From Jatrophihabitans telluris (lineage in GTDB: Bacteria; Actinomycetota; Actinomycetes; Mycobacteriales; Jatrophihabitantaceae): a stretch of DNA of 64,000 nt. The stretch lies in NCBI RefSeq assembly GCF_023516435.1, contig NZ_CP097332.1, forward strand, positions 186,001-250,000, read 5' to 3'. Positions 1 through 64,000 of the stretch are shown here, in pieces; the first letter of the stretch is position 1, and each line of letters opens with the position of its first letter. The notes below the pieces were generated by a model. It made no database searches and was not told where the DNA came from. It saw only the letters and a list, made by a program, of their open reading frames with translations. Position numbers and translations under genes: made by a program.

Positions 1-129
1 GATGGTGGTGCGCTCGGGTGTCACCGCCAGCGCCGCCACGACTCGTTCGGGAGTCAGCTCGGTGTAAATTACGCCCACGAACGCGGTGAAAGGCACCAGC
101 GCGAGGATCTGATCATTGCTCAGCTGCAT
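1..129 (-). CDS. PaaI-family thioesterase, N-terminal part only
   Basis: The minus strand reads from an ATG at 129 to the window edge without a stop (43 codons). The peptide starts MQLSNDQILALVP and contains GVIYTELTPERVVAAL, which matches the first helix and strand of hotdog-fold thioesterases of the PaaI/YdiI type (acyl-CoA thioester hydrolysis). The catalytic part lies outside the window, so activity cannot be checked. It is divergent from murT with only 21 bp between the two starts. Confidence 0.7.
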   Translation of the reverse strand, partial: MQLSNDQILALVPFTAFVGVIYTELTPERVVAALAVTPERTTI

Positions 130-150
130 GACCGGTAGCCTGGCACGACG

Positions 151-1488
151 ATGGACATCCTCGCGATCTGGCTGGGCAAGGTGACCCTGCTTGCGCTGCG
201 CCTGCTGGGCCGGCGAGGCACCGCGCTTCCCGGCCTGGTGGTGGAGAAGGTCTTCCCCGGATTCCTGCCGCGTCGGCTCGGCGCGCTGGGCCAGGGCGTG
301 GTCGTCGTGACCGGGACGAACGGCAAGACCACGACGACGAAGATGCTCGCGACGATCCTGGCCGAGCGTTACCGCGTCCTGACCAATGACACCGGCGGCA
401 ACTTCGTTCGCGGTGTCATCACGTCGGTGGTCGCGGGATCGTCATGGCGGGGCCGAACGGATGCCGACATCGCGGTTCTCGAGCTCGACGAAGCTCACGC
501 CGTGCGGTTCTGCCAGGTCTACCGCCCCGAACGCCTCCTGCTGCTCAACGTGTTGCGCGACCAACTGGACCGCTTCGGCGAGATTGACACCACCGCCCGG
601 ATCCTGGCCAAGGTCGCAGCGGCGACCACCCGCGATGTCGTGGTGAACCGCGACGATCCCCGACTGGTCCGGCTGGCGGACGAGCTCACTGCCACCGTCA
701 GTTACTTCGGGGTTGCCCCCGACCTACGCGAGTTGTTTCCCACGGATGAGGAGATGTACGGCGGAGCGATAGCCCTGTCCGACCTACGCGCTTCGGCCGA
801 GCTGATGTCGGTGAAGCTGGGGATCACAACCGACGTCACGCTCCGGATCGCCTCGGCCACCGAGCGGGTCACCCTTCGGGCCGAGGGCGCGCACAACGCC
901 CAGAACGCTGCCGGGGCGGCCGCACTCGCGCTGACCCTCGGCCTCGACCCGGCGACCATCACCGCCGGGCTGCGCAAGGTCGATCCCGCCTTCGGGCGCG
1001 GGCAGTCCTTCGAGATCGCCGGACGCCGAGTCGTGTTGCAGCTGGTGAAGAACCCTGCCGGCTTCCGGCAATCCCTGCGGACGGTGGCGGGACTGGATCC
1101 GTCGGCGACCGTGATCGCCATCAACGACGACTACGCCGACGGGCGCGACATGTCCTGGCTTTGGGACGTCCAGTTCGCCGACGTCCTGGGCGCGCCGAGT
1201 GAGGAGAGTACCGAGGAAACCGGCGAAACCCGCTCCGGGACGCGAGCCGGCTGGCTGGTTACCAGCGGCACCCGGGCTGCTGACATGGCAGTGCGACTGC
1301 TGTACGACGAGGTCGCCACGGATCTGGTCGAGCCCGATCTGACCGCAGCGGTGCGCGCGGCGACGTTTCACGTGAAACCGAATCAGACAGTAGTCGTTTT
1401 CTCGACCTACACGGCTATGTGGTCACTTCACAAAGTGCTCGATCGGCTGGTCGACGAGGCTCCACGGCTGGGACCCCGCCCGTCCTGA
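151..1488 (+). CDS. murT: Lipid II isoglutaminyl synthase, ligase subunit MurT
   Basis: A Mur-ligase-like protein of 445 residues. With GatD it amidates the alpha-carboxyl of D-glutamate in lipid II at the inner face of the membrane, using ATP and ammonia from glutamine. Visible: a P-loop (GTNGKTTTTK, about residues 54-63), the Mur central fold with ELDEAH and NVLRDQLDRFGE, and a C-terminal DUF1727 part whose DGRDMSWLWD holds the conserved aspartate that with GatD forms the catalytic centre. The central region lacks the four-cysteine zinc ribbon known in Staphylococcus MurT; the only cysteine visible is in RFCQVY. gatD lies 840 bp downstream rather than adjacent. Confidence 0.92.
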   Translation: MDILAIWLGKVTLLALRLLGRRGTALPGLVVEKVFPGFLPRRLGALGQGVVVVTGTNGKTTTTKMLATILAERYRVLTNDTGGNFVRGVITSVVAGSSWRGRTDADIAVLELDEAHAVRFCQVYRPERLLLLNVLRDQLDRFGEIDTTARILAKVAAATTRDVVVNRDDPRLVRLADELTATVSYFGVAPDLRELFPTDEEMYGGAIALSDLRASAELMSVKLGITTDVTLRIASATERVTLRAEGAHNAQNAAGAAALALTLGLDPATITAGLRKVDPAFGRGQSFEIAGRRVVLQLVKNPAGFRQSLRTVAGLDPSATVIAINDDYADGRDMSWLWDVQFADVLGAPSEESTEETGETRSGTRAGWLVTSGTRAADMAVRLLYDEVATDLVEPDLTAAVRAATFHVKPNQTVVVFSTYTAMWSLHKVLDRLVDEAPRLGPRPS

Positions 1489-1545
1489 GCCGGCCGGTCC
1501 TTAGTCGCGTGGTCCTGAGCCACCCTGCGGCGATCGAGCCGGGCA

Positions 1546-1965
1546 TCAGCCCGCGGAATCGTCGGCTACCGGGTGCAGATGGCGGGGTGCCGGTCGTCGC
1601 GCCGGTGCGGACGGTTCGGCTTTCGCGTCGTTCGAGATCGGAAGCGAGACAGCCGCGTCGAGTCGTGTCAGCACGTCGTGTCCGGCTGCGGTCGGCGACA
1701 GGAGTAGGCCCCGGCGGTCTTCAGGATTGCGGTCGCGGCGTGCGAAGCCTTTGCGTTCCAGCCGATCCAGCACCACGGTCATCGAGCCGGTGGTCAAGGC
1801 GAACAGGTCTGACAACTGGTGCGGTGTCGGAGCCGATCGCGCTGCGATCTCAACGAGGATCGCGAGTTCCTTGCCGCTGAGTCCCTCGACTCGAGCGTGG
1901 GCGTCGAAACGTATCCAGGACAGTTGCAGCTCACGCAGACTCTCGGCCTTGCGATTCTCGGGCAC
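1546..1965 (-). CDS. MarR-family transcriptional regulator
   Basis: A 139-residue protein with GTG start (PENRKAESLREL). The winged-helix core is clear: a recognition-helix segment TTGSMTVVLDRLERKGFARR followed by the wing NPEDRRGLLLSPTAAG. An N-terminal dimerisation helix (LRELQLSWIRFDAHAR) fits MarR architecture. The last 35 residues are proline- and alanine-rich and probably disordered. It lies antisense between murT and gatD, so it either regulates them or is an insertion into the ancestral murT-gatD operon. Its ligand cannot be predicted. Confidence 0.85.
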   Translation of the reverse strand: MPENRKAESLRELQLSWIRFDAHARVEGLSGKELAILVEIAARSAPTPHQLSDLFALTTGSMTVVLDRLERKGFARRDRNPEDRRGLLLSPTAAGHDVLTRLDAAVSLPISNDAKAEPSAPARRPAPRHLHPVADDSAG

Positions 1966-2126
1966 GTCGTTTCACCTGTCGTTTCCAGCGAGCTGTTCAG
2001 TGATCGGCATACCCCTGCGCTTGCTGGGTGCTGCGGCGATGTGCGCTCACCACGACGAAATCGATCCACCGCACGACGGAAGTCGATGCTCGGACGGTAT
2101 CGGCAAGGCCAGGGGTAACGGTGGCG

Positions 2127-2149
2127 CCGGCACCCCCGTGCGGTGCCGG
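2127..2149. repeat. 8-bp perfect inverted repeat
   Basis: CCGGCACC at 2127-2134 pairs perfectly with GGTGCCGG at 2142-2149 across a 7-nt loop. It is GC-only and lacks a U-tract, so it could be a factor-independent pause or hairpin, or an operator. It sits 15 bp from the larger repeat at 2164-2206. Confidence 0.6.
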
Positions 2150-2163
2150 AACGACCTCCGGGT

Positions 2164-2206
2164 ACGGCCGGGCAGCGATTCGTTCCCCCGTACGCTGCCC
2201 GGCCGT
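2164..2206. repeat. 14-bp perfect inverted repeat
   Basis: Positions 2164-2177 (ACGGCCGGGCAGCG) are the exact reverse complement of 2193-2206, separated by 15 nt. It is a very stable potential hairpin in the marR-gatD gap, with no T-run on either side. It could terminate readthrough or mark the end of the DNA that separated murT from gatD. Confidence 0.75.
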
Positions 2207-2327
2207 GACGACCGCGTAGCCCCCGTGCCGCGCGGTCTGTGTGGACAACGCCCCGACCGCGTCGACATGACGCCGAAGGACCGAGTGAGCCCGCCCACAG
2301 CGAACTGGCGGATACCCTGGAGCGATC

Positions 2328-3041
2328 ATGAGCAGCTTGACCTTGGTGCATCTGTACCCGCGCGAGATGAACATCTACGGCGACACCGGCAACGTGCTGG
2401 TGCTACGCAAGCGTCTGCAGTGGCGTGGCCTCTCGGCCACCGTCGTGCCGATCAACGTCGGTGATCCGCTCCCCATCGAGGCCGACATCGTGCTCGGCGG
2501 CGGTGGCCAGGACGCGGCCCAGGGTGACATCGGCGCTGACTTCGTGCGGCGCGCGAGCACGCTGCGAGCGATGGCCGACGACGGGGTCGTGATGCTCACC
2601 ATCTGTGGCACCTATCAGATGCTGGGCCACGAATTCCTGACCAAGGACGGCATTCGCATCGCCGGCACCGGCGTGCTGGATTTGGTGACCAAGGGCTCTG
2701 ACGAACGCCTGATCGGCAACAACGCCGTCGACACCGAGTGGGGACGCATGGTGGGGTTCGAAAACCACAGCGGTCTCACCGAACTGGGTTCCGGGGCGCG
2801 CCCACTCGGGCGAACCAGCGCGGGGCGGGGTAACAACGGACTCGATCTGACCGAGGGCGCCGTCCGCGACAACGTCTTCGGCACGTACCTGCACGGGCCG
2901 GTGCTGGCCAAGAGCCCAGGATTCGCCGACGAACTGTTACGTCGCGCCTTCGCGCGCCGGGGCAGCAGCTCCGAACTGTCGGCACTCGACGACGACCTGG
3001 TGCTCAACGCCGCCACCGTGGCCGCCGGACGTCCACGATGA
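2328..3041 (+). CDS. gatD: Lipid II isoglutaminyl synthase, glutaminase subunit GatD
   Basis: A class I glutamine amidotransferase of 237 residues that supplies ammonia to MurT for amidation of lipid II. The nucleophile is Cys93 in LTICGTYQMLG, and the catalytic His189 is in GTYLHGPVLAK. FENHSG and the GGGGQDAAQ loop are typical of the cobyric-acid-synthase-like GATase group to which GatD belongs. The ATG is preceded by GGAG at good spacing. The stop overlaps the start of the next gene (ATGA at 3038-3041). Confidence 0.92.
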   Translation: MSSLTLVHLYPREMNIYGDTGNVLVLRKRLQWRGLSATVVPINVGDPLPIEADIVLGGGGQDAAQGDIGADFVRRASTLRAMADDGVVMLTICGTYQMLGHEFLTKDGIRIAGTGVLDLVTKGSDERLIGNNAVDTEWGRMVGFENHSGLTELGSGARPLGRTSAGRGNNGLDLTEGAVRDNVFGTYLHGPVLAKSPGFADELLRRAFARRGSSSELSALDDDLVLNAATVAAGRPR

Positions 3042-3709
3042 CCCTCACCGCCCGCCTGCCACGCTCCGGCGCGGCCAGTGCAGCCACCGCGGTGTTGCTC
3101 GCCGGGGCGTTACTGACCGGGTGTGGCGGGTCGGGAGGGTCGTCGGGATCCGCGATGACGCCGACCCCGTCCAGCACTCCCGCGCCCACGGGTCTTGGTG
3201 GTGGCGCTGGTGAGAGCGGCTCGACGAGTCCGTCCCGGTCGACGCTGCTCACTACGCCGCACCCGACGCTGAGCGTCGCCGCCAAGGCCGACGAGATCGA
3301 CAAACCCTGCCCGTACGCCGGTCTCGACGCGATGCGGGACGCCGAGGGGGACCGCACCAACCGCTCGGTCGAGCTCAAGTCGGCGGGCGGGACTCCGGTG
3401 GGTTGTCGCTACTACTTCGAGTACGACGCCGCGGTCGTCATCGCCGAGGTTCGCATCCAGCGCTTCGGCACGCCGACCGAGGCGTTCAACGCGATAGTGG
3501 ACCTGGCGCGCACGCATCCGGAGTTCGTCGAGAACAAGAGCATCGGTGACTTCGGTTCGGTGACTCTCAAGCTTCCGCTACAGGGGACGAGCACCTGGGC
3601 GTGCCTGTTCTCCAAAGGGAATCTGGCCATCACCGCGCACACCCGGCAGACCGTCGTGAGCCAGGACGCCCGCAACGTCGCCACGTTGATCGCGCCGAAC
3701 GTCCACTGA
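3038..3709 (+). CDS. Secreted lipoprotein, DUF2020-like
   Basis: A 223-residue protein with a lipoprotein signal: basic start, hydrophobic stretch AATAVLLAGALL and lipobox LLTGC at about residue 29. A 50-residue Gly/Ser/Thr/Pro linker leads to a compact domain with CPYAGL, GCRYYF and a final cysteine in TWACLF. This cysteine pattern resembles actinobacterial DUF2020 lipoproteins; function is unknown. Its ATG overlaps the gatD stop by 4 bp, indicating translational coupling and suggesting a cell-envelope role. Confidence 0.75.
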   Translation: MTLTARLPRSGAASAATAVLLAGALLTGCGGSGGSSGSAMTPTPSSTPAPTGLGGGAGESGSTSPSRSTLLTTPHPTLSVAAKADEIDKPCPYAGLDAMRDAEGDRTNRSVELKSAGGTPVGCRYYFEYDAAVVIAEVRIQRFGTPTEAFNAIVDLARTHPEFVENKSIGDFGSVTLKLPLQGTSTWACLFSKGNLAITAHTRQTVVSQDARNVATLIAPNVH

Positions 3710-3839
3710 GCGGGCGCACCCGTCGGGTGTCCTCCGATTCCATCCGGTGCCGTTGCCGTATTCGGGGGGCCGTCGTCGTGTCCGGGGGTCGTGAAAGGAT
3801 GGATCGGCAGTTTTCCCCTCTGAGTAGGAGTCCTCTCTC

Positions 3840-4367
3840 GTGACCACTGCAACCCAGATCGCCACCCTGCACACCAACAAGGGCGACATCACGATCAACC
3901 TGTACGGCAACCACGCCCCGAAGACGGTGAAGAACTTCGTCGAGTTGGCCACCGGCGCCAAGGAGTGGACCGACCCGCGCAACCGCCAGAAGTCGACGGC
4001 GAACCTGTACGACGGGACCGTCTTCCACCGCGTGATCGAGAACTTCATGATCCAGGGCGGCGACCCGCTCGGTCGTGGCACCGGCGGACCGGGTTACAAC
4101 TTCGCCGACGAGTTCCACCCCGAGCTCACCTTCGACCGGCCATACCTGCTGGCCATGGCCAACGCCGGGCCCAACACCAACGGCAGCCAGTTCTTCATCA
4201 CCACGGCGGCGACCAGTTGGCTCAACTTCAAGCACAGCATCTTCGGCGAGGTCGCCGACGCCGACAGTCGGGCCGTGGTCGATGCCATCGGCACGACGAA
4301 GACCGGTGCGGGCGATCGACCGGTGGACGACGTCGTCATCAACTCGGTGACTATTTCCGAACTCTGA
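3840..4367 (+). CDS. ppiA: Peptidyl-prolyl cis-trans isomerase, cyclophilin type
   Basis: A 175-residue cytoplasmic cyclophilin with GTG start and GGAG about 9 nt upstream. Conserved segments: TVKNFVELATG, GTVFHRVIENFMIQGGDP (catalytic Arg in FHRV), MANAGPNTNGSQFFIT and HSIFGEV. There is no signal peptide. It catalyses proline isomerisation. The gene starts the conserved near-origin block also seen in mycobacteria (ppiA, rhomboid, crgA). Confidence 0.95.
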   Translation: MTTATQIATLHTNKGDITINLYGNHAPKTVKNFVELATGAKEWTDPRNRQKSTANLYDGTVFHRVIENFMIQGGDPLGRGTGGPGYNFADEFHPELTFDRPYLLAMANAGPNTNGSQFFITTAATSWLNFKHSIFGEVADADSRAVVDAIGTTKTGAGDRPVDDVVINSVTISEL

Positions 4368-4380
4368 TCGTTAGCCGTCC

Positions 4381-5454
4381 ATGCAGCCAGTTGAACCACC
4401 GCACGCCGGTGGGTACCCGCCCGAACCGCCCGGGCAGTTCCCTCGGTGCTATCGCCATCCGGATCGAGAGACCGGCGTGCGGTGCGTTCGCTGTGACCGC
4501 CCGATCTGCGGAGAGTGCCAACGTCCGGCATCCGTAGGCTTCCAGTGCCCCGACGACGTGAAGGCCGGGCAGGCCTCGGTTCGCAGCGCGCGGACCCTGT
4601 TCGGAAGCCGCGCGGGTTCCGGGGCGACCGTGCCGACGGTCACGTACGCGCTGATCGCGGTGAACGTGGCGGTCTACATCCTGACGGCGGTCCAGGCCAA
4701 CGGAAACTTCGTCGACAACTACACCGGCTCGCTCTTCCAGAAGTGGGAGATGTGGCCGGACGGTGTGGCCTACAACCACCAGTGGGTGCGCCTGGTCACC
4801 AGTGCGTTCCTGCACTACGGACCGTTGCACATCCTGTTGAACATGTGGGCCCTGTACGTGGTGGGCCCCGGCTTGGAACGGGCGATGGGCTGGTGGCGCT
4901 ACCTGGCCGTCTACCTGCTCGCGGCGCTCGGGGGGTCGGTGGCGACGATGCTGTTCGCCGCCCCGGCCGGCGGCTCGGTCGGCGCCTCCGGGGCGATCTT
5001 CGGACTCTTCGCTGCGGCCTGGCTACTGCAACGGGTGACCCGGATGGACACCCGGCCGCTGACCATCACCATCGTGGTGAACTTCGTCTTCACATTCTCG
5101 ATCCCGCAGATCTCCAAGACCGGGCACGTCGGCGGCTTCGTGATCGGCGGACTGGCGACGGTGGCGTTGCTGGGGTGGACCACTCGGGCGATGAGCAATT
5201 CCGCGATGCGCAAGCGGACACCAGGCGTGCAGGCGGCCAGCCTCGCGGGCATCTTGATTCTGCTGCTGGGGTTGACCCTGTTCCGCGCGCACCAGCTCGC
5301 GACGAGTCCGATCGTCCAGGGGCTGGGGACAACCGGCGCGGTTGTCCACAGTGTGGATGAGCCTGGGGAGAATTACAGCCGTGTAATCACAGCGGTGGAA
5401 GAAGCTGTGGACAACCGGGCGAGAGCTGGGATCAGCGCCAGCGAACGGCCATGA
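4381..5454 (+). CDS. Rhomboid-family intramembrane serine protease with N-terminal zinc finger
   Basis: A 357-residue protein. Residues about 23-60 form a B-box-like zinc finger (CYRHPD, CVRCDRPICGEC). This is followed by at least six membrane segments. The catalytic serine is in GASGAIFG and the partner histidine in GHVGGFV; the HYGPLHILLNMWALY segment is the conserved rhomboid loop/helix. It should cleave transmembrane substrates in the plasma membrane. It starts 13 bp after ppiA, so the two are probably co-transcribed. Its 3' end overlaps the convergent crgA by 23 bp. Confidence 0.92.
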   Translation: MQPVEPPHAGGYPPEPPGQFPRCYRHPDRETGVRCVRCDRPICGECQRPASVGFQCPDDVKAGQASVRSARTLFGSRAGSGATVPTVTYALIAVNVAVYILTAVQANGNFVDNYTGSLFQKWEMWPDGVAYNHQWVRLVTSAFLHYGPLHILLNMWALYVVGPGLERAMGWWRYLAVYLLAALGGSVATMLFAAPAGGSVGASGAIFGLFAAAWLLQRVTRMDTRPLTITIVVNFVFTFSIPQISKTGHVGGFVIGGLATVALLGWTTRAMSNSAMRKRTPGVQAASLAGILILLLGLTLFRAHQLATSPIVQGLGTTGAVVHSVDEPGENYSRVITAVEEAVDNRARAGISASERP

Positions 5455-5704
5455 TCAGGCCGGACAGCAGGAAGACGAACCCGACGCCGAAGTTCCAGCT
5501 GCCGAGGTCCTTCATCAGGGGGACGTGCTCACCCGCCATGTAGTACACGACGATGTAGGCCAGGCCGACGACCAGCAGAACCACCAGGGTGACGGGGTAC
5601 CAGGTCGGGCTGGGCCGGAGCTGCTTGTTCGACGCCGACGGGCCACTGGCCGCCGCGGGGGTGGCTGAGTAGCTCGGCTTCTTGCGAACCTTGGACTTGG
5701 GCAC
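5432..5704 (-). CDS. crgA: Cell division protein CrgA
   Basis: A 90-residue membrane protein with GTG start at 5704 (PKSKVRKKPSYS) and GGAGAG upstream. Two membrane helices are visible (YPVTLVVLLVVGLAYIVVYY and NFGVGFVFLLSGLIMAVRW) joined by a short extracytoplasmic loop, which is the CrgA pattern. CrgA is a septal protein of actinobacteria that interacts with FtsZ, FtsQ, FtsI and Wag31. The start was chosen because it matches the family length and has a good ribosome-binding site. Confidence 0.93.
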   Translation of the reverse strand: MPKSKVRKKPSYSATPAAASGPSASNKQLRPSPTWYPVTLVVLLVVGLAYIVVYYMAGEHVPLMKDLGSWNFGVGFVFLLSGLIMAVRWR

Positions 5705-5753
5705 CGGTCTCTCCTGAACACTGAGTGGTGGAACAGCAGCTAGCGTAAACGAC

Positions 5754-6536
5754 ATGTTCCGCCTGAGCAGCCTCCCGCGCTGGGTCGGGGTCCCGTCGCG
5801 GCGGCCGGAGCCGGGACGAACCCGCGATGTGTGGACCGTCCTGGTTCCCGTGGTCGCGTTGCTGGCGGGACTGCTGGCCGCCACGACGGCCCACACGGCC
5901 CGGGGGACCGATCTGCGCTCGGCCGGTCGGACAGACGTGGCGGACCTCGTTCGCGCCGCCGAGGCCCGCGGCAACGGCCAGGACGCGCAGGTGAAGCAGT
6001 TGCAGGCCCAGGTGGCGGCCGACACGAACAACCTGGCGGTCTCCGACGCCACCATCGCCGCGATCAACACCAAAGCCGCTCCGCTCCGGCTGCCCGGCGG
6101 CCTGATCGCGGTCTCCGGTCCGGGGCTGACGGTGGTACTGGACGATTCCCACCAGAACATCACCGATCCGAAGGTGGATCCCAACTGGCTCGTCGTCCAC
6201 CAGTCAGACATGCAGGCCGCGGTCAACGCGCTGTGGGCCGGTGGCGCCGAGGCGATCCAGGTGATGGACCAGCGCCTCATCCAGACCAGCGCGATCCGCT
6301 GTGTCGGCAACACCCTGCTGCTCAACGGCCGGGTGTACTCACCGCCCTTCACCATCGCCGCGATCGGGCCGGCGCCACAGCTGCGCCGCGCCCTGGACGC
6401 CTCGGTGAATCTCAGCCAGTACCGGCAGGATGCGCAGTCATACGGCCTGCGCTACAGCGTCGACAACCAGAAGAAGATCTCGATCGGAGCTTATGAAGCC
6501 CCGATCGCGCTCGATTACGCCAGTATTGGCGGTTGA
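5754..6536 (+). CDS. DUF881 membrane-anchored protein
   Basis: A 260-residue protein with one N-terminal membrane helix (VVALLAGLLAATTAHT), a coiled-coil-like stretch around residues 60-95 and the conserved DUF881 domain (SGPGLTVVLDD, WAGGAEAIQVMDQR, VGNTLLLNGRVYSPPFTIAAIG). The family is usually linked to septum or envelope genes; molecular function is unknown. It is divergent from crgA (49 bp gap). Confidence 0.9.
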   Translation: MFRLSSLPRWVGVPSRRPEPGRTRDVWTVLVPVVALLAGLLAATTAHTARGTDLRSAGRTDVADLVRAAEARGNGQDAQVKQLQAQVAADTNNLAVSDATIAAINTKAAPLRLPGGLIAVSGPGLTVVLDDSHQNITDPKVDPNWLVVHQSDMQAAVNALWAGGAEAIQVMDQRLIQTSAIRCVGNTLLLNGRVYSPPFTIAAIGPAPQLRRALDASVNLSQYRQDAQSYGLRYSVDNQKKISIGAYEAPIALDYASIGG

Positions 6537-6600
6537 ACGGCGCCGGCGACCGTCCGGTAGCGCAGCACGGCAACGAGCACGGACGATCGAGGATGGGGCA

Positions 6601-7536
6601 ATGACGAGCAAGACAACCGGAGGCTGGGACTTCGGCGCGTCTGGGGCCAGCGGGCCCGGGGCGCTCGGGGCGACCCCGCCGGTAGAGCCGCCCGGTGGTA
6701 CCGGCTTCGGGACGGGCTCTGCGCCCTCCGGCGACGGCCGCCCGCGCGGCCATGGTGCCGGCGACGCCGTGCGCACCGTCGTCCGGGGAATCGGTCAGCT
6801 GCTGATCACCCTCGGTCTGGTCCTCCTGCTGTTCGTCGTCTACGAGGTGTGGGTGTCCAACATCTACGCCCACCAACGCCAGGACAAGGTCAAGAACAAC
6901 TACCAGGCCGCGGTGGCCAAGGGCCAGGATCCACTCAAGGGCCAGGACCGGCTGAACCTCCCGTCGGGCAAGCAGGTCGTGCTGCCCGCGGGTCAGGGCT
7001 TTGCCAACCTCTACATCCCGACGTTCGGCAAGGACTTCGCCTGGACCATCGTGGAGGGAACCAACGACGCCGACCTGGAGCGGGGTCCCGGCCACTACCC
7101 CGGCACCGCCATCCCAGGTCAGATCGGGAACTTCTCGGTGGCCGGGCACCGCGTGGGCAAGGGCGAGCCGTTCCTGAACCTCGACCAGCTGAACCCGGGC
7201 GACGACATCGTCGTCCAGACTGCCGCGAACTGGTACGTCTACCAGGTGCTGGGCGACAAGAGCCTGCTGAAGTCCAAGGGACAGGCGGTCGCGCTCGGCA
7301 CGGCCGATTCGCAGGGTGTCGTCGGCCGGGAGATCGTGTCGCCGAGTCAGGTCTCGGTCATCGACAAAGTGCCCGATCATCCCGACGCCAGCCCCAGCCG
7401 AGCGTTGCTCACCCTGACCACGTGCCATCCGAAGTACACCGCCAATCAGCGGCTGATCATCCACGCGGCGCTGGTGCGGTCCGTGCCGGCGAAGGGCAGC
7501 GCCACGCCCAAGGAAATGGCCGGAGGGACGCTCTAA
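6601..7536 (+). CDS. Class E sortase
   Basis: A 311-residue transpeptidase that attaches surface proteins to peptidoglycan. An N-terminal Gly/Pro-rich cytoplasmic part is followed by a membrane helix (LLITLGLVLLLFVVYEVWV) and a sortase barrel with His183 (AGHRVGKG), Cys275 (TLTTCHPKY) and Arg284 (QRLII). GTAIPGQIGNFSVAGHR is typical of class E. The ATG at 6601 is preferred over an upstream in-frame ATG at 6430 because the latter would overlap the DUF881 gene and encode non-conserved sequence. GAGG lies upstream. Confidence 0.92.
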   Translation: MTSKTTGGWDFGASGASGPGALGATPPVEPPGGTGFGTGSAPSGDGRPRGHGAGDAVRTVVRGIGQLLITLGLVLLLFVVYEVWVSNIYAHQRQDKVKNNYQAAVAKGQDPLKGQDRLNLPSGKQVVLPAGQGFANLYIPTFGKDFAWTIVEGTNDADLERGPGHYPGTAIPGQIGNFSVAGHRVGKGEPFLNLDQLNPGDDIVVQTAANWYVYQVLGDKSLLKSKGQAVALGTADSQGVVGREIVSPSQVSVIDKVPDHPDASPSRALLTLTTCHPKYTANQRLIIHAALVRSVPAKGSATPKEMAGGTL

Positions 7537-7538
7537 CG

Positions 7539-7709
7539 ATGTACGTCTGGATCTGGCGTCACCTGCCCGGGCCGATGGCCCTGCGGATGCTGCAAGTCGT
7601 GCTCCTGGTGGCGGCCGTGTCGGCGCTGCTGTTGTTCGTGGTCTTTCCCTGGATCGAGCCGAAACTGCCGCCCAACCCGATCACGGGCCCCGGGACGGTC
7701 AGCCAGTAG
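7539..7709 (+). CDS. Small single-pass membrane protein
   Basis: A 56-residue protein starting 2 nt after the sortase stop. It begins MYVWIWRHLPG and has one membrane helix (MLQVVLLVAAVSALLLFVVFPWIEP), then a proline-rich tail. Similar small proteins commonly sit between the class E sortase and pabA/trpG genes in actinobacteria. Function is unknown; placement suggests an envelope role. Confidence 0.8.
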   Translation: MYVWIWRHLPGPMALRMLQVVLLVAAVSALLLFVVFPWIEPKLPPNPITGPGTVSQ

Positions 7710-7785
7710 CCGGTCCCTGATCGCCCCTGGATCCCGTCGACGACCTCGGGTGCCGGGCCGGTCGGACTCTGGGATGATGGTCGCC

Positions 7786-8445
7786 GTGACCCGCATCCTG
7801 GTCGTCGACAACTACGACAGCTTTGTCTACAACCTCGTCCAGTACCTGTTCCAGCTCGGGGCCGAGGTCGAGGTCCGGCGCAACGATGCGGTCAAGCCGT
7901 CCGAGCTGGCCGATCTCGGGGTGGACGGCGTCCTGATCTCGCCCGGTCCCGGAACCCCGGAGGACGCCGGGGTGAGCATGGAGATGGTCACGGCCGCGGC
8001 CGATGCGGGACTGCCGCTGTTCGGGGTGTGCCTGGGCCACCAAGCGATCGGGGCCGTCTTCGGTGGCGTCGTCGAGCGCGCACCGGAGTTGCTGCACGGC
8101 AAGACCTCACTCGTCGAACACGCCGGGGCCGGTGTCCTGGCGGGTCTTCCGCAGCCCTTCACAGCTACCCGCTACCACTCCCTGGCGGTGCGGGAAGACA
8201 GCTTGCCGGACGAGATCGAGGTGACCGGACGTACCGCCACCGGGGTCGTCATGGCCCTGCGGCACCGGGTTCTGCCCATCGAAGGCGTGCAGTTCCACCC
8301 CGAGTCCGTGCTGACCGAGGGTGGGCACCGGATGCTGGCCAACTGGCTGGAGCGGTGTGGTGGGATCGCCGACTGGGACCGGGTGGCCGAGCTCGGGGCG
8401 CAACTGGACACCCTGCGGGAGCAGGCCTTCGTCACCTCTGCCTGA
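7786..8445 (+). CDS. pabA: Aminodeoxychorismate/anthranilate synthase component II (glutamine amidotransferase)
   Basis: A class I glutaminase of about 219 residues that passes ammonia to PabB or TrpE for folate or tryptophan synthesis. Visible: N-terminal RILVVDNYDSFVYNLVQYL, ISPGPGTP, nucleophile Cys82 in FGVCLGHQAIG, and the His-Glu pair in VQFHPESVLTEGG. The GTG at 7786 gives the family-typical N-terminus; in-frame ATGs at 7774 and 7777 are alternatives. The gene usually precedes pknB in this block, but pknB is not here. Whether it serves PabB, TrpE or both cannot be told from sequence. Confidence 0.88.
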   Translation: MTRILVVDNYDSFVYNLVQYLFQLGAEVEVRRNDAVKPSELADLGVDGVLISPGPGTPEDAGVSMEMVTAAADAGLPLFGVCLGHQAIGAVFGGVVERAPELLHGKTSLVEHAGAGVLAGLPQPFTATRYHSLAVREDSLPDEIEVTGRTATGVVMALRHRVLPIEGVQFHPESVLTEGGHRMLANWLERCGGIADWDRVAELGAQLDTLREQAFVTSA

Positions 8446-8468
8446 GCTCGCCAGTAGGTTCGTGAGAC

Positions 8469-9449
8469 ATGAAGGCAATAGTCGCCACCGAACCCGGCGG
8501 TCCAGAGGTCCTGTCCATGGCCGAGGTCGACCCACCGACGCCCGGTGTCGGCGAGGTGCTGCTGGACGTAGCCGCCACGGCGGTCAACCGAGCCGACCTG
8601 ATGCAGCGGGCCGGCAACTACCCGCCGCCGCCGGGAGCCTCGACGATCATCGGCCTGGAGTGCAGCGGAACCGTCGCCGCGCTCGGCCCGGGAGTGACGG
8701 GCTGGGAGATCGGTGACGAGGTGTGCGCGCTGCTCAGCGGCGGCGGGTACGCCGAGCAGGTGGTCGTACCGGTCGGCCAGCTCATGCAACGCCCGGACGG
8801 ACTCGACGCGGTGCACGCGGCCGCGCTGCCCGAAGTGGCCTGCACCGTCTGGTCGATGGTCTTCGACCAGGCCGGTCTCGCGCCCGGGGAACGGTTCCTG
8901 GTGCACGGCGGCTCGTCCGGCATCGGCACCATGGCCATCCAGCTCGCCAAGGCGATGGGCGCCCAGGTCTTCACCACCGCGGGGACGGAGGCCAAGCGGC
9001 AGGCCTGCCGCGAGCTTGGTGCGGATGTCGCGATCGACTATCGCAACGTCGACTTCGCCACCGTCATCGCGGACGAGACGCACGGCGCGGGGGTGGACGT
9101 CATCCTCGACACCATCGGGGCGAAGTACCTACCGGGCAACGTCGGGTCCCTGGCCTTCGGTGGCCGGATCGCGGTCATCGGAATGCAGGGCGGCGTGGTG
9201 GGCGAGCTGAATCTCGGGGCCTTGATGGCGCGCCGGGGTTCGATCTACGCCGCCGGCCTGCGAGCCCGGCCCCTGGAGCAGAAGGCGACGATCGTCGCCG
9301 GTGCCCAGGCGCACGTGTGGCCCCTGATCGCTCAGGGCCTGGTTCGTCCGATCGTTCACGAGGTGCTGCCGCTGGCGGAGGCGGCTCGCGCTCACCGCAT
9401 CGTGGAGGCGAGCGAACATGTCGGAAAGGTCGTACTTTCCGTTCGGTGA
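8469..9449 (+). CDS. NAD(P)H-quinone oxidoreductase, zeta-crystallin/PIG3 type
   Basis: A 326-residue zinc-independent medium-chain dehydrogenase. The N-terminal GroES-like domain contains AVNRADLMQRAGNYPPPPGAS (PIG3-like) and the Rossmann fold carries HGGSSGIGTMAIQLAKAMGA for NADPH. No structural zinc cysteine cluster is seen. It likely reduces quinones or other electrophiles in the cytoplasm. It is 23 bp from pabA and on the same strand. Confidence 0.88.
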   Translation: MKAIVATEPGGPEVLSMAEVDPPTPGVGEVLLDVAATAVNRADLMQRAGNYPPPPGASTIIGLECSGTVAALGPGVTGWEIGDEVCALLSGGGYAEQVVVPVGQLMQRPDGLDAVHAAALPEVACTVWSMVFDQAGLAPGERFLVHGGSSGIGTMAIQLAKAMGAQVFTTAGTEAKRQACRELGADVAIDYRNVDFATVIADETHGAGVDVILDTIGAKYLPGNVGSLAFGGRIAVIGMQGGVVGELNLGALMARRGSIYAAGLRARPLEQKATIVAGAQAHVWPLIAQGLVRPIVHEVLPLAEAARAHRIVEASEHVGKVVLSVR

Positions 9450-9549
9450 TCGTGAAGGGCTTTTCGGAATCTGCGGGCTATTGCGGACACCCTCGTCCTG
9501 ACCTATGTACCAGATAAGAACTCCCTTCTAGAGTCCCTCCCGTCCTGGG

Positions 9550-9574
9550 GCGCCAAACAGCTGGCGCGGTTTGG
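9550..9574 (+). promoter_or_regulatory. Overlapping alternative hairpins in a 5' leader
   Basis: GCGCCA (9550-9555) pairs with TGGCGC (9562-9567), while CCAAAC (9553-9558) pairs with GTTTGG (9569-9574). The arms overlap, so only one can form at a time. The element lies 10 nt before the Shine-Dalgarno GGGGG of the next gene. A role in translation control is only a possibility. Confidence 0.35.
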
Positions 9575-9593
9575 TAGACAGATGGGGGACAGA

Positions 9594-10694
9594 ATGAACA
9601 AGTATTTGACGTTGCTGGCGTCCACCGCCTCGGCCGCTCTGGTGGCTGGACTGGTCGCCGCACCCGCGTCGGGTCAGACCCGAATCGCCCATCCGAAGGC
9701 CGCGCCGCCCCCGATCAAGCTGGTGGCCGGCGGCCTGAGTGGGCCGCTGTCGATCAGCTTCAGCCCGACCGGGCGGCTCTATGCCTCTGAGGCGGCCGTC
9801 GGCGACGTCACGCGGATCAACCTCAACGGCAGCAAGAAGACTGTTGCCTCGGGCATCCAGGGCTTGGCCGGCATTTCCGCCGGGCTCCGCTACGTCTACG
9901 CCGTCCAGGGCTTCGTCCCCGAGACCGGCGGCACGCAACCGGGCAAGGCCCCGCTGCTCAAGATCGACAAGCGCGGACACGTCACCGAGGTGGCTGACCT
10001 GTTCCAGTACGAACTGGCGCACAACCCGGACGGGCAGGCCCAGGGCGATCCGTCCGACCCGAACGCGGACTCGATCTCCAACCCGTTCGCCGTCCTCGCC
10101 CAACCCCACCGGGTCCTGGTCGCCGACGGCGGAGCCAACGATGTGCTGTCCGTCGACGGCAAGGGTCAGGTGAGCACGTTCTTCGCGCCCCGCAACATCA
10201 ACGAGGGCGTCTGCGCGGGTGCGCCGAACAATGATCCGCAACACCCGGGGTGCGACCCCGTACCGACCGGTCTCGCGGTTGGGCCGCACGGTGACATCTA
10301 CGTCTCCGGCCTGGGTGCGGAGGCGCCTGGTGCAGCCCGGGTCTGGCGTCTGGACGGCCGGACCGGCCAGGTGAAGCAGGTCTGGAAGGACCTCACCGAC
10401 GCGACCGGTGTCGCGGTGGGTCCGGACGGAACGATCTACGTCAGTGAACTGTTCTACGGCGTGGACGTCTCCGACCCGAACGCCGATCCGACCAAAGCCG
10501 GGCGCATCGTGCGCATCGCTCGTGACGGGCACCGGACGTACGCGCCGGTGCGGCTGCCGGGAGGCCTCGCGATGCACCACGGCAAGCTCTACGCGACGCA
10601 GTTCTCGGTGCTCGACCTCTTCCTCGGCAGCACCGGCTCCGGTCAGATCGTGACGGTGTCGCCCAAGGCGTTCGTGGCGGGCGCGACCGGCTGA
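9594..10694 (+). CDS. ScyD/ScyE-family secreted beta-propeller protein
   Basis: A 366-residue exported protein. The ATG at 9594 follows GGGGG and yields a clean signal peptide (MNKYLTLLASTASAALVAGLVAAPASG). The rest shows repeated blade-like segments such as GPLSISFSPTGRLYASE, NPFAVLAQPHRVLVADGG, TGLAVGPHGDIYVSGLG and TGVAVGPDGTIYVSEL, typical of NHL/SMP-30-like propellers of the ScyD/ScyE annotation family. No enzyme activity can be assigned. An inverted repeat follows the gene. Confidence 0.82.
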   Translation: MNKYLTLLASTASAALVAGLVAAPASGQTRIAHPKAAPPPIKLVAGGLSGPLSISFSPTGRLYASEAAVGDVTRINLNGSKKTVASGIQGLAGISAGLRYVYAVQGFVPETGGTQPGKAPLLKIDKRGHVTEVADLFQYELAHNPDGQAQGDPSDPNADSISNPFAVLAQPHRVLVADGGANDVLSVDGKGQVSTFFAPRNINEGVCAGAPNNDPQHPGCDPVPTGLAVGPHGDIYVSGLGAEAPGAARVWRLDGRTGQVKQVWKDLTDATGVAVGPDGTIYVSELFYGVDVSDPNADPTKAGRIVRIARDGHRTYAPVRLPGGLAMHHGKLYATQFSVLDLFLGSTGSGQIVTVSPKAFVAGATG

Positions 10695-10710
10695 GCGCCC
10701 CGCCGTGACT

Positions 10711-10754
10711 GGTTTTGGCGTGGATGCCGTAGTCGAGGCGTCCACGCCAAAACC
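10711..10754. repeat. 14-bp perfect inverted repeat downstream of the propeller gene
   Basis: GGTTTTGGCGTGGA at 10711-10724 is the exact reverse complement of 10741-10754, with a 16-nt loop. It lies 17 bp after the stop. There is no T-run after the stem, so it is either a non-canonical terminator or a palindromic repeat element. The arm sequence, with its TTTT/AAAA at the base, is unlike the surrounding coding DNA. Confidence 0.75.
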
Positions 10755-10805
10755 GTGTCGCGGGGTGCCCGTGCGGCCGGCCGGGGCGTTGGGCAGACTG
10801 GGAGG

Positions 10806-11390
10806 ATGAGCATTCCGAGCAGCGAGGCCGAAGCACAGCCGGACGACGAACCGCGCGTGGTCGTGGTGGGGCGTGGACCGTCCCCGGGGATGTCCGCCGG
10901 CGAGCGCGAGGAGGACGATCTGACCGCTCAGGTCGAGCAGCCGGCGAAGGTCATGCGGATCGGCACCATGATCAAGCAGTTGCTGGAGGAGGTACGCGCC
11001 GCACCGCTGGACGAGGCCGGCCGTCGCCGGTTGGCCGACATCCATCAGTCCTCCATACGAGAACTCGAGGACGGCCTGTCCGACGATCTTCGTGAGGAAC
11101 TCGACCGGCTCACTTTGCCCTTCGCCGACAACGAGGTTCCCAGCGAGGCGGAGCTGCGCATCGCCCAGGCGCAGCTCGTGGGATGGCTGGAAGGGCTGTT
11201 TCACGGCATCCAGACCGCCCTGTTCGCGCAGCAGATGGCCGCCCGGGCTCAACTGGAACAGATGCGGGGCCGGGCGCTACCCGGCCAGGTCGGGCCGGGC
11301 GGCGGCCTCGGATCAGGCAGCCTGATCGGCCAGCCCGGGCTGGGCGATCCCGGCGTCGAGCACGAACACGGGACCGGCCAGTACCTGTGA
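10806..11390 (+). CDS. bpa: Bacterial proteasome activator Bpa (PafE)
   Basis: A 194-residue protein with ATG preceded by GGAGG. Its helical core (MIKQLLEEVRAAPLDEAGRRRLADIHQ, ELEDGLSDDLREELDRLTLPF, WLEGLFHGIQTALFAQQMAAR) matches the DUF2587/Bpa family. It ends with the tetrapeptide GQYL, the motif known to dock into the proteasome alpha-ring and open the gate. Bpa assembles as a ring and promotes ATP-independent degradation of unfolded proteins. The stop overlaps a possible small ORF (GTGA). Confidence 0.95.
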   Translation: MSIPSSEAEAQPDDEPRVVVVGRGPSPGMSAGEREEDDLTAQVEQPAKVMRIGTMIKQLLEEVRAAPLDEAGRRRLADIHQSSIRELEDGLSDDLREELDRLTLPFADNEVPSEAELRIAQAQLVGWLEGLFHGIQTALFAQQMAARAQLEQMRGRALPGQVGPGGGLGSGSLIGQPGLGDPGVEHEHGTGQYL

Positions 11391-11509
11391 CCGCTCCGGC
11401 CATGGGGTGTCGCCGGGGTGAGGCGATGCCGGACGCGCCGATGCCGGACGCGCAGATGCCGGACGCGCCGATCGATGCCGGTCGGCCCGATCAGGAACCG
11501 CGCGCGTGA
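11387..11509 (+). CDS. Possible 40-residue small protein between bpa and the transglutaminase gene
   Basis: A 41-codon frame starts with a GTG overlapping the bpa stop (GTGA, 11387-11390) and ends with a TGA overlapping the next gene's GTG start (11506-11509). The peptide is TAPAMGCRRGEA, then three MPDA repeats, then PIDAGRPDQEPRA. Coupling at both ends suggests translation; the alternative is an untranslated spacer carrying a 15-bp tandem repeat. No homologue is recognised. Confidence 0.35.
   Translation: MTAPAMGCRRGEAMPDAPMPDAQMPDAPIDAGRPDQEPRA
11425..11469. repeat. 15-bp tandem repeat, three copies
   Basis: The unit GATGCCGGACGCGCC occurs at 11425-11439, 11440-11454 (last base A) and 11455-11469. 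The period of five codons keeps the small ORF in frame and gives repeated MPDA segments. A partial unit (GATGCCGG) follows after 4 bp. Confidence 0.8.
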
Positions 11510-12321
11510 TCAGGACCGTCGGTTGCTCGATCGTCGTCGAGGTCCAGACCAGCGCCCGGCTCGTGCTGCAGGTCGGTTCGGCTGATCTGCCGACAAAGGA
11601 CGGCGTGCTCGAACGGACCGAGGAACTGGCGTTCAGTCTCGACGGCCGCCCAGTGGAAGCGGTGTCCTTACCTGCGCCGCACGGCGGCCGCTGGCACGTC
11701 CTGGACGTCGATCCTGGGCGCTTCGAGTGCCAGTACCAGGCTCGGTTGAGCGGTCGTCTCCCCGCACCGAGCCTGCGACCCGGAGAGGACATCAGTTATC
11801 TGCACGCGAGTCGCTACGCCGAGTCCGACCGGCTGTTCGCGTTCGCGCGCGCCGAGTTCGCAGGCCTGGGCCGGGGCCACGAATTGCTCGCTGCCGTAAG
11901 GGAGTTCGTCAACGGCCGCCTGTACTACCTCTCGGGCTGGAGCCGTCCGACCGACGGTGCGGTCGACACCCTGCTCGCCGGTCAGGGCGTCTGCCGGGAC
12001 TACGCGCATCTTGTGCTGGCGCTGCTGCGGGCATTGGACGTACCGGCACGGATGGTCGCGGTGTATGCGCCCGGCCTGTCTCCGATGGACTTCCATGCCG
12101 TGGCGGAGGCCGCGGTGGATGGCCAGTGGTGGGCCGTGGACGCCACCGGACTCGCGCCGCGTTCCAGCCTCGTCCGGATCGCCACCGGGCTCGACGCGAC
12201 CGACACCGCGTTCCTGTCGAGCTATCGCGGTGACATCCGCATGCTCGAGCAGTACGTCACGGCCTACTCCGACGGGGACCTGCCCGTCGACGATCACCGG
12301 GGCGCCCAAGCGCTCGGGTGA
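11506..12321 (+). CDS. Transglutaminase-like family protein
   Basis: A 271-residue protein with an N-terminal beta domain and a papain-like transglutaminase core. The triad is visible: Cys163 in GQGVCRDYAHL, His197 in MDFHAVAEA and Asp212 in WWAVDAT. Such proteins are usually cytoplasmic cysteine proteases or amidases of unknown substrate; no signal peptide is present. The position after bpa could imply a role in protein turnover (inference). The stop abuts the convergent HAD gene. Confidence 0.88.
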   Translation: MIRTVGCSIVVEVQTSARLVLQVGSADLPTKDGVLERTEELAFSLDGRPVEAVSLPAPHGGRWHVLDVDPGRFECQYQARLSGRLPAPSLRPGEDISYLHASRYAESDRLFAFARAEFAGLGRGHELLAAVREFVNGRLYYLSGWSRPTDGAVDTLLAGQGVCRDYAHLVLALLRALDVPARMVAVYAPGLSPMDFHAVAEAAVDGQWWAVDATGLAPRSSLVRIATGLDATDTAFLSSYRGDIRMLEQYVTAYSDGDLPVDDHRGAQALG

Positions 12322-13143
12322 TCAGGACAGGATCGACCAGATGAGGTGGGCGACCGCGTCCTGCTCGTTGGTGCGTTGGAGCACCGTGCCTGCCGCGCGC
12401 CGGGCCGACGGATGGGCGTTCGCGACGGCGTAGGACGCACCGGCCCATTCGAGCATGGGCACGTCGTTGGGCATGTCACCCACGGCCGCCACCTCGTGGC
12501 GATCGATACCGCGCGAGGCGGCCAGAGCTGCCAGGCCGGAGGCCTTGGTGATACCGGCGGCCGAGATCTCCACCAGCGCGCTGTGTCCGGACCGCGTGAC
12601 CGTGACCGTCTCGCCGACGAGTTCCTCGACCAGGCCCATGAATTCGTCGGGATCCATCTCGCGTCCCTTGCCCAGGAGTTTCACCGCCGGCTTGTCGAGC
12701 AGGGCTTCGAGTTCGGCCTCGGTGGCCTCCGGCAACTGGCGGCCCTGGCGGTCGGTCGACGGCAGGATGTCCCAGTCGTGGGTGTATTCCGCTTCGTAGG
12801 CGAAATCGTGGCCGTACTCCATCGCGAAGCGGATTTCCGGAATCTTCTCGCGCAGGACCGCGGTCACCTCGGCCAGGATGTCGGCTGTCAAGGGGTGCGA
12901 ATCAATGATGGTCTCGGTGTGCAGGTCGTAGCTGAGCGCCCCGTTGGCGCCGACCGCGATCCCGGTGTGACCGGTTTCCAGCGCGACCTCGTGCAGCCAG
13001 CGCGGAGGCCGGCCGGTCACGAACGCCACCACGAATCCGCGACGTTCCGCCTCGGCCAGGGCCCGCCTGGTGGCGTCGCTGACCGTGCTGTCCGAGCGCA
13101 GCAGAGTGCCGTCCAAGTCGGTGGCCAGCATGCGTATCACCAT
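12322..13143 (-). CDS. HAD-superfamily hydrolase, Cof-like phosphatase
   Basis: A 273-residue protein. Motif I is LATDLDGTLL (Asp9 nucleophile, Asp11), motif II is VTGRPP, a conserved lysine is in GITKASGL and motif IV is AVGDMPNDVPML. The large cap between residues about 85 and 190 is the C2 (Cof/IIB) type. It dephosphorylates small phosphorylated metabolites; the substrate is not predictable. An ATG four codons downstream is an alternative start. Confidence 0.9.
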   Translation of the reverse strand: MVIRMLATDLDGTLLRSDSTVSDATRRALAEAERRGFVVAFVTGRPPRWLHEVALETGHTGIAVGANGALSYDLHTETIIDSHPLTADILAEVTAVLREKIPEIRFAMEYGHDFAYEAEYTHDWDILPSTDRQGRQLPEATEAELEALLDKPAVKLLGKGREMDPDEFMGLVEELVGETVTVTRSGHSALVEISAAGITKASGLAALAASRGIDRHEVAAVGDMPNDVPMLEWAGASYAVANAHPSARRAAGTVLQRTNEQDAVAHLIWSILS

Positions 13144-13327
13144 CCCAGGCTATCCGTCGGCCGGCGCAGCGACCGCCGGGACCGCCTGAGTCCGACCGAG
13201 CCCGCCCGGTTCGGGTCCGTGACGTAGCGGGCAGCTATCACAAAGCAACCGAGATCCACGTTCCATCGCTGCTCCACCAGGACCGGCCGCTCCGGCCGAC
13301 CCCTAGCCGACGGCATACCCTTTCGGC

Positions 13328-13651
13328 GTGACCTCCGTGGACCGGCTGCCCATCAAGATGCTGCACGACCGCGTGCTGGTGAAGACCTCCGCCGAGGAGG
13401 GCGAGCGTCGTTCGTCCGGCGGCATTCTGATCCCGGCCACCGCCCAGGTGTCGAAGCGATTGGTCTGGGCCGAGGTTCTGGCGATCGGAAACCACGTTCG
13501 TGCGGTGGAACTAGGCGACAAGGTGCTGTTCTCGCCCGATGACCGGCACGAGGTCGAGATCTCCGGCGAGTCCTATCTGCTGTTGCGCGAGCGCGACATC
13601 CACGCGGTGGCCGCGAAGCGCGTGGACACCAACACCGGTCTGTACCTCTGA
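13328..13651 (+). CDS. GroES-like co-chaperonin paralogue
   Basis: A 107-residue protein with GTG start. It keeps the GroES barrel signature IKMLHDRVLVKTSAEEGERRSSGGILIP (mobile loop region) and GDKVLFSPDDRHEVEISGESYLLLRERDI. No groEL follows. The C-terminal VDTNTGLYL and several substitutions suggest a divergent actinobacterial paralogue rather than the main GroES. It may modulate a chaperonin elsewhere. Confidence 0.85.
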   Translation: MTSVDRLPIKMLHDRVLVKTSAEEGERRSSGGILIPATAQVSKRLVWAEVLAIGNHVRAVELGDKVLFSPDDRHEVEISGESYLLLRERDIHAVAAKRVDTNTGLYL

Positions 13652-13705
13652 AGGTCCAGCTGTCCGACGCGGAGTGCCCGGACTCAACGGCGCTCCGCGG
13701 TGCAC

Positions 13706-15547
13706 TTACACCAGGGGGTACCGCTCTTCGACTCCCGCATCGTTGCCGAACCGGTAGTAGCGCACGACGAGCTGGTCGCCCGCGTGTTCGTCGGCTGTCG
13801 ATGCTGTGGTCCAGAAGCTCGTCACGTTTGTCCGCAGCACCTCGCAGTGGACCTGCGTGGTCGACCTCGGGGTACAGCGGAGGCCGTTGGCGCTGACATC
13901 GACGAGCTGCCAGTTCCCCGGCGCCCAGACGTTGAACGACAGGATGTGAGACAGGCTAGGCATCGTCGACTGGATCCGCCTGGGTTTCGGCGTCGGCGTC
14001 GGTGTGGGCGTCGGTGTCGGTGTGGGCGTCGGTGTCGGCGTGGCTGTGGAAGTGGGCGTCGTGGTGATCAGGGGCGGCGCAACCGGCTGAGTGGGCATCG
14101 GTGTCGGTGCTGGTCCCGTGCCGTGAGTCTCGGTGGGGCCGACACTGGGGCTACCCGGCTGCGGGGTGGCGGCCGACGGCGCTGAGGACGGACGGTACGA
14201 GGGCGAGCGCGTCGCGCTTGGCGGGTTCTGAGAGTGGGTCGTGGCCGGGCCGCTCTGAACCGGGCGCGGCGGCGTGCTGGTTGTCGATCCTGGGCGGACA
14301 GGGGTGATCACCGGACTCATCGAACGGCTCTGGCCCCCCACCCGGATGGATTCCGGCGACTCCGCCGCGGTCGGCTTGGCGTGACTCACCACCGACTGAT
14401 GGGACGGCCGCTGGTGACTGAGCGATACTGTCGTGACCACGGCGCCGGTGCTCAGCACGGCGGTCGCGGCGACGAGTAGCGGCTTGGCCGCGAGACCGAA
14501 CATCTTCATCCCGGCTGTCCCCGCAGCCTGCACCCCCGCCCCCGAGAAGCCCGTGCTGACGGCCGACGCGCCGGCGCCGGTGGCCGTCCCGGAACCGGCT
14601 GTCCCGGAACCGGCTGTCCCGGAACCGGCTGTCCCGGAACCGGCTGTCCCGGAACCGGCTGTCCCGGAACCGGCCGTCCCGGAACCGGCCGCCGCGGCCG
14701 CACCGTTACTGGCCGACAGCAGGCCGAGGCCGTTGGCGGCGAGGTACTTGTTCGCGAAGTAGACACCGCCGAGCAGGATGGGTAACACGATGGCCCGCAT
14801 CGACCGGTTGAGCTCCCCGATCTCCAATGCCGCCGCCGTGCACCGCTCACACTCCGACAGGTGCGACTCGACCGCCGCCGCCTCGCGCGCGGACAGCGAT
14901 CGCCGCTGATGGGCGGGTAGGCGGCGCAGAGTCTTGTGGCAGTCCTCGCTGTCGGCTTCGAGCACGCTCGCCTGCAGGAAGGCCTGGCGCAACCCCTCGC
15001 GGGCGCGCATCGACAGCGCGGCTACGGCGTTCGGGCTCGCGCCGAGGATGGGGGCGACCTCCGATGGGGGGCGCTCTTCGATCAGGGTGTGCCACAGCAC
15101 CGTCTGCCATCGCTCGGGCAACGCGCTGTAGGCCTTCCAGACGGTGCGTGCTTCCAGCGCTTCCAAAGCTCCGTCGTCGGCGGCACCGGCAGCGCGGACG
15201 TCCAGATCGCTGTCCTCCCCCGTGAGGCCGACACGCTTCTCGTACCGGGTGGCGACGTCGATCCGGATTCGCTTGACCGCCGTGCACAGATAGGGGCGAA
15301 CGTTCACGTCCGGTCCACCGCCGGCCTGCAGGAGCCGCAGCAGCCGGGTGAACGCCTCGGAGACGAGATCCTCCGCGCCGGAGTCGGAGACGAACTGGCG
15401 GGCGTAGCGCAGGACTGCGGCGTGATGCCTGGACCACAACTGGGCGTAGGCCGAGCTGTCTCCACCCCGGACCGCCGCGATCAGCTCGGCGTCGCTGGCG
15501 GCCACCTCGTCGGCAGGCAGGGAGTCGACGGCCGGTTCGTTCTGCAT
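13706..15547 (-). CDS. ECF sigma factor fused to zinc-finger, two membrane segments and extracellular C-terminal domain
   Basis: A 613-residue protein starting at 15547 (MQNEPAVDS) with AGAAGG upstream. Residues about 20-185 are sigma-70 region 2 (ELIAAVRGGDSSAYAQLWSRHH, AEDLVSEAFTRLLRLL) and region 4 (LPERWQTVLWHTLIEERPPSEVAPILG). Then an anti-sigma-type zinc finger (HLSECERC), a membrane-like segment (AIVLPILLGGVYFANKYL), seven GSGTA repeats, a second hydrophobic segment (LLVAATAVLSTGAVVTTVSL), a long Ser/Pro/Thr linker ending in Pro-Thr dipeptides, and an about 85-residue end domain with two cysteines (GLRCTPR, VHCEV). Such fused ECF groups (ECF52/53-like) are described in actinobacteria; this one-protein design would tie promoter control directly to an envelope signal (inference). 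Confidence 0.85.
   Translation of the reverse strand: MQNEPAVDSLPADEVAASDAELIAAVRGGDSSAYAQLWSRHHAAVLRYARQFVSDSGAEDLVSEAFTRLLRLLQAGGGPDVNVRPYLCTAVKRIRIDVATRYEKRVGLTGEDSDLDVRAAGAADDGALEALEARTVWKAYSALPERWQTVLWHTLIEERPPSEVAPILGASPNAVAALSMRAREGLRQAFLQASVLEADSEDCHKTLRRLPAHQRRSLSAREAAAVESHLSECERCTAAALEIGELNRSMRAIVLPILLGGVYFANKYLAANGLGLLSASNGAAAAAGSGTAGSGTAGSGTAGSGTAGSGTAGSGTAGSGTATGAGASAVSTGFSGAGVQAAGTAGMKMFGLAAKPLLVAATAVLSTGAVVTTVSLSHQRPSHQSVVSHAKPTAAESPESIRVGGQSRSMSPVITPVRPGSTTSTPPRPVQSGPATTHSQNPPSATRSPSYRPSSAPSAATPQPGSPSVGPTETHGTGPAPTPMPTQPVAPPLITTTPTSTATPTPTPTPTPTPTPTPTPKPRRIQSTMPSLSHILSFNVWAPGNWQLVDVSANGLRCTPRSTTQVHCEVLRTNVTSFWTTASTADEHAGDQLVVRYYRFGNDAGVEERYPLV
14586..14690. repeat. 15-bp tandem repeat, seven copies, inside the sigma-factor gene
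   Basis: The plus-strand unit GTCCCGGAACCGGCT is repeated seven times without interruption; the last two units end in CC instead of CT. On the coding strand it encodes GSGTA seven times as a flexible linker between the two hydrophobic segments. Copy number could vary by slippage without breaking the frame. Confidence 0.95.
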
Positions 15548-15852
15548 CTCAGACCTTCTTCTGGTGCACGCGCGCTGCACTTCACGCGATCGGGACGGGT
15601 CGGGCCACGTCGTTGGCGGGAGAGCTGCGGTGCCGGCCACCGTCGACATGCGGTTACCAGGACAGACGCGCTGGAGATGTCTGCATGACGGGGGACGCGA
15701 CGAAGATCGGCTAAACGGCGAATTTATGCACCGGGAACGCGTCATCCCCACCGGCGGCCAGCGTCAGCCTGGTGAGTGTCCGGACCGGCTGGGCACTGTC
15801 CCTCCACCCGCCGCCCCGGCTCGGAAAGCAGAAGGTCGAGGACGTTCCCGCA
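15548..15852. other. Intergenic region between the sigma-factor gene and the GGDEF-like gene
   Basis: About 305 bp of divergent promoter region. It contains the sigma gene's Shine-Dalgarno sequence and a small palindrome, GTGCA at 15564-15568 with TGCAC at 15576-15580. A less GC-rich patch lies at 15712-15730. I cannot identify promoter elements with confidence. An alternative upstream GTG start of the plus-strand gene at 15772 would occupy part of it. Confidence 0.5.
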
Positions 15853-16608
15853 ATGTTGCTCAAGCCGCCTACGGGCACCGCCCAACTGCTCTCGCGCTGG
15901 CACGCAGCGTCGGAGCAGAGCGGCTGGCCCGCCCACCATCAGTGGTGGACGGCAGCTGTCGACGCTCTGATCGACGCGATGGCCGGCGACGCGGCCGACC
16001 CAGTGGCCGCCGCCGAACGACTGGGCTGCGAGCGAGCCACCGCCGGTATCCGCCTGCGCGACTCCCTGGCCGATCTCGACGTGGGCATGGAGCTACTGAA
16101 GGTGCGTCTGACGGCCCGGGCGCGACTGGCCGGCGCGATGTCGGGCGGCTGGGCCGACAGCGTCACGGGCTGGCTGGGCCGCGGACAGCCCAGCTGCGTG
16201 GACTCCCTCACCCAGCTGAGCACCCGCGAATACCTCGCCACGCGCCTCGACGAGCTCTACTCGGAGTCCCCGGAACGGGTTGGCGTGCTGCGCGATCGTC
16301 GCGTCCTGGCCGTCGTCGCCGTCCGTCCCTCGCCCGATTCGCTCGTGACCGAAAGGCGCATGGTCGGCGTCGGGCAGGTACTGAGCTCGGTCTTCTCCCA
16401 CGGCGAGACGCGGTCTCGGGTCGCCCCGAACGTCGCGGTGGCGCTGGCCTTCCGGGACGATTCGCTCAACGACCTACTGGTAGGGCTCCAGCTCGAATTG
16501 TCCTGGTCAGGCTTGTCGGCGTCACCGGCCGGGGCGCGGACCTGGCTCGAGCCGCTACCGCCAGGGATCGATCAGCTCGCGGAGTTCTTCGACGACCTGG
16601 CCAGGTGA
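15853..16608 (+). CDS. Degenerate GGDEF-like protein
   Basis: A protein of about 251 residues (278 if the GTG at 15772 is used). The middle segment CVDSLTQLSTREYLATRLDELYSE resembles the DxLTGLxxRxxLxxRL entry helix of diguanylate cyclase domains, and the rest (VLAVVAVRPSPDSLVTERRMVGVGQVLSSVF, PNVAVALAFRDD) follows the same strand-helix order. The signature GG(D/E)EF loop is absent, so catalysis is unlikely; it may bind a nucleotide or a protein. The assignment is by pattern only. Its end is 3 bp from the convergent pheA. Confidence 0.6.
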   Translation: MLLKPPTGTAQLLSRWHAASEQSGWPAHHQWWTAAVDALIDAMAGDAADPVAAAERLGCERATAGIRLRDSLADLDVGMELLKVRLTARARLAGAMSGGWADSVTGWLGRGQPSCVDSLTQLSTREYLATRLDELYSESPERVGVLRDRRVLAVVAVRPSPDSLVTERRMVGVGQVLSSVFSHGETRSRVAPNVAVALAFRDDSLNDLLVGLQLELSWSGLSASPAGARTWLEPLPPGIDQLAEFFDDLAR

Positions 16609-16611
16609 CCC

Positions 16612-17559
16612 TCAAACCCCGTTTCGACCGTGCTCGCGGATCGCTGCCAACCACGCGCCGGCCTCGGTGAAGTCATGGTCGGTGCGTCCGAGCAGGATCT
16701 CGCCCTGCTTGCCGTCCCGTCTCGGGTAGGAACCGAGGTAGCGGACGTCGGCACACACTCGGTGCAGGGCGGCCAGCGCGTCACCGACGCGGGCGTCGTC
16801 GACGTGGCCCTCGCAGTCGATGGTGAACGAGTACTGGCCGATCCGGCCCTTGGTCGGGCGGGACTCGATCCGCGTGAGGTTCACCCCGCGGGTACCGAAC
16901 TCCGACAGGATCTCCAGCAACGCGCCGGCATGGTCCTCACGCAGGTACACGACCAACGTGGTGCGGTCGTTGCCGGTGGGGCGCGGTGGAGCGACCGGTC
17001 GGGTGAGCAGCACGAACCGGGTGACGGCTCCTGGGTTGTCGGCGATGTCGTGGGCCAGGCTGGCCAGTCCGTAGAGCTGCCCCGCGATGGGCGGCGCGAC
17101 CGCGGCGTCGAACTCGCCGTCGCGCACGGCCCGGGCGCCGCCCGCCGTCGAGCCGACCATCGCGACGCCGGCCTGGGGGAGCGTGCTCAGCAGGTACCGG
17201 CGTACCTGGGCCTCGGCGTGGGGATGGGTGGCGACGGTGGCGACGTCGGCCAGCGACGTGCCGGGGCGTACCAGGAGCTCGAACAGGACCGGCAGGAACG
17301 TCTCAGCCGCGATCACCAGTGGCGAACCGCCGGCCAACTCGTCGAGGGTCGCCGGAACCGCGCCCTCGACGGAGTTCTCCAGGGGAACCACGGCCCCGTC
17401 GACCGAACCCGATCGAAGTGCGTCGATGGCGTGGGTGACGGTGGCGTGGCCGAGCAGCTCGACCGGCTCGGGTCCGGCCAGCTGCGACAGCGACAGCGCG
17501 GCCGCGTGCGAGAAGGTCCCTTCCGGACCCAGGAACGCGTAGCTGCGGGGAATCGACAC
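16612..17559 (-). CDS. pheA: Prephenate dehydratase
   Basis: A 315-residue enzyme with GTG start (SIPRSYAFLGPEGTFSHAAA) converting prephenate to phenylpyruvate. The catalytic TRF motif is in GAVTRFVLL, and the C-terminal ACT domain (GALLEILSEFGTRGVNLTRIESRP) carries the ESRP phenylalanine-binding motif, so feedback inhibition by phenylalanine is expected. It is monofunctional, without a chorismate mutase domain. It starts 10 bp after the DUF4446 gene, suggesting one transcript. Confidence 0.95.
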   Translation of the reverse strand: MSIPRSYAFLGPEGTFSHAAALSLSQLAGPEPVELLGHATVTHAIDALRSGSVDGAVVPLENSVEGAVPATLDELAGGSPLVIAAETFLPVLFELLVRPGTSLADVATVATHPHAEAQVRRYLLSTLPQAGVAMVGSTAGGARAVRDGEFDAAVAPPIAGQLYGLASLAHDIADNPGAVTRFVLLTRPVAPPRPTGNDRTTLVVYLREDHAGALLEILSEFGTRGVNLTRIESRPTKGRIGQYSFTIDCEGHVDDARVGDALAALHRVCADVRYLGSYPRRDGKQGEILLGRTDHDFTEAGAWLAAIREHGRNGV

Positions 17560-17569
17560 GGGCCTCAGC

Positions 17570-18127
17570 CTACGGCCGGGCCGGCCTGACCTCGGGGCGG
17601 AGGGCGGCCCGCACGGCCTGTTCCTCCTCCGGCGACAGGGGATGCTCACCGTGCCCGCCACTGAGTGACTTGGCGTAGACCCGGTTCTCGGTGGCGCTGG
17701 CGATGGACGTAAGGGTGATGCCGTTGCCGTTGTCGTCCATGATCGCGAGCGAGAAGGACAGCCGGCCGGACAGGTCGTCGAAGGCGTCGTATCGGACGAG
17801 AGCCACCCGCCGCAGGGCGGTGCTGACCGAGGCGGCGATACCCGCGACACTGCCGGAGAGGTCGGCCCGCTCACCGGCCACGCGCTGGTCGAGGCTCTGC
17901 TGGGCCGCAACCAGGTCCCTCTGCAAGTCCAGGATGTCCTTGCGGACCGCTTCGCTGGCGGCCATGTGCTTGTCCGCAACCTCCAGGATCGTCTCGCGGC
18001 CGGAGGAGCCGCGCGACAGCAGGGCCACCGAGCGACGCAGCCTGGACAGCGTGCGCAACGCCAGGATTCCGGCGACGAACCCGCTCAGGCCGAACAGCAC
18101 AGCGACGACGGCGAGTGCGGTGTTCAT
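17570..18127 (-). CDS. DUF4446 membrane-anchored coiled-coil protein
   Basis: A 185-residue protein with an N-terminal membrane helix (ALAVVAVLFGLSGFVAGILAL), a coiled-coil stretch (about residues 50-100) and the DUF4446 end domain (VALVRYDAFDDLSGRLSFSLAIMDDNGNGITLTSI). Function is unknown; the family is often found near chromosome-partitioning or pheA/serS genes. It is upstream of pheA on the same strand. Confidence 0.88.
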   Translation of the reverse strand: MNTALAVVAVLFGLSGFVAGILALRTLSRLRRSVALLSRGSSGRETILEVADKHMAASEAVRKDILDLQRDLVAAQQSLDQRVAGERADLSGSVAGIAASVSTALRRVALVRYDAFDDLSGRLSFSLAIMDDNGNGITLTSIASATENRVYAKSLSGGHGEHPLSPEEEQAVRAALRPEVRPARP

Positions 18128-18221
18128 TCAGCGGAGGATAGCCCGCACGTCACCGCATGGACGGCACGGACCGCGCAGTTGTCGCTGAGCGATCCGCCGG
18201 GTGCGGGATAGCCTGGCGTGC

Positions 18222-19346
18222 ATGACCGTGCGGCTACGTCCCACTCTGACCACCCTGCCCGCCTATGTGCCCGGTCGATCGGTGCCCGGTGCGATCAAGC
18301 TCGCCAGCAACGAGACGTCGTTGGGACCGCTGCCCCACGTCGTGCGGCGGATCACCGAGGTTGCCGGCGAGGCCAACCGATACCCGGACAGCTTCGCCAC
18401 CGAACTGGGCTCCGCCCTGGCGGCCAGGTTCGGCGTCGACCCGACCCAGGTCGTGGTCGGCTGCGGGTCGGTGTCGCTGTGCCAACAGCTGGTTCTGGCC
18501 ACGGCCGGTGAGGGCGATGAGGTGCTCTTCGCCTGGCGCTCGTTCGAGGCCTACCCGATCATCACCACGATCGACGGCGCGACCGGGGTGAAGGTCCCGC
18601 TGCGCGAGGACGTCCACGATCTGACCGCCATGGCTGAGGCCATCACCGACCGGACGCGCCTGGTCTTCGTGTGCAACCCGAACAACCCGACCGGCACGGC
18701 GGTGCGGGAGGCCGAGCTGCGCGCTTTCCTGGATCGGGTGCCCCCGCAGGTCGTCATCGTGCTGGACGAGGCCTACCGCGAGTACGTCATCGACCCCGAG
18801 GTGGTCGACGCAACGACGCTGCTGGCCGATTACCCGAACCTGATCGTGCTCCGTACGTTCTCCAAGGCCTACGGCCTCGCCGGCCTTCGGGTCGGCTACG
18901 GCATCGCGGCCGACGCGACGCTCAGCAACGCGGTGCGGCAGACCCAGGTGCCCTTCGCGGTCACTCAGATCGCGCAGGCCGCCGCGCTGGCCTGCCTGGA
19001 ACCACCCGCGGAGAAGGAACTGCGCCAACGCGTCGAGGACGTCACGGTCGAACGGATCCGGGTCACCGACGAGCTGAGGGCGATCGGCTACGCCGTGCCC
19101 GACTCCCAGGCGAACTTCGTCTGGCTGGGTAACGGGCCGGCCGAACAGGGTGGGATAGACGCCTTGGCCTTCTCCACCGGATGCGAGGATCGCGGCGTGA
19201 TCGTGCGTGCCTTCGCCGACTCCGGCGTGCGCGTGACGGTCGGGCTACGGGAGGAGAACGACGCCTTCCTCGCGGCGGCTCGCGCGCTACGGGCGCGTCC
19301 GGTGCCGGCTGATCACCAGACCGATGACACTCCGGACGGATTCTGA
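18222..19346 (+). CDS. HisC-family aminotransferase, probably aromatic (Pat)
   Basis: A 374-residue fold-type I PLP enzyme. The PLP lysine is in TFSKAYGLAGLRVGYG, the cofactor asparagine in FVCNPNNPTGT and the aspartate in VIVLDEAYREY; the C-terminal arginine is in VRVTVGLREEND. The family covers histidinol-phosphate aminotransferase and the actinobacterial phenylpyruvate aminotransferase Pat. Divergent placement from pheA, 94 bp away and with no his genes nearby, favours the last step of phenylalanine synthesis. ATG at 18222 is chosen because it gives the family-typical N-terminus. Confidence 0.88.
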   Translation: MTVRLRPTLTTLPAYVPGRSVPGAIKLASNETSLGPLPHVVRRITEVAGEANRYPDSFATELGSALAARFGVDPTQVVVGCGSVSLCQQLVLATAGEGDEVLFAWRSFEAYPIITTIDGATGVKVPLREDVHDLTAMAEAITDRTRLVFVCNPNNPTGTAVREAELRAFLDRVPPQVVIVLDEAYREYVIDPEVVDATTLLADYPNLIVLRTFSKAYGLAGLRVGYGIAADATLSNAVRQTQVPFAVTQIAQAAALACLEPPAEKELRQRVEDVTVERIRVTDELRAIGYAVPDSQANFVWLGNGPAEQGGIDALAFSTGCEDRGVIVRAFADSGVRVTVGLREENDAFLAAARALRARPVPADHQTDDTPDGF

Positions 19347-19399
19347 GCCCACGATCGCCCGACTGGGGAGGGCACGTTTCGCCTGGAAGCGCGAGTCTG

Positions 19400-19417
19400 T
19401 TCGCGCGGCGTTCATCT
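19400..19417 (+). promoter_or_regulatory. Candidate PHO-box-like direct repeat
   Basis: GTTCGCG at 19400-19406 and GTTCATC at 19411-19417 have the 11-nt spacing of PhoP direct-repeat units in Streptomyces (GTTCANCC-like). Only the second unit is a reasonable match. It lies about 110 bp before an operon whose last gene is a phosphoesterase, which is why it is listed. Confidence 0.3.
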
Positions 19418-19524
19418 GCTGGTAGGGCTTGGCGACACTTCCGGTTTCGTTAACGAGCCGACGCTCCATTGCGGTCGGGGGGCACACCCCGCCCTGGGAA
19501 ACCAGTTACGGATGGAGAACACCC

Positions 19525-20679
19525 GTGCTCACTCGCACTTCGTTGCGTGCCGCAGGCGGCCTGCTGGCTGTCGGCGCTCTGGCCCTGACGATGTCGGCGT
19601 GCTCGTCCAAGAGCAACGCCAGCGGCGGCGGCTCAGGCTCGAAGGCATCGGCCGCGACCTCGGCCGCAGATCTCGGCGGGATGGACGCACTCGTTGCGGC
19701 GGCCAAGAAGGAGGGCGCGCTCAACGTCATCGCCCTCCCGCCGGACTGGGCCAACTACGGCGGCCTGATCAGCGGCTTCAAGGCGAAGTACCCCGGTATC
19801 ACCGTCAACTCGGCGAACCCGGACGGCTCCAGCGCTGACGAGGTCAACGCGATCAAGAGTCTCAAGGGCCAGACCCGAGCCCCGGACGTGGTCGACGTCG
19901 GCCAGTCCTTCGCCATCAGCGGAGTCGCCGACGGCCTGTACGCGCCTTACAAGGTCGCGACCTGGTCCGCCATCCCCGACACTCTGAAGGCCTCCGACGG
20001 GTCTTGGGTCAACGACTACGGCGGCTACATCTCCATCGGTTGCGATGGCGCGAAGGTGGCCAGCTGCCCGACCACTCTGGCCGCACTGAACAATCCCGCC
20101 TACAAGGGGAAGGTAGCCCTCAACGGCGACCCGCTGAAGGCGAACGCCGCGTTCAGCGCCGTCTGGGCGGCCTCGCTGGCCAAGGGCGGCTCGCTGGACG
20201 ACATCCAGCCGGGCATCGACTTCTTCGGCCAGCTGGCCAAGGCTGGAATCTACAAGCCCGTGCAGGCCTCAGCGGCGACCATCGAGAGTGGCGAGACGCC
20301 GATCGTGCTGGATTGGGACTACCTGAACGCGGCCAAGACCACAGACGTCAACGGCAAGGGTGGCAAGTGGACCGTGGCGGTCCCGAGTGACGCCCAGTTC
20401 CCGGCCTACTACGCCCAGGCCATCAGCAAGTACGCCCCGCACCCGGCCGCGGCCCGGCTCTGGGAGGAGTACCTCTACAGCGTGGAAGGTCAGAACGGCT
20501 GGCTCAAGGGCGGCGCCCGTCCGGCCGAGATGACGGCGATGACCAGCGCAGCCACGATCGACAAGACGCTGGCCGCGGCGCTGCCGGCGGTATCGGGCAC
20601 CCCGACGTTCCCCTCGGATGCTCAGACCACGAAGGCCAAGACCACGTTGACGGCCAAGTGGGCCGCCGCGGTCGGCTGA
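19525..20679 (+). CDS. ABC transporter substrate-binding lipoprotein
   Basis: A 384-residue protein with GTG start after GGAG. The signal ends in a lipobox (LTMSACSSKS). The mature part (ALNVIALPPDWANYGGLISGFKAKYPGITVN, PDVVDVGQSFAI, ETPIVLDWDYLNAAK, HPAAARLWEEYLYSVEGQNGWLKGG) matches the iron/spermidine/2-aminoethylphosphonate-type binding-protein cluster. It is the first gene of a five-gene operon (two permeases, ATPase, metallophosphoesterase); context suggests an organophosphate or phosphonate ligand (inference). Confidence 0.88.
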   Translation: MLTRTSLRAAGGLLAVGALALTMSACSSKSNASGGGSGSKASAATSAADLGGMDALVAAAKKEGALNVIALPPDWANYGGLISGFKAKYPGITVNSANPDGSSADEVNAIKSLKGQTRAPDVVDVGQSFAISGVADGLYAPYKVATWSAIPDTLKASDGSWVNDYGGYISIGCDGAKVASCPTTLAALNNPAYKGKVALNGDPLKANAAFSAVWAASLAKGGSLDDIQPGIDFFGQLAKAGIYKPVQASAATIESGETPIVLDWDYLNAAKTTDVNGKGGKWTVAVPSDAQFPAYYAQAISKYAPHPAAARLWEEYLYSVEGQNGWLKGGARPAEMTAMTSAATIDKTLAAALPAVSGTPTFPSDAQTTKAKTTLTAKWAAAVG

Positions 20680-20692
20680 TCCGCCGTATCGG

Positions 20693-21682
20693 ATGACGTC
20701 CTCGTCGCCGTCGGCGGCCGTCTCAGCGGCCACGGTTTCCACCGGCACCGCTGATCCGGCCGGCAACGCCGAGCAGAACGAGCATGCTGTCGCACCAGCC
20801 GGGCGGTCCCGTTCGCGGGCCGCCTGGTTGGTGCCCGGCCTCGGGCTCGCTCCTTTCGTGATCTACCTGGCCCTGTTCTTCGGGCTGCCGGTCGCGCTGA
20901 TCGCCTTCAACGCGTTCCGGCGCAAGGATCCGGCGAGCGGCATGACCAGCTTCTCCCTGCAGAACATCGACGACTCGCTGCACGGGGTGTACCGGGCCGC
21001 GCTCGTGCACAGCATTCAGCTGGCCGCCGTGACCGCGTTCGCATCGACGATCCTGGGACTGTTGCTGGCCTACGCCATCTCCTCCGGGCGGTCGGGTCTG
21101 CTGAAGCAGCTGACCGCGACCTCGGCCGCCGTGCTGGCCAACTTCGGTGGCCTGCCGCTCGCCTTCCTGTTCGTCGCCGTGGTCGGGGGAGCCGGTGTCC
21201 TGACCAAGATCCTGCAATCGACGTTCGGCCTTTCACTGCAGGACGATCTGCATTTCAACCTGTTCAGTCTGACCGGGGTGGAAGTCGTCTACCTGTACTT
21301 CCTCATCCCGCTCATGGTGCTGGTGATCACGCCGGCCCTCGAGGGTCTTCGCCCGCAGTGGCGTGAGGCGGCGGAGAATCTCGGGGCGACGGGCTGGCAG
21401 TACTGGCGCCTCGTGGCCGGCCCGGTGCTGCTCCCGAACCTGCTCGGCTCTGCTCTGCTGTTGTTCTGCAGTTCGCTGTCGGCGTTCGCCACCGCCTCGG
21501 CCCTGACCAACGGCACCCTCGCGATCACACCGTTGCAGATCGATACGGCCGTGTCGGGAAATGTCCTTACCGGACAGGAGAATCTGGCCGCAGCGCTGGC
21601 GCTGGACATGATCGTGATCGTGGTGCCACTGACCTTGATCTACCAATACCTGCAACGACGGGGGGCCAGATGGCTGCGGTGA
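20693..21682 (+). CDS. ABC transporter permease, subunit 1
   Basis: A 329-residue integral membrane protein with about six helices after a 40-residue hydrophilic N-terminus. The coupling-helix motif is EGLRPQWREAAENLGATGWQYWRLVAGPVLLPNLLGS, the EAA loop that contacts the ATPase. It begins 13 bp after the binding-protein gene and overlaps the second permease by 13 bp, so translation is probably coupled. Confidence 0.9.
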   Translation: MTSSSPSAAVSAATVSTGTADPAGNAEQNEHAVAPAGRSRSRAAWLVPGLGLAPFVIYLALFFGLPVALIAFNAFRRKDPASGMTSFSLQNIDDSLHGVYRAALVHSIQLAAVTAFASTILGLLLAYAISSGRSGLLKQLTATSAAVLANFGGLPLAFLFVAVVGGAGVLTKILQSTFGLSLQDDLHFNLFSLTGVEVVYLYFLIPLMVLVITPALEGLRPQWREAAENLGATGWQYWRLVAGPVLLPNLLGSALLLFCSSLSAFATASALTNGTLAITPLQIDTAVSGNVLTGQENLAAALALDMIVIVVPLTLIYQYLQRRGARWLR

Positions 21683-22542
21683 CTTCGGGAGCGTCTGCCC
21701 CACGGGTGTCCGGGCGCTCGCGGGGAAGGACCCGGTGGGGACGCACGGTCATCCTCGTCGTGGCCGGTTGCTACTTCATCCTTCCCGTACTGGCCGCGTT
21801 CTGGTTCTCGGTGCACAATTCCGTCCGCGGCTTCAGCCTGCACGCCTACACCAGCTTCATCCACCTGGCCGGGTTCACCCCGGCCTTCCGGACCTCGCTG
21901 ATGCTGGCGGTGGCCACCGTGCTGATCACGCTGGTACTCATGCTGCCCACGATGATCTTCGTCCAGCTGCGGGCACCCTGGGCCCGCGGTTGGGTGGAGA
22001 CGTTCTCCCTGCTACCACTGGTGATTCCGCCCGTGGCGTTGGCCGCCGGTGTGAGCTACGTGATCCGGCTGTCCACCTCCGACGCCCTGTACGGCACCGT
22101 CTTCTGGCGGGCCCTCAACGCGCTGCAGAGCCCGCAGCCGTGGCTGCTCGCCCTCGAATACGTCGTGATGGCACTGCCGTTCACCTACCGTGCGCTGGAC
22201 GCAGGCCTGCGCAGTATCCCTGTTCCCACGCTGGTCGAGGCGGCGCGCAACCTCGGCGCCGGATGGGCATCGGTGGTACTCAGGGTCTTGCTGCCATCAC
22301 TGCGCACGGCCGTGTTGAACGCCGCGTTGCTCACGTTCGCCCTCGTCCTGGGCGAGTACACCCTCGCCAAGATCCTGGCCTTCACCACGTTCCCGGTCTG
22401 GCTGGTCCAGTTCGGTGGGCAGGACGGCCAGTTGCAGGTCGGCCTGAGCCTATTGAGCCTGCTCATCACCTGGATCCTGCTGATCGGTATCGCCGTGCTG
22501 GCCGGCCGACGAATCTCCCTGCGTAGAAAGGGCACTCGATGA
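21670..22542 (+). CDS. ABC transporter permease, subunit 2
   Basis: A 290-residue membrane protein with six predicted helices. The EAA motif is VEAARNLGAGWASVVLRVLLPSL. It forms the heterodimeric channel with the preceding permease. The stop overlaps the ATPase start (ATGA at 22539-22542). Confidence 0.9.
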   Translation: MAAVTSGASAPRVSGRSRGRTRWGRTVILVVAGCYFILPVLAAFWFSVHNSVRGFSLHAYTSFIHLAGFTPAFRTSLMLAVATVLITLVLMLPTMIFVQLRAPWARGWVETFSLLPLVIPPVALAAGVSYVIRLSTSDALYGTVFWRALNALQSPQPWLLALEYVVMALPFTYRALDAGLRSIPVPTLVEAARNLGAGWASVVLRVLLPSLRTAVLNAALLTFALVLGEYTLAKILAFTTFPVWLVQFGGQDGQLQVGLSLLSLLITWILLIGIAVLAGRRISLRRKGTR

Positions 22543-23621
22543 CTGCCGACCCCATCGCGACCGAGGCGATCGCCCCGCTGAGCGGCAATTCCGTCGAGTA
22601 TCGCGGAGTCTGCCGCACGTTCGGCGCCACGCGCGCGCTCGACGCATTCGACCTGCGCATCGAACCCGGAGAACTGCTCGCCCTGCTCGGGCCGTCCGGC
22701 TGTGGGAAGACCACCGCTCTGCGGTTACTGGCCGGCTTCGACCGCCCGGACGCCGGGGAGATCCTGGTGGACGGCCGCGACGTCACGTCCGTCCCGGTGA
22801 ACCGCCGGCGAATGGGCATGGTCTTCCAGTCCTACAGCCTGTTCCCGACGATGACCGCGACCGACAACGTGGTCTTCGGGATGCGGATGCTGAAACTGGT
22901 GAGCGGCCGCAGACCGGAGCGGGCACGTGAGCTGCTGGACCTGGTCGGCCTGTCGGCGCATGCCGACAAGTACCCCCACCAGCTCTCCGGCGGGCAGCAA
23001 CAGCGGGTGGCGCTGGCCCGCGCGCTGGCCGTGGAGCCGAAGGTGCTGCTGCTGGACGAGCCGCTGTCGGCGCTGGACGCCAAGGTGCGCGTGCAGTTGC
23101 GGGATGAGATCCGCCGCCTGCAGCTCGAGCTGGGCGTGACCACGGTGTTCGTCACCCACGACCAGGAGGAGGCGCTGTCCACCGCTGACCGGGTTGGCGT
23201 CATGCGGGCCGGACGTCTCGAGCAGTGCGCCTCGCCCCAGGAGCTCTACCAGCGACCGGCGACTCCCTTCGTCGCCGAGTTCGTCGGCACCATGAACCAC
23301 GTGCCCGCGGTCGTAGCCGCCCCGGACTCGGTCCGGATCGGTGAGCAGCTGCTTGCGGTGGACGGATCCACGGCCAGCGTGGGTTCGGCAGTGGTCGCTC
23401 TGGCCCGTCCGGAGGCCGTCCTCGTCGAGGAGGCGCCGGACGGGGAGGCGGTGGTCGTACTGACGACCTTCTTCGGAGCCGTGACCCGCCTGCGGTTACG
23501 CCGAACGGACGGGGTCGAACTGCTCGCAGACATCGCCAGCCATCGGGCGTCGCGGTTTCCGGTGGGTACCCCGGTGGCGGTCACGTTGCTCGATCGTCCG
23601 GTCCTGCTCCGTCAGACCTAG
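22539..23621 (+). CDS. ABC transporter ATP-binding protein
   Basis: A 360-residue ATPase. Walker A is GPSGCGKTT, the Q-loop is in FQSYSLFP, the signature is LSGGQQQRVALARAL, Walker B is VLLLDEPLSALD and the switch histidine is in FVTHDQEEAL. A C-terminal TOBE-like domain (about residues 245-355, VALARPEAVLVEE) is typical of the spermidine/iron/phosphonate (PotA/FbpC) class. It energises the importer with the two permeases. Confidence 0.93.
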   Translation: MTADPIATEAIAPLSGNSVEYRGVCRTFGATRALDAFDLRIEPGELLALLGPSGCGKTTALRLLAGFDRPDAGEILVDGRDVTSVPVNRRRMGMVFQSYSLFPTMTATDNVVFGMRMLKLVSGRRPERARELLDLVGLSAHADKYPHQLSGGQQQRVALARALAVEPKVLLLDEPLSALDAKVRVQLRDEIRRLQLELGVTTVFVTHDQEEALSTADRVGVMRAGRLEQCASPQELYQRPATPFVAEFVGTMNHVPAVVAAPDSVRIGEQLLAVDGSTASVGSAVVALARPEAVLVEEAPDGEAVVVLTTFFGAVTRLRLRRTDGVELLADIASHRASRFPVGTPVAVTLLDRPVLLRQT

Positions 23622-23632
23622 AGTGGGTAGGC

Positions 23633-25405
23633 GTGACCAGCACTGCGACCACGTCGATCACGGGTGGCGACCGATCGCCCCAGGGTTATTGGACCCTCGC
23701 CGCCGAGGCAGGGGAGAGCCACACTCCGCGGCGTGAACTCATGCCAGGTCCAGGCGGGCGCGCACGCACGGGAACCGGCAGGGGAACCGGCGCCGGAACC
23801 GGCGACTCTGTCGGTGAGCCGTTACTGACGGTGGCGCACCTGTCCGACCTGCACCTGTGCGATTCTCAATCACCGGCCCGGGCGGAGTTTCTCGACCGCT
23901 GGGCCGATCCGGACTCACCGTTGAAGCCGCTCATCGACGCCGTCGGTACGTACCGGGCCCAGGACTGCCTCACCGTGCAGGTGGCCGAGGCCATGGTTCG
24001 TGCGGTGAACGGGCTGGACCGCGCACCGGTATCCGGCGCCCCCATCGACCTCGCTCTGACCACGGGCGATGTCACCGACAACGCGCAAGCCAATGAACTG
24101 TCGTGGTATCTGTCGGTCCTGGAAGGCGGACCGATTCTGCCCGACTCGGGAGATCCCACCCGCTACGAAGGTGTGGGCGCGGCCGATCTTCCCTACTGGG
24201 ACGAGTACTTCTGGCACCCTGACCCGATCGCCGCGGCGGCCGGAAACGCGGCGCTGGACCGTCCTCGTCGGCTGCACGGGTTCCCGGCGGCACCCGGCCT
24301 GCTCGACGCACTGCGAATGCCCTTCGACGCCGAGGGCTTGACGATTCCCTGGCTGGCGGTGCACGGCAACCACGACCAGATGGTGCAGGGAACCATCCCA
24401 GCGGTCGGCCCGTTCGCGACTGCGGCGTTTTCCCAGACCAAGGCGATCGGCGTCCCCGAGCACTGGAGCACCGACGCGATCGGCCAATTCTGCCTGGACA
24501 TGGACCGCTGCGAACTGCCGGCGCTGGCCCTGTGGTCCTCACTGCGGTCGCGGCCGGCCACCCCGGATCCGGGACGGGCTCCCATCACGCGTGCGGAGTT
24601 CATCGCGGCGCACTTCGGGCTGTCCGCGCACCCCTCCGGCCACGGATTCCCCTCCTCGGCCCGCGAGTCCGGTCTGGCCTACTACCGCCACGATCGCGGC
24701 CGGGTCAGCATCCTGGCCCTGGACACCGTCAACGAGAACGGTGGCTGGGAAGGTTCGATCGACCCGGCCCAGCTGTCCTGGCTGGCCGGTGAACTGGACG
24801 AGGCGGACGCCGATCGCCGTCTGGTCGTGCTGGCCTCGCACCATCCCTTGCATCGGCTCACCAATGCCCGCACCGCCGCCGAGCAGGCCGCGGCCCTTGC
24901 CGGCGCGGGACTCGAGGACGGCACGGACGGCTCGCCCGGCTCGCCCGGCTCGGACGGCTCGCCCGGCACGCCCGGCACGGATGGACCCCGGGTGCTGTCG
25001 GCCGAACTGTCGGCCGAGCTGGCCCGCCACGCCTGCGTGGTGTTGTGGCTCAACGGTCATACCCACGTCAGCGCTGTGACGCCGCACCCCGCCGCTGGGG
25101 CCGGGGGCCCGTGGTGGGAGGTGACCGCCCCGTCACTGATCGACTATCCCCAGCAGGGACGAGTCGTCGAACTGCTCGACGACGGTGCCGGCGAACTGAC
25201 GCTCGCCTGCACGATGATCGACCACGCGGGTGAAGTCCCGTGGTCCGGTGGGGTGGACACGCTGACCGCGCTGGCGGGACTCTCCCGCGAACTGGCCGCC
25301 AACGACTGGCAGGATCCTGCGGCTGATCTGCGGCGACACCGGCGGGTCGGAACCCCGCTGGACCGCAACGTGCTGCTGGCGATTCCGGACCCGTTCCAGC
25401 CCTAG
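23633..25405 (+). CDS. Metallophosphoesterase, TIGR03767-like
   Basis: A 590-residue calcineurin-type phosphoesterase. Metal ligands are in order: HLSDLHL, TTGDVTDNA, VHGNHDQM, ASHHPL and NGHTHVS. N-terminal residues about 38-62 are a Gly/Thr/Arg repeat tract, and residues about 425-450 form a collagen-like insert (DGSPGSPGSDGSPGTPGTDG). No signal peptide is visible, so it probably acts in the cytoplasm on the imported compound. The GTG is 11 bp after the ATPase gene, so it belongs to the transporter operon. Confidence 0.88.
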   Translation: MTSTATTSITGGDRSPQGYWTLAAEAGESHTPRRELMPGPGGRARTGTGRGTGAGTGDSVGEPLLTVAHLSDLHLCDSQSPARAEFLDRWADPDSPLKPLIDAVGTYRAQDCLTVQVAEAMVRAVNGLDRAPVSGAPIDLALTTGDVTDNAQANELSWYLSVLEGGPILPDSGDPTRYEGVGAADLPYWDEYFWHPDPIAAAAGNAALDRPRRLHGFPAAPGLLDALRMPFDAEGLTIPWLAVHGNHDQMVQGTIPAVGPFATAAFSQTKAIGVPEHWSTDAIGQFCLDMDRCELPALALWSSLRSRPATPDPGRAPITRAEFIAAHFGLSAHPSGHGFPSSARESGLAYYRHDRGRVSILALDTVNENGGWEGSIDPAQLSWLAGELDEADADRRLVVLASHHPLHRLTNARTAAEQAAALAGAGLEDGTDGSPGSPGSDGSPGTPGTDGPRVLSAELSAELARHACVVLWLNGHTHVSAVTPHPAAGAGGPWWEVTAPSLIDYPQQGRVVELLDDGAGELTLACTMIDHAGEVPWSGGVDTLTALAGLSRELAANDWQDPAADLRRHRRVGTPLDRNVLLAIPDPFQP

Positions 25406-25443
25406 ACCGGATTACCGCGTCGGGATCGGCCGCCGCCGCGGAG

Positions 25444-26889
25444 CTATTCCATGCCTCGATCGCCCATGACGCGCGATGGGGGCTGGGCCGCCTCCCGGAC
25501 CGCGGCGGCGACGGCCTTGGGCACCGACGGGTCGAAGACGGACGGGACGATGTAGGCCGGATTCAGCTGTTCGTCCGAGACGCAGTGCGCCAAGGCCGAC
25601 GCGGCCCGCAACAACATCGCCGTGGTGACCTCGCTGGCCTGCGAATCGAGCAGGCCCCGGAAGACGCCGGGAAATGCGAGCACGTTGTTGATCTGGTTCG
25701 GGTAGTCCGACCGGCCCGTGGCCAGGATCGTGGCGTACTTGCGGGCCTCGTCGACGTCGGTCTCGGGATCGGGGTTGGCCAGCGCGAAGACCACGGGATC
25801 CTCGGCCATGTCACCGATCCACTCCGCGGGAAGCACGCGCGGGGCAGACACCCCGATGAAGACGTCCGCGCCGCACAGGGCGTCGTGCAGGTCCCCGGTC
25901 ACGCCTTCGGGGTTGGTCTTGCGGGCCAGTTCGGCCTTGGCCACCGACAGGGCGGTGTCCGTGGGCGAAAGGATGCCTTCCTTGTCCCAGACGAGCACGT
26001 GCCGGACGCCGGCCGCGAGCAGCAGGTCGACGATCGCGGTCCCCGCGGCGCCGCCGCCCGAGACCACCACCCGGATCGAGGCCAGGCCCTTGCGGACGCA
26101 GCGCAATGCGTTCGTCAGCGCCGCCAGCACCACGATGGCCGTGCCGTGCTGGTCGTCGTGGAAGACGGGGATGTCGAGTTCGGCCCGCAGCCGCGCCTCC
26201 ACCTCGAAGCAACGCGGCGCGGAGATGTCTTCCAGGTTGATGCCGCCGAACCCCGGGGCGATGTGCTTGACCGTCTGCACGATCTCGTCGACGTCCTGGG
26301 TGTCCAGGCAGATCGGCCAGGCGTCGATGTCGGCGAAGCGCTTGAACAGCGCGGCCTTGCCCTCCATGACCGGCAGCGCCGCGCCGGGGCCGATGTTGCC
26401 GAGGCCCAGCACGGCCGATCCGTCGGTGACCACGGCGACGGAGTTGCCCTTGATCGTCAGCTTCGAGACGTCCTCGGGATGGGCAGCCAGCGCCAGCGAG
26501 ACCCGACCGACGCCGGGCGTGTACGCCATCGACAGATCGTCACGAGTTCGCAGCGGGACCTTGGACTCGACCGAGATCTTGCCACCGAGGTGGAGCAGGA
26601 ACGTCCGGTCCGACACCCGGTGGACCTCGATGCCCTCCAGGGCGCGGAGCGCGGCGACGATCTCCTCCGAATGCTCGCCGTTGCCCGCCGAGCAGGTGAC
26701 GTCGATCGTGATCCGGTCGTGCCGGGATTCCGACACGTCGATGGCCGTCACCATCCCGCCGGCTTCGGTCACCGCCGTGGCGAGCCGACCGACGACCGAA
26801 GCGTCCGGTACCGCGTAGATGCGGACGGTGATCGAGTAGGAGGCCGACGTCGGGGTCGGTCGAGGACGAGCGGAATCGGGCATGGCCAT
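25444..26889 (-). CDS. NAD(P)-dependent malic enzyme with N-terminal ACT-like domain
   Basis: A protein of about 481 residues. Residues about 15-95 are an ACT-like domain (YSITVRIYAVPDASVVGRLATAVTEAGG), followed by the malic enzyme core: MAYTPGVGRVS, TDGSAVLGLGNIGP, PVMEGKAALFKRFADIDAWPI, VFHDDQHGTAI, the Rossmann segment VVSGGGAAGTAI and FALANPDPE. It decarboxylates malate to pyruvate. The ACT domain suggests amino-acid control. Several in-frame starts exist (26898, 26889, 26883); 26889 is a compromise. Confidence 0.92.
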   Translation of the reverse strand: MAMPDSARPRPTPTSASYSITVRIYAVPDASVVGRLATAVTEAGGMVTAIDVSESRHDRITIDVTCSAGNGEHSEEIVAALRALEGIEVHRVSDRTFLLHLGGKISVESKVPLRTRDDLSMAYTPGVGRVSLALAAHPEDVSKLTIKGNSVAVVTDGSAVLGLGNIGPGAALPVMEGKAALFKRFADIDAWPICLDTQDVDEIVQTVKHIAPGFGGINLEDISAPRCFEVEARLRAELDIPVFHDDQHGTAIVVLAALTNALRCVRKGLASIRVVVSGGGAAGTAIVDLLLAAGVRHVLVWDKEGILSPTDTALSVAKAELARKTNPEGVTGDLHDALCGADVFIGVSAPRVLPAEWIGDMAEDPVVFALANPDPETDVDEARKYATILATGRSDYPNQINNVLAFPGVFRGLLDSQASEVTTAMLLRAASALAHCVSDEQLNPAYIVPSVFDPSVPKAVAAAVREAAQPPSRVMGDRGME

Positions 26890-26980
26890 GCCGGACATGA
26901 TTCCGCACGGCGAGGGTGGCTGGGTCGCGAGGACGGGTGAACTCGGTCTCGTTGGCCCCGAATGCACGTCGAGGCCTTGC

Positions 26981-27634
26981 TCAGCCTTGGTGCCCGTAGC
27001 CCTCGGGAAGCAGTTCGCCGACCTCGATCGCCGCGCTCACCCGGTTGCCGGCGGGCGCCAGCGGGCACGCCCAGCGGTAGTCGTAAACGCAGGAGGGGTG
27101 GTAGGCGAAGTTGAAGTCGAGGACCCACTCGGCACCATCGGCGGACCGGCCGAGATCGGCGCCCTTGACCGTGTCGATGAGATAGCGGCCCGCGCCGTAG
27201 GTCGTGGACCCGGCGGTGGCATCCCGGAACGGGATGAACACGCCGCCACCGTAGGAGCCGAGCCACCACACGTCCAGACCGTCGGACTCGCCCACCGGAA
27301 GGTGCACCCGCCCGATCCGATCGAAGGGCACCACGCCGTCACTACCGGTGGGGACGTCCAGGCGCTGCTCGTCCGCTTCGAGGACCGGCAGCTGGAACCG
27401 CCATGCCGGGTCGTAGTCCGCGTGGATCAGGCGCTGGGCGCCGGTCCGCGGGCTTGCCGGGTGCCGCTCGAACAGCTCGGTGCGTCCCGTCACCCACTCG
27501 GCGTGGGCCGCCGCGGGTCCGTCGGCGGCGGCGGTGGCCCGCACGCCGGCGTAGAGCGCATGAGTCCGTCGGCGCCAGTCCGCCACCTGCAGCGAGTAAG
27601 TCTGAGAATCGGTCACCTCTCGATCCAACCGCAC
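26981..27634 (-). CDS. DUF1684 protein
   Basis: A 217-residue protein with GTG start (a second GTG at 27616 is possible). The family hallmark FNFAYHPSCVYDYRWACPLAP is present near the C-terminus, along with YGAGRYLID and FIPFRDATAG. DUF1684 proteins are small cytoplasmic proteins of unknown activity. It lies between malic enzyme and the pentapeptide-repeat gene on the same strand. Confidence 0.88.
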   Translation of the reverse strand: MRLDREVTDSQTYSLQVADWRRRTHALYAGVRATAAADGPAAAHAEWVTGRTELFERHPASPRTGAQRLIHADYDPAWRFQLPVLEADEQRLDVPTGSDGVVPFDRIGRVHLPVGESDGLDVWWLGSYGGGVFIPFRDATAGSTTYGAGRYLIDTVKGADLGRSADGAEWVLDFNFAYHPSCVYDYRWACPLAPAGNRVSAAIEVGELLPEGYGHQG

Positions 27635-27715
27635 TGCGCCGACATCATGGCCGGTCGCCGGGCTTACGAATCGGAGAAGGCGGAGCCGCTGATGTGTGAG
27701 CAGCGGGAGGGGCGC

Positions 27716-28624
27716 TCAGCACCAGTGACCGGGACGTCGCAGGTTGGGCGGGATGGTGGTCCGGTCGTCGCCGGTGCACCCGCCGAGCTGCATCGGGGTC
27801 ACGAACAGCGCGCCCGCCAACCTGGCTCCCCGGACGTCGGCGCCGCGCAGATCTGCTCCGATCACGTCCGCCCGGTCGAGGTCGGCCCCGGTCAGGTCGG
27901 CGCCGATGAGCAGTGCCCCGCGCAGGTCCGCGCCGCGCAGGTCCGCGCCGCGCAGGTCCGCGCCGGCCAGAACGGCGCCGGCCAGATCGGCTCGAGCCCG
28001 ATACCGGCGATCAGCTGCAAGTCCGGCCCGCACCGAGCGGCTCACGCGGAGCAGCACCTCGTACACCTCGCGGTGGATCGCGGCGCCGTCGAGGGCCAGC
28101 AACGCATCGGCAGGAGCGCCGATCAGGGCCTCGACCCGCGCGGTCACGGCGGCCAGTTCGGGCCGCTGCGCCAGGGCTCCGTCCGGGAACGCCGCCGCCT
28201 GCGTCAGGTACCACAGCAGTTCCTGGAGCTGACGCATCAGCGAGAAGGCCGCAAACATCTGCCCGGCCGTCTCCGGCGAGGTTCGCCAGCTGCGACCGGC
28301 GAACGTGTGACGGGAGATCTGCGGGCCGGCGCCGAGGCATTCGAAAACCGTGCACCCGCGGAAGCCCTCCTGGGTCAGGCTCGCATGAATCCGGCAGCGA
28401 TCGTCACGGGCGAGGTTCACACACGCCACTCCGGCGGGCTTGTCGAAGGCGAAGTCCACGGAGGCGGAGAACGCCAGCCCGACGCAGCACAGGCCCGTGC
28501 ACTGGCCACAGTCCGACTCGAAGCGTGCAGCCGGGCCGACAGGGGCTGTGTCCTGCGGCGGCGGCGAGCCAGCGGATCCGTCCGGCGCGGGAACTGCGAT
28601 TGCCACGACACGATCGTGCCTCAT
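27716..28624 (-). CDS. Cysteine-rich plus pentapeptide-repeat protein
   Basis: A 302-residue protein, ATG at 28624 ([11 protein letters not shown]). The N-terminal half has a cysteine cluster ([30 protein letters not shown]) resembling metal-binding YkgJ-type domains. After a helical middle, residues about 215-285 are pentapeptide repeats ([22 protein letters not shown]...). The quadrilateral helix could mimic DNA or act as scaffold; function is unknown. Three identical 15-bp units at about 27910-27960 underlie the repeats. Confidence 0.85.
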
Positions 28625-28706
28625 CGACGTCGAGGTGGTTGTGGTTCGATAGGACCAGCACGTACAGGGCGCCGCCCGGGCGCCCGTCACAACGAGGTGA
28701 CGACGT

Positions 28707-31700
28707 ATGACCGAGCTTTCGGCTGCCCCTGATCAGGGCTCCGACGCCGCCGCGCAGGTCCAGGCCGACCGCGCGCCGATCGAGGCCGACGACGCTGTGT
28801 TTCTGCAGCGCTACCTGGCCCATGCCCCGTCCCAGCTGCCCGGCCGGCAACAGAGCGTGCTGGCCGATATCGCCAAGCAGCACTTCGAACTCGGCCGCCG
28901 ACGTGCCGGCGACCAGATTCTGATCTCGGTCCGGGACGTCGACGGCGGCACGTCGGCGATCGACATCGTGACCGCGGACGCGCCGTACCTGGTGGACTCG
29001 ACGGGAGCCGAACTCGGTCGCACGGGACATCCGGTGGTGTACCTGCTGCATCCCCAGATCGTGGTGCGGCGCAACGCCGACGGCGACCTCTGCCAGGTGC
29101 TCAACCTCGAGGACACCGCCGAGGTGCCCGCGGGCGCCGCGACGGAATCGTGGATGCATATCGAGACTCCGGTCATCCCGGCCGACGAACGCGCCTCGGT
29201 GGCTGCCGATCTGCGCCGCGTGCTGGTCGACGTCCACCACGCCGTCGCTGACGCACCGGAGTTGTACCGGCTGATCCGTGACCTCGCCGACGAATTGTCC
29301 GCCCACCCGGGCCAGTTCGACCGGGACACCTCGGCCGAGGCCGCCGCCCTGCTGCGCTGGCTGGCCGACGGCAACTTCATGATCCTCGGGCACGCCGCCT
29401 ACAGCGCGAACGAGCTGGCTTCGCCGGTCCGCCGCGGCGACGCCGAGGCGGGCACCCCCCGGGGAGTGCTGCGGGGCGAGGCGTCGATCTCACCGCTGGA
29501 GCTGCTGCCGGCCTACCGTTCCGGTGCGCCGCTGGTGATCTTCAAGTCGCCGATGGTCTCGACCGTGCGCCGGTCGGCGCGCTACGACTGCGTGACCGTC
29601 ATCGCGCCCGGTGAGAACGGAAGCGGCGAGAAGATCCACGTCTTCCTCGGCCTGATCACCGATGAGACGGACGGCACCGTAGGCCGGGTCCCGGTGCTGC
29701 GCCGCCGGATCGCCGAGGTCCTGCAGCGTTCCGGTGCCCGGGCCGACAGTCACACCGGACGGCAATTGCTGGCCGCGCTGCGGACCTTGCCGCGGGACGA
29801 ACTGCTCGAGGCCACCAGCCCGGACCTGCTACGGCTGGCCACGCTGGTCGTCGATCGTGCCGATCGCGGAGGCATCGGCGTCTTCGCGCGTACCCACCTC
29901 AACCGCGACTTCGTCTCGGTGCTCGTCTATTTCCCGGCCGACCGGCTCGGACCGGAGACGCGCCGCCGCGTCCGGGACGTGATCCTGCTCAACTGGCCGG
30001 GCCGGATCATCGCCCGCGACGACCGGATCGTCGAGCTGGGCCTGGCCCGCATGCACTTCCTGATCGCGCTGCGGCCCGGGGAAGAAGTCCCGAACCCCGA
30101 GCGGTCCAAGGTGGAGGCCACAGTCGCTCAGGTGACTCGGCGGTGGAGCGACGACCTGGCCGATCTGCTCACCGTGGGGGTTGGCGAGCAGGAAGCCGAC
30201 CGGATGCTGCGCAAGTACAGCAATGCCTTCCCGGAGGCGTACAAGGAGGACTTCCCCGCCTCGGTGGCCGTGTCGGACCTGCGCCGGCTGGAGTCCCTGC
30301 CCGACCACGACGGGCTCGCCTTCGAGCTGTACACCCCACCGACCGACGACGCGGCCGACCGGCGCTTGAAGGTCTTCCGAACCGGGCTGCCGCTATCGCT
30401 GGGACGCACCCTGCCGATGCTGGAGCTGATGGGCATCGAGGTTCTCGACGAGCGCCCCTACGAGCTGGAGCCTGCCGACGGCACGGCCTCCTGGATCTAC
30501 GACTTCGGCCTGCGCATCGGTGAGGGCGTCGACTTCTCCCAGCAGCGCTCGGCCGCGGTCATCGACACCCTTCGGGTGCTGTGGGCCGGCGGGATCGAGC
30601 AGGACGGGTTCAACGCGCTCGTCGTCCGCGCCGGTCTGACCTGGCAACAGACCGTTGTGCTCAGGGCCTACGCCAAGTACCTCCGTCAGGCCGGCAGCAC
30701 GTTCAGCCAGGGTTACATCGAGCTGGCGTTGAGCCAGAACCCCACCATTGCCCGTTTGCTGGTCGACTACTTCGAAACCCGCTTCGACCCGGCCCGCCAA
30801 CCGTCCGAGGATGCGCAAGCCGAGGTCCGCCAGCGGATCGACGAGGCCTTGGCCGGGGTGGCCAGCCTCGACCAGGACCGCATCCTGCGTTCGTTCCTGG
30901 GCCTGGTGGCGGCGACGCTGCGGACGAACTTCTACCGCACCTACTCCGACGACGCGGCCGAGCCGGGTCCGACGGCCGGCGCCGGCGCTGCCGTCTCCGC
31001 CTCGGTGAGCCGCCCGGAGGCGTTCGCGGTGAAACTGGATTCACGCGAGGTACCCGACCTGCCCGAGCCGCGGCCCCGTTTCGAGATCTGGGTCTACTCG
31101 CCGCGGGTCGAGGGCGTGCACCTACGTTTCGGGGCTGTCGCCCGCGGCGGCCTGCGCTGGTCTGACCGCCGCGAGGATTTCCGGACCGAGGTTCTGGGGC
31201 TGGTCAAGGCGCAGATGGTCAAGAACACCGTCATTGTGCCGGTGGGTTCGAAGGGCGGCTTCGTCGCCAAGCGGCTGCCGGACCCGGCCGCCGATCGCGA
31301 CGCCTGGCTGGCCGAGGGAATCGCCTGCTATCGCCTGTTCATCACCTCGCTGCTGGAGCTGACCGACAATTACCGGACGAGCCCGGACGGCTCGCGCACG
31401 GTGGTCGCACCGCCGTCGACGGTTCGCTACGACGGCGACGATCCCTACCTGGTCGTCGCCGCCGACAAGGGCACCGCGACCTTCTCCGACATCGCCAATG
31501 CCATCGCCGTGGAAAGGGGATTCTGGCTCGGGGACGCCTTCGCCTCCGGCGGCTCGGTGGGCTATGACCACAAGGCGATGGGCATCACCGCCAAGGGGGC
31601 CTGGGAGTCGGTCAAGTACCACTTCCGCGAGCTGGGCCTGGACACTCAGACGCAGGACTTCACCGTGGTCGGAGTCGGCGACATGTCCGGCGACGTCTTC

Positions 31701-33563
31701 GGCAACGGCATGCTGTTGTCGGACAGGATCCGACTGCTGGCCGCGTTCGATCACCGGCACATCTTCCTCGATCCCGACCCCGACGCGGCCCGCTCCTTCG
31801 CGGAACGGGCTCGCATGTTCGCTCTGCCGCGCTCGTCGTGGGCCGACTACGACGCCTCACTGCTCTCCGAGGGCGGAGGGGTCTTTCCCCGTTCTCTGAA
31901 GGCGATTCCCGTCTCGGCGCAGGTCGCGGCGGCCCTCGGCCTGCCCGAGGGTACGGCCAAGCTGCCGCCGGCGGTGCTGATCAACGCAATCCTGCGGGCA
32001 CCGGTCGACCTGCTGTGGAACGGCGGGATCGGCACCTACGTCAAAGCCTCCACCGAGACCCATCTCGACGCCGGTGACAAGGCCAACGACCCGCTGCGCG
32101 CGGACGGAGCACAGCTGCGCTGCCGAGTCGTCGGCGAAGGCGGCAACCTGGGATTCACCCAGCGGGGACGGGTTGAGTTCGCTCGCGCAGGTGGCCGGAT
32201 CAACACCGACGCCATCGACAATTCGGCCGGGGTGGACACCTCCGATCACGAGGTGAACATCAAGATCCTGCTGGATCGCGAGGTGCAGGCCGGTGTCATC
32301 AACACCGAAGAACGCAACCAACTGCTCGGCCAGCAGACCGACGAGGTCGCGCGCCTGGTGCTGGCCGACAACTACGGCCAGAACGTCCTGCTCGGCGTGG
32401 CCAGGCATGGCGCGCGCGCGTTGGTCTCGGTGCACCGGCGGCTCATCCGCGAGCTGGAGAAGGCGGGCGAGCTCGACCGCACGATCGAGTTCCTGCCCTC
32501 GGACAAGGAGCTTGCCGCGCGGGAGGCCGCTCGCGAGGGCCTGAGCTCTCCGGAGCTCGCCGTGCTGGCCGCCTACGTCAAGATCGTGCTGAGCGAGCAG
32601 ATTCGCGAGTCCAGCCTGCCGGACGAGCCGTGGTTCCAGCGTGCCTTGAGTGACTACTTCCCCCACCCCGTGGCCGAGCGTTTCCGGGCCAACCTGTCCG
32701 AGCACCCGTTGCAGCGAGAGATCATCACCACCTGCGTGGTCAACGATCTGGTCAACCGGGGTGGATCGACCTTCGTCTTCCGGGCCATGGAGGAGACCGG
32801 CGTCGATCCGGCGCAGGTCACCCGGGCGTACACCGTCGTCCGCGAGGTGTTCTCCCTGTCGGAGATCTGGGCCGAGATCGAGGCGCTGGACAACCAGGTC
32901 CCCACCACCGCTCAGCACATCGGTTACCGGGAGGTCCGCCGGACGATCGACCGGGCCGTGCGGTGGCTGGTGGATGTCCGCTTCCCGATCAGCGACGCCG
33001 CCGGGGAGATCGAGCGGTTCGGGCCCACCGTGGCGGACCTGTCGCCGAGGGTGCCGGACTTGTTGCGGGGACGGGAACGCGACAACCTGTACTCCGAGGT
33101 CGAGCGCCTGGTCGGGCACGGTCTGCCGCGCTCGCTGGCGATGCGGATCTCCTGCCTGCTGACCTCGTTCCTGCTGCTGGACGTCGTGGAGATCAGCGTC
33201 GCTGAGAACCGCCCGCCGGCCGAAGTGGCCGATCTGCACTTCGCGCTGTCCGAGCGCCTTTCGGTGGACGACATCCTCTACGCGGTGACCAGCCTGCCGC
33301 GCGATGACCGGTGGTCGGCCCTGGCCCGGGCGGCCATGCGCCATGACGTCTACGCCGCCCTTGCCGCGATCACCACGTCCGTGCTTCGTGCGACGGATGC
33401 GACGATGCCCGCTGGGGAACGGATCGAGGCCTGGGCGGCTCGCAATCCCGAGCGGGTGGAACGGGCGCGCGCCACATTCGCCGAAGCCTTGTCCCGTGAT
33501 CCGGTCGACCTGGCCACCCTGTCGGTGGCGTTGCGGGTCATGCGCAGCCTGCCGACGTCCTGA
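28707..33563 (+). CDS. gdhB: NAD-dependent glutamate dehydrogenase, large (180-kDa) type
   Basis: A 1618-residue enzyme that deaminates glutamate to 2-oxoglutarate and NADH. The long N-terminal half has the ACT-like and helical segments of the L-180 family. The catalytic domain has [40 protein letters not shown], the NAD-binding [16 protein letters not shown] and [15 protein letters not shown]. The length fits the family and no frameshift is seen. The ATG has GAGG upstream. The gene stands alone and is divergent from the pentapeptide gene. Confidence 0.95.
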
Positions 33564-33581
33564 CGACGGCCTCGGCGGCGG

Positions 33582-33650
33582 CTCAGCCGGTCGCGTACAG
33601 CGCGCTCAGCCGGTCGCGTACAGCGCGCTCAGCCGGTCGCGTACAGCGCG
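33582..33650. repeat. 23-bp tandem repeat, three perfect copies
   Basis: The unit CTCAGCCGGTCGCGTACAGC plus GCG repeats at 33582-33604, 33605-33627 and 33628-33650. The third copy contains the stop codon and last codons (SALYATG) of the minus-strand ATPase gene; the other two are downstream duplicates of that gene end, each with its own stop. Confidence 0.97.
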
Positions 33651-34066
33651 CTCGGCGGGGAGCTGGCCGGAGGGGTCACCGGCGTGCTGAGTCGGCCCCG
33701 GGCCCACACCGTCGTCCGGCCGTCGTCATTGCGCACGCCCCAGTCCTCGGTGACGGCGGCGACGATGGCCAGTCCCCGGCCGGAGGTGTCCCAGACGCTG
33801 GCGTCGGACACGGTCAGTTCGTGAATGGCGCCGCCGTCGGTCACGGCGATGGTGTACGTGTCGGTGGTCAGGACCCATTCCACGCTGAGATGACCCGAGG
33901 GCAGTGGGGGCGCGTGCCGGACCGCGTTGCCGACGAGTTCGCTGGCGATCAGCGCGGCGTCCAGGCAGTCGGCCTCATCGGCGCCGGCGACGCGGAGCGC
34001 TTCGGAGATGCTGCGTCGGGCCAGGCCGGCGCTGGGCGTCGCGTGTCGTACCCACAATGTCGGCAC
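33629..34066 (-). CDS. Anti-sigma-factor-like ATP-binding protein (HATPase, RsbW type)
   Basis: A 145-residue protein. The GTG at 34066 is chosen because GGAGGAGGG lies about 7 nt upstream; longer in-frame starts lack a ribosome site. The GHKL fold is visible: N-box ELVGNAVRHA, G1 VTDGG, G2 TSGRGLAIVAAV. Members bind and inhibit sigma factors or phosphorylate anti-sigma antagonists. No sigma gene is adjacent. The gene end lies in a triplicated 23-bp repeat. Confidence 0.88.
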   Translation of the reverse strand: MPTLWVRHATPSAGLARRSISEALRVAGADEADCLDAALIASELVGNAVRHAPPLPSGHLSVEWVLTTDTYTIAVTDGGAIHELTVSDASVWDTSGRGLAIVAAVTEDWGVRNDDGRTTVWARGRLSTPVTPPASSPPSALYATG

Positions 34067-34321
34067 GTGCTCACCCTCCTCCACGACTGCCTGATCCATC
34101 CGTTCGGGCGGCCCGATCTGGTCGCCTGACCCATCCGCTGCGCCTGGCCGGTTCGTCTGTCCGACTCGACCAGTTCGTAGCACCATGGGAAGTTCTACCC
34201 GTGCGCCGATGGCAGTAAACCCTTTATCCCGACCTGATTTGCGCACTAAACGCCGCCAAAACCGGCGATCTCCTTGGTACGACCGCGCGCGAAGTACTCG
34301 AACAACTCCTCGCTCGCAGGG

Positions 34322-35287
34322 TCAGTCCCGCCCGAGCTGCGCCCGTACGTCGGTGGGTCGGTTGGTGATGATTGCGTCCACGCCCAGGCCGGCCACCAGG
34401 CTCACGTCGGCGGGCTCGTCGACCGTCCAGCAGAACACCCGGTTCCCCTGGGCATGGGCGCGCTCGACGTAGCCGGGATCACCGTGGAGCAACCGCACCC
34501 CGGGCCCGGCGATCCGCACCCCGCTGGGCAGCGAACCGTCGCGCCGGATCGGGGAGGACCGATCCAGCAGCAGCACCGTTTTCAGCCCGGGGTCCAGCAA
34601 CCGGATCCGGCGCAGCGCGAGTGGGGCGAAACTCATCACGCGTACCCGTGCACGTCCCGGACGACCACCGTTCTGCCAGCCGAAGCGGTGCAGCATGCGC
34701 ACGAGTTCCTTCTCCACCATGCCGCCGTAGCGAGTGGGGTGCTTGGTCTCGATGAGCAGGCGGAGGGGTCGGCCGGCATCCACGACCACACTCAGCAGCA
34801 GCTCCAGGGTCAGCACCCGGTTGCCGTCGACATCCAGCCGATCCGGGGCCACGCCCTCCAGGTAGTCCGATGCGGCGTGCTGCTCGGGGACCGCGCCGGC
34901 TCCGGCCAGGTCGGGGGCGGTCAGACGCGGAAGGCCTCGTCGGGCACGCTCGTCCTGAACGTCCTTCCACGAGGCGAAGTCCAGCTCGCGCAGACCGGCC
35001 AGGTCGAGTTCGCTGACGACCCCGGATCCGTTGGAGGTCCGGTTGACGGTCCGATCGTGGACGCACACCAGATGACCGTCGCGGGTCAGGCGGACGTCGC
35101 ACTCCAGGCCGTCGGCGCCCTGCTCGATGGCGTCCAGGTACGCCGGCAGGGTGTGCTCGGCGACGGTGCTGGAGGCTCCGCGGTGCGCGATGATCAGGGG
35201 CTTGGCATTGGGCGGCAGGGGATCGCGCTTGCGGTGTCTGGTCAGGACGGAGGGCTTGGGCGCGTTCTTCGGCGACGCTGGGGACAC
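34322..35287 (-). CDS. Glycerophosphodiester phosphodiesterase
   Basis: A 321-residue TIM-barrel enzyme with GTG start. Catalytic residues: His and Arg in IIAHRGASS, Glu and Asp in GLECDVRLTRDG, His in VCVHDRTVNRT; a further conserved segment is LLIETKHPTRY. It cleaves glycerophosphodiesters to glycerol 3-phosphate and alcohol. No signal peptide, so cytoplasmic. Confidence 0.92.
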   Translation of the reverse strand: MSPASPKNAPKPSVLTRHRKRDPLPPNAKPLIIAHRGASSTVAEHTLPAYLDAIEQGADGLECDVRLTRDGHLVCVHDRTVNRTSNGSGVVSELDLAGLRELDFASWKDVQDERARRGLPRLTAPDLAGAGAVPEQHAASDYLEGVAPDRLDVDGNRVLTLELLLSVVVDAGRPLRLLIETKHPTRYGGMVEKELVRMLHRFGWQNGGRPGRARVRVMSFAPLALRRIRLLDPGLKTVLLLDRSSPIRRDGSLPSGVRIAGPGVRLLHGDPGYVERAHAQGNRVFCWTVDEPADVSLVAGLGVDAIITNRPTDVRAQLGRD

Positions 35288-35330
35288 CGGTTACCGAACC
35301 ACCGGGGGCCGCCCGGCGCACGGGCTCTCG

Positions 35331-35340
35331 TCACGCGTGA
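35331..35340. promoter_or_regulatory. 10-bp palindrome upstream of the GDPD gene
   Basis: TCACGCGTGA is a perfect palindrome 44 bp upstream of the phosphodiesterase start, in the gap between it and the DNA glycosylase gene. It could be an operator; nothing links it to a known regulator. Confidence 0.3.
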
Positions 35341-35423
35341 TGGCCGGAACTGCTTCAGTCACGGCATCAGTGTGCCGTGCGCGCCTGAGTGACGCGCGGC
35401 GCCCTGCCGTCGGTTCGGGGGAG

Positions 35424-36299
35424 CTATTTCACCAGCCGCGACAGGCGGCGGTCGGCCAGGCTCTTGCCGCCGGTCTGGCAGGTCGGGCAGTACTGCAGGG
35501 ACTTGTCGGCGAAGGACACCTCGCGAACCGTGTCACCGCACACGGGGCACGGCAGACCGGTGCGGGCGTGCACCGCCAGGCCACTGCGCTTCTCCGATTT
35601 CAGGGTGGCGGCCTTCTGGCCCACAGACCGTTCGACGGCCGTGGTCAAGACCGACCGCATCGCGTCGTAAAGGCTGCTGGTCTGGTCCTCGCTCAGCCGC
35701 GCGGCGATGGCGAACGGCGATAACTTGGCCGCGTGCAGGATCTCGTCGGAGTAGGCGTTGCCGATGCCGGCCAGGATCGACTGGCTGGTGAGTACGCCCT
35801 TGATCTGTGCGCGTTCGCCCTTGAGCAGGACGGCGAAGTCCTCCAGGGAGACGGCCAGCGCGTCCGGGCCCAGCCGGGCGATTCCCGGCACTTCCAGGGG
35901 GTCGCGAACCAGGTAGACGGCCAGCCGTTTCTGAGTGCCCGCCTCCGTGAGGTCGAAGCCACCGGCCGGGCCGTCGCCGAGATCGGCCGGCGCGAGGTGC
36001 AGGCGCAGCGCGATCGGACCGCGGCCGGGCTTCGGGGGGATCGGTGGCAGCGACTCGCGCCAGTGCAGCCACCCGGCCCGGGACAGATGGGTTACCAGAT
36101 GCAGGCCGTCGATCTCCAGATCGAGAAACTTGCCGTAGCGACCGGCACCGGTGACGGTCAGGCCGTTGATCGCGTTGAGCGGCGGATCGAAGGTCTTGAC
36201 GGCGCTGAACGCGGCGACATCGGCACGGACGACGACGCGACCTGCCGCGTTGTCTCGCAGGAAGGCGGCCAGCGCCTCGACCTCGGGCAACTCGGGCAT
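35424..36299 (-). CDS. Fpg/Nei-family DNA glycosylase
   Basis: A 291-residue base-excision repair enzyme. It starts MPELPEVEALAAFL, giving the Pro2 nucleophile and catalytic Glu3. A helix-two-turn-helix segment (SILAGIGNAYSDEILHAAKLSP) and a C-terminal zinc finger (CPVCGD, YCPTCQTGGK) complete the fold. It removes oxidised bases and cleaves abasic sites. The sequence looks more like the actinobacterial Nei-like group than MutM. Confidence 0.93.
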   Translation of the reverse strand: MPELPEVEALAAFLRDNAAGRVVVRADVAAFSAVKTFDPPLNAINGLTVTGAGRYGKFLDLEIDGLHLVTHLSRAGWLHWRESLPPIPPKPGRGPIALRLHLAPADLGDGPAGGFDLTEAGTQKRLAVYLVRDPLEVPGIARLGPDALAVSLEDFAVLLKGERAQIKGVLTSQSILAGIGNAYSDEILHAAKLSPFAIAARLSEDQTSSLYDAMRSVLTTAVERSVGQKAATLKSEKRSGLAVHARTGLPCPVCGDTVREVSFADKSLQYCPTCQTGGKSLADRRLSRLVK

Positions 36300-36381
36300 G
36301 AATCCAGCGTAACGGCCGGTGCTGACAACGTCCTGGGCTGTTACGGCTAACTCAGAACAAACGCCAGCTAGTATCGCCTCC

Positions 36382-37134
36382 ATGTCGGGGTACCGGGCGG
36401 AGAGTGAACTCGACCCCGCCGCGGCCGCCCAGACCGCCTCAACCGCTGAGCCCGTACCCGCTGAGCCCGTACCCGCTGAGCCGGCACCCGCTGAGCGCGC
36501 ATCCGCCAAGGACGCGCCGCACACGCCGGACGTCGCCCACTCGCCTGCAAGCTCCCCCGGACGCCGGGTCGTAGGTCCGCGTAAGAGGTCGCGCCGGCGG
36601 TGGTTGCGACGGACCGTGGCGGCGCTGTTCGTCCTGTTACTGGCCTGGCTGACCGGCTGCTACGTGCTGCTGGTCCGGCCGCACCTGGACACTCCGCACC
36701 GGGTGGACGCGATCCTGGTGCTCGGTCCGCCGGACATCAACGACCGGTACGGCCGGGCGCTCGAACTGCTCGAACAGGGCTACTCCCACAACCTGGTGGT
36801 GTCCGCCGTGACCGAGAAGCAGCCGCAGATGCAGCGGGCCTGTCGCAACGGTATCCCCGACCGCCGGATCATCTGCTTCTATCCGTGGCCCCCCACGACG
36901 CGCGGCGAAGCCCAGAAGATCACCGAGCTGGCTGCTCAATACCACTGGAAGAGCATCATGGTCGTGACGTCGACCTTCCACATCTCCCGCGCCCGGGTGA
37001 TCGTCCGGCGCTGCTTCCCCGGTCAGGTGTCGATGGTCGACACCCGTCGCCACATCCCGCTGAGCCAGTGGGCGTACGAGTTCAGCTATCAGACGGGGGC
37101 CTGGATCAAGGCCGGGCTGAACCGCGACTGCTGA
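36382..37134 (+). CDS. YdcF/DUF218 membrane protein
   Basis: A 250-residue protein. Residues 1-70 are disordered with repeats of EPVPA; then a membrane helix (TVAALFVLLLAWLTGCYVLLV) and the DUF218 domain (VDAILVLGPPDINDRYGRALELLEQGYSHNLVVS, TTRGEAQKITELA, VVTSTFHISRARVIVRRCF). The family is associated with envelope polysaccharide or vancomycin-sensitivity phenotypes; the substrate is unknown. It is divergent from the Nei-type glycosylase and ends immediately before the convergent methyltransferase gene. Confidence 0.87.
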   Translation: MSGYRAESELDPAAAAQTASTAEPVPAEPVPAEPAPAERASAKDAPHTPDVAHSPASSPGRRVVGPRKRSRRRWLRRTVAALFVLLLAWLTGCYVLLVRPHLDTPHRVDAILVLGPPDINDRYGRALELLEQGYSHNLVVSAVTEKQPQMQRACRNGIPDRRIICFYPWPPTTRGEAQKITELAAQYHWKSIMVVTSTFHISRARVIVRRCFPGQVSMVDTRRHIPLSQWAYEFSYQTGAWIKAGLNRDC

Positions 37135-38322
37135 TCAGCGCCGCCGAGTGTCGAGTCGCCGAGAACGCGCGACGGAGAACTTGGGGTCGCGGCTGACGAT
37201 CGAGGTGGGCCCGACCGCATCGGTGAGGATCGCGCGGTATTCCAGGTGCGAATTGAAGACGGTCCAGAGCTCACCACCCGGAGCCAGCACCCGGCCGGCC
37301 GCGCGGAACATCTTCACGGCCGGTCCGATGTGCACCGCGCCCTCGATGTGAAACGGCGGGTTGCAGACGATGAGATCCGCGCTCGCGTCCGCCACGCTCG
37401 ACAGGGCGTCATCGCGTAGCAGCGTGACCCGCGCGGGGTCCGAGCCGCCCGGGCCGCCCGGGCCGCCCGGCCCGGCCGGCCCGGCCAGCCCGTTCGCGGC
37501 CAGCGTCGCGGCAGTGGATTCGATCGCCGCGGCCGAACTGTCCGTCGCCAGGACCTTCAGCTCCGGGCGGGCCCGAAGCAGCAGCGCGGCCAGGATTCCG
37601 GTGCCGCAGCCGAGGTCGATCGCCGATTGCGCGCCGGGTCGCGCGCCGTCGAGAACCTCGGCCAAGCGCCGAGTGCCCAGATCGAGCCGGGTCCCTGCGA
37701 ACGCGGCGCCGTGCGCCCGAATTTCCAGGTCGAGCTCGTCCAGGTGGGCGGCCAGCGGGAAACCTGGTTCACCGACCGGCAGCGGCCCGCGTGCGGTCAG
37801 CACCCGCGACTTCTGCCGGGCCAGGCCCGCGGTGAGGTCGGCGAAGTAACGTCCGAGGACGTCGTTCATGCCCAGGCTCAGGTGCTTGACGCGGCCCCCC
37901 AACAGGACGACGACGTCCGGGTCGGCCGAGCGCGCGATCACCTCGGCCAGTTCCGCCACCGCCGTCAGGCTCTTGGGCAGCTGGACGAGGACGAGCCCGG
38001 CGCCGGCCACGAGTTCGTCGGACAAGGCGAGGGAGCGGGTGCGCCCGGCCAGACCGAACCGAACGGCGTTGGCCTGCAGGGCGCGCTCGGAGACGATCGA
38101 ATCCTGGTGCACGCGGACGTCGTTCAACCCGAAGCGATCGGCGGCCCCGAGCGACAGCGCGCCGTAGTGGTCGCCGATCACGACGAGGCCGCGGCCCAGG
38201 TGGTCGGGATAGTCGGCGGCGATGTCGAGCAGCAGACGGTCGGTGGCATCGACGGCCTGGAGGTTGGCCGCCTCGACGTCGGGGAAGCGCCGGAGCGCGG
38301 CAAGATCCAGCACGGCGGTCAC
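37135..38322 (-). CDS. RsmC/RlmG-like rRNA guanine-N2 methyltransferase
   Basis: A 395-residue protein with duplicated Rossmann-like halves as in RsmC and RlmG. The C-terminal half binds S-adenosylmethionine (SAIDLGCGTGILAALLL) and holds the catalytic VCNPPFH motif used for exocyclic amines. A Gly/Pro tract (GPAGPGGPGGPGGSD) interrupts the catalytic domain after the third strand. GTG at 38322 gives a family-like start (TAVLDLAALRRFPD); upstream in-frame sequence is not conserved-looking. Which rRNA position it modifies is not predictable. Confidence 0.87.
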   Translation of the reverse strand: MTAVLDLAALRRFPDVEAANLQAVDATDRLLLDIAADYPDHLGRGLVVIGDHYGALSLGAADRFGLNDVRVHQDSIVSERALQANAVRFGLAGRTRSLALSDELVAGAGLVLVQLPKSLTAVAELAEVIARSADPDVVVLLGGRVKHLSLGMNDVLGRYFADLTAGLARQKSRVLTARGPLPVGEPGFPLAAHLDELDLEIRAHGAAFAGTRLDLGTRRLAEVLDGARPGAQSAIDLGCGTGILAALLLRARPELKVLATDSSAAAIESTAATLAANGLAGPAGPGGPGGPGGSDPARVTLLRDDALSSVADASADLIVCNPPFHIEGAVHIGPAVKMFRAAGRVLAPGGELWTVFNSHLEYRAILTDAVGPTSIVSRDPKFSVARSRRLDTRRR

Positions 38323-38403
38323 GCCTCGTCGGCTGACCGGAGCGTCCGGGGGATAGTCACACGGCAACCCTACGGCCCGGCGACCCGGGCGTACTCTGCT
38401 CCT

Positions 38404-38646
38404 ATGACGGAGTGGGGCATAGACACGCTGTTCAACCCGGGCAAGCGGCACATGGACGAGGAAAAGCGCCGCCTGCAGTCGACCCGTGAGGAGGTCGGCG
38501 ACTCCTCCGGCGGCAAACGCATCGACCTCGACTCCGGCAAGCTCGTGATCGCCCGTAAGACGCCGACGGCCCCGCCCGCCGAATCCCTGGGGAAGGATCC
38601 GGCCGACGAGGCTGTCGATGCGACGGAGGACGGGCCCTCCGACTGA
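38404..38646 (+). CDS. Small DUF6191-like protein
   Basis: An 80-residue hydrophilic protein (MTEWGIDTLFNPGKRHMDEEKRRLQSTREEVGD). The pattern of a short hydrophobic start, GKRH, EE-R-L, and IDLDSGKLVI matches the small actinobacterial DUF6191 family. Function is unknown. It is followed by a terminator-like hairpin. Confidence 0.78.
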   Translation: MTEWGIDTLFNPGKRHMDEEKRRLQSTREEVGDSSGGKRIDLDSGKLVIARKTPTAPPAESLGKDPADEAVDATEDGPSD

Positions 38647-38692
38647 CCACCGGCCACCCGACGGGGACCGGGTGTCAGTGGTTCTGCTTTAC

Positions 38693-38732
38693 CTGACGGC
38701 TCGAGCTGCGGCTCGGGCCGTCAGCGCGTTTT
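38693..38732 (+). terminator. Rho-independent-type terminator
   Basis: A 14-bp stem (38693-38706 with 38711-38724, one T-G mismatch) with a 4-nt loop TGCG is followed within 4 nt by TTTT. It would end the DUF6191 transcript. Its right arm covers the stop codon of the convergent CAP-domain gene. Confidence 0.7.
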
Positions 38733-40010
38733 CACGGCTCTGCATGGGCTCCAGCGGTAGGCGCCGCTGGTGTTTCGGGCTGCGACTTTGAGGTAGTAGG
38801 TGTGGTGGTGGGTGAGGCGGGTGAAGAGGGCGGTGCGGCTGGTGGGGGTGGTGTCGATGGCGCGGGTGGCGCCGCCGGTGCAGGTGGGGTTGGTGTAGAG
38901 GCGGGCGTGGTAGGTGGTGACGGTGCCGATGCCGGGGTGGGCGGTGGACCAGGACAGGCGGGCGGCGGCGGTGGCGGGGGTGACGCTGGTGGCCATGGTG
39001 GAGGGCAGGGCGCCGGCGGTGAAGGTGGTGATGGTGCGGGTGTTGACGGTGAGGCGGTAGGTGTGGCCGGCGGTGAAGGGGGTGGCGGCGTAGTAGAAGG
39101 CGGAGTGGGTGATGCCGTTGGCGCCGGCGAGGAATTGGCGGGCGAGGGAGCCGGTGGGGTAGGAGTTCTGGTTCAGGGTGCAGGTGGGCAGGTTCTGGGC
39201 GGTGCTGAGGTCGCGCAGGGTGCCGGTGGTGGGGGTGGGGGTGTGCAGGGGCCATTGGATGATGACGGGGGCGGAGACGAGGCTTTTGCTGGCCCAGGAG
39301 TGGCAGGTGTTGGTGGCGGTGGCGAAGGGTTCGGGGGATTCGGTACCGATGGCGTAGGACAGCAGCGGGGTGGTGGCGTGGTTGGCGGGGAAGGCGATGA
39401 TGCTGCCGTGGTAGCTGCCGGCGCGGCCGCGGTAGACGTCGACGGCGGCGGTGAAGGGCCAGGCCAGTGAGCCCGCGCCGTGGGGGGTGGGGGTGTAGTA
39501 GGCGCTGTAGCCGGTGCTGGTCAGGCGGGGGTCGAGCAGGGTCAGGGCGTGGAAGGCGGCGCCGAACCAGTTGGAGACCGCGGCGCGGTCGCTGACCGGG
39601 GCGCTGACGCGGGTGACGTCGCTGTTGTTGGCCGCGGCTTTACCGCCCGGGGTGGCGTAGGGGTTGGCGCCGCAGCCGGCGGCGCGGTTGGTCAGTTCGT
39701 CGTGGACGTTGGTTTCACAGCCCAGGGAGTGGTTGGCCAGGTAGCGGACGTGGACCGCTTCCTGGGCCTCGAAGCCGGGGTTACGGCTGACACTGCCCAA
39801 CCCGGCCAGGTGCCGGAAGTAACTCACCCAGCTGTACCCATTCGAATCCGAGGCCGGAGCACCACTCGTCGACACCGACGTGACACCGATCGCCGCCGCC
39901 GAGGCCGGCGAAGCGAGGGTCAGGCTGGACGCGGTGCTTATCGCCAACGTGGCGACTGCCATCAAGACAGTCACTCGGCGACGCCGACGAGAGAACGATG
40001 ACGGTGACAT
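38721..40010 (-). CDS. Secreted CAP-domain protein with C-terminal fibronectin-like region
   Basis: A 429-residue exported protein. The signal peptide is MSPSSFSRRRRRVTVLMAVATLAISTASS... with cleavage near ASA. Residues about 55-180 form a CAP/SCP-like domain (SWVSYFRHLAGLG, ARYLANHSLGCETNVHDE-like, FHALTLLDPRLTSTGYSAYY). The remainder is a Thr-rich beta domain ending in an FN3-like module (YHARLYTNPTCTGGATRAID, THHHTYYLKVAARNTSGAYRWSPC). Codon use changes sharply about 240 bp into the gene: from there on third positions are almost all C, giving a strongly G-rich plus strand. Function is unknown. Confidence 0.85.
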   Translation of the reverse strand: MSPSSFSRRRRRVTVLMAVATLAISTASSLTLASPASAAAIGVTSVSTSGAPASDSNGYSWVSYFRHLAGLGSVSRNPGFEAQEAVHVRYLANHSLGCETNVHDELTNRAAGCGANPYATPGGKAAANNSDVTRVSAPVSDRAAVSNWFGAAFHALTLLDPRLTSTGYSAYYTPTPHGAGSLAWPFTAAVDVYRGRAGSYHGSIIAFPANHATTPLLSYAIGTESPEPFATATNTCHSWASKSLVSAPVIIQWPLHTPTPTTGTLRDLSTAQNLPTCTLNQNSYPTGSLARQFLAGANGITHSAFYYAATPFTAGHTYRLTVNTRTITTFTAGALPSTMATSVTPATAAARLSWSTAHPGIGTVTTYHARLYTNPTCTGGATRAIDTTPTSRTALFTRLTHHHTYYLKVAARNTSGAYRWSPCRAVKTR

Positions 40011-40199
40011 TGCGTTATCCCTGCGTTAGAAAGTGTTACAGGGAGTAGCAACTCATAAACTCCGTGTGAGGCGCAACTGACAGAGAGTGACCGTTACCGT
40101 GTCGTTATGATCGATGTCGCGCTTGAGGGCATTCGCCCAGGTTTCACACGGATGTAACTCGGTAGGTCGTAACGGAGCGTGCCGGTGACGTGTCGACTG

Positions 40200-41849
40200 C
40201 TACGCCTCGTCGAGGACGCGAGCGGCCAGTTCATCGGACCTAGCGCCGTCCAGCGCCGCACTGGCTCCGAATACCGAACGTAGTGGCCCGCCGAGGCGAC
40301 TAGCGAGGAAACCCTCGGCTAGGTCGTTACTCTCCGTCCCAACGGAGGCTCGCACAAGCACGCTGGCCTGAACACACTGGGTGATCAAGGCGGCGAGTCG
40401 ACGGGCTTGGCGGGCATCGGCCACGGGGTCGCTGCCGAGTCCGGTGAGCACCGTGGCGAGCTCGTCGGTCGCTGCGTCGAGCCGGGGATCGGCGCCGTCG
40501 GTGGTGGCCAGCTCGTCCCGCAGCGCGGACACCGACTCGGGATCGCGCCGGACGGCTCGCAGCACGTCGAGTGCCATCACGTTGCCCGAGCCTTCCCAGA
40601 TCGAATTGAGCGGCGATTCCCGGAAGTAGCGCGGCAGCGGGGACTCCTCCACGTAGCCCGCGCCGCCGAGGCATTCCAAGGCCTCTCCGACCACCGCGGC
40701 GCTGCGCTTGGTGACGAAGAACTTGCCGGCCGCCACCGCCAGGCGCAGGAAGGCGTTCTCGCCACGATCCACGGCCGAGGCCAACCGGGTGAACAGCGCC
40801 GTCGCCGCGTCCACCTCGATGACGAGATCGGCGATCACCTCCCGCATCAGCGGCTGTTCCGCGAGCCGGTGCCCGAAGGCGGCTCGTCCGGTGACGTGAT
40901 GCGCCGCCTGGACGAGCGCCGCGCGCTGCAGACCGGCCGCCCCGATGACGCAGTCCAACCGGGTCATGGTGACCATCTCGAGGATGGTGCGCACGCCCCG
41001 TCCGGGCTCGCCGATCAGCCACCCGACGGTGTCGTCGAACTCCACCTCGGACGAGGCGTTCGACTTGTCGCCGAGCTTGTCCTTCAGGCGCTGCAGGGCG
41101 AACACATTGCGGCTGCCATCGGGTAGCACTCTGGGGACCAGGAAACAGCTCAAGCCCTCGGGCAGTTGGGCCAGCACGAGGAACAGGTCGCACATCGGCG
41201 CCGAGCAGAACCACTTGTGACCGGTGATCCGGTAGCTGCCATCGCCGGCCGCCACGGCATGGGTGGTGTTGGCGCGAACGTCGGAACCGCCCTGCTTCTC
41301 GGTCATGGCCATACCGGCGAGCAACCCCGCCTTCGAGCTCGGTTCGGCCAGCCCGAATTCGTAGTTCCGGGCGAGCAGGCCGCCCTCGTAGCGTGCGGCC
41401 AGCTCCGGCGAGTGCCGCAGTGCCGGCAGTACCGCATACGACATCGAGATCGGGCAGCAGTGGCCCTGTTCGACCTGGCCCCAGACGTAGAACCCAGCGG
41501 CGCGGACGAGATGAGCGTTGCCGGTTGACCCCGGCGCCCACGGTGCGGCCTGCAGCCCGTGGGACACGGCCACGCTCATCAGCTCGTGCCACGCCGGGTG
41601 GAATTCCACCTCGTCGATCCGGTGCCCGTACCGGTCGTGGGTCCGCAGGACGGGCGGATAGGCGTTGGCCAGACGGGCATCGTCCTGGGCGCGCTCGCTT
41701 CCGGCCAGCGCGCCGAGGGCCGTCAGGGACGTCAACTCGGCGGGCGACACCTGTGCGCGAGCCAGAGCCTGGCCCAGGAGGCGATCGCTGGTGAACACGT
41801 TCGCCCCCGACCACGGGCGCGGGACGTTGAAGACGTCATGGGTAGCCAC
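40200..41849 (-). CDS. Acyl-CoA dehydrogenase, AidB-like
   Basis: A 549-residue flavoprotein with GTG start (ATHDVFNVPRPWSGAN). Visible: the AidB-type N-terminus with PPVLRTHDRYGHRIDEVEFHPAWHELM, GMAMTEKQGGSDVRANTT (flavin and substrate contact), GYRITGHKWFCSAPMCD-like region, and ECLGGAGYVEESPLPRYFRESPLNSIWEGSGNVM. AidB proteins are induced by alkylation stress in E. coli and bind DNA; the actinobacterial role is unproven. Single gene. Confidence 0.9.
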   Translation of the reverse strand: MATHDVFNVPRPWSGANVFTSDRLLGQALARAQVSPAELTSLTALGALAGSERAQDDARLANAYPPVLRTHDRYGHRIDEVEFHPAWHELMSVAVSHGLQAAPWAPGSTGNAHLVRAAGFYVWGQVEQGHCCPISMSYAVLPALRHSPELAARYEGGLLARNYEFGLAEPSSKAGLLAGMAMTEKQGGSDVRANTTHAVAAGDGSYRITGHKWFCSAPMCDLFLVLAQLPEGLSCFLVPRVLPDGSRNVFALQRLKDKLGDKSNASSEVEFDDTVGWLIGEPGRGVRTILEMVTMTRLDCVIGAAGLQRAALVQAAHHVTGRAAFGHRLAEQPLMREVIADLVIEVDAATALFTRLASAVDRGENAFLRLAVAAGKFFVTKRSAAVVGEALECLGGAGYVEESPLPRYFRESPLNSIWEGSGNVMALDVLRAVRRDPESVSALRDELATTDGADPRLDAATDELATVLTGLGSDPVADARQARRLAALITQCVQASVLVRASVGTESNDLAEGFLASRLGGPLRSVFGASAALDGARSDELAARVLDEA

Positions 41850-41924
41850 GGCCCGACGGTACCGCGGTTTGTTACTCGCCAGTAGGGCCGAACGTACCTG
41901 GTGAAATCGTGTCCGGCGCGGCGG

Positions 41925-43385
41925 TTACTTGTCGGACCTGTCGAGGGTGATCGTCGCGGACGAGGTCGCGGCCCCACGGCTGTAGGTGATCGACACCTTC
42001 AGGCCGGGAGCGTACGAGCGCACGGCGGCGATCAGGGAATCGGCCGTGGTCACGGCGTGCGCGTTGATCGCGGTGACCACGTCGCCCACCTTCAGCCCGG
42101 CCCGAGCCGCTCCCGAGCCTGCGGTGACCCCGGCGATCTGGACGCCGGCCGCGGAGCTCGTCGACGTGGACCGCACGCTGATCCCGAGCACGGCGTGATA
42201 GGCCTTGCCGTTGGCGATCAGTTCGCTGGCGATCCGGCTCGCCTCGTCCGAGGGGATGGCGAAGCCGATGCCGATGTTGCCCGACTGCTGGGTCTGGCCC
42301 GGAATCTGCAGGCCGCCGCCGGAGGAGTCCGTAGCGATGGCGGCGTTGATTCCCATGACCGATCCGTTGAGGTCCACGAGCGGGCCCCCGGAGTTGCCCG
42401 GGTTGATCGCCGCGTCGGTCTGGATCGCCTGGAACACGGCCTGGTCGTTGTCGCCGGCGCGCACCGGTCGTGCCGTGTTGCTGACGATCCCGCTGGTGAC
42501 CGTGTCGGACAGGCCCAGCGGCGCCCCGACGGCGACGACGGTCTGGCCCACGCTGAGCGTGCTCGACTTGCCGAAGGCGGCGGCGGTCAGCTTGCTCAAC
42601 CCGCTGACCTTGATCACCGCCAGATCGTCAGAGGTGTCCCGGCCCACGATGGTGGCCTTTGCCGTGCGCCCGTCCGAGAGGGTCACCCTCAGCGATCCGC
42701 CCTGCGCAGCAAGGGAAATCACGTGGTCGTTGGTGAGGATGTAGCCGTCGTCGCGAATGATCACCCCGGAGCCTGTGCCGCCGGAGGTGCCACTGACCTC
42801 GTTGATGGTGACCACGCTCGGACGGATGCGGGCCGCCGCGGCACCGATGGTTCCGTTGGTCGGCGCGGCGGGGCCCGCGGTCGAGTTCGTGATCTTCAGG
42901 CCGGTGTTCACGGTGTCGGCATGGCGGTCGGCCACCGCGACGGTGACCGCTCCGACGCCGCCGCCCACGAGCGCGGCCACGAGCGCGGTGATGAGTAACG
43001 GCAGGCCGACCCCCGAACGGCCACGCCGCTCGTCCACGGGACGCCCACCGGCGGCCACCGCCGCGGTGTCCGCCCCGGCAGCCGGGTAGCCGTAGGGATA
43101 GCCGGTGCCGGACGACGGAGCCTGATAAGCCGGCTCGGCGCCGGCGTACCCGCCGTACGGGCTGGCGCCGTACGGACTCGTGCCGTAGGGACTGGTGCCG
43201 CCTGCGTACCCGCTGGGGTAACCGGCGGTGCCGCCGTAACTGCCCGCTACCAAGGGCGGCGGCGGGTACTGCGCCGTCACCGCGGGGGGAGGGTCCGTAC
43301 GGCCGTCTGCCGGCGTGCGCTCGTCCGGAGCTTGGTCCTGGCCACCGTGGGGCTGTGGCTCTTCGGAGAATTCGTTCTCGGCCAT
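41925..43385 (-). CDS. HtrA/DegP-like membrane serine protease
   Basis: A 486-residue protein. Residues 1-125 are a cytoplasmic Pro/Gly/Tyr-rich tail with YGTSPYGASPYG repeats; then a membrane helix (LPLLITALVAALVGGGVGAV), an S1C protease domain with His in TNDHVIS, Asp in SDDLAVIKV and Ser in NPGNSGGPLVD, and a C-terminal PDZ domain (GAARAGLKVGDVVTAINAHAV). It should act outside the membrane in protein quality control or signalling. The start at 43385 (MAENEFSEE) has AAGG upstream. Confidence 0.93.
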   Translation of the reverse strand: MAENEFSEEPQPHGGQDQAPDERTPADGRTDPPPAVTAQYPPPPLVAGSYGGTAGYPSGYAGGTSPYGTSPYGASPYGGYAGAEPAYQAPSSGTGYPYGYPAAGADTAAVAAGGRPVDERRGRSGVGLPLLITALVAALVGGGVGAVTVAVADRHADTVNTGLKITNSTAGPAAPTNGTIGAAAARIRPSVVTINEVSGTSGGTGSGVIIRDDGYILTNDHVISLAAQGGSLRVTLSDGRTAKATIVGRDTSDDLAVIKVSGLSKLTAAAFGKSSTLSVGQTVVAVGAPLGLSDTVTSGIVSNTARPVRAGDNDQAVFQAIQTDAAINPGNSGGPLVDLNGSVMGINAAIATDSSGGGLQIPGQTQQSGNIGIGFAIPSDEASRIASELIANGKAYHAVLGISVRSTSTSSAAGVQIAGVTAGSGAARAGLKVGDVVTAINAHAVTTADSLIAAVRSYAPGLKVSITYSRGAATSSATITLDRSDK

Positions 43386-43556
43386 GGTCCAACCTTGCTG
43401 AGAGAACCTGTGTGCCAACTAGGCGCTGGTCGAGCCAAGGATAGGTACAACCTGGGAGTGCGCTGACTGGGGCGTCCGATCTGACTGGCTTGTTCGTAGG
43501 TGCCGGACACGGCAGTATCGCTTGCGTACACGGATGCTTACTGCGGGAGATCTGAA

Positions 43557-44810
43557 TTGAGCGCGCGGGTGGGCTTCAGCACCGTGCTGAAAGTGCGGGA
43601 ATTCCGCGCGCTCTGGCTCGCGTCGGCGCAGTCGATGGCCGGCGATCAGCTCGCCCGAGTCGCGATCTCGGTGCTCGTCTTCGAGCGCACGTCCAACTCC
43701 GCATTGACCGCGCTGACGTATGCGCTGACGTTCTTGCCGGCGCTCATCGGGGGGATCCTGTTCGCGGGTCTGGCCGATCGGCTCCCTCGACGGCGATTGA
43801 TGATCTGGTGCGATCTGCTGCGGGCGGTCCTGATCGCCCTGATGGCGGTACCGGCCGTGCCGCTGCCGGTGCTCGGACTGTTGCTGATCGCCGTCGTCGT
43901 GATCGGTTCTCCCTTCGGGGCGGCTGAGAACGCGCTGGCTCCAATGATCCTTGACGGCGAGGCCTACGAGGTGGGCACCGGGCTGCGAGCGATGACCGAT
44001 CAGGTGGCGCAGCTGCTCGGCTTCGCCCTGGGTGGCGTGCTGATCGCGCTGTTGAGCGCGCGGGGTGGCCTGCTGGTCGATGCGGCCACTTTCCTGTTGT
44101 CGGCGCTGCTGATCCGCCTGGGCGTTCGGGAGCGGCCCCGCGCTCTCGGAAGCCGACGGGCCAGTGCTGCCGACTATCTCGACGGACTGCGCGCCGGCGC
44201 CGCGGTGATCTCCCGGACGCGGCTGCTACGGGTCCTGCTCGGCCTGGGCTGGCTGGCTGGTCTGTTCATCGTCCCGGAAGGCGTCGCGGCTCCACTGGCC
44301 GCACAGCTGGGCGGCGGTGCACGCTCTACCGGGCTGATTCTGGCGGCAATGCCGGCGGGTACGGCCCTGGGGACGTTGGTTTACAGCCGCCTGCTGGATT
44401 CGAAGCGTCGGCGCGAATGGCTCGGCCCGATGTCGGTGCTGGCCGCGGTCCCGCTGATCTGCTGCCAGTTCAGCTCGTCGCTGCTGGTGACCGTGCTGCT
44501 GCTGGCCCTCACGGGCGCGTTCACGTCCTACGAGGTGCAGGTTTTCGCCGAGTACGCGCGTGCGGTGCCCGACCGGTGGCGGGGGCAGGCGATCGGCCTG
44601 GCGGCGTCGGGGGTTCTGGCCGTGCAGGGTCTTGGCGTCCTGCTCGGCGGCCTCGTGGCTCAGCAGTGGAGCCCGGAGTTCGCTGTATGCGCCGCGGGTC
44701 TGGCCCAACTCGTCCTCGCGCTGATGCTGGCGCGGGCGTGGCGGCGCTTGGGTGTAGCCGAAGGAACTTGCGACGAAGGAGTCTTCGTCGAGGCGTTGCC
44801 GGGAGAGTGA
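43557..44810 (+). CDS. MFS exporter
   Basis: A protein of about 417 residues with around 12 membrane helices. Motif A-like GLADRLPRRRLMIWCDLLRAVLIALMAVP and an opening LKVREFRALWLASAQSMAGDQLARVAISVLVFERTSN place it in the macrolide-efflux/enterobactin-exporter-like MFS group. The TTG at 43557 is preferred because GGGAG precedes it by 8 nt; GTG at 43569 is an alternative. The gene points toward the heptapeptide mini-gene array at 44886-45141, which makes it a candidate exporter of that product (inference). Confidence 0.87.
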   Translation: MSARVGFSTVLKVREFRALWLASAQSMAGDQLARVAISVLVFERTSNSALTALTYALTFLPALIGGILFAGLADRLPRRRLMIWCDLLRAVLIALMAVPAVPLPVLGLLLIAVVVIGSPFGAAENALAPMILDGEAYEVGTGLRAMTDQVAQLLGFALGGVLIALLSARGGLLVDAATFLLSALLIRLGVRERPRALGSRRASAADYLDGLRAGAAVISRTRLLRVLLGLGWLAGLFIVPEGVAAPLAAQLGGGARSTGLILAAMPAGTALGTLVYSRLLDSKRRREWLGPMSVLAAVPLICCQFSSSLLVTVLLLALTGAFTSYEVQVFAEYARAVPDRWRGQAIGLAASGVLAVQGLGVLLGGLVAQQWSPEFAVCAAGLAQLVLALMLARAWRRLGVAEGTCDEGVFVEALPGE

Positions 44811-44885
44811 GGCCGGCGACCGGGAACGATCCGGTCCGGTATTTCGAGCTTGGCTGACTGCACGTCTGGACGGCAGTTCGGGGGC

Positions 44886-44909
44886 CTAGCGCCAGGTCAC
44901 GTTGTTCAT
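44886..44909 (-). CDS. Mini-ORF 4 (downstream-most), peptide MNNVTWR
   Basis: ATG start at 44909, TAG stop. GAGAGGA (44916-44922) lies 6 nt upstream. No further minus-strand ORF follows before the convergent MFS gene, so this is the end of the array. Confidence 0.7.
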   Translation of the reverse strand: MNNVTWR

Positions 44910-44961
44910 CGGGTGTCCTCTCAGATGGTGTCGGTCGGGCGTCGGGGTGGTGCGGGGCTGA

Positions 44962-44985
44962 TTAGCGCCAGGTCACGTTGTTCAT
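44962..44985 (-). CDS. Mini-ORF 3, peptide MNNVTWR
   Basis: ATG start at 44985, TAA stop. GAGAGGA (44992-44998) lies 6 nt upstream. Same sense codons as copies 2 and 4 but a different stop codon. Confidence 0.7.
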   Translation of the reverse strand: MNNVTWR

Positions 44986-45037
44986 CGGGTGTCCTCTCGG
45001 ATCGTGTCGGTCGGGCGTCGGGGTGGTGCGGGGCTGA

Positions 45038-45061
45038 TCAGCGCCAGGTCACGTTGTTCAT
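45038..45061 (-). CDS. Mini-ORF 2, peptide MNNVTWR
   Basis: ATG start at 45061, TGA stop. AAAGGA lies 6 nt upstream. The spacer before it is unlike the spacers before copies 3 and 4, yet the 21 coding bases are identical to theirs. Confidence 0.7.
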   Translation of the reverse strand: MNNVTWR

Positions 45062-45117
45062 GGGATTTCCTTTCCAGACGGATGGCGGCGGGATGCGTGT
45101 CGGCGTGTCGACCTAGG

Positions 45118-45141
45118 TCAGCGCCAAGTGACGTTGCTCAC
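45118..45141 (-). CDS. Mini-ORF 1 (upstream-most), peptide MSNVTWR
   Basis: GTG start at 45141, TGA stop. AAAGGAG (45147-45153) lies 5 nt upstream, an excellent ribosome site. Against the other copies it differs at four bases: the start codon (ATG to GTG), Asn2 to Ser, and two silent changes (valine GTG to GTC, threonine ACC to ACT). It is the best evidence that the reading frame is under selection. No known family. Confidence 0.7.
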   Translation of the reverse strand: MSNVTWR

Positions 45142-45194
45142 TTTCGCTCCTTTCTGAGTGACCGCAGCCGATGCACGAACCGGCGAATTAGGTC

Positions 45195-45243
45195 TGTGTG
45201 AACCACAGGCACGGCGGTCTTGTGAACAATTCACACGGTTCAC
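45195..45243. promoter_or_regulatory. Nested palindromic operator candidate
   Basis: TGTGAACAATTCACA (45221-45235) is an inverted repeat of TGTGAA/TTCACA with a 3-nt centre, close to a Crp-type site but one base shorter. It is flanked by GTGAACC (45198-45204) and GGTTCAC (45237-45243), themselves an exact inverted pair. Four GTGAAC-type half-sites in 49 bp, 57 bp upstream of the first mini-ORF, suggest cooperative regulator binding. Confidence 0.5.
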
Positions 45244-45456
45244 GCCGTTACCCGCGGCCCGGTGTGTCGTTGAGCGTGTCGACGGCCGAAACTCCGGGCT
45301 CCTGATTGGATTGCCGGGGAAATGGGTCGCGAATGCCCATGCCCACGGGGCTGCATGGGTCTGCGCAGGTCGTCATAGCTAGCTACCCTCCGGCCGGTCG
45401 TGGTGGAACTTGTCCGGGCATGCAAAATTTGCCTGGTACGTACTACTTGTCCCGGC

Positions 45457-45478
45457 TTGTACGATTTGGAACGTACAA
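45457..45478. promoter_or_regulatory. TTGTACG/CGTACAA inverted repeat
   Basis: Seven-bp perfect arms (45457-45463 and 45472-45478) with an 8-nt centre, in the AT-richer part of the gap, 176 bp before the GGDEF gene. It shares GTACGATTT with the palindromic site in front of the EphD-like gene (47082-47090). Operator function is inferred. Confidence 0.45.
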
Positions 45479-45653
45479 ATCCCGGCCCCCGATGGGGCAC
45501 GGCACCCGCTCCGCCGTGACTCCTGTGGCGGGTGGTGAAGGCCCTGGGTAAATCTTGACTGAGGCGGTATCTAAGCCGCGTTAAATAGCTCAACTTCTCT
45601 GGCGGAAGCTGTAGTCAGTCCGCTACGGTTTGTGTATCCCGAGGAGCGTCCGC

Positions 45654-46937
45654 ATGACACGAACCACACCAACTGGTGCATTGCGCGGGTTTTCGCGCGC
45701 CCGCGCCTGGGCTGTGTGGTTCATCCCATCTGGAGTCAAGCGGGTAGTTTTAACCGTCGACATATTTGCCATTTTCCTGGCAATCGCCGCGTTCGCCTCA
45801 ATTAGCGCCACGTCTCATGAGATGTGGCTTTTTGTCGGCCTCCTGGTCGCGAGCACGGTGTTCGAGGAAATCTCAGCGCACGTCGAAAGCATGCGGTTCC
45901 GGCTCAACGTGGCCATGCACGCCGACCTCACCTCCGTCTGGACCTTCTCCGCGGCCGTCGTGCTTCCGCTTCATCTGGTCTTCGTCCTCTTCGTCGTCGT
46001 GCGACTGCACATGTGGTTCCGCCACCACAAGCCGTCCGGGGCCACGCCGCACCGGCTGTTCTTCACCGCGGCCACGATCTGGATCGCCGGCGTCGTCGCC
46101 CACGAAGCCGTTCGCTCCCTGATGCACGGCTCGTCGTCGATCATCGGCTCCGGCGCGTTGGCCGTCCTCGTGATCGCGGCCGCCATGCTCGTCTACGCCA
46201 GCACGAACATCGGCCTGGTGTACCTGGTCATGCTGGTCTCGGCCGGCCGAGAGAAGACCCCCGCCTTCTGGAGCCTGTGGCGGGAGAACGCGATGGAGCT
46301 GGCGACCCTGTGCCTCGGCGCCATGGTCGCCCTCTGCCTCGTCTTCCAGCCGTTCTTCATGGTCTTGGTCATCGCTCCCATGGTGTTGCTGCAGCGCAGC
46401 GTCCTCACCAAGGAACTGCAGGTGGCGGCCACGACCGACGCGAAGACCGGCCTGCTCAACGCGGTCACCTGGCAGGAACTGGCCGAGCGCGAACTCACCC
46501 GTTCACGCCGCGAGGGTTACAACGCGGCGATGCTGATCATCGACATGGACAACTTCAAGTCCATCAACGACAGCCACGGCCATCTCGTGGGAGATGCCGT
46601 ACTCAAGGCCGTCGCGGCCCTGCTCGGCGACGAGCTTCGGGAGTACGACACCATCGGCCGCTTCGGTGGCGAGGAGTTCGTGGCGCTCCTGCCCCAGGTG
46701 TCACCGCTGGACGCCCTCGCGATCTCCGACCGCGTGCTGCAGGCGGTTCGGGACCTTCGTATCCCCCTGCGCGGCGAGGAGATCCCGCTGTCGGGCTTGT
46801 CGGCGTCCATCGGACTCGCGGCCTTCCCCCAGCAGGGCGATGCGGTCGAGGACCTGCTGCACGTTGCCGACGCCGCGCTCTACCGAGCCAAGCGTGAGGG
46901 TCGCGACCGCGTCGAGTACAGCTACATCGGCGACTGA
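45654..46937 (+). CDS. Membrane-bound diguanylate cyclase
   Basis: A 427-residue protein; ATG preceded by GAGGAG. About six membrane helices (residues 30-255, a MASE-like sensor without recognised family) precede a GGDEF domain: TDAKTGLLNAVTWQELAERE, DMDNFKSINDSHGHLVGD, and the active-site loop FGGEEFVALLP. The signature is intact (GGEEF), so cyclic di-GMP synthesis is likely. No inhibitory RxxD is obvious. It is the nearest regulator gene to the mini-ORF array, transcribed away from it. Confidence 0.92.
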   Translation: MTRTTPTGALRGFSRARAWAVWFIPSGVKRVVLTVDIFAIFLAIAAFASISATSHEMWLFVGLLVASTVFEEISAHVESMRFRLNVAMHADLTSVWTFSAAVVLPLHLVFVLFVVVRLHMWFRHHKPSGATPHRLFFTAATIWIAGVVAHEAVRSLMHGSSSIIGSGALAVLVIAAAMLVYASTNIGLVYLVMLVSAGREKTPAFWSLWRENAMELATLCLGAMVALCLVFQPFFMVLVIAPMVLLQRSVLTKELQVAATTDAKTGLLNAVTWQELAERELTRSRREGYNAAMLIIDMDNFKSINDSHGHLVGDAVLKAVAALLGDELREYDTIGRFGGEEFVALLPQVSPLDALAISDRVLQAVRDLRIPLRGEEIPLSGLSASIGLAAFPQQGDAVEDLLHVADAALYRAKREGRDRVEYSYIGD

Positions 46938-47072
46938 CAGCCCTACGCCGAGGCGTCCCGCTCGGCTGCATGTCGCCACGCGTGCGTGGACGCCCACTCG
47001 GTAGCCAACCTGTTTTCGATCGGTGTGCGGCCGTGGGGTTGACAGCCCCGAAGCCGGAGGCAGATAGTGCTC

Positions 47073-47095
47073 TTACAGATCGTACGATTTTGTAA
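47073..47095 (+). promoter_or_regulatory. Operator-like palindrome before the EphD-like gene
   Basis: A 10-bp perfect palindrome ATCGTACGAT (47079-47088) is flanked by TTACA (47073-47077) and TGTAA (47091-47095). It lies 23 bp before the chosen start codon, a typical TetR-type autoregulatory position, but no regulator gene is adjacent. Confidence 0.5.
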
Positions 47096-47117
47096 AAGAG
47101 CCGAGGATGGACGGGTG

Positions 47118-48899
47118 ATGACCGAGCCCCGCGCGGTGCAACCCCAGTTCGTCAGTTCGCTCGACGGCACACGGATCGCCGTGTACGAGACGCGAGGGCC
47201 GTCGCCGGACTCTCCAGTGGTGGTGTGCATCCACGGCTATCCGGATCACGCGGGGGTCTGGGACGGCGTCGTGGAAGCCCTGGCCGCGCGCTTTCGGGTA
47301 CTGGCCTACGACGTCCGTGGGGCCGGACGCTCGCAGGCTCCTGGATCTCGCGCCGGCTACGAGCTCGACCGGCTGGCCGAGGACTTCCGTGCGGTGCTGG
47401 GACTGCTGCCTGAAGGCCGGGCGGTGCATCTGCTCGGCCACGACTGGGGCGGCATTCAAGCCTGGCACTTCGCGACCGAACCCAGCCTCGCCGGCCGGAT
47501 CGCCAGCCTGACGACGGTCTCGGGACCGAGTCTGGATCACGCCGGCCACTGGATGCGCGAAGGACTTCGGCACCCGGGACGCCGGATGCGGGCGGTGCTC
47601 GCCCAGCAACGTCGCTCGGCCTACATCGGCCTCTTCCTGCTCCCGAAGGTGCCCGAACTGGCCTGGCGCGCCCGCCTGCTCGACCGTGCGGTGCGAACCT
47701 CGCGGGCGGACTACCGCCGAGACCTGCGCGAGAAGCTGAACGGCCTCAACCTCTACCGGGCGAACATGCGCATCCGTCGCCGCGACGTCCCGCGCCGAAC
47801 CGAGGTGCCCGTCCAGGTCCTGGCGCCCGTCGCCGACCGCTTCGTCACGCCCGCCCTGCAATTGGACGCCCCCCTGCCGTTCACCCACCGGTTCTTCCCG
47901 CGCCGCATCGCCGGAGGCCATTGGATCCTGACCCAACGGCCGGACGTCATCGCCACCGCCACCGCCCAGCTGATCGACCTCGTCGAATCCGCAGTGGCGG
48001 CCCCGTCGCTGCGCCGTTGCGAGGTGAAGCGGTCCGTGCCCCACAGCCGGCCACGACGCACCGGCCCCGGGCGTGGCCAACCCTTCGCGGGTCAACTCGC
48101 GCTGGTCACCGGCGGCGGCAGCGGGATCGGCCGGGCGACCGCCCTGGAGTTTGCCCGGCGCGGCGCGGACGTCCTGATCGCCGACATCGACGAAGCGGCC
48201 GCCGACCAGGTCGCCGACGAGGTCCGCGCACTCGGGCGCAGTGCCCAGGCCCTCCGGCTGGACGTGGCCGACGAGCAGGGCTGGGCGGAGCTGGCGGCGC
48301 TGATCCGGACGGACTTCGGCCACCTGGACGTCCTGGTGAACAACGCCGGCATCGGGATGGCTGGATCGTTTCTGCAGACCGAGGCCGCGGACTGGGAGCG
48401 GATCCTGGACGTCAACCTGCACAGCGTGATTCACGGCTGCCGACTGTTCGCCTCCGACTGGGTCACGGCCGGTCACCCGGGGCGGATCGTCAACATCGCC
48501 TCGGCCGCCGCGTATTCGCCGTCCCGCACCTATCCGGCCTACGCCACAACCAAGGCGGGCGTGTTGATGCTGACGCAATGCCTACGCGCCGAACTGGCCG
48601 TCCACCAGATCGGTGTGACCGCGGTCTGTCCCGGGTTCGTCGACACGAACATCTCGCGCACCACATCACACGTCGGGCTGGACGAGGCCGCCGAACGTGT
48701 CAAGCAGGACCGTGCCGTGCGTTCCTACCGCCGCCGTAACTACCCGCCCGCGAAGGCCGCGCGCCGCATCGTGGCGGGGGTCGAGGCGAACAAGCCGGTC
48801 GTTTACGTGACTGCCGAGGCGGTCGCCTTCCGGCTGCTCGACCGGCTGCTGCCCGGCCTCCAGCGCACGATCGCGCGTGTCGACCTGACCGAACTCTGA
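47118..48899 (+). CDS. EphD-like fusion: alpha/beta hydrolase plus short-chain dehydrogenase
   Basis: A 593-residue two-domain protein, matching mycobacterial EphD in length and order. Residues about 10-295 are an epoxide-hydrolase-like fold (HGYPDHAGVWDGV oxyanion region, nucleophile Asp in LGHDWGGIQAWHF, C-terminal His in AGGHWIL). Residues about 325-593 are an SDR (VTGGGSGIGRATALEF, NNAGIG, Ser in ASAAA and YATTK). EphD acts on mycolate or fatty acyl groups in mycobacteria; here lipid or epoxide turnover is inferred. It heads an operon with the next two genes. Confidence 0.9.
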   Translation: MTEPRAVQPQFVSSLDGTRIAVYETRGPSPDSPVVVCIHGYPDHAGVWDGVVEALAARFRVLAYDVRGAGRSQAPGSRAGYELDRLAEDFRAVLGLLPEGRAVHLLGHDWGGIQAWHFATEPSLAGRIASLTTVSGPSLDHAGHWMREGLRHPGRRMRAVLAQQRRSAYIGLFLLPKVPELAWRARLLDRAVRTSRADYRRDLREKLNGLNLYRANMRIRRRDVPRRTEVPVQVLAPVADRFVTPALQLDAPLPFTHRFFPRRIAGGHWILTQRPDVIATATAQLIDLVESAVAAPSLRRCEVKRSVPHSRPRRTGPGRGQPFAGQLALVTGGGSGIGRATALEFARRGADVLIADIDEAAADQVADEVRALGRSAQALRLDVADEQGWAELAALIRTDFGHLDVLVNNAGIGMAGSFLQTEAADWERILDVNLHSVIHGCRLFASDWVTAGHPGRIVNIASAAAYSPSRTYPAYATTKAGVLMLTQCLRAELAVHQIGVTAVCPGFVDTNISRTTSHVGLDEAAERVKQDRAVRSYRRRNYPPAKAARRIVAGVEANKPVVYVTAEAVAFRLLDRLLPGLQRTIARVDLTEL

Positions 48900-48968
48900 C
48901 CGCACCGGCCCTGAAGAAACCGAACTCGTCCAGCCGCGTGGAGCCGGGCGCGGCGAAGGGAGTGACCC

Positions 48969-49859
48969 GTGAACGATCGCACCGCGGCCGTCTTCGAACC
49001 CGGGGAAGTAGCCTTGCGTGCCCGCGAGGTGGCCTTCGACTTCAGCGCGCTGCCGCCGCACTGGATTCCAGGTGAGCCGTTCGCGAGCCACCTGATCAAC
49101 CTGCTGCACCTGCTCCTGCCCGAGGGTGAACGGTGGTTCGTCCGGGTGTTCTCCGAGGCGCTGCCGCTCATCCGGGACGAAGGGCTTCAAGAGCAGGTGA
49201 TCGGTTTCATCGGGCAGGAATCGATGCACGCCGAGGCCCACCAGGGCGCGCAGGACCACCTTTGCGCCGCTGGTCTCGAGACGGCCGGATTCGTCGGTGA
49301 GCTGGAGTGGTTCTTCCGCGACCAGCTCGGCGACCGGGGCTTGACCGGCCCGGCCGCTCAGGCGTGGCTCGTCGAGCGACTGGCCCTGATCGCCGCCATC
49401 GAGCACATGACCGCGGTGCTCGGTGACTGGGTGCTCAATGCGGCCGGGCTCGACGATGCCGGCGCCGACCCGGTCATGCTCGACCTGCTTCGCTGGCACG
49501 GCGCGGAGGAGGTCGAGCACCGCGCGGTCGCCTACGACCTCTACGCCCACGTGGACGGGCGGTACTGGCGCCGGGTCCGGACGCACCTGCTGATCATGCC
49601 GGCCCTGGGCTGGCTCTGGGCTCGGGGCCTCACCGCCTTGCTCGCCTCCGACTCCGAGCTCGTCGAGCCGCAGAACAAGGCCCGTTGGCGGGACTGGTTC
49701 CGCGCCGGCCGTCGAGGCCTGGTGCCCTCGCCACTGCCGTTTCTGTGGTCCTATCTGCGCTACCTCGCGCCGTGGTACCACCCGAGCCGGGAGGCATCGA
49801 CCAGTCAGGCGGTGGCGTACCTGGCGAGCTCGCCCGCCGCCCTGGCCGCAACCCCGTGA
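48969..49859 (+). CDS. Metal-dependent hydrolase (PF10118 type)
   Basis: A 296-residue protein with GTG start. Conserved segments with metal ligands: VREVAFDFS-like AREVAFDF, IGQESMHAEAHQ, AAIEHMTAVLGDW and HGAEEVEHRAVAYDLY, all His/Glu-rich as in the predicted metal-dependent hydrolase family. These genes often accompany ring-hydroxylating-type reductases and EphD-like genes. The substrate is unknown. Its stop overlaps the next start (GTGA). Confidence 0.87.
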   Translation: MNDRTAAVFEPGEVALRAREVAFDFSALPPHWIPGEPFASHLINLLHLLLPEGERWFVRVFSEALPLIRDEGLQEQVIGFIGQESMHAEAHQGAQDHLCAAGLETAGFVGELEWFFRDQLGDRGLTGPAAQAWLVERLALIAAIEHMTAVLGDWVLNAAGLDDAGADPVMLDLLRWHGAEEVEHRAVAYDLYAHVDGRYWRRVRTHLLIMPALGWLWARGLTALLASDSELVEPQNKARWRDWFRAGRRGLVPSPLPFLWSYLRYLAPWYHPSREASTSQAVAYLASSPAALAATP

Positions 49860-50959
49860 CGGTCCGCGCGCCGGTCGGCCAGGCGTGGCCGGTCCTGGCT
49901 CGGATGGTCGATCGTTACCAGCGCCTGTCCCTGCGGTCCGGCTCGGGTCCCGGTCCGGCCCACCCGGTACAGCGGGAGCTTGCGGTGCTGGTCCAGCACG
50001 TCACCGCGGAGGCGGACGGGGTCGTCAGCCTGCGGCTCGTCCCCGCGCCCGGCGGCCCGCTGCCGCAATGGCGGCCCGGGTCGCACCTGGACGTCCGGCT
50101 GCCGTCCGGGCGGATCCGCCAGTACTCGCTGTGTGGCGACCCGGCCGATCGGTCGAGCTATCGCATCGCGGTCCGGTTGCTTCCGGTCGCGGGCGGGGAG
50201 GGGGCCGGTGGCGGCCCTCGCGCCCCCGGGGGTGGCGGGGGCTCGGCCGAGGTGCACTCCTTGCGGCCAGGGACTGCTCTCACCGTGCGTAGACCGCGCA
50301 ACGCGTTCCCGTTCATTCGTGCGCAGCGCTATTTCTTCGTCGCGGGCGGAATCGGGATCACGCCGATTCTGCCGATGGTCGGCGCTGCGACGCGGGCCGG
50401 CGTCGAGTGGACCCTCTGTTACGCGGGACGCACCGAGGCCAGCTTGCCGTTCCTGGCCGAGTTGCACGAACTCGCCGATCAGGCCGGCCATCGCGGACGG
50501 ATCGTGCTGAGCACCGACCGGGCCCGATCGGCGAGCACGATCGCCGAGGTGCTGGCGACGGCGCCGCCCGGTGCCCGGGCCTACTGCTGCGGCCCGCCGG
50601 GCCTGGTGCACGCGGTGGACCAGGTGCGCCGGCAACTCCCCCAGCGCGCGATCGTCTCGATGCACTACGAGCGTTTCTCCGCGCCGCCGGTCGTGGGTGG
50701 CGAACCATTCGAGATGTCCCTGGTACGACAGGGGATCTCGCTGCTGGTCGGGGGTGACGAGACGGCCCTGCAGGCAGTTCGCCGGGTGCTGCCCGACGTC
50801 GCGTTCTCCTGCCAGCAGGGCTTTTGCGGGACGTGCCGCGTCCCGCTGCTGGCCGGCGAGGTCGACCATCGCGACCGCGTCCTGACCAGCACCGGGCGCG
50901 GCACGGAACTGGCGTTGTGCGTGTCCCGCGGCCGCGGCCCGATCGTCGTCGACCTGTGA
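49856..50959 (+). CDS. Ferredoxin-NAD(P) reductase with C-terminal 2Fe-2S domain
   Basis: A 367-residue protein; GTG overlaps the previous stop. The FMN/FAD-binding barrel has RIRQYSLCGDP, the NAD domain GGIGITPILPM and YCCGPPGLVHAV, and the plant-type ferredoxin end has CQQGFCGTCRVPL plus ALCVSRG (four cysteines). This is the phthalate-dioxygenase-reductase order. It likely feeds electrons to the preceding metal-dependent protein (inference). Gly-rich insert at about residues 117-128. Confidence 0.9.
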   Translation: MTVRAPVGQAWPVLARMVDRYQRLSLRSGSGPGPAHPVQRELAVLVQHVTAEADGVVSLRLVPAPGGPLPQWRPGSHLDVRLPSGRIRQYSLCGDPADRSSYRIAVRLLPVAGGEGAGGGPRAPGGGGGSAEVHSLRPGTALTVRRPRNAFPFIRAQRYFFVAGGIGITPILPMVGAATRAGVEWTLCYAGRTEASLPFLAELHELADQAGHRGRIVLSTDRARSASTIAEVLATAPPGARAYCCGPPGLVHAVDQVRRQLPQRAIVSMHYERFSAPPVVGGEPFEMSLVRQGISLLVGGDETALQAVRRVLPDVAFSCQQGFCGTCRVPLLAGEVDHRDRVLTSTGRGTELALCVSRGRGPIVVDL

Positions 50960-50963
50960 GCTA

Positions 50964-52766
50964 CTACAACCGCAGGATGGCGGCCGACTCCGCGGGCAGC
51001 CCGAGCACGCCGCCGGACGCGGTCACCGCTGCACGCGTGGGATCGAGCGCGGTGGCCGTGCTGAAGACCACCGTCGGGGCCGTCGATCTGGCCTCTGCCG
51101 GCTCGGCATCCTCCGGCTCGGTTGGGAGTGGGATGGCCCGCTCGGTGTCGGCTAGGTTCACCGCGACCAGGAAAGCGCCGCGGCGAATGAGCACCCACCC
51201 CGCCTGCTCGTCGAAATCGACCTGGACGTCGAGCAGGTGTCCGTCGCGCAGATCGGGTTCGGCGTGCCGGAGCCGAAGCAGTTCGCGGTAGACGGACAGC
51301 ATTCGGCTGTGGCCATCGGCCTGAGCCTCGTCCCACCGCAGCTTGGCGGAGGTGAACGCCAACTCGTCCTGCGGATCGATCATCTGCGAGACGTCCCAGC
51401 CGTGCTCGGCGAACTCGGCGACGCGGCCCTTTGCGGTGGCCTCGCCGAGCTCCGGCTCGGGGTGGGAGGTGAAGAACGGCCAGCGCGTGCTCGCCGCCCA
51501 TTCCTCGCCCATCCAGAGCATCGGCGTGAACGGCGAGGTGAGCAGCAGGGTGGCGCCGACCGCGAGCAGTCCTGGCGTGGCAATCTCGGGCAGCCGGTCC
51601 CCGGCCGCGCGGTTGCCGACCTGGTCGTGATTCTGCAGGCAGACGACGAATCGCCAGCCGGGGGTTCGTTCCCGATCGACCGGCTTACCGTGTGCGTGCT
51701 TACGGAACGTCGAGTAGGTGCCGTCGTGGAAGAACGCCCGGGTCAGCACCTTCGCCAAGCCGGGCAACGTACCGAAGTCGTCGTAGTAGCCCTGGCGCTC
51801 GCCCGACAGCAGCGCGTGAAGCATGTGGTGGACGTCGTCGTCCCACTGACCGTCGAGCCCGTAGCCACCTTCGGAGCGCGGCGTGAACATCACCGGGTCG
51901 TTGAGATCGGACTCCGCGATCAGCGTCAAGGGCCGCCCCTGCTCACGGGACAAATGCTCGACCCGCTCGGACATCTGCGCGAGCAGGTGCTGTTCAGAGG
52001 TGTCCTGCAGGGCGTGCACGGCGTCCAGTCGCAACGCGTCGACGTGGAACTCAGACAGCCACTGGGTCACGTTGTCGAGGATGTATGCCCTGACCGGGCC
52101 GGACGATTCTCCGTCGAGGTTGACGAGGTCGCCCCAGGTGTTGCGCCCGCTCTTGAGGTAGGGACCGAACTCGGGCAGGTAGTTCCCACTGGGCCCGAAG
52201 TGGTTGTAGACCACGTCGAGCACGACCGCCAGACCCCGGGCGTGGGCGGCGTCGACCAACCGCTTCAGGCCGTCCGGGCCGCCGTAGGCCTCGTGCACCG
52301 CATACCAGAGGACGCCGTCGTAACCCCAGTTCCACAGTCCGTTGAAGTCGTTGACCGGCAGCAGTTCGATGTGCGTGACACCCAGCTCGGCAAGGTAGTC
52401 CAGCCGCTCGATGGCCGCGTCGAACGTGCCCGCCTCGGTGAACGTCCCGATGTGCAGTTCGTACAGAACCGCGTCGCCGAGGCCGAGTCCGGCCCACTCG
52501 CCGTCGGTCCAGGCGAACTCGTCCGGGTAGAACCGGCTCGGGCCGTGGACGCCGGCCGGCTGGCGTCGGCTGCGCGGATCGGCGACCGGGCGCTCGGCGT
52601 CATCGAGCAGGAAACCGTAGTCCACGCCCGCGTTCGCAGCGTCCGACTCGACCGACCACCAGCCGTGCTCGCCCTTGGTCATCGCGATGGTCCGCTCACC
52701 TGAGCCGTCATCGAGCCAGAGGCGGACGGACGTCGGCCGTGGTGCCCACACCGAAACGAGGCTCAT
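50964..52766 (-). CDS. treZ: Malto-oligosyltrehalose trehalohydrolase
   Basis: A 600-residue GH13 enzyme that releases trehalose from maltooligosyltrehalose. ATG at 52766 overlaps the treY stop (ATGA). An N-terminal beta-sandwich (SLVSVWAPRPTSVRLWLDD) precedes the barrel: DVVYNHFGPSGNY, nucleophile Asp in LRLDAVHAL, acid Glu in LIAESDLNDP, and QNHDQVGNRAAGDRL, the TreZ hallmark. It is the last gene of the treXYZ operon. Confidence 0.95.
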   Translation of the reverse strand: MSLVSVWAPRPTSVRLWLDDGSGERTIAMTKGEHGWWSVESDAANAGVDYGFLLDDAERPVADPRSRRQPAGVHGPSRFYPDEFAWTDGEWAGLGLGDAVLYELHIGTFTEAGTFDAAIERLDYLAELGVTHIELLPVNDFNGLWNWGYDGVLWYAVHEAYGGPDGLKRLVDAAHARGLAVVLDVVYNHFGPSGNYLPEFGPYLKSGRNTWGDLVNLDGESSGPVRAYILDNVTQWLSEFHVDALRLDAVHALQDTSEQHLLAQMSERVEHLSREQGRPLTLIAESDLNDPVMFTPRSEGGYGLDGQWDDDVHHMLHALLSGERQGYYDDFGTLPGLAKVLTRAFFHDGTYSTFRKHAHGKPVDRERTPGWRFVVCLQNHDQVGNRAAGDRLPEIATPGLLAVGATLLLTSPFTPMLWMGEEWAASTRWPFFTSHPEPELGEATAKGRVAEFAEHGWDVSQMIDPQDELAFTSAKLRWDEAQADGHSRMLSVYRELLRLRHAEPDLRDGHLLDVQVDFDEQAGWVLIRRGAFLVAVNLADTERAIPLPTEPEDAEPAEARSTAPTVVFSTATALDPTRAAVTASGGVLGLPAESAAILRL

Positions 52767-55105
52767 GACTGGGCCCTGAGCAGCAGTGCGACCGGAAGCC
52801 GGTCCAGAACCTCGGCGACCCGAACCGTGCCGTGATGCTCGCGGCCGGTGAGAATGTCCGTCCAACGCCCGTCCGGCAAATCCAGGCTGGTGTCGGTCCA
52901 GCCCCCAGCCCCGGCCAGCGCCAGCGGCAAGCGGGTGGCCAGGGTGACGGCGCCCCCTCGGTCGAAGGCCAGGAGGTGATCCTGGGCGGGCCCGTCGACC
53001 TGCAGCGGGACGTAGTCGGTGAACAGCTCCGGATGATCGCGCCGGACGGTCAACGCCTGCGTGGTCAGCCACAGCTTGGCCTGCTCGGCCGGCGCGGGGA
53101 CCAGTGTCGGGCCGGCCGCGCGCAGGACGGAAAGTGCTTGCGCGATCGCGGCGAAATCGACCGGCCGTCGGTTGTCGGGATCGACGAGGGACTCCTCGGC
53201 CCATTCACTGCCCTGGTACACGTCCGGCACGCCGGGCATGGTCAGTTGCACGAGCTTGGCCGACAGCGAGTTGCTCCACCCGTACTCGAGCAACTGGTCG
53301 TGCAGATCGGTGATCAGCACCCGAACCCGCGGATCGTCGTAGGCGGCGTCCACCGCGGCGTGGACGGCGGCCTCGAAGGCCTCGTCCGGATCGATCCAGC
53401 CGGTGCCGTCGGCAGCTTCTCGCATGGCCTTCTCGGCGAAACCGTGCAATCGGCCGCGATCGATGAGGCCGGTCGCGGCGATCGTCTGCCAGAGCAGGTA
53501 ACCGAACGCGGCGTTCGGGACCGGCGCCAGGCGGAGCAGTTCCCCGGCCGCGGAAGCCCATTGCTCGCCGAGTTCAGGCAGCACCGAAATCCGTGCCCGG
53601 ATGTCCTCACCACGCTTGGTGTCGTGGGTGGACAGCGTCGTCATGCCGGCGGCGGCGATCTCGAGCCGGCGTTGCTGGGCGGCGTGGAAATCGGCGACGC
53701 CCAGACCGAACCGGCCGGGGTAGGCGCCGACCTCGTTGAGCGAGATCAACCGGGTGTACCGGTAGTACGCGGTGTCCTCGACCCCCTTCGCGGTGACCGC
53801 GCCGGTCACCTGCTGGAAGCGCATCGCCAACTCGTCGGACGGGTCGCTCAGCCGCGGCAGCAAGGCCTCGATGGCCGCCGACAGTTCCGGGCGGCGCTGC
53901 TTGGCGGTCCGCACCGCCTGGTCGAGATGATCGGCCCCCAGCGGGAGGTAGGACCGGTAGACGGGGAAGGCGATGACCAGCTCGGCCAGCGCCGCCGCCG
54001 CATTCTCGACACCGGTCACCAGCCGGTCCAGCCGACGGATCTCGGCCTGGAGGATGGTGGTGGCGACCAGCCGCTTGCCGTCGGCGATGTGATCGGCGTA
54101 GGAGCGCTCGTCGCCGGTCAGCCGCTGGTAGAGCTCGGTCATCGTCCCCTCGGCCGCCGGATCCACGAGCACGCCGTTGACCTCGGCCAGGGCGTCGTAG
54201 CCGGTCATGCCCGACACCGGCCAGGACGCCGGCAATTCCTCGCCCGGCTCGGTGATCTTCTCCACGGTGATCCACGCCTTCGGCGCGGCGGTGGCGAGTC
54301 GTTCCAGGTAACCCTGCGGGTCGACCAGTCCGTCCGGGTGGTCGATGCGGATGCCGCTCACGCCGTAGTCGGCGACCCACCGCAGGATTTCCGCGTGCGT
54401 CGCCTCGAACACCGCGGGATCTTCCACACGCAAGCCGGCCAGGTCGGTCACGGCGAAGAACCGGCGGTAGTTCTGCTCGGTGTCGGCTTTGCGGAAGGAC
54501 ACCAGGCGATAGTGCTGCGCGTCGTGAACCGCGAGTGGGTCGAGCGCGTCCGGGTCGGCGCCGGCGGCGATGAGGCTTGCCCTGCTGTCCGGATTGATCG
54601 GGTACCGGTGCTCGTAGTAGCGCAACTCGTCGGAGACCACGGTCAGATCACGACTCAGGTCAGCATCGTCGCCGAGCACCGGGATGAGGATCCGGCCGTC
54701 GGCATAACCCCAATCGACGTCGAACCAGCTGGCGTGCTCGGAGCCTTCGCCGTAGGTGAGAAGGTCCCACCACGCCCGGTTCTGGCTCGGGTCGGCCACG
54801 CCCATGTGGTTGGGCACGATGTCCACGACGAGGCCGAGGCCGCGCCCGGCGCAGGCTTTGGCCAGCACCGCAAGGCCGGACGTCCCGCCGCGGGCAGGGT
54901 CCACCTCCAGGTGCGAGACCACGTCGTAGCCGTGACTGGAACCTTCGGTGGCGCGCAGCAGCGGTGATACGTAGATCGCTCCGACGCCGAGGGCGGCCAC
55001 ATAGTCGACGAGTTCAGCGGCGTCGGTCAGGGTGAAGTCCGCGGTGATCTGCAGCCGGTAGGTGGAACTGGGCACAGCAGAGACAGTCCGTTCGGGGCTC
55101 GACAT
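52763..55105 (-). CDS. treY: Malto-oligosyltrehalose synthase
   Basis: A 780-residue GH13 enzyme that isomerises the terminal alpha-1,4 bond of maltodextrin to alpha,alpha-1,1. Start at 55105 (MSSPERTVSAVPSSTYRLQ). Visible: YVSPLLRATEGSSHGYDV, VVDIVPNHMGV, catalytic Asp in GIRIDHPDGLVDP, VEKITEPGEELP and YQGSEWAEESLVDPDNRRPVD. It lies 11 bp after treX and overlaps treZ by 4 bp. Confidence 0.95.
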   Translation of the reverse strand: MSSPERTVSAVPSSTYRLQITADFTLTDAAELVDYVAALGVGAIYVSPLLRATEGSSHGYDVVSHLEVDPARGGTSGLAVLAKACAGRGLGLVVDIVPNHMGVADPSQNRAWWDLLTYGEGSEHASWFDVDWGYADGRILIPVLGDDADLSRDLTVVSDELRYYEHRYPINPDSRASLIAAGADPDALDPLAVHDAQHYRLVSFRKADTEQNYRRFFAVTDLAGLRVEDPAVFEATHAEILRWVADYGVSGIRIDHPDGLVDPQGYLERLATAAPKAWITVEKITEPGEELPASWPVSGMTGYDALAEVNGVLVDPAAEGTMTELYQRLTGDERSYADHIADGKRLVATTILQAEIRRLDRLVTGVENAAAALAELVIAFPVYRSYLPLGADHLDQAVRTAKQRRPELSAAIEALLPRLSDPSDELAMRFQQVTGAVTAKGVEDTAYYRYTRLISLNEVGAYPGRFGLGVADFHAAQQRRLEIAAAGMTTLSTHDTKRGEDIRARISVLPELGEQWASAAGELLRLAPVPNAAFGYLLWQTIAATGLIDRGRLHGFAEKAMREAADGTGWIDPDEAFEAAVHAAVDAAYDDPRVRVLITDLHDQLLEYGWSNSLSAKLVQLTMPGVPDVYQGSEWAEESLVDPDNRRPVDFAAIAQALSVLRAAGPTLVPAPAEQAKLWLTTQALTVRRDHPELFTDYVPLQVDGPAQDHLLAFDRGGAVTLATRLPLALAGAGGWTDTSLDLPDGRWTDILTGREHHGTVRVAEVLDRLPVALLLRAQS

Positions 55106-55116
55106 CAGTCGGCCCG

Positions 55117-57429
55117 TCAGTCCGTGCCCTGCAGGACCATCAGGGACCGGGCGCCGAGGGTGACCACGCCGCCGGCCTCGACCGGTTCCACGTCGAAGGT
55201 CGTCGGGCCGGAGGTGTCGACGACCGGCTGCCAGTTCTTGCCGTACTCCGGCTTGGGCAGGGTGAACTCGATCGGCTCCGAGTGAGCGTTGAAGCACAGC
55301 ACGAAGGAGTCGTCGACGACGCGTTCGCCACGCGAGTTGCGGTCCGGGATGCCCTGACCGTTGAGGTAGACCGAGACCGAGCGGCCGAAACCGGAACCCC
55401 AGTCCTCGTCGGTCATTTCGCTGCCGTCCGGGGTGAACCAGTCGATGTCGGGAAGCCCCTCGCTGCCCTTGCGCCGCACCGGTAGGCCGTCGAAGAATCG
55501 CCGGCGGCGGAACACCGGGTGATCGCGGCGCAGCTTGGCCACGGCCTGGGTGAACAGCAGCAGGCCCTCGTCCACGGCGTCCCAATGGACCCAGGTGATC
55601 TCGTCGTCCTGGCAGAAGCCGTTGTTGTTGCCGCCCTGGGTGCGACCCAGTTCGTCGCCGTGACACAGCATCGGCACACCCTGCGACAGCAAGAGCGTGG
55701 CGATGAAGTTGCGTTGTTGCCGCCCGCGCAGTTCGAGGATCTCCGGGTCGTCGGTCTCGCCCTCGACGCCGCAGTTCCAGGACCGGTTGTGGCTCTCGCC
55801 GTCGTTGTTGTCCTCGCCGTTGGCCTCGTTGTGCTTCTCGTTGTAGGAGACCAGGTCCCGTAGCGTGAAACCGTCGTGGGCGGTGACGAAGTTGATGCTA
55901 GCCACCGGGCGTCGAGCCGAGTGCTCGTACAGGTCGGCCGAGCCCGTGAGCCGGGACGCGAACTCGCCCAGGGTGGCCGGTTCACCGCGCCAGAAATCCC
56001 TTACGGTGTCGCGGTACTTGCCGTTCCATTCCGTCCACTGCGGCGGGAAGTTGCCGACCTGGTAGCCGCCGGGGCCGACGTCCCACGGCTCGGCGATGAG
56101 CTTGACCTGGCTGACGGTCGGGTCCTGCTGAACGAGTTCGAAGAAGCTGGAGAGCCGGTCGACGTCGTAGAACTCCCGCGCCAGGGTCGAGGCCAGGTCG
56201 AAACGGAATCCGTCGACGTGCATCTCGGTGACCCAGTACCGCAGCGAGTCCATGATCAGCTGCAGTGCGTGCGGGTGCCGGACGTTGAAGCTGTTTCCGG
56301 TGCCGGTGTAGTCCATGTAGTAGCGCTGGTCGTCCTCGACCGTGCGGTAGTAGGCGGCATTGTCGATCCCGCGCATGGACAGCGTCGGCCCGAGGTGGTT
56401 GCCTTCGGCGGTGTGGTTGTAGACGACGTCCAGGATGACCTCGATGTCGGCCTCGTGCAGCGCACGCACCATGGCCTTGAATTCCTGAACCTGTCCGCCC
56501 GGGGTCGGCGTCGAGGTGTACTTGTGGTCGGGCGCGAAGAACCCGATCGTGTTGTAACCCCAGTAGTTGGAAAGACCCTTGTCGATCAGGGTCGAATCGT
56601 TGGCGAAGTGATGCACCGGCATCAGTTCGATCGCGGTGATCCCCAGGTCTTTGAGATGGTCGATCATCACGGGGTGGGCGATCGCGGAGTACGTTCCGCG
56701 GATGGCTTCCGGGACACCCGGGTGGGTCTCGGTCAGACCCTTGACGTGGGCCTCGTAGATCACCGTGTCGGCGTACTCGCGCTTCGGCGGGCGGTCGACA
56801 CCCCAGTCGAAGAAGGGGTTGATGACCACGGACTTGGGCATGCTGGCCGCGGAGTCGTCGTCGTTGCGACTGTCCGGATCGCCGAAGTTGTAGCTGAACA
56901 GCGACTGGTCCCACTGGAACGTGCCGTCGATGGCCTTCGAGTACGGGTCGAGCAGTAGCTTGTTCGGGTTGCAGCGGTGGCCGGATTCGGGCTCGTACGG
57001 CCCGTGCACCCGGTAGCCGTAGCGCTGGCCGGGCTCGATGCGTGGGATGAAGGCGTGCCAGACGAAACCATCGACCTCGGGCAGCGCGACCCTGGTCTCG
57101 GTCCCGTCGGCGTCGAACAGGCAGAGCTCGACCCGCTCGGCGACCTCGGAGAAGAGGGCGAAGTTGGTGCCCGATCCGTCGTAGGTGGCGCCCAGGGGGT
57201 AGGCCTTGCCGGGCCACGGAAGGATGGCGGGGGTGGTGGGCTGCTCGCTGCGCATCGCAACAGTCTCTCGTGCGGCTGTTTCGGTCTCGGTCGCAGGTGC
57301 TTGCGCGGTGGAGGAGGCCGCGATGCTAGTGCCGGCAGTGTCAGTGCTGATGTCTTGGGTGCTCGTTTCGGTCTCGGCGGTGGTATCGGTGGCTTTCTGG
57401 GGGCGACTCTTACGGCTGGAAGCGGCCAT
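55117..57429 (-). CDS. treX: Glycogen debranching enzyme TreX/GlgX
   Basis: A 770-residue GH13 isoamylase-type enzyme removing alpha-1,6 branches. After a 58-residue Thr/Ala/Ser-rich tail comes the N-terminal carbohydrate module (PLGATYDGSGTNFALFSEVAERVELCLFD) and barrel: YNHTAEGN, catalytic Asp in GFRFDLASTLARE, Glu in IAEPWDVGPGGYQVGNFP and VTAHDGFTLRDLVSYNEKHNEANGE. It supplies linear maltodextrin for TreY. A start at 57255 (MRSEQPTTP) would remove the disordered tail. Confidence 0.95.
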   Translation of the reverse strand: MAASSRKSRPQKATDTTAETETSTQDISTDTAGTSIAASSTAQAPATETETAARETVAMRSEQPTTPAILPWPGKAYPLGATYDGSGTNFALFSEVAERVELCLFDADGTETRVALPEVDGFVWHAFIPRIEPGQRYGYRVHGPYEPESGHRCNPNKLLLDPYSKAIDGTFQWDQSLFSYNFGDPDSRNDDDSAASMPKSVVINPFFDWGVDRPPKREYADTVIYEAHVKGLTETHPGVPEAIRGTYSAIAHPVMIDHLKDLGITAIELMPVHHFANDSTLIDKGLSNYWGYNTIGFFAPDHKYTSTPTPGGQVQEFKAMVRALHEADIEVILDVVYNHTAEGNHLGPTLSMRGIDNAAYYRTVEDDQRYYMDYTGTGNSFNVRHPHALQLIMDSLRYWVTEMHVDGFRFDLASTLAREFYDVDRLSSFFELVQQDPTVSQVKLIAEPWDVGPGGYQVGNFPPQWTEWNGKYRDTVRDFWRGEPATLGEFASRLTGSADLYEHSARRPVASINFVTAHDGFTLRDLVSYNEKHNEANGEDNNDGESHNRSWNCGVEGETDDPEILELRGRQQRNFIATLLLSQGVPMLCHGDELGRTQGGNNNGFCQDDEITWVHWDAVDEGLLLFTQAVAKLRRDHPVFRRRRFFDGLPVRRKGSEGLPDIDWFTPDGSEMTDEDWGSGFGRSVSVYLNGQGIPDRNSRGERVVDDSFVLCFNAHSEPIEFTLPKPEYGKNWQPVVDTSGPTTFDVEPVEAGGVVTLGARSLMVLQGTD

Positions 57430-57431
57430 AG

Positions 57432-58031
57432 TCAGAAGGTTCCGTCTCGTTCGGTCGTGGTCCTGGGCCGGGTCGTCCAGACCGCGATAGTGAAGTCGGC
57501 GTCGGTGACTTTCGTCTGCCGGGGTAAGCCGAGAATGCTGTCGAGCAGGCCGTGCAGTGTGTCGGTGGACAGCGTTCGGCCGGGAAAGTGGTGGCGCCAG
57601 TGGCAGGCCAGGACGGTTGCGTCGGAGGTGAGGCTGCCCAGCACGGCGTCGGACAGGGCGGCCCAGTCCGAGGAGTTGGTCATCGAGCCGATCTCGTTCA
57701 GCACGATGAGGTCGAACTTCTGCTCGCGAGGCCATTCCGACGGGACGTGCCGGTGTTCGACCACGACGTTGGACAGGTGGGCGGTTCGGTTCCGGGTCGC
57801 GGTGACCGACTCACGGAAGCCGTCGACGGCCAGCACACGCTCGCTCCGGCGCGCCAGTTCCGGGGTCAGCTCGCCTGCGGAACAGCCGGGTTCGAACGTG
57901 TAGTCGTAGCGACTGTTGGGCAGGCTGGCCAGCAGGAGGTCGCGCTTGCGCTGGGCGTGCCACCCGCTGCGCATGTGCCAGGGATCTTCGCTGGCCGCGA
58001 ACAGTTCGTTGAGATGCTCGAGATCAGTCAT
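57432..58031 (-). CDS. NodS-like SAM-dependent methyltransferase
   Basis: A 199-residue methyltransferase, ATG at 58031. It has the NodS-type start (LNELFAASEDPWHMRSGWHAQRKRDLLLASLP), the SAM loop FEPGCSAGELTPELA, and VLAVDG. Homologues in actinobacteria sit with PIG-L deacetylases and glycosyltransferases; here it is 2 nt upstream of treX and should share its transcript. The substrate is unknown. Confidence 0.88.
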   Translation of the reverse strand: MTDLEHLNELFAASEDPWHMRSGWHAQRKRDLLLASLPNSRYDYTFEPGCSAGELTPELARRSERVLAVDGFRESVTATRNRTAHLSNVVVEHRHVPSEWPREQKFDLIVLNEIGSMTNSSDWAALSDAVLGSLTSDATVLACHWRHHFPGRTLSTDTLHGLLDSILGLPRQTKVTDADFTIAVWTTRPRTTTERDGTF

Positions 58032-58304
58032 GCCGCCCACCTTCGCCACAAGACTTCAACTGGCTCGTGACAGCTCGGGGGACTTGAGCCAGACGTGCCG
58101 TGAACATCCGTCGCGGCTGCCTGCTGAACCGTTTCCTTCACAGTACCGGCAAAGACAGCCGCGGGTCGCGGATGGCGACCTTGTCGTTTCGAGGCTCTGG
58201 TCACGTTTGTCACGACCCGTGCTGGGTAAACCTCACCGATTTCGCGCCCCGTCCGGACGCGAGAGCGTCTGGCGATGCTCATACTTGGCGATTACGTTCG
58301 AAGC

Positions 58305-58634
58305 ATGACCGACGGCCCCGGCACGGAATCCATTCTGGTCGCGGAGAATCTCGCCGCCCACCGCTTCGAGATCTCATCCGACGGGCGATTGGCCGGGTTC
58401 ACCCGCTACTCGGCCGTGGCACCGGACCTGTATGAGTTCTTCCATACCGAGATCGACCCGAGCGTCGAAGGCCGGGGTCTGGGCACTCAGCTGATCAGCG
58501 CTGCTGTGGACTCGGTTGCCGCCCGCGGCATCTCGGTGCTGCCGACCTGCCCGTTCGTTCGGGCGTACCTGCACAAGCACCCGGAGAAGGCCGGCCTCGT
58601 CCCGCTCGCGGACCGGCGGCGCTTCGGGCTGTGA
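58305..58634 (+). CDS. GNAT-like N-acetyltransferase, YjdJ type
   Basis: A 109-residue mini-GNAT. The acetyl-CoA loop is VEGRGLGTQLI; the C-terminal VLPTCPFVRAYLHKHPE is the hallmark of the YjdJ/GATD1-like small acetyltransferases. It is cytoplasmic; the substrate is unknown. ATG at 58305 fits family length; an in-frame ATG at 58275 is possible. Confidence 0.9.
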   Translation: MTDGPGTESILVAENLAAHRFEISSDGRLAGFTRYSAVAPDLYEFFHTEIDPSVEGRGLGTQLISAAVDSVAARGISVLPTCPFVRAYLHKHPEKAGLVPLADRRRFGL

Positions 58635-58655
58635 TCGACGCCTGAGTGGAACCGG

Positions 58656-58928
58656 TCAGGCGGCGAATTCCCAGCACACCGTCAGCTCGTGCGGATCGGC
58701 CGGATCGACCAGTACCGGTAGCCGTTGGCCCGGCTCGATCCGCTGCCCGGCCGGTGGTACGCACCGATGGGTCGCTGACGCCGCTTTCGTCCCAGGCACG
58801 AAGAGCACGCCGTGCAGCATGAGTGACTCGTCGCCGGCCCGCTGTGGCGCGCTGGCTTCCGCGACGTAGAAGATCGCCTCGATGCGCTCGCCCTCGTGGT
58901 CGCTGCGCGGCCGGATTCTGGTGCTCAC
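58656..58928 (-). CDS. Hypothetical protein
   Basis: About 90 residues if the GTG at 58928 is used; the frame stays open further upstream. It contains ERIEAIFYVAEASAPQRAGDESLMLHGVLFVPG and ends PVLVDPADPHELTVCWEFAA, a pattern like actinobacterial proteins that wrap a small beta-barrel (DUF3592-like ending), but no family is certain. No strong ribosome site is seen; it may be coupled to the small membrane gene just upstream. Confidence 0.55.
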   Translation of the reverse strand: MSTRIRPRSDHEGERIEAIFYVAEASAPQRAGDESLMLHGVLFVPGTKAASATHRCVPPAGQRIEPGQRLPVLVDPADPHELTVCWEFAA

Positions 58929-58987
58929 ACCGACAAAGACGCCGCCAGTCGTCGCGTGATACGTCCGGTGCGGGAAATGTGACGTGG

Positions 58988-59239
58988 TCAGCGGCGCGAA
59001 CGGGGCGGGATCCGGTCGGCATTGCGCCGTTTGGCGTTGCGTGCGCCCAGCGCTATGAGCACCGCGATGACGAACAGGACCACCGTCGTCGCCCAGCCGA
59101 GCAACTGCCCGATCGACATCACGCTCGGACCGTTGGCGTGATGGCGGAAGCTCTCGTGGGCGTGGATCGTCAGTAACAGGTCGGCCACCGCGAGCACCGT
59201 GACCGTGGCGGCCCACTTCCAGATGGTCCGTACCGGCAT
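58988..59239 (-). CDS. Small membrane protein with two helices
   Basis: An 83-residue protein; ATG with GAGGAGG upstream. Two hydrophobic stretches (WAATVTVLAVADLLLTIHA and LLGWATTVVLFVIAVLIALG) and a basic tail (RNAKRRNADRIPPRSRR). Both the ribosome site and composition support a real gene. Function is unknown. Confidence 0.75.
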   Translation of the reverse strand: MPVRTIWKWAATVTVLAVADLLLTIHAHESFRHHANGPSVMSIGQLLGWATTVVLFVIAVLIALGARNAKRRNADRIPPRSRR

Positions 59240-59357
59240 GGCCGCCTCCTCAGGATGGACAGGACGAGTGAAGGTCACCGTCGATAGTGCCTGATCGTGA
59301 CGGGGCGCCGAGCGGCGGACCGATCGTGACGGGCGGCGAGCGGCGGACCGATCGCCG

Positions 59358-59921
59358 TCAGGGGGCCGGGATCGTGGCGAGGTCGCTGAGCACGAGCTCT
59401 CGATCCTCGTCCTCGGTGATGGCTTCGGCCGCCTCGCGGGCTCGGCGCAGGTATCCCCGGGTGGCCTCGGCGTCGCCGGCGACCGAGGCAGCACGCGCCA
59501 AGGCCTCGTAGGCGAAGGCGAGATCCCAGTCGGCGATTGCGTTGTCCTGGCAGATCTGCAGGCAGCGACGTGCGTGATGGCCGGCTGGCTCGGCGCGCCC
59601 GAGCACGGTGTACACCCGCGAGATCTGCCACTCCCCGCGAGCGAGATGCTCCGGCCGGCCGACCTGACCCCAGTGATGGCGGGACGCGTGGGCCATGTGC
59701 AGCATGGCGTCGTCCTCGGCTGCAGTCCGGTCCTGCTTCTCGATCAGGGTCCAGGTCTGGTTGAACAGCGCGATCCCCAGTGCTCGGTTATCGACACCGC
59801 CATCGACACCGCCATCGACGCTGCCATCGACGCCGCCATCGACGCCGCCATCGACGCCGCGGGCAACGCCGTGATCGCCGGGCGGGAGGGTGGGGTCGTC
59901 GTCGGCGGTCATGTCGGACAC
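59358..59921 (-). CDS. Tetratricopeptide-like protein with GGVD repeats
   Basis: A 187-residue protein, GTG start. Residues 20-44 are six degenerate GGVD/GSVD repeats encoded by 12-bp tandem DNA repeats (about 59795-59862). The rest is all-helical (NQTWTLIEKQDRTAAEDDAMLHMAHASRHHWG, EHLARGEWQISRVYTVLGRAEPAGHHARRCLQIC, AFAYEALARAASVAGDAEATRGYLRRARE), a TPR-like solenoid. Similar proteins are common and uncharacterised in actinobacteria. Confidence 0.8.
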   Translation of the reverse strand: MSDMTADDDPTLPPGDHGVARGVDGGVDGGVDGSVDGGVDGGVDNRALGIALFNQTWTLIEKQDRTAAEDDAMLHMAHASRHHWGQVGRPEHLARGEWQISRVYTVLGRAEPAGHHARRCLQICQDNAIADWDLAFAYEALARAASVAGDAEATRGYLRRAREAAEAITEDEDRELVLSDLATIPAP

Positions 59922-59954
59922 GGTAAGGCCTCGACCAACGTCACCGTCAACCTC

Positions 59955-60011
59955 TTACCACCCGGACGGCGCGTTACCACCCGGACGGCGCGTTACCACC
60001 CGGACTGCGCG
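59955..60011. repeat. 19-bp tandem repeat, three copies, at a gene end
   Basis: The unit TTACCACCCGGACGGCGCG occurs at 59955-59973 and 59974-59992; a third copy with one mismatch (G to T) at 59993-60011 carries the stop and last codons (AQSGW) of the minus-strand SDR gene. The two extra copies are downstream duplicates of the gene end. Confidence 0.95.
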
Positions 60012-61465
60012 TAGTCCTTGAGGAAGACGCCGTAGAGGTCCTCGCCGGCCTCGCCCCGCACGATCGGGTCATAGACCCGGGCGGCACCGTCGACGAGGTC
60101 CAGCGGCGCGTGGAAACCGTCGGCGGCCAGCCGCATCTTGGTTGGGTGTGGACGTTCGTCGGTGATCCAGCCGGTATCGACGCTGGTCATCAGAATCCCG
60201 TCGGTGAACAGCTCGGCTGCGCTCGTCCGGGTGAGCATGTTCAGCGCGGCCTTGGCCATGTTGGTGTGGGGGTGCCCCGGGCCCTTGTAGCCACGGGAGA
60301 AGACCCCCTCCATCGCCGAGACGTTGACGACATAGGTGCGCGTGGCCGGCGACGCGGCCAGGACCGGGCGGAGCTGGTTGATCAGGATGAACGGCGCCGT
60401 CGAGTTGCACAGCTGCACCTCGAGCAGTTCGAGAGCGTCGATCTCGCCGACGGCCTGGACCCAGGAGTTCGTGTGGTGCAGGTCGGGAACGAGGCCGCCG
60501 GCGTCGATCGCGGTCTGGTCGGCGATCCGGTCCGCGGCGGCCGAGCCGGCCCGAAGCGCGAGCGAGGTCAGCGCGTGGGCCGTGGGATGGGCGGCCAGGG
60601 AGCCGACGAGAGCGGCCGGGTGCGCCTCCGACGTCCGGTCGAACGTCTCGATCTCCGGCAGCGGCCCCTCGGGAAGCTCGGCGGCCTCGGCGGCGGCCAG
60701 GGGCGCGTAGGCACCCGGGGAGCGGCGGACGGTCTGGGCGGCGTTGTTGATCAGGATGTCCAGGGGACCCCTGGAGGCGACCGTATCGGCCAGGGCGACG
60801 ACCTGGGCGGGATCGCGAAGGTCGATGCCGACGATCTTGAGCCGGTGCAGCCAGTCGGCGCTGTCTTCCATCGCCGTGAACCGCCGCACCGCGTCGTTGG
60901 GGAAGCGCGTGGTGATCGTGGTGTGCGCCCCGTCGCGCAGCAGCCGCAAGGCGATGTACATCCCGATCTTCGCGCGGCCGCCGGTGAGCAGGGCTCGTTT
61001 GCCGGCCAGGTCCGTCCGGGCGCCTCGCTTGGCGTGGTTGAACGCGGCGCAGTCCGGACACAGCTGGTGGTAGAAGGCGTCGACGAGCTGGTAGTCGCGT
61101 TTGCAGATGTAGCACGGACGCGGCGTGATCAGGGTGCCGGCCGTCGCGCCGACCGTCGCGGAAACCAGCGGGATTCCGTTGGTCTCGTCGTCGATCCGCT
61201 GCGGCGAGCCGGTCGCGGTAGCCGCGACGACGGCCTGGTCGGCGGCGATGACCGCAGCGCGCCGCTCGGACCGCCGGTGCTTCTTGACCGCCTTGAACAT
61301 GCGCGAGGTCGCCTGGCGGACGGCGACGTGATCGGGATGGTCCTCGGGCACGGTGTGCAAGCGGGCCAGCACGTCCAGACAGGTAGCCAGTTCCCGCGGG
61401 TCGATCCGCGGTTCCGTCGGTGCGCTGATCGCTGGCTGCAGGTCGAGATCGCTGAGGTCGGTCAC
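59993..61465 (-). CDS. SDR-family protein with N-terminal zinc-ribbon
   Basis: A 490-residue protein with GTG start. Residues 1-115 are helical; then a CYIC...CPDC pair (about residues 117-139) likely binds zinc; then a Rossmann domain (LLTGGRAKIGMYIALRLL, TTITTRFP, INNAAQTVRR, VVNVSAMEG). The usual catalytic Tyr-x3-Lys is replaced: HTNMAKAAL has Thr four residues before the lysine. NAD(P) binding is plausible but the chemistry may differ. This family occurs in actinobacteria and eukaryotes; function is unknown. Confidence 0.85.
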   Translation of the reverse strand: MTDLSDLDLQPAISAPTEPRIDPRELATCLDVLARLHTVPEDHPDHVAVRQATSRMFKAVKKHRRSERRAAVIAADQAVVAATATGSPQRIDDETNGIPLVSATVGATAGTLITPRPCYICKRDYQLVDAFYHQLCPDCAAFNHAKRGARTDLAGKRALLTGGRAKIGMYIALRLLRDGAHTTITTRFPNDAVRRFTAMEDSADWLHRLKIVGIDLRDPAQVVALADTVASRGPLDILINNAAQTVRRSPGAYAPLAAAEAAELPEGPLPEIETFDRTSEAHPAALVGSLAAHPTAHALTSLALRAGSAAADRIADQTAIDAGGLVPDLHHTNSWVQAVGEIDALELLEVQLCNSTAPFILINQLRPVLAASPATRTYVVNVSAMEGVFSRGYKGPGHPHTNMAKAALNMLTRTSAAELFTDGILMTSVDTGWITDERPHPTKMRLAADGFHAPLDLVDGAARVYDPIVRGEAGEDLYGVFLKDYAQSGW

Positions 61466-61529
61466 GGTCCAATTGTCCCTGGCGCAACGGACTCCGCTGA
61501 CCGTCTGCTCCGCCCGTCGCCCCGCTATT

Positions 61530-61571
61530 GTGACAGGGCAATCGCTGGATTGTCCGGACCATCGCTGTCAC
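61530..61571. promoter_or_regulatory. Two inverted repeats in the SDR/FAD-oxidase divergent promoter
   Basis: GTGACAG (61530-61536) and CTGTCAC (61565-61571) are an exact pair; CAAT (61539-61542) and ATTG (61549-61552) lie between them. The site is 14 bp from the FAD oxidoreductase start. A regulator site is possible but unproven. Confidence 0.3.
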
Positions 61572-61584
61572 TTACGCTCAGCCG

Positions 61585-62985
61585 GTGCCTTATGCCGCGT
61601 CGTGGTCCGCAAGCGCGCCCATCCCGTTCTGGCTCGACACCGAGGACCGCCCGGCGCCCCGTCCGACGCTCGCCACCGACACCTCCGCGGACCTGGCCGT
61701 GGTCGGCGGCGGCTTCTCCGGACTCTGGACCGCGCTGCTGGCCAAGGAGGCTGACCCGGACCGCGACGTCATCCTTCTCGAGGGCAGCCGGCTGGCGTGG
61801 GCGGCGACCGGACGCAACGGCGGCTTCTGCGCCGCCAGCCTGACCCATGGCGAGGCCAACGGACGCGACCGCTTTCCGAACGAGTACTCGCGACTGGACG
61901 AGCTCGGCCGGCAGAACCTGCAGGAGATCGGCGACACGGTGGCCCGCTACGGCATCGACTGCGCCTTCGAGCGCACCGGCGAACTGAACGTCGCCACCGC
62001 GCCCTACCAGGTCGCCGAACTGCGAGCCGGTGACGGCGAGTTTCTCGACACCGCCGCGGTGCGGGCGGAGGTGGATTCGCCCACCTACCTCGCCGGCTCC
62101 TGGAACCGCGACACGACCGCGATGCTGGACCCGGCTCGCCTGGCGTGGGGCCTGGCGCGGGCGGCGGAGGAACTCGGGGTCCGCATCGTCGAGAACACCC
62201 CGGTCCAGGGGATCCGCCGCTCGTCCGGTCGACCTGGCGATGCGCTCGCCCTGATCACCGGCGGTTCCGACGCGGGCTCCGGTGCTCGGACGGTGACCGC
62301 TCGCCGGGTCGCGCTGGGCACCAACGCCTTCACCCCGCTGCTGCGCCGGATCCGGCTGCATACCGTCCCGGTCTATGACTACGTGCTGGTCACCGAACCG
62401 CTGAGCAGCGAGCAGCTGGCCGCAATCGGCTGGCGCAACCGCCAGGGGATCGGCGACTCGGCCAACCAGTTCCACTACTACCGGCTCACCCGCGACAACC
62501 GCATCCTGTGGGGCGGTTACGACGCGGTCTACTACTTCGGCCGCCGCATCGCCGCCCGCTACGACGAGCGGCCGGCCACCTTCGCCCTGCTGGCCGAGCA
62601 GTTCTTCCAGACCTTCCCGCAGTTGGAGGGGCTCCGCTTCACCCATCGCTGGGGCGGGGCGATCGACACCTCCACCCGGTTCTGCGGCTTCTTCGGTACC
62701 GGCTACGGCGGCCGGCTCGCGTACGCCCTCGGCTACACCGGCCTCGGCGTCGGGGCCAGCCGATTCGGGGCCAACGTCATGCTCGACCTGCTGGACGACC
62801 GTCCCAGCGAGCGCCGCGAGCTCGAACTGGTTCGCACCAAGCCGCTGCCGTTTCCACCCGAGCCGTTGGCCTACGCCGGCATTCAGGCCACCCGTTGGTC
62901 GCTGGCCGCCGCCGACCGCCACGAGGGGCGCCGGAACCTGTGGCTGCGAGCCCTCGACCGTGCCGGACTCGGCTTCGATTCCTGA
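61585..62985 (+). CDS. FAD-dependent oxidoreductase, DAO family (PuuB-like)
   Basis: A 466-residue flavoenzyme with GTG start. The FAD-binding Rossmann start is DLAVVGGGFSGLWTALLAKEADPDRDVILLEG, followed by AATGRNGGFCAAS. Substrate-side segments DYVLVTEPLSSEQLAAIGW and FTHRWGGAIDTSTRFCGFFG and the second FAD segment YTGLGVGASRFGANVM fit gamma-glutamylputrescine oxidase/glycine oxidase-like proteins. It oxidises an amine or amino acid; the substrate is unknown. Confidence 0.9.
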   Translation: MPYAASWSASAPIPFWLDTEDRPAPRPTLATDTSADLAVVGGGFSGLWTALLAKEADPDRDVILLEGSRLAWAATGRNGGFCAASLTHGEANGRDRFPNEYSRLDELGRQNLQEIGDTVARYGIDCAFERTGELNVATAPYQVAELRAGDGEFLDTAAVRAEVDSPTYLAGSWNRDTTAMLDPARLAWGLARAAEELGVRIVENTPVQGIRRSSGRPGDALALITGGSDAGSGARTVTARRVALGTNAFTPLLRRIRLHTVPVYDYVLVTEPLSSEQLAAIGWRNRQGIGDSANQFHYYRLTRDNRILWGGYDAVYYFGRRIAARYDERPATFALLAEQFFQTFPQLEGLRFTHRWGGAIDTSTRFCGFFGTGYGGRLAYALGYTGLGVGASRFGANVMLDLLDDRPSERRELELVRTKPLPFPPEPLAYAGIQATRWSLAAADRHEGRRNLWLRALDRAGLGFDS

Positions 62986-63039
62986 CCGTTCTACGTCCTG
63001 ACCGTGTGCGCGGCCGGAGCGTGTGCATGTTCTGCAGGG

Positions 63040-64000
63040 TCAGTCCTTGGGCGTGGCCACCGGCCGGTTTCGGTACCGGCCGACCAGTTCGCGCGCGGCG
63101 GCCTGCATGCGCACCGGCGGCAACCCGCGGGCGATCAGGGTCAGGTCGTCCACGACCAGCCGGCCGATCTCCAGGAACGCCGACGGGATACCACCGGCCC
63201 GGTGCGGTGACAGCACCAGACCCTCCAGCCCGCGCCCGGGGTAGTCCGCCGGCATCGGCTCGTCCGGCCAGACGTCGACCGCGGCCTGGATCCGGCCGGC
63301 TCCGACGTGCTCCAGCAGCGCTTCGAAATCCACCACGGCCGCGCGGCTGACCAGGACGAGCCGGGCACCGTCGGCAAGCAGCGCCAGCTCGCGTGCTCCG
63401 ATCAGGTGCTCGCTGTCGGCGGTGACGGTGGCGAGGACGAACACCACATCGCTCGTGCTCAGCACCTCGTCCAATCCGGTGGGAATCGCGCCGGCCTGGG
63501 CCAGGACACCGTCGGGCAGCCACGGATCGTAGGCACGCACCGTGGCCCGGAACGGGGTCAGCAGGGGGAGTAGCGCGCGCCCCAGATTGCCGAAGCCGAT
63601 CACGCCGATCCGCGCCCCCGTCAACGTGATCGCGTCCGCGTTGTCAGCTCCCACATACGATTCCCGGCCGGCCCGGAAAGCCCGGTCCTGCCGCGAGATG
63701 CCACGCGCGAGGTCCAGCGCGAGCCCCAGCGCGAATTCGGCCACCGGTACCGCGTAGACCGGACCGCAACCCAGCACGTGGATGCCGCGTTCGAAGCAGC
63801 GTGGATAGTCCACGTTGGGATAGAAGTTGCCCTCCACGTTGAGGATCGCCTTCAGGCCGGGGGCGCTGTCCAGTCGCGAGGCCGGCAGGTCCGGTTGGCC
63901 GACGATGGCGAACGCCTGGGCGAGATGCTGATCCAGCTCGTCCGGGCGCCCCTGCAGGTCGACGACGTCGAAGGCGGTGGTCAGTTCGGCCCACACCTGC
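63040..64000 (-). CDS. D-isomer-specific 2-hydroxyacid dehydrogenase, 5' end beyond the window
   Basis: At least 318 residues; the N-terminus probably extends past 64000. The NAD-binding domain is clear: GARIGVIGFGNLGRALLPLL, then VRAYDPWLPDG, and catalytic-domain segments LVSRAAVVDFEALLEH, AVDVWPDEPMP and LSPHRAGGIP (His of the active site). PNVDYPRCFERGIHVLGCGPVYAVPVAEFALGLAL is the usual substrate-domain hinge. The Arg in LVSRAAVVD fits the family. The specific substrate is unknown. Confidence 0.88.
   Translation of the reverse strand, partial: QVWAELTTAFDVVDLQGRPDELDQHLAQAFAIVGQPDLPASRLDSAPGLKAILNVEGNFYPNVDYPRCFERGIHVLGCGPVYAVPVAEFALGLALDLARGISRQDRAFRAGRESYVGADNADAITLTGARIGVIGFGNLGRALLPLLTPFRATVRAYDPWLPDGVLAQAGAIPTGLDEVLSTSDVVFVLATVTADSEHLIGARELALLADGARLVLVSRAAVVDFEALLEHVGAGRIQAAVDVWPDEPMPADYPGRGLEGLVLSPHRAGGIPSAFLEIGRLVVDDLTLIARGLPPVRMQAAARELVGRYRNRPVATPKD

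Follow-up and report, generated by a model that had tools for sequence, protein, structure and literature searches.

Organization of the mini-gene locus

The window, a stretch of 64,000 nucleotides (64 kb) from the 4.19 Mb, single-contig genome of Jatrophihabitans telluris, carries on its minus strand four tandem open reading frames (ORFs) of seven codons, encoding MSNVTWR once and MNNVTWR three times. Mini-ORF 1 (MSNVTWR, GTG start) lies at 45118-45141 behind the Shine-Dalgarno (SD) sequence AAAGGAG (45147-45153), and mini-ORFs 2, 3 and 4 (all MNNVTWR) occupy 45038-45061, 44962-44985 and 44886-44909, with the SD sequences AAAGGA (45068-45073), GAGAGGA (44992-44998) and GAGAGGA (44916-44922), respectively. 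Read on the minus strand, 45141-45118 gives GTGAGCAACGTCACTTGGCGCTGA, and 45061-45038, 44985-44962 and 44909-44886 give ATGAACAACGTGACCTGGCGC, in each case plus stop. The gap between SD and start is 5-6 nt in all four, and the start-to-start distances are 80, 76 and 76 nt. An earlier note had described this array, and its coordinates, peptides, spacing and SD sequences are confirmed here. Across the whole 76-nt unit, copies 3 and 4 share 97% identity, so that recent duplication alone would account for their identity. Because of this near-identity, coding and recent duplication are inseparable within the window, and the case for coding rests on relatives.

Divergent from the array lies the gene for a 427-residue membrane diguanylate cyclase (TM-DGC; 45654-46937, plus strand, ATG at 45654 with SD GAGGAG), the proposed receptor of the peptide. 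Its N-terminal multi-TM region (~250 aa), which has no Pfam match, is followed by a canonical GGDEF domain whose GGEEF active site and upstream RxxD I-site are both intact, placing the protein among diguanylate cyclases. The TM domain has short loops and, as judged from hydropathy, is mostly membrane-embedded. Among 18 members, two showed a weak match of this domain to the Pfam family MASE9 (best E 8.8e-4), and the window protein showed none; searching the PDB with a TM-domain profile returned no match, and a single-sequence AlphaFold model of the TM-DGC reached a mean pLDDT of 46. The host genome (4.2 Mb) contains ~32 GGDEF-domain matches. One further locus in it (L129) holds a second, weaker TM-DGC paralogue, with no mini-ORF visible in the stretch read.

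On the other side of the array, and convergent with it, a plus-strand gene (43500-44810, start codon uncertain) encodes an MFS transporter, the proposed exporter, which matches MFS_1 and MFS_3; a match to EntS, the exporter of enterobactin, falls short of the curated cut-off. MFS_3 proteins are exporters of many things.

The interval between array and TM-DGC (45154-45653) is assumed to contain two divergent promoters; a promoter and terminator scan found nothing, with no sigma-70-like site in the interval, and a k-mer search of intergenic regions recovered mainly SD words. An inverted repeat, TTGTACG-N8-CGTACAA, is present at 45457-45478, and a CGTACAA-related word occurs upstream of the TM-DGC at locus L028. 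Two operator-like inverted repeats on the minus strand, TGTGA-ATTGT-TCACA (45221-45235) and TGTG-GTT-CACA (45197-45207), sit ~60-90 nt upstream of mini-ORF 1 and possibly form a binding site for a regulator of the array.

Mini-gene arrays accompany a family of membrane diguanylate cyclases

Within the order, a profile of the TM domain had matches in 81 of 298 genomes. A broader profile, applied to the class, matched in 121 of 395 genomes (63 of 138 genera), and its weakest hits may be other membrane DGCs. A first phylum-wide search, run with a narrower profile and a stricter limit, had found nothing beyond the window's genome; matches came with the broader profile and looser limit. Here, we show that most TM-DGC homologues have an array of their own at the same place and on the same strand, encoding different peptides. 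The earlier note had linked the array to neither the TM-DGC nor the MFS gene, and both are tied to arrays here.

Across the class, arrays comprise 2-13 mini-ORFs for short, mostly Trp-containing peptides. The large ones encode MRDTTWS-type (13 copies), MRNRDN-type (11), MSSRDF (10) and MTVVNWS (7) peptides; others encode MNSWHI, MNVWDW and MNNWSW (five copies each), MNNNQWF, MNAHAWG, MLDNWRWP, MQGWSF, MSNWGWGK and MSNHGW. Single mini-ORFs also occur (MNGRED, MLRGVTWI), and a single MLRGVTWI or MLRGVTWT recurs in several genera. On the 197-kb linear plasmid p1 of Pseudonocardia sp. DSM 110487 (L150), a TM-DGC with four MRNHNW mini-ORFs lies downstream of a gene annotated as a prolyl oligopeptidase family member, and no MFS match was found there. 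The array is unannotated in the one annotated record examined. At some TM-DGC loci (e.g., L101, L103, L104 and L187-L189), no mini-ORF was detected.

The earlier note had named, as a refutation of its observation, lack of peptide conservation in related genomes whose surrounding DNA is conserved. Taken literally, this is what we find, with the exact peptide in none of 60 related genomes. What relatives do share is the arrangement; the peptide is missing only because every receptor paralogue comes with a peptide of its own. Among genome contigs, the exact peptide pattern gave two single, non-tandem matches (L008 and L009, in Paenibacillus terricola and Plantibacter sp.), which are probably due to chance.

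Arrays were scored with a detector requiring an SD sequence, 3-12 codons after the start and at least two peptides that are 60% alike. Divergent upstream arrays were present at 42 of the 92 TM-DGC loci with enough flank, compared with one on the other strand (1/92, MRCGG, an artefact), none in the 1.5 kb that follows the TM domain and none in dinucleotide shuffles of the upstream regions (0/1840). An independent class-wide set gave the same picture (23/50 divergent vs. 0/50 on the other strand) and included arrays of 13, 8, 8 and 7 copies. Even the 50 of the 92 loci without a detected array had SD-preceded mini-ORFs, of which 40 were divergent and 3 lay on the other strand, among them MNGRED (seven genomes) and MRGQNW (three); arrays or mini-ORFs that the detector missed include seven copies of MNSNSW in L023 and MAGRDQ/MAGKEQ in L087, L091 and L096. 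The array is thus beyond chance, and it pairs with the TM-DGC in a fixed strand and order. Over ~409 kb (the 64-kb window and 20 flanking contexts), arrays were found only upstream of homologous TM-DGC genes, and none was found in 170 kb of sequence flanking ~25 further GGDEF genes in the genome of the window, indicating that the link is specific to this TM-DGC family and not to GGDEF proteins generally.

Coding evidence and peptide packaging

Of the codon changes between consecutive array copies, 134 are synonymous and 54 nonsynonymous, against an expected synonymous fraction of ~0.19 for random single-base changes; the detector's 60% identity rule biases these counts somewhat while tolerating one or two replacements per pair. 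The most extreme arrays show synonymous:nonsynonymous ratios of 12:0 (L079), 11:0 (L102) and 8:0 (L160). In arrays of at least three copies, mean ORF identity is 0.93 compared with 0.64 for the gapped spacers, and ORFs are more alike than spacers in 41 of 45 such arrays. The four MRNHNW ORFs of L150, for example, have unalike spacers and differ by AAC/AAT changes. As judged from these codon comparisons, the peptides are shown to be under protein-level selection. Since 29 of the 54 nonsynonymous changes fall at residue 2, the variation suggests that the C-terminal part is the one recognised.

At some loci, one ORF with internal repeats replaces the mini-ORF array. The repeats read PTDWT (L081), PTDWA/T (L100), DDSNWVR in three copies (L117), STDWTF (L118), RPNDWR in two copies (L112) and NQGW (L019), whereas the mini-ORFs of L154 contain two peptide copies each, MRDTNWVLRDTNWSW. 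With both array and polyprotein packaging found, the short peptide emerges as the conserved unit, independent of how it is genetically packaged.

The MFS gene and putative peptide-receptor pairing

Of 24 loci compared, 22 have a member of a single MFS family beyond the array, and a profile search found a co-oriented upstream MFS gene at 65 of 94 loci, more commonly where a mini-ORF was present (57/74) than where it was not (8/20; Fisher p = 0.0026). MLRGVTW-type loci, in another family, are without it. Across 21 contexts of ~17 kb, the TM-DGC and MFS genes were the only ones to recur widely, and no maturase, protease or immunity gene was recurrent.

Among 62 dereplicated loci, peptide distance correlated with TM-domain distance (0.30) and with GGDEF distance (0.25). 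The partial correlation was 0.21 (p = 0.001) for the TM domain when GGDEF distance was controlled for and 0.12 (p = 0.008) for GGDEF when TM-domain distance was. These values favour the TM domain as the peptide's partner, in a correlation that is modest and from which shared ancestry is only partly removed. Support for the specificity of the TM domain, as for the role of the MFS protein, is indirect.

A putative peptide-signalling cassette and its alternatives

We consider the locus to be probably a self-contained peptide-signalling cassette, consisting of a peptide, an MFS exporter and a TM-DGC receptor with c-di-GMP output. The mini-ORFs would be translated directly into a mature or nearly mature peptide of 6-8 residues, with no leader, and the copy number of the array would raise peptide output. 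Export would follow, at most loci through the MFS protein whose gene flanks the array, and the multi-TM domain of the divergent TM-DGC, with its short loops, would bind the peptide directly. Binding may alter GGDEF activity and thereby the cellular c-di-GMP level, in a direction that is itself conjectural, and the peptide could have a population-density role. Peptide and TM domain would have diversified together, giving each paralogue a private signal. The peptides are polar for ligands of a membrane bundle and have no export signal. More broadly, we lean towards private peptide languages across the actinobacterial class, in which mature peptides of 4-8 residues, encoded by up to 13 leaderless mini-genes or by repeat polyproteins, would be exported by dedicated MFS proteins and sensed directly by multi-TM DGCs that convert them into c-di-GMP levels.

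The earlier note had offered three roles for the array, and signalling peptide is the one that fits best. The main rivals to a secreted signal are an intracellular ligand and a weapon resembling microcin C, neither with positive evidence beyond that for the signal. Were the peptides to act within the producing cell, they would be cytosolic or membrane-inserted regulators of the TM-DGC that report translation or Trp status and not the presence of other cells, and the MFS protein would only clear them. The lack of a leader or signal sequence, which extends to the polyprotein forms, would suit this reading, as would the MLRGVTW group with its missing MFS gene and the presence of Trp in 47 of 65 arrays; however, the other 18 have no Trp, so a Trp sensor would not be general, an exporter-type MFS gene recurs at the same place, and paralogue-specific sequences suit signal discrimination better than a metabolic gauge. 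We regard an intracellular ligand as unlikely. A mini-gene with an MFS gene is also the outline of microcin C, and the EntS-like MFS protein would agree with an exported antimicrobial or RiPP, modified or not, for which the MFS protein provides export and immunity and the TM-DGC regulation. This is less likely still, as peptide divergence tracks that of the TM domain in a signalling enzyme and an immunity gene does not recur. Nor does any modifying enzyme adjoin the array in the window or recur in the 21 contexts, and the genome's sole ThiF and P450 matches are >1 Mb away (~1.2 and ~1.1 Mb, respectively), which also tells against the minimal RiPP precursor that the earlier note had considered.

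Very short ORFs with strong SD sequences might equally be leader peptides, attenuators or ribosome drop-off sinks, another role raised in that note. Such regulatory upstream ORFs would be expected to precede a co-oriented gene, which is usually absent, the next gene beyond the array being convergent in 31 of 35 cases called. The C-terminal residues of the peptides are moreover preserved through synonymous changes, the sequence differs per paralogue and polyprotein variants exist, leaving this role very improbable. The similar length of the repeats (60-80 nt) would also agree with an RNA element (a sponge, a protein-binding site or a structural repeat) in which the ORFs are incidental. We give this the least credence, given that an Rfam search returned no match, the window units are not more stably folded than shuffled sequences (z 0.87 to 1.49), spacers diverge and codons change synonymously.

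Comparison with known systems

In microcin C, mccA is a seven-codon gene whose product is a directly translated peptide, and the system includes an MFS exporter gene. The present loci likewise combine a tiny, directly translated gene with an MFS gene, the match here being to MFS proteins in general and any likeness to MccC putative. They differ in their tandem copies and their link to a diguanylate cyclase; the C-terminal Asn is not conserved, and an MccB (ThiF) homologue is missing from the surroundings. Comparably small are the biarylitide precursor genes, which are described as encoding five residues in 18 bp and as missed by automatic annotation (PMC13417212). Unlike these and other P450-dependent RiPPs, the window locus has no P450, the nearest being ~1.1 Mb away.

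Among signalling systems, the leaderless communication peptides (LCP/SIP) of Firmicutes are hydrophobic peptides of ~8 residues, encoded by single genes and read by the cytosolic regulator RopB (PMC10518010). Both they and the present cassettes have an ultrashort, leaderless ORF directly encoding a peptide beside a putative receptor gene, with maturity of the peptide predicted in our case. The present cassettes differ in being actinobacterial, in their tandem copies and MFS partner, and in having a membrane GGDEF protein as putative receptor; no RopB/Rgg-type regulator is adjacent, the neighbours being the TM-DGC and MFS genes, and the peptides (e.g., MSDRDF, MRNRES and MNNVTWR) are not highly hydrophobic. 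In RRNPPA systems, tandemly duplicated pheromone copies reside in one secreted propeptide and the receptors are cytosolic (PMC11343458). Several pheromone copies per locus resemble our PTDWT-type polyproteins, while the RRNPPA/Phr scheme differs from what are here mostly separate mini-genes of 6-8 residues, with no signal sequence and with a TM-DGC in place of a cytosolic TPR receptor.

For most membrane diguanylate cyclases, the input signal is not known. One precedent for a DGC sensor domain reading an extracellular signal is the direct binding of AI-2 by a DGC with a periplasmic dCACHE domain (PMC7584622). AI-2 is a small molecule with no peptide gene, unlike the ligand proposed here.

As an assembly, the cassette appears to be new, in that no compared system unites tandem mini-genes with both an MFS partner and a TM-DGC; the function proposed for it falls within peptide signalling at large. 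We found no prior report of such a cassette in a literature search whose scope excluded most subscription journals and bioRxiv preprints. Mini-genes of 6-8 codons escape annotation, and a widespread signal family of this kind would therefore have gone unseen. Quorum sensing was reviewed in 2016 as under-explored in Actinobacteria, with reports from 25 of 342 genera and experimental evidence in nine (PMC4748050). If the proposed signalling is true, each cassette supplies ligand and receptor in sequence, making the peptide directly synthesisable and testable. The series from single genes through 13-copy arrays to polyproteins represents an unusual gene-copy amplification of a tiny product. Whole cassettes can also stand side by side, as on the contig of L134, where the order MFS-array-DGC-MFS-array-DGC runs in a row, with the peptides MLDNWRWP and MNNHGW.

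Follow-up and report, generated by a model that had tools for sequence, protein, structure and literature searches.

Are four nearly identical 24-nt open reading frames on the minus strand of the Jatrophihabitans telluris chromosome genes for a selected peptide and, if so, what might a peptide of seven residues be made for? The window (the whole 64,000-nt stretch of DNA that was analysed) carries them at 44886-45141, one copy for MSNVTWR followed by three for MNNVTWR (Table 1), with periods of 80, 76 and 76 nt. A previous, sequence-only reading had inferred selection on the peptide from the way these copies differ, and the differences it listed are indeed there: the stops are TGA, TGA, TAA and TAG; the first-transcribed copy begins with GTG and differs further by two silent changes (Val, Thr) and a single replacement (Asn2 to Ser); and the spacer between copies 1 and 2 (56 nt) is unlike the two 52-nt spacers, which differ from each other at 2/52 positions. 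That reading was silent on the Shine-Dalgarno sequence found 5' of every window copy, at normal spacing to the start in 4/4 cases, which is independent evidence of translation. Copies 2-4 have identical sense codons throughout, and copies 3 and 4 are near-identical in their leading spacers as well; they look like recent duplicates, so that the contrast between silent and replacing changes in the window rests on one diverged copy. With two silent changes and one replacement, the four copies on their own prove little about selection on the peptide. A degenerate motif (≤2 mismatches) occurs four times in the window, compared with a mean of 0.04 and a maximum of 1 in 100 shuffles, and its four occurrences in the whole 4.19-Mb genome are all at this array.

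Table 1. Positions of the mini-ORF array and of the flanking features in the window
Feature	Position	Strand	Sequence or basis
Mini-ORF copy 1 (first transcribed), MSNVTWR, GTG start, TGA stop	45118..45141	-	GTGAGCAACGTCACTTGGCGCTGA
Mini-ORF copy 2, MNNVTWR, ATG start, TGA stop	45038..45061	-	ATGAACAACGTGACCTGGCGC (common to copies 2-4)
Mini-ORF copy 3, MNNVTWR, ATG start, TAA stop	44962..44985	-	ATGAACAACGTGACCTGGCGC
Mini-ORF copy 4, MNNVTWR, ATG start, TAG stop	44886..44909	-	ATGAACAACGTGACCTGGCGC
Shine-Dalgarno of copy 1, AAAGGAG (core AAGGAG)	45147..45153	-	read from sequence
Shine-Dalgarno of copy 2, AAAGGA (core AAGGA)	45068..45073	-	read from sequence
Shine-Dalgarno of copy 3, GAGAGGA (core GAGGA)	44992..44998	-	read from sequence
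Shine-Dalgarno of copy 4, GAGAGGA (core GAGGA)	44916..44922	-	read from sequence
Copy 1/copy 2 spacer, 56 nt, unlike the other two	45062..45117	-	
Copy 2/copy 3 spacer, 52 nt	44986..45037	-	
Copy 3/copy 4 spacer, 52 nt, 2/52 mismatches against the copy 2/copy 3 spacer	44910..44961	-	
Divergent intergenic region, presumed promoters of array (-) and GGDEF gene (+), role inferred	45142..45653	.	
MFS transporter, convergent to array; true start may be near 43590	43500..44810	+	PF07690, PF05977 above cut-off
Membrane domain, about 250 aa, predicted S-component-like fold	45654..46403	+	
GGDEF domain, GGEEF and RxxD inhibition site	46404..46937	+	REYDTIGRFGGEEF

A conserved RNA element had also been disfavoured in the sequence-only reading, and the folding test points the same way: 195 of 200 shuffles fold better than the window array (the other arrays were not part of this test), and RNA structure in it is thus not supported. 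An Rfam scan gave no match at the window array, its one sub-threshold match (M23) lying in the HtrA gene region, and a sigma-70 consensus promoter and terminator scan of 44600-45700 returned no match.

As a free-standing gene, the exact peptide was found nowhere outside its own genome in searches of the family, of a phylum sample and of genome contigs. The start motif (≤1 mismatch) matched in 3 of 24 family genomes, namely its own and two with single hits and an altered peptide, and in 2 of 396 genomes of the phylum sample, namely its own and one in which the match has no start or stop codon. Peptide matches in Paenibacillus and Plantibacter fall within open frames of 307 and 1139 codons, where no Shine-Dalgarno-preceded mini-ORF is present, and are hence ascribed to chance. 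The way into related loci is synteny, not peptide sequence. The MFS and GGDEF genes that flank the array are kept as a pair across the genus and family, and the gap between them contains tandem mini-ORFs that share the orientation of the window array and have a ribosome-binding site apiece, but encode other peptides (hereafter "words").

Words of the genus and family include MNNNQWF, MTNHIWG, MLDNWRWP, MNNHGW and MQHLEWQ, as well as MTVVNWS (7 copies), MNSWHI (5), MNSNSW (7) and MSNWGWGK (3); the order and class add MRNRAW (8), MSGRDF/MTGRDF (6), MRNRES (5) and MANRDN/MTNRDN/MRNRDN (11). One array of five copies mixes MNVWDW, MNLWDW and MNIWDW, the relatives MRSKDL and MSKDL reach 16 copies in the counted stretch, and the group formed by MRDNTWT, MRDTTWS and MRDNNWN has 4 to 13. 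Judging from these orthologous arrays, the word hardly changes from copy to copy of an array but differs from one lineage to the next. Met aside, no residue occurs in every word. Many words have Trp near the C-terminus, yet the MRNRDN, MSKDL and MRTREH arrays lack it, and the C-terminal residue varies, with a few words ending in Asn. The modal peptide length is 7 aa in 24, 6 in 23 and 8 in 7 of the 54 arrays that were eventually defined (see below), whose median period is 71 nt. The longest array seen (L104:4161-5437, plus strand) comprises 19 mini-ORFs, in which a 5-aa form (MSKDL) and a 6-aa form (MRSKDL, MHSKDL) of one word alternate for the most part. Besides, Ser at position 2 (MSN...) of the first-transcribed copy is shared by the window, L016 and L018, three genomes with different words, while later copies mostly have Asn or Thr; such a copy may be the older, founding one.

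Other features around the arrays were seen in only some of the loci. Two complete MFS-array-GGDEF modules with different peptides (of the MLDNWRWP and MNNHGW types) lie in tandem in L061 and L062, and in L063 the first module is followed by a second MFS gene and then by the end of the contig. L016 and L018, whose arrays encode different peptides, share a hairpin-like GAGCCACGGGGGCTC directly after the last mini-ORF, a possible 3' end of the transcript. Upstream of the first copy, GACAAT and CATACTC recur in L123, L126, L128, L129, L132, L134 and L138, and in L096, L103, L106 and L107; by eye and without statistics, these look like promoter elements. A sigma-28/WhiG-like promoter was considered as well and dropped, as inspection of 54 upstream sequences by eye revealed no family-wide match.

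To what extent the array accompanies the membrane-GGDEF gene was assessed with a membrane-domain profile built from 25 sequences. Homologues occur in 108 of 397 genomes of the order (E <= 1e-10) and 75 of 394 of the class (E <= 1e-15), and a wider profile found them in 9 of 396 genomes of the phylum sample (its own and eight others). Only some of the order and class hits were read: 37 order regions from other families, taken for the most part from the head of the hit list, and 30 class loci, one of which is the own. In the ten phylum-sample loci that were read in addition to the window locus (L152-L161), arrays and strict single mini-ORFs are both absent. For 106 of the 109 distinct membrane domains collected, the divergent upstream DNA spans 300 bp or more; at least two alike, Shine-Dalgarno-preceded mini-ORFs were found on the divergent strand at 55/106 loci, versus 2/106 on the other strand and 0/530 dinucleotide shuffles. 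Removal of duplicates and of one locus with little upstream DNA left arrays of 2-16 mini-ORFs, encoding 5-8 residues, at 54 of 104 distinct loci.

A strict single mini-ORF, defined by a length of 5-8 aa and five or more Shine-Dalgarno bases, is present in 30 of the 50 array-less loci, compared with 39 of 1000 shuffles (3.9%). Some single words recur, MNGRED in five loci, MCGRDN in two and MLRGVTWI/MLRGVTWT in four, and others (MTLTSA, MPLAPHG, MVVTYL, MPWSFAE) are probably due to chance; strict singles accompany 15/21 loci with an MFS gene upstream and 15/29 without. An array or a single mini-ORF thus stands at 84 of the 104 loci read and neither at 20, which include two with fused repeats (L036, L113), two whose mini-ORF the strict rule missed (L094, L110) and, for example, L091-L093 and L105 with nothing in the slot. 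The own genome's second membrane-GGDEF homologue (L080, L160) has no array, strict single or MFS gene alongside.

With many arrays at hand, the comparisons that the sequence-only reading had proposed as a check could be run between copies within arrays. Over codons 2 to the last, 54 arrays with 228 copies contain 57 silent and 33 replacing distinct variants (63% silent). Since the array finder itself accepts only peptides that are alike (with a minimum of 4 identical residues and of 60%), the neutral simulation was given the same detection filter; its silent fraction is 0.310 (sd 0.035, max 0.427), and 0/400 runs reach the observed 0.633. A simpler count gives 56 silent to 34 replacing variants, with 26 silent expected. 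Copies were counted only if of modal length (hence 8/16 in L104, 4/6 in L099, 3/5 in L125 and 3/5 in L084), L015, a duplicate of L027, was excluded from the codon tests, and so were off-frame repeats in L131, L138 and L128.

Identity follows the codons. Its pairwise mean is 0.938 there but only 0.395 for the upstream flank (17-36 nt away) and 0.460 for the downstream one (20 nt), with the codons ahead of the former in 54/54 arrays and of the latter in 53/54; the demand for likeness inflates codon identity somewhat, and the simulation corrects the silent fraction only. Start codons are mixed in 22/54 arrays and stop codons in 11/54. A scan for decayed copies pointed to 34 places; on inspection by eye, 8 of them are additional intact copies, 10 are intact ORFs of another length that were known already, 5 were judged to be decayed copies and 11 to be chance. 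What would have refuted the initial claim, frame-breaking or replacing changes as common as silent ones, is therefore not what the arrays contain (about 5 decayed against 236 intact copies), and its core, selection on the peptide, stands; VTWR itself, which it had singled out, is not what is conserved. In two loci beside the same kind of GGDEF gene, fused in-frame repeats replace the separate mini-ORFs: L058 encodes MQNQGWNQGW plus a 42-residue NQGW repeat (9409-9537 and 9595-9627, minus strand), and L113 DDSNW repeats without individual starts or stops (4422-4649, plus strand, where 4422 is merely the first ATG and a start closer to the repeats is possible). Words fused without starts and stops of their own would be difficult to account for if the functional unit were anything but the peptide. 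At the level of sequence comparison, we thus regard it as established that the repeats are a tandem array of genes for peptides of 5-8 residues, with their own ribosome-binding sites and with the peptide under selection, and that they belong to a recurrent three-part module of MFS gene, convergent mini-gene array and divergent membrane-GGDEF gene.

Concerning the MFS partner, the best curated models for the window protein, neither of which reaches its cut-off, are TIGR00900 (H+ antiporter family) and that of the enterobactin exporter EntS, followed by weaker matches to Tap, Mef and some importers; the MFS model for ryptide export matches weakly, far below cut-off (E 0.00031). The last mini-ORF of the window array lies 78 nt from the end of the MFS match. 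By tblastn, an MFS gene stands beyond the array and convergent to it in 42/54 array loci (gap 0-464 nt, median 97); elsewhere it has the opposite orientation (1), lies downstream (2) or has no match in the examined stretch (9, several of these stretches being cut short). One of the loci without an MFS match in a short stretch, L039, has an MFS gene in its wider locus L050, and L049 and L060 have none within about 8-10 kb. The longest co-oriented frame between array and MFS gene spans 60-69 codons in 5/42 loci and less in 37/42. Translation attenuation would call for a regulated gene on the same strand directly downstream, which is wanting in the window and in 42/54 arrays. Given a convergent MFS gene within 464 nt in those 42 loci and no RNA structure in the window array, we take the mini-ORFs for peptide genes rather than leaders.

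When the neighbouring proteins of 71 loci were clustered, no third neighbour proved to recur in most of them, the next group among the 25 largest listed occurring in 16. This clustering left out the f105-type loci L122-L150, and many loci reach only ~3 kb per side. Its first group (71 loci, 119 proteins) evidently lumps MFS proteins together with GGDEF ones via a long spurious frame, so that we use it only for the lack of a third partner and take the partner counts from tblastn. In a Pfam scan, the 31 neighbours of six array loci (window, L048, L051, L057, L065, L090) proved mostly housekeeping-like and comprised neither P450 nor ThiF. Single occurrences among them are, in L090, a radical-SAM protein carrying a CofH-type domain, in L065 an EAL-domain protein and in L051 a luciferase-like monooxygenase; L051 also has a 2-oxoglutarate dehydrogenase, and the window has an AidB-like dehydrogenase and a member of the alpha-amylase family. 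The L048 module sits between a HemD-type gene and an ALAD gene within a haem-biosynthesis run, as if inserted. Beside the window MFS gene lies a gene for an HtrA-like trypsin/PDZ protease (41925-43418, minus strand), with a related gene in 6/71 loci, all of the own genus; it could process the peptide or be an ordinary neighbour.

On the other side of the array, the gene at 45654-46937 (+), divergent from it, encodes a GGDEF protein by Pfam and NCBIfam. GGEEF is kept in 45/45 readable array-linked cyclase domains (9 more are cut short) and RxxD in 42/45; with these motifs, the proteins look like working cyclases, an activity that is inferred. An AF2 model of the window membrane domain (80 sequences; pLDDT 91.3, pTM 0.87) has seven long and three short helices. 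Foldseek with this model returned nothing at E <= 0.001. In the VIA alignment, the first 11 rows are ECF S components or CbiM (Z 12.5 to 7.9, the next row 6.8), including RibU (Z 12.5, rmsd 3.4 over 152 residues), PanT (11.4), ThiT (8.5) and 4huq, titled only "a transporter", which we take to be ECF. Helical bundles below about Z 13 may share their arrangement only, and the best score is just under that level; the resemblance to ECF S components is thus a prediction from the model. The window membrane domain itself has no meaningful Pfam match, MASE9 (PF20972) included, and 15/80 relatives match MASE9 weakly at E <= 1 (best E 0.00075). As far as the part of PMC11109136 available to us goes, the S-component fold is the receptor fold of LytS/BtsS-type kinases, with GGDEF or EAL attached in some.

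If the membrane domain is a receptor, words and domains should have diverged together. Peptide identity correlates with membrane-domain identity (rho 0.29 over 83 loci, 0.32 over 73) and with GGDEF identity (0.28); the partial correlations are 0.24 for the membrane domain given GGDEF and 0.17 for GGDEF given the membrane domain. These values are small, uncorrected for shared descent and based on one word per locus, with single ones chosen by eye. Paralogs within a genome have the same word in 0/19 pairs, one pair (RNKDL and RNKDW in G650) being one residue apart; between genomes, no pair with the same word falls below 50% membrane-domain identity and 35 lie above. As words are not shared below 50% between genomes either, and as one paralog pair differs by a single residue, insulation of paralogous modules remains unproven. 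The pattern is consistent with, but no proof of, a matching of words and receptors, the role of the cyclase as receptor being inferred.

Our preferred reading, which we hold at a probability of roughly 0.52, is that the array encodes, in several copies, a leaderless signal peptide which the MFS protein exports and the partner cyclase senses; expression, export, binding and the effect on c-di-GMP are all inferred. A promoter in the divergent region would give a single transcript, from which each copy would be translated separately, and copy number together with very short ORFs would raise the yield. Such high yield is plausible because ORFs of 2-8 codons, the mccA message among them, can be translated reiteratively, according to the part of PMC6495379 available to us. 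The free peptide of 5-8 residues, perhaps still N-formylated, would leave the cell through the neighbouring MFS protein and bind the S-component-like pocket in the membrane domain of the partner cyclase, thereby changing its c-di-GMP output. Peptide and receptor would co-diverge, which would leave each lineage and each paralogous module with a private word; at the two loci with words joined in frame, cleavage would be needed, or the words would be read as a repeat. Counting against this reading are the 20/104 loci without an array or strict single, the ten further phylum-sample loci that likewise lack both, and the 9/54 arrays without an MFS match; MFS proteins are also unusual as peptide exporters, and importers are among the weaker model matches of the window one. 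A more tentative proposal, which we hold at somewhat short of even odds, is that the modules constitute a new class of bacterial cell-cell signalling. Hypervariable peptides of 5-8 residues without a leader, encoded by tandem arrays of genes of the smallest kind, would be secreted by an MFS exporter dedicated to them and sensed by a private diguanylate cyclase with an S-component fold, which would give each lineage and each paralogous module a peptide-to-c-di-GMP channel of its own.

The main rival retains export by the MFS protein and makes the peptides leaderless precursors of a small secreted natural product, be it a RiPP or an antibiotic like microcin C or a biarylitide, with the GGDEF protein only regulating production or sensing the product or its target. 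Trp near the C-terminus is common in the words, aromatic residues are typical crosslinking sites, and the window MFS protein has its weak match to the ryptide-export model. Precursor genes of 5-7 codons are also known, for biarylitides (PMC13417212) and microcin C (PMC6495379), from what could be consulted of either source. We nevertheless consider this unlikely, as no enzyme gene recurs beside the arrays in the 71 clustered loci, P450 and ThiF are missing from the 31 scanned neighbours, where the radical-SAM protein and the monooxygenase occur once each and at different loci, and the words offer no universal residue after Met, no Trp in several arrays and a varying C-terminus. Rather improbable, in our view, is that the peptides stay inside and regulate the partner cyclase or the MFS protein in the cell or membrane, as other bacterial micropeptides do. 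They have no signal sequence, and 9/54 array loci have no MFS match (in some cases because the stretch is cut short), but 5-8 mostly hydrophilic residues are too short for a transmembrane helix, the adjacent MFS gene would be left unexplained, and known S components take their ligand from outside.

Two further explanations do without a functional peptide product. The act of translation could matter more than the peptide, with the mini-ORFs serving as leader ORFs or as ribosome or tRNA sinks, for which many strong ribosome-binding sites on very short ORFs would be apt, minigenes being able to cause peptidyl-tRNA drop-off. Against such a device, to which we give only a slim chance, the 0-464 nt gap to the MFS gene with its short co-oriented frames (42/54) is almost too small to hold an attenuated gene, an excess of silent over replacing changes is not what a codon-specific sink would favour, the fused words of L058 and L113 have lost separate starts and stops, and the window array is without RNA structure. 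The near-identity of window copies 3 and 4, leading spacers included, would also suit a non-functional tandem duplication, or else an array of DNA-binding sites; we give next to no credence to either and regard both as already refuted as a general explanation by the comparison of arrays, given that copies are highly alike only within the codons (identity 0.94, with 0.40 upstream and 0.46 downstream, in 54 arrays), variants are mostly silent, decayed copies are few, starts vary among start codons and stops among stop codons, and unrelated words occupy the same slot in other lineages.

Set beside known systems, the signalling module proposed here shares single traits with several. Microcin C has an MFS protein, MccC, as its exporter. 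Its precursor gene has 7 codons and no leader, and precursor sequences are not conserved (PMC6495379, consulted in part). The window peptide gene is likewise of 7 codons and leaderless; unlike microcin C, the six scanned loci have no MccB/ThiF-like gene among their 31 neighbours and no recurrent third neighbour, MNNVTWR ends in Arg and the C-terminus of the arrays is not always Asn, tandem copies reach 16 in the count, and a membrane cyclase is the constant partner. Biarylitide genes measure 18 bp, encode aromatic residues and occur in up to six copies in a Lysinibacillus strain, as stated in the accessible part of PMC13417212. Like the five-codon bytA, the mini-ORFs are among the smallest genes known, sometimes multi-copy and with aromatic residues, whereas no P450 was found among the scanned neighbours, the 5-8 residues vary freely and the arrays are regular. 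The peptide pheromones of Gram-positive bacteria (Phr, arbitrium, SHP/XIP, Agr) are short and variable, with a matched receptor encoded nearby and co-divergence of word and receptor, and XIP sometimes contains Trp pairs. Here, too, a variable short peptide gene is linked to a putative receptor gene, and the word tracks the membrane domain; in contrast to the pheromones, the arrays have no signal or pro-peptide, consist of separate, very short tandem ORFs, and face a proposed receptor that is itself a diguanylate cyclase. LytS/BtsS-type receptors and MASE9 resemble the window cyclase in its predicted S-component-like fold, yet the ligand of BtsS is pyruvate (by the title of a reference in PMC11109136), while the one proposed here is a peptide, and the portion of PMC11109136 at our disposal does not mention a peptide gene array.

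Full-text searches of open-access papers turned up no description of this system, by which the absence of any description is not established. We know of no family that combines these parts. Biarylitide genes of 18 bp are below ordinary annotation thresholds (PMC13417212, as far as seen), and so are genes of 5-8 codons, which is how a layer of secreted or regulatory peptides can go unseen in sequenced genomes. The module looks widespread and brings along its likely exporter and its likely receptor. Should the signalling interpretation hold, we would know of no earlier short-peptide system whose signal a diguanylate cyclase reads directly, and the words of this one would be cheap, synthesizable candidates for testing whether and how these bacteria signal to kin via c-di-GMP. 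Besides, the slot between the MFS and GGDEF genes is a simple place to study the evolution of tandem gene number and of peptide/receptor specificity.
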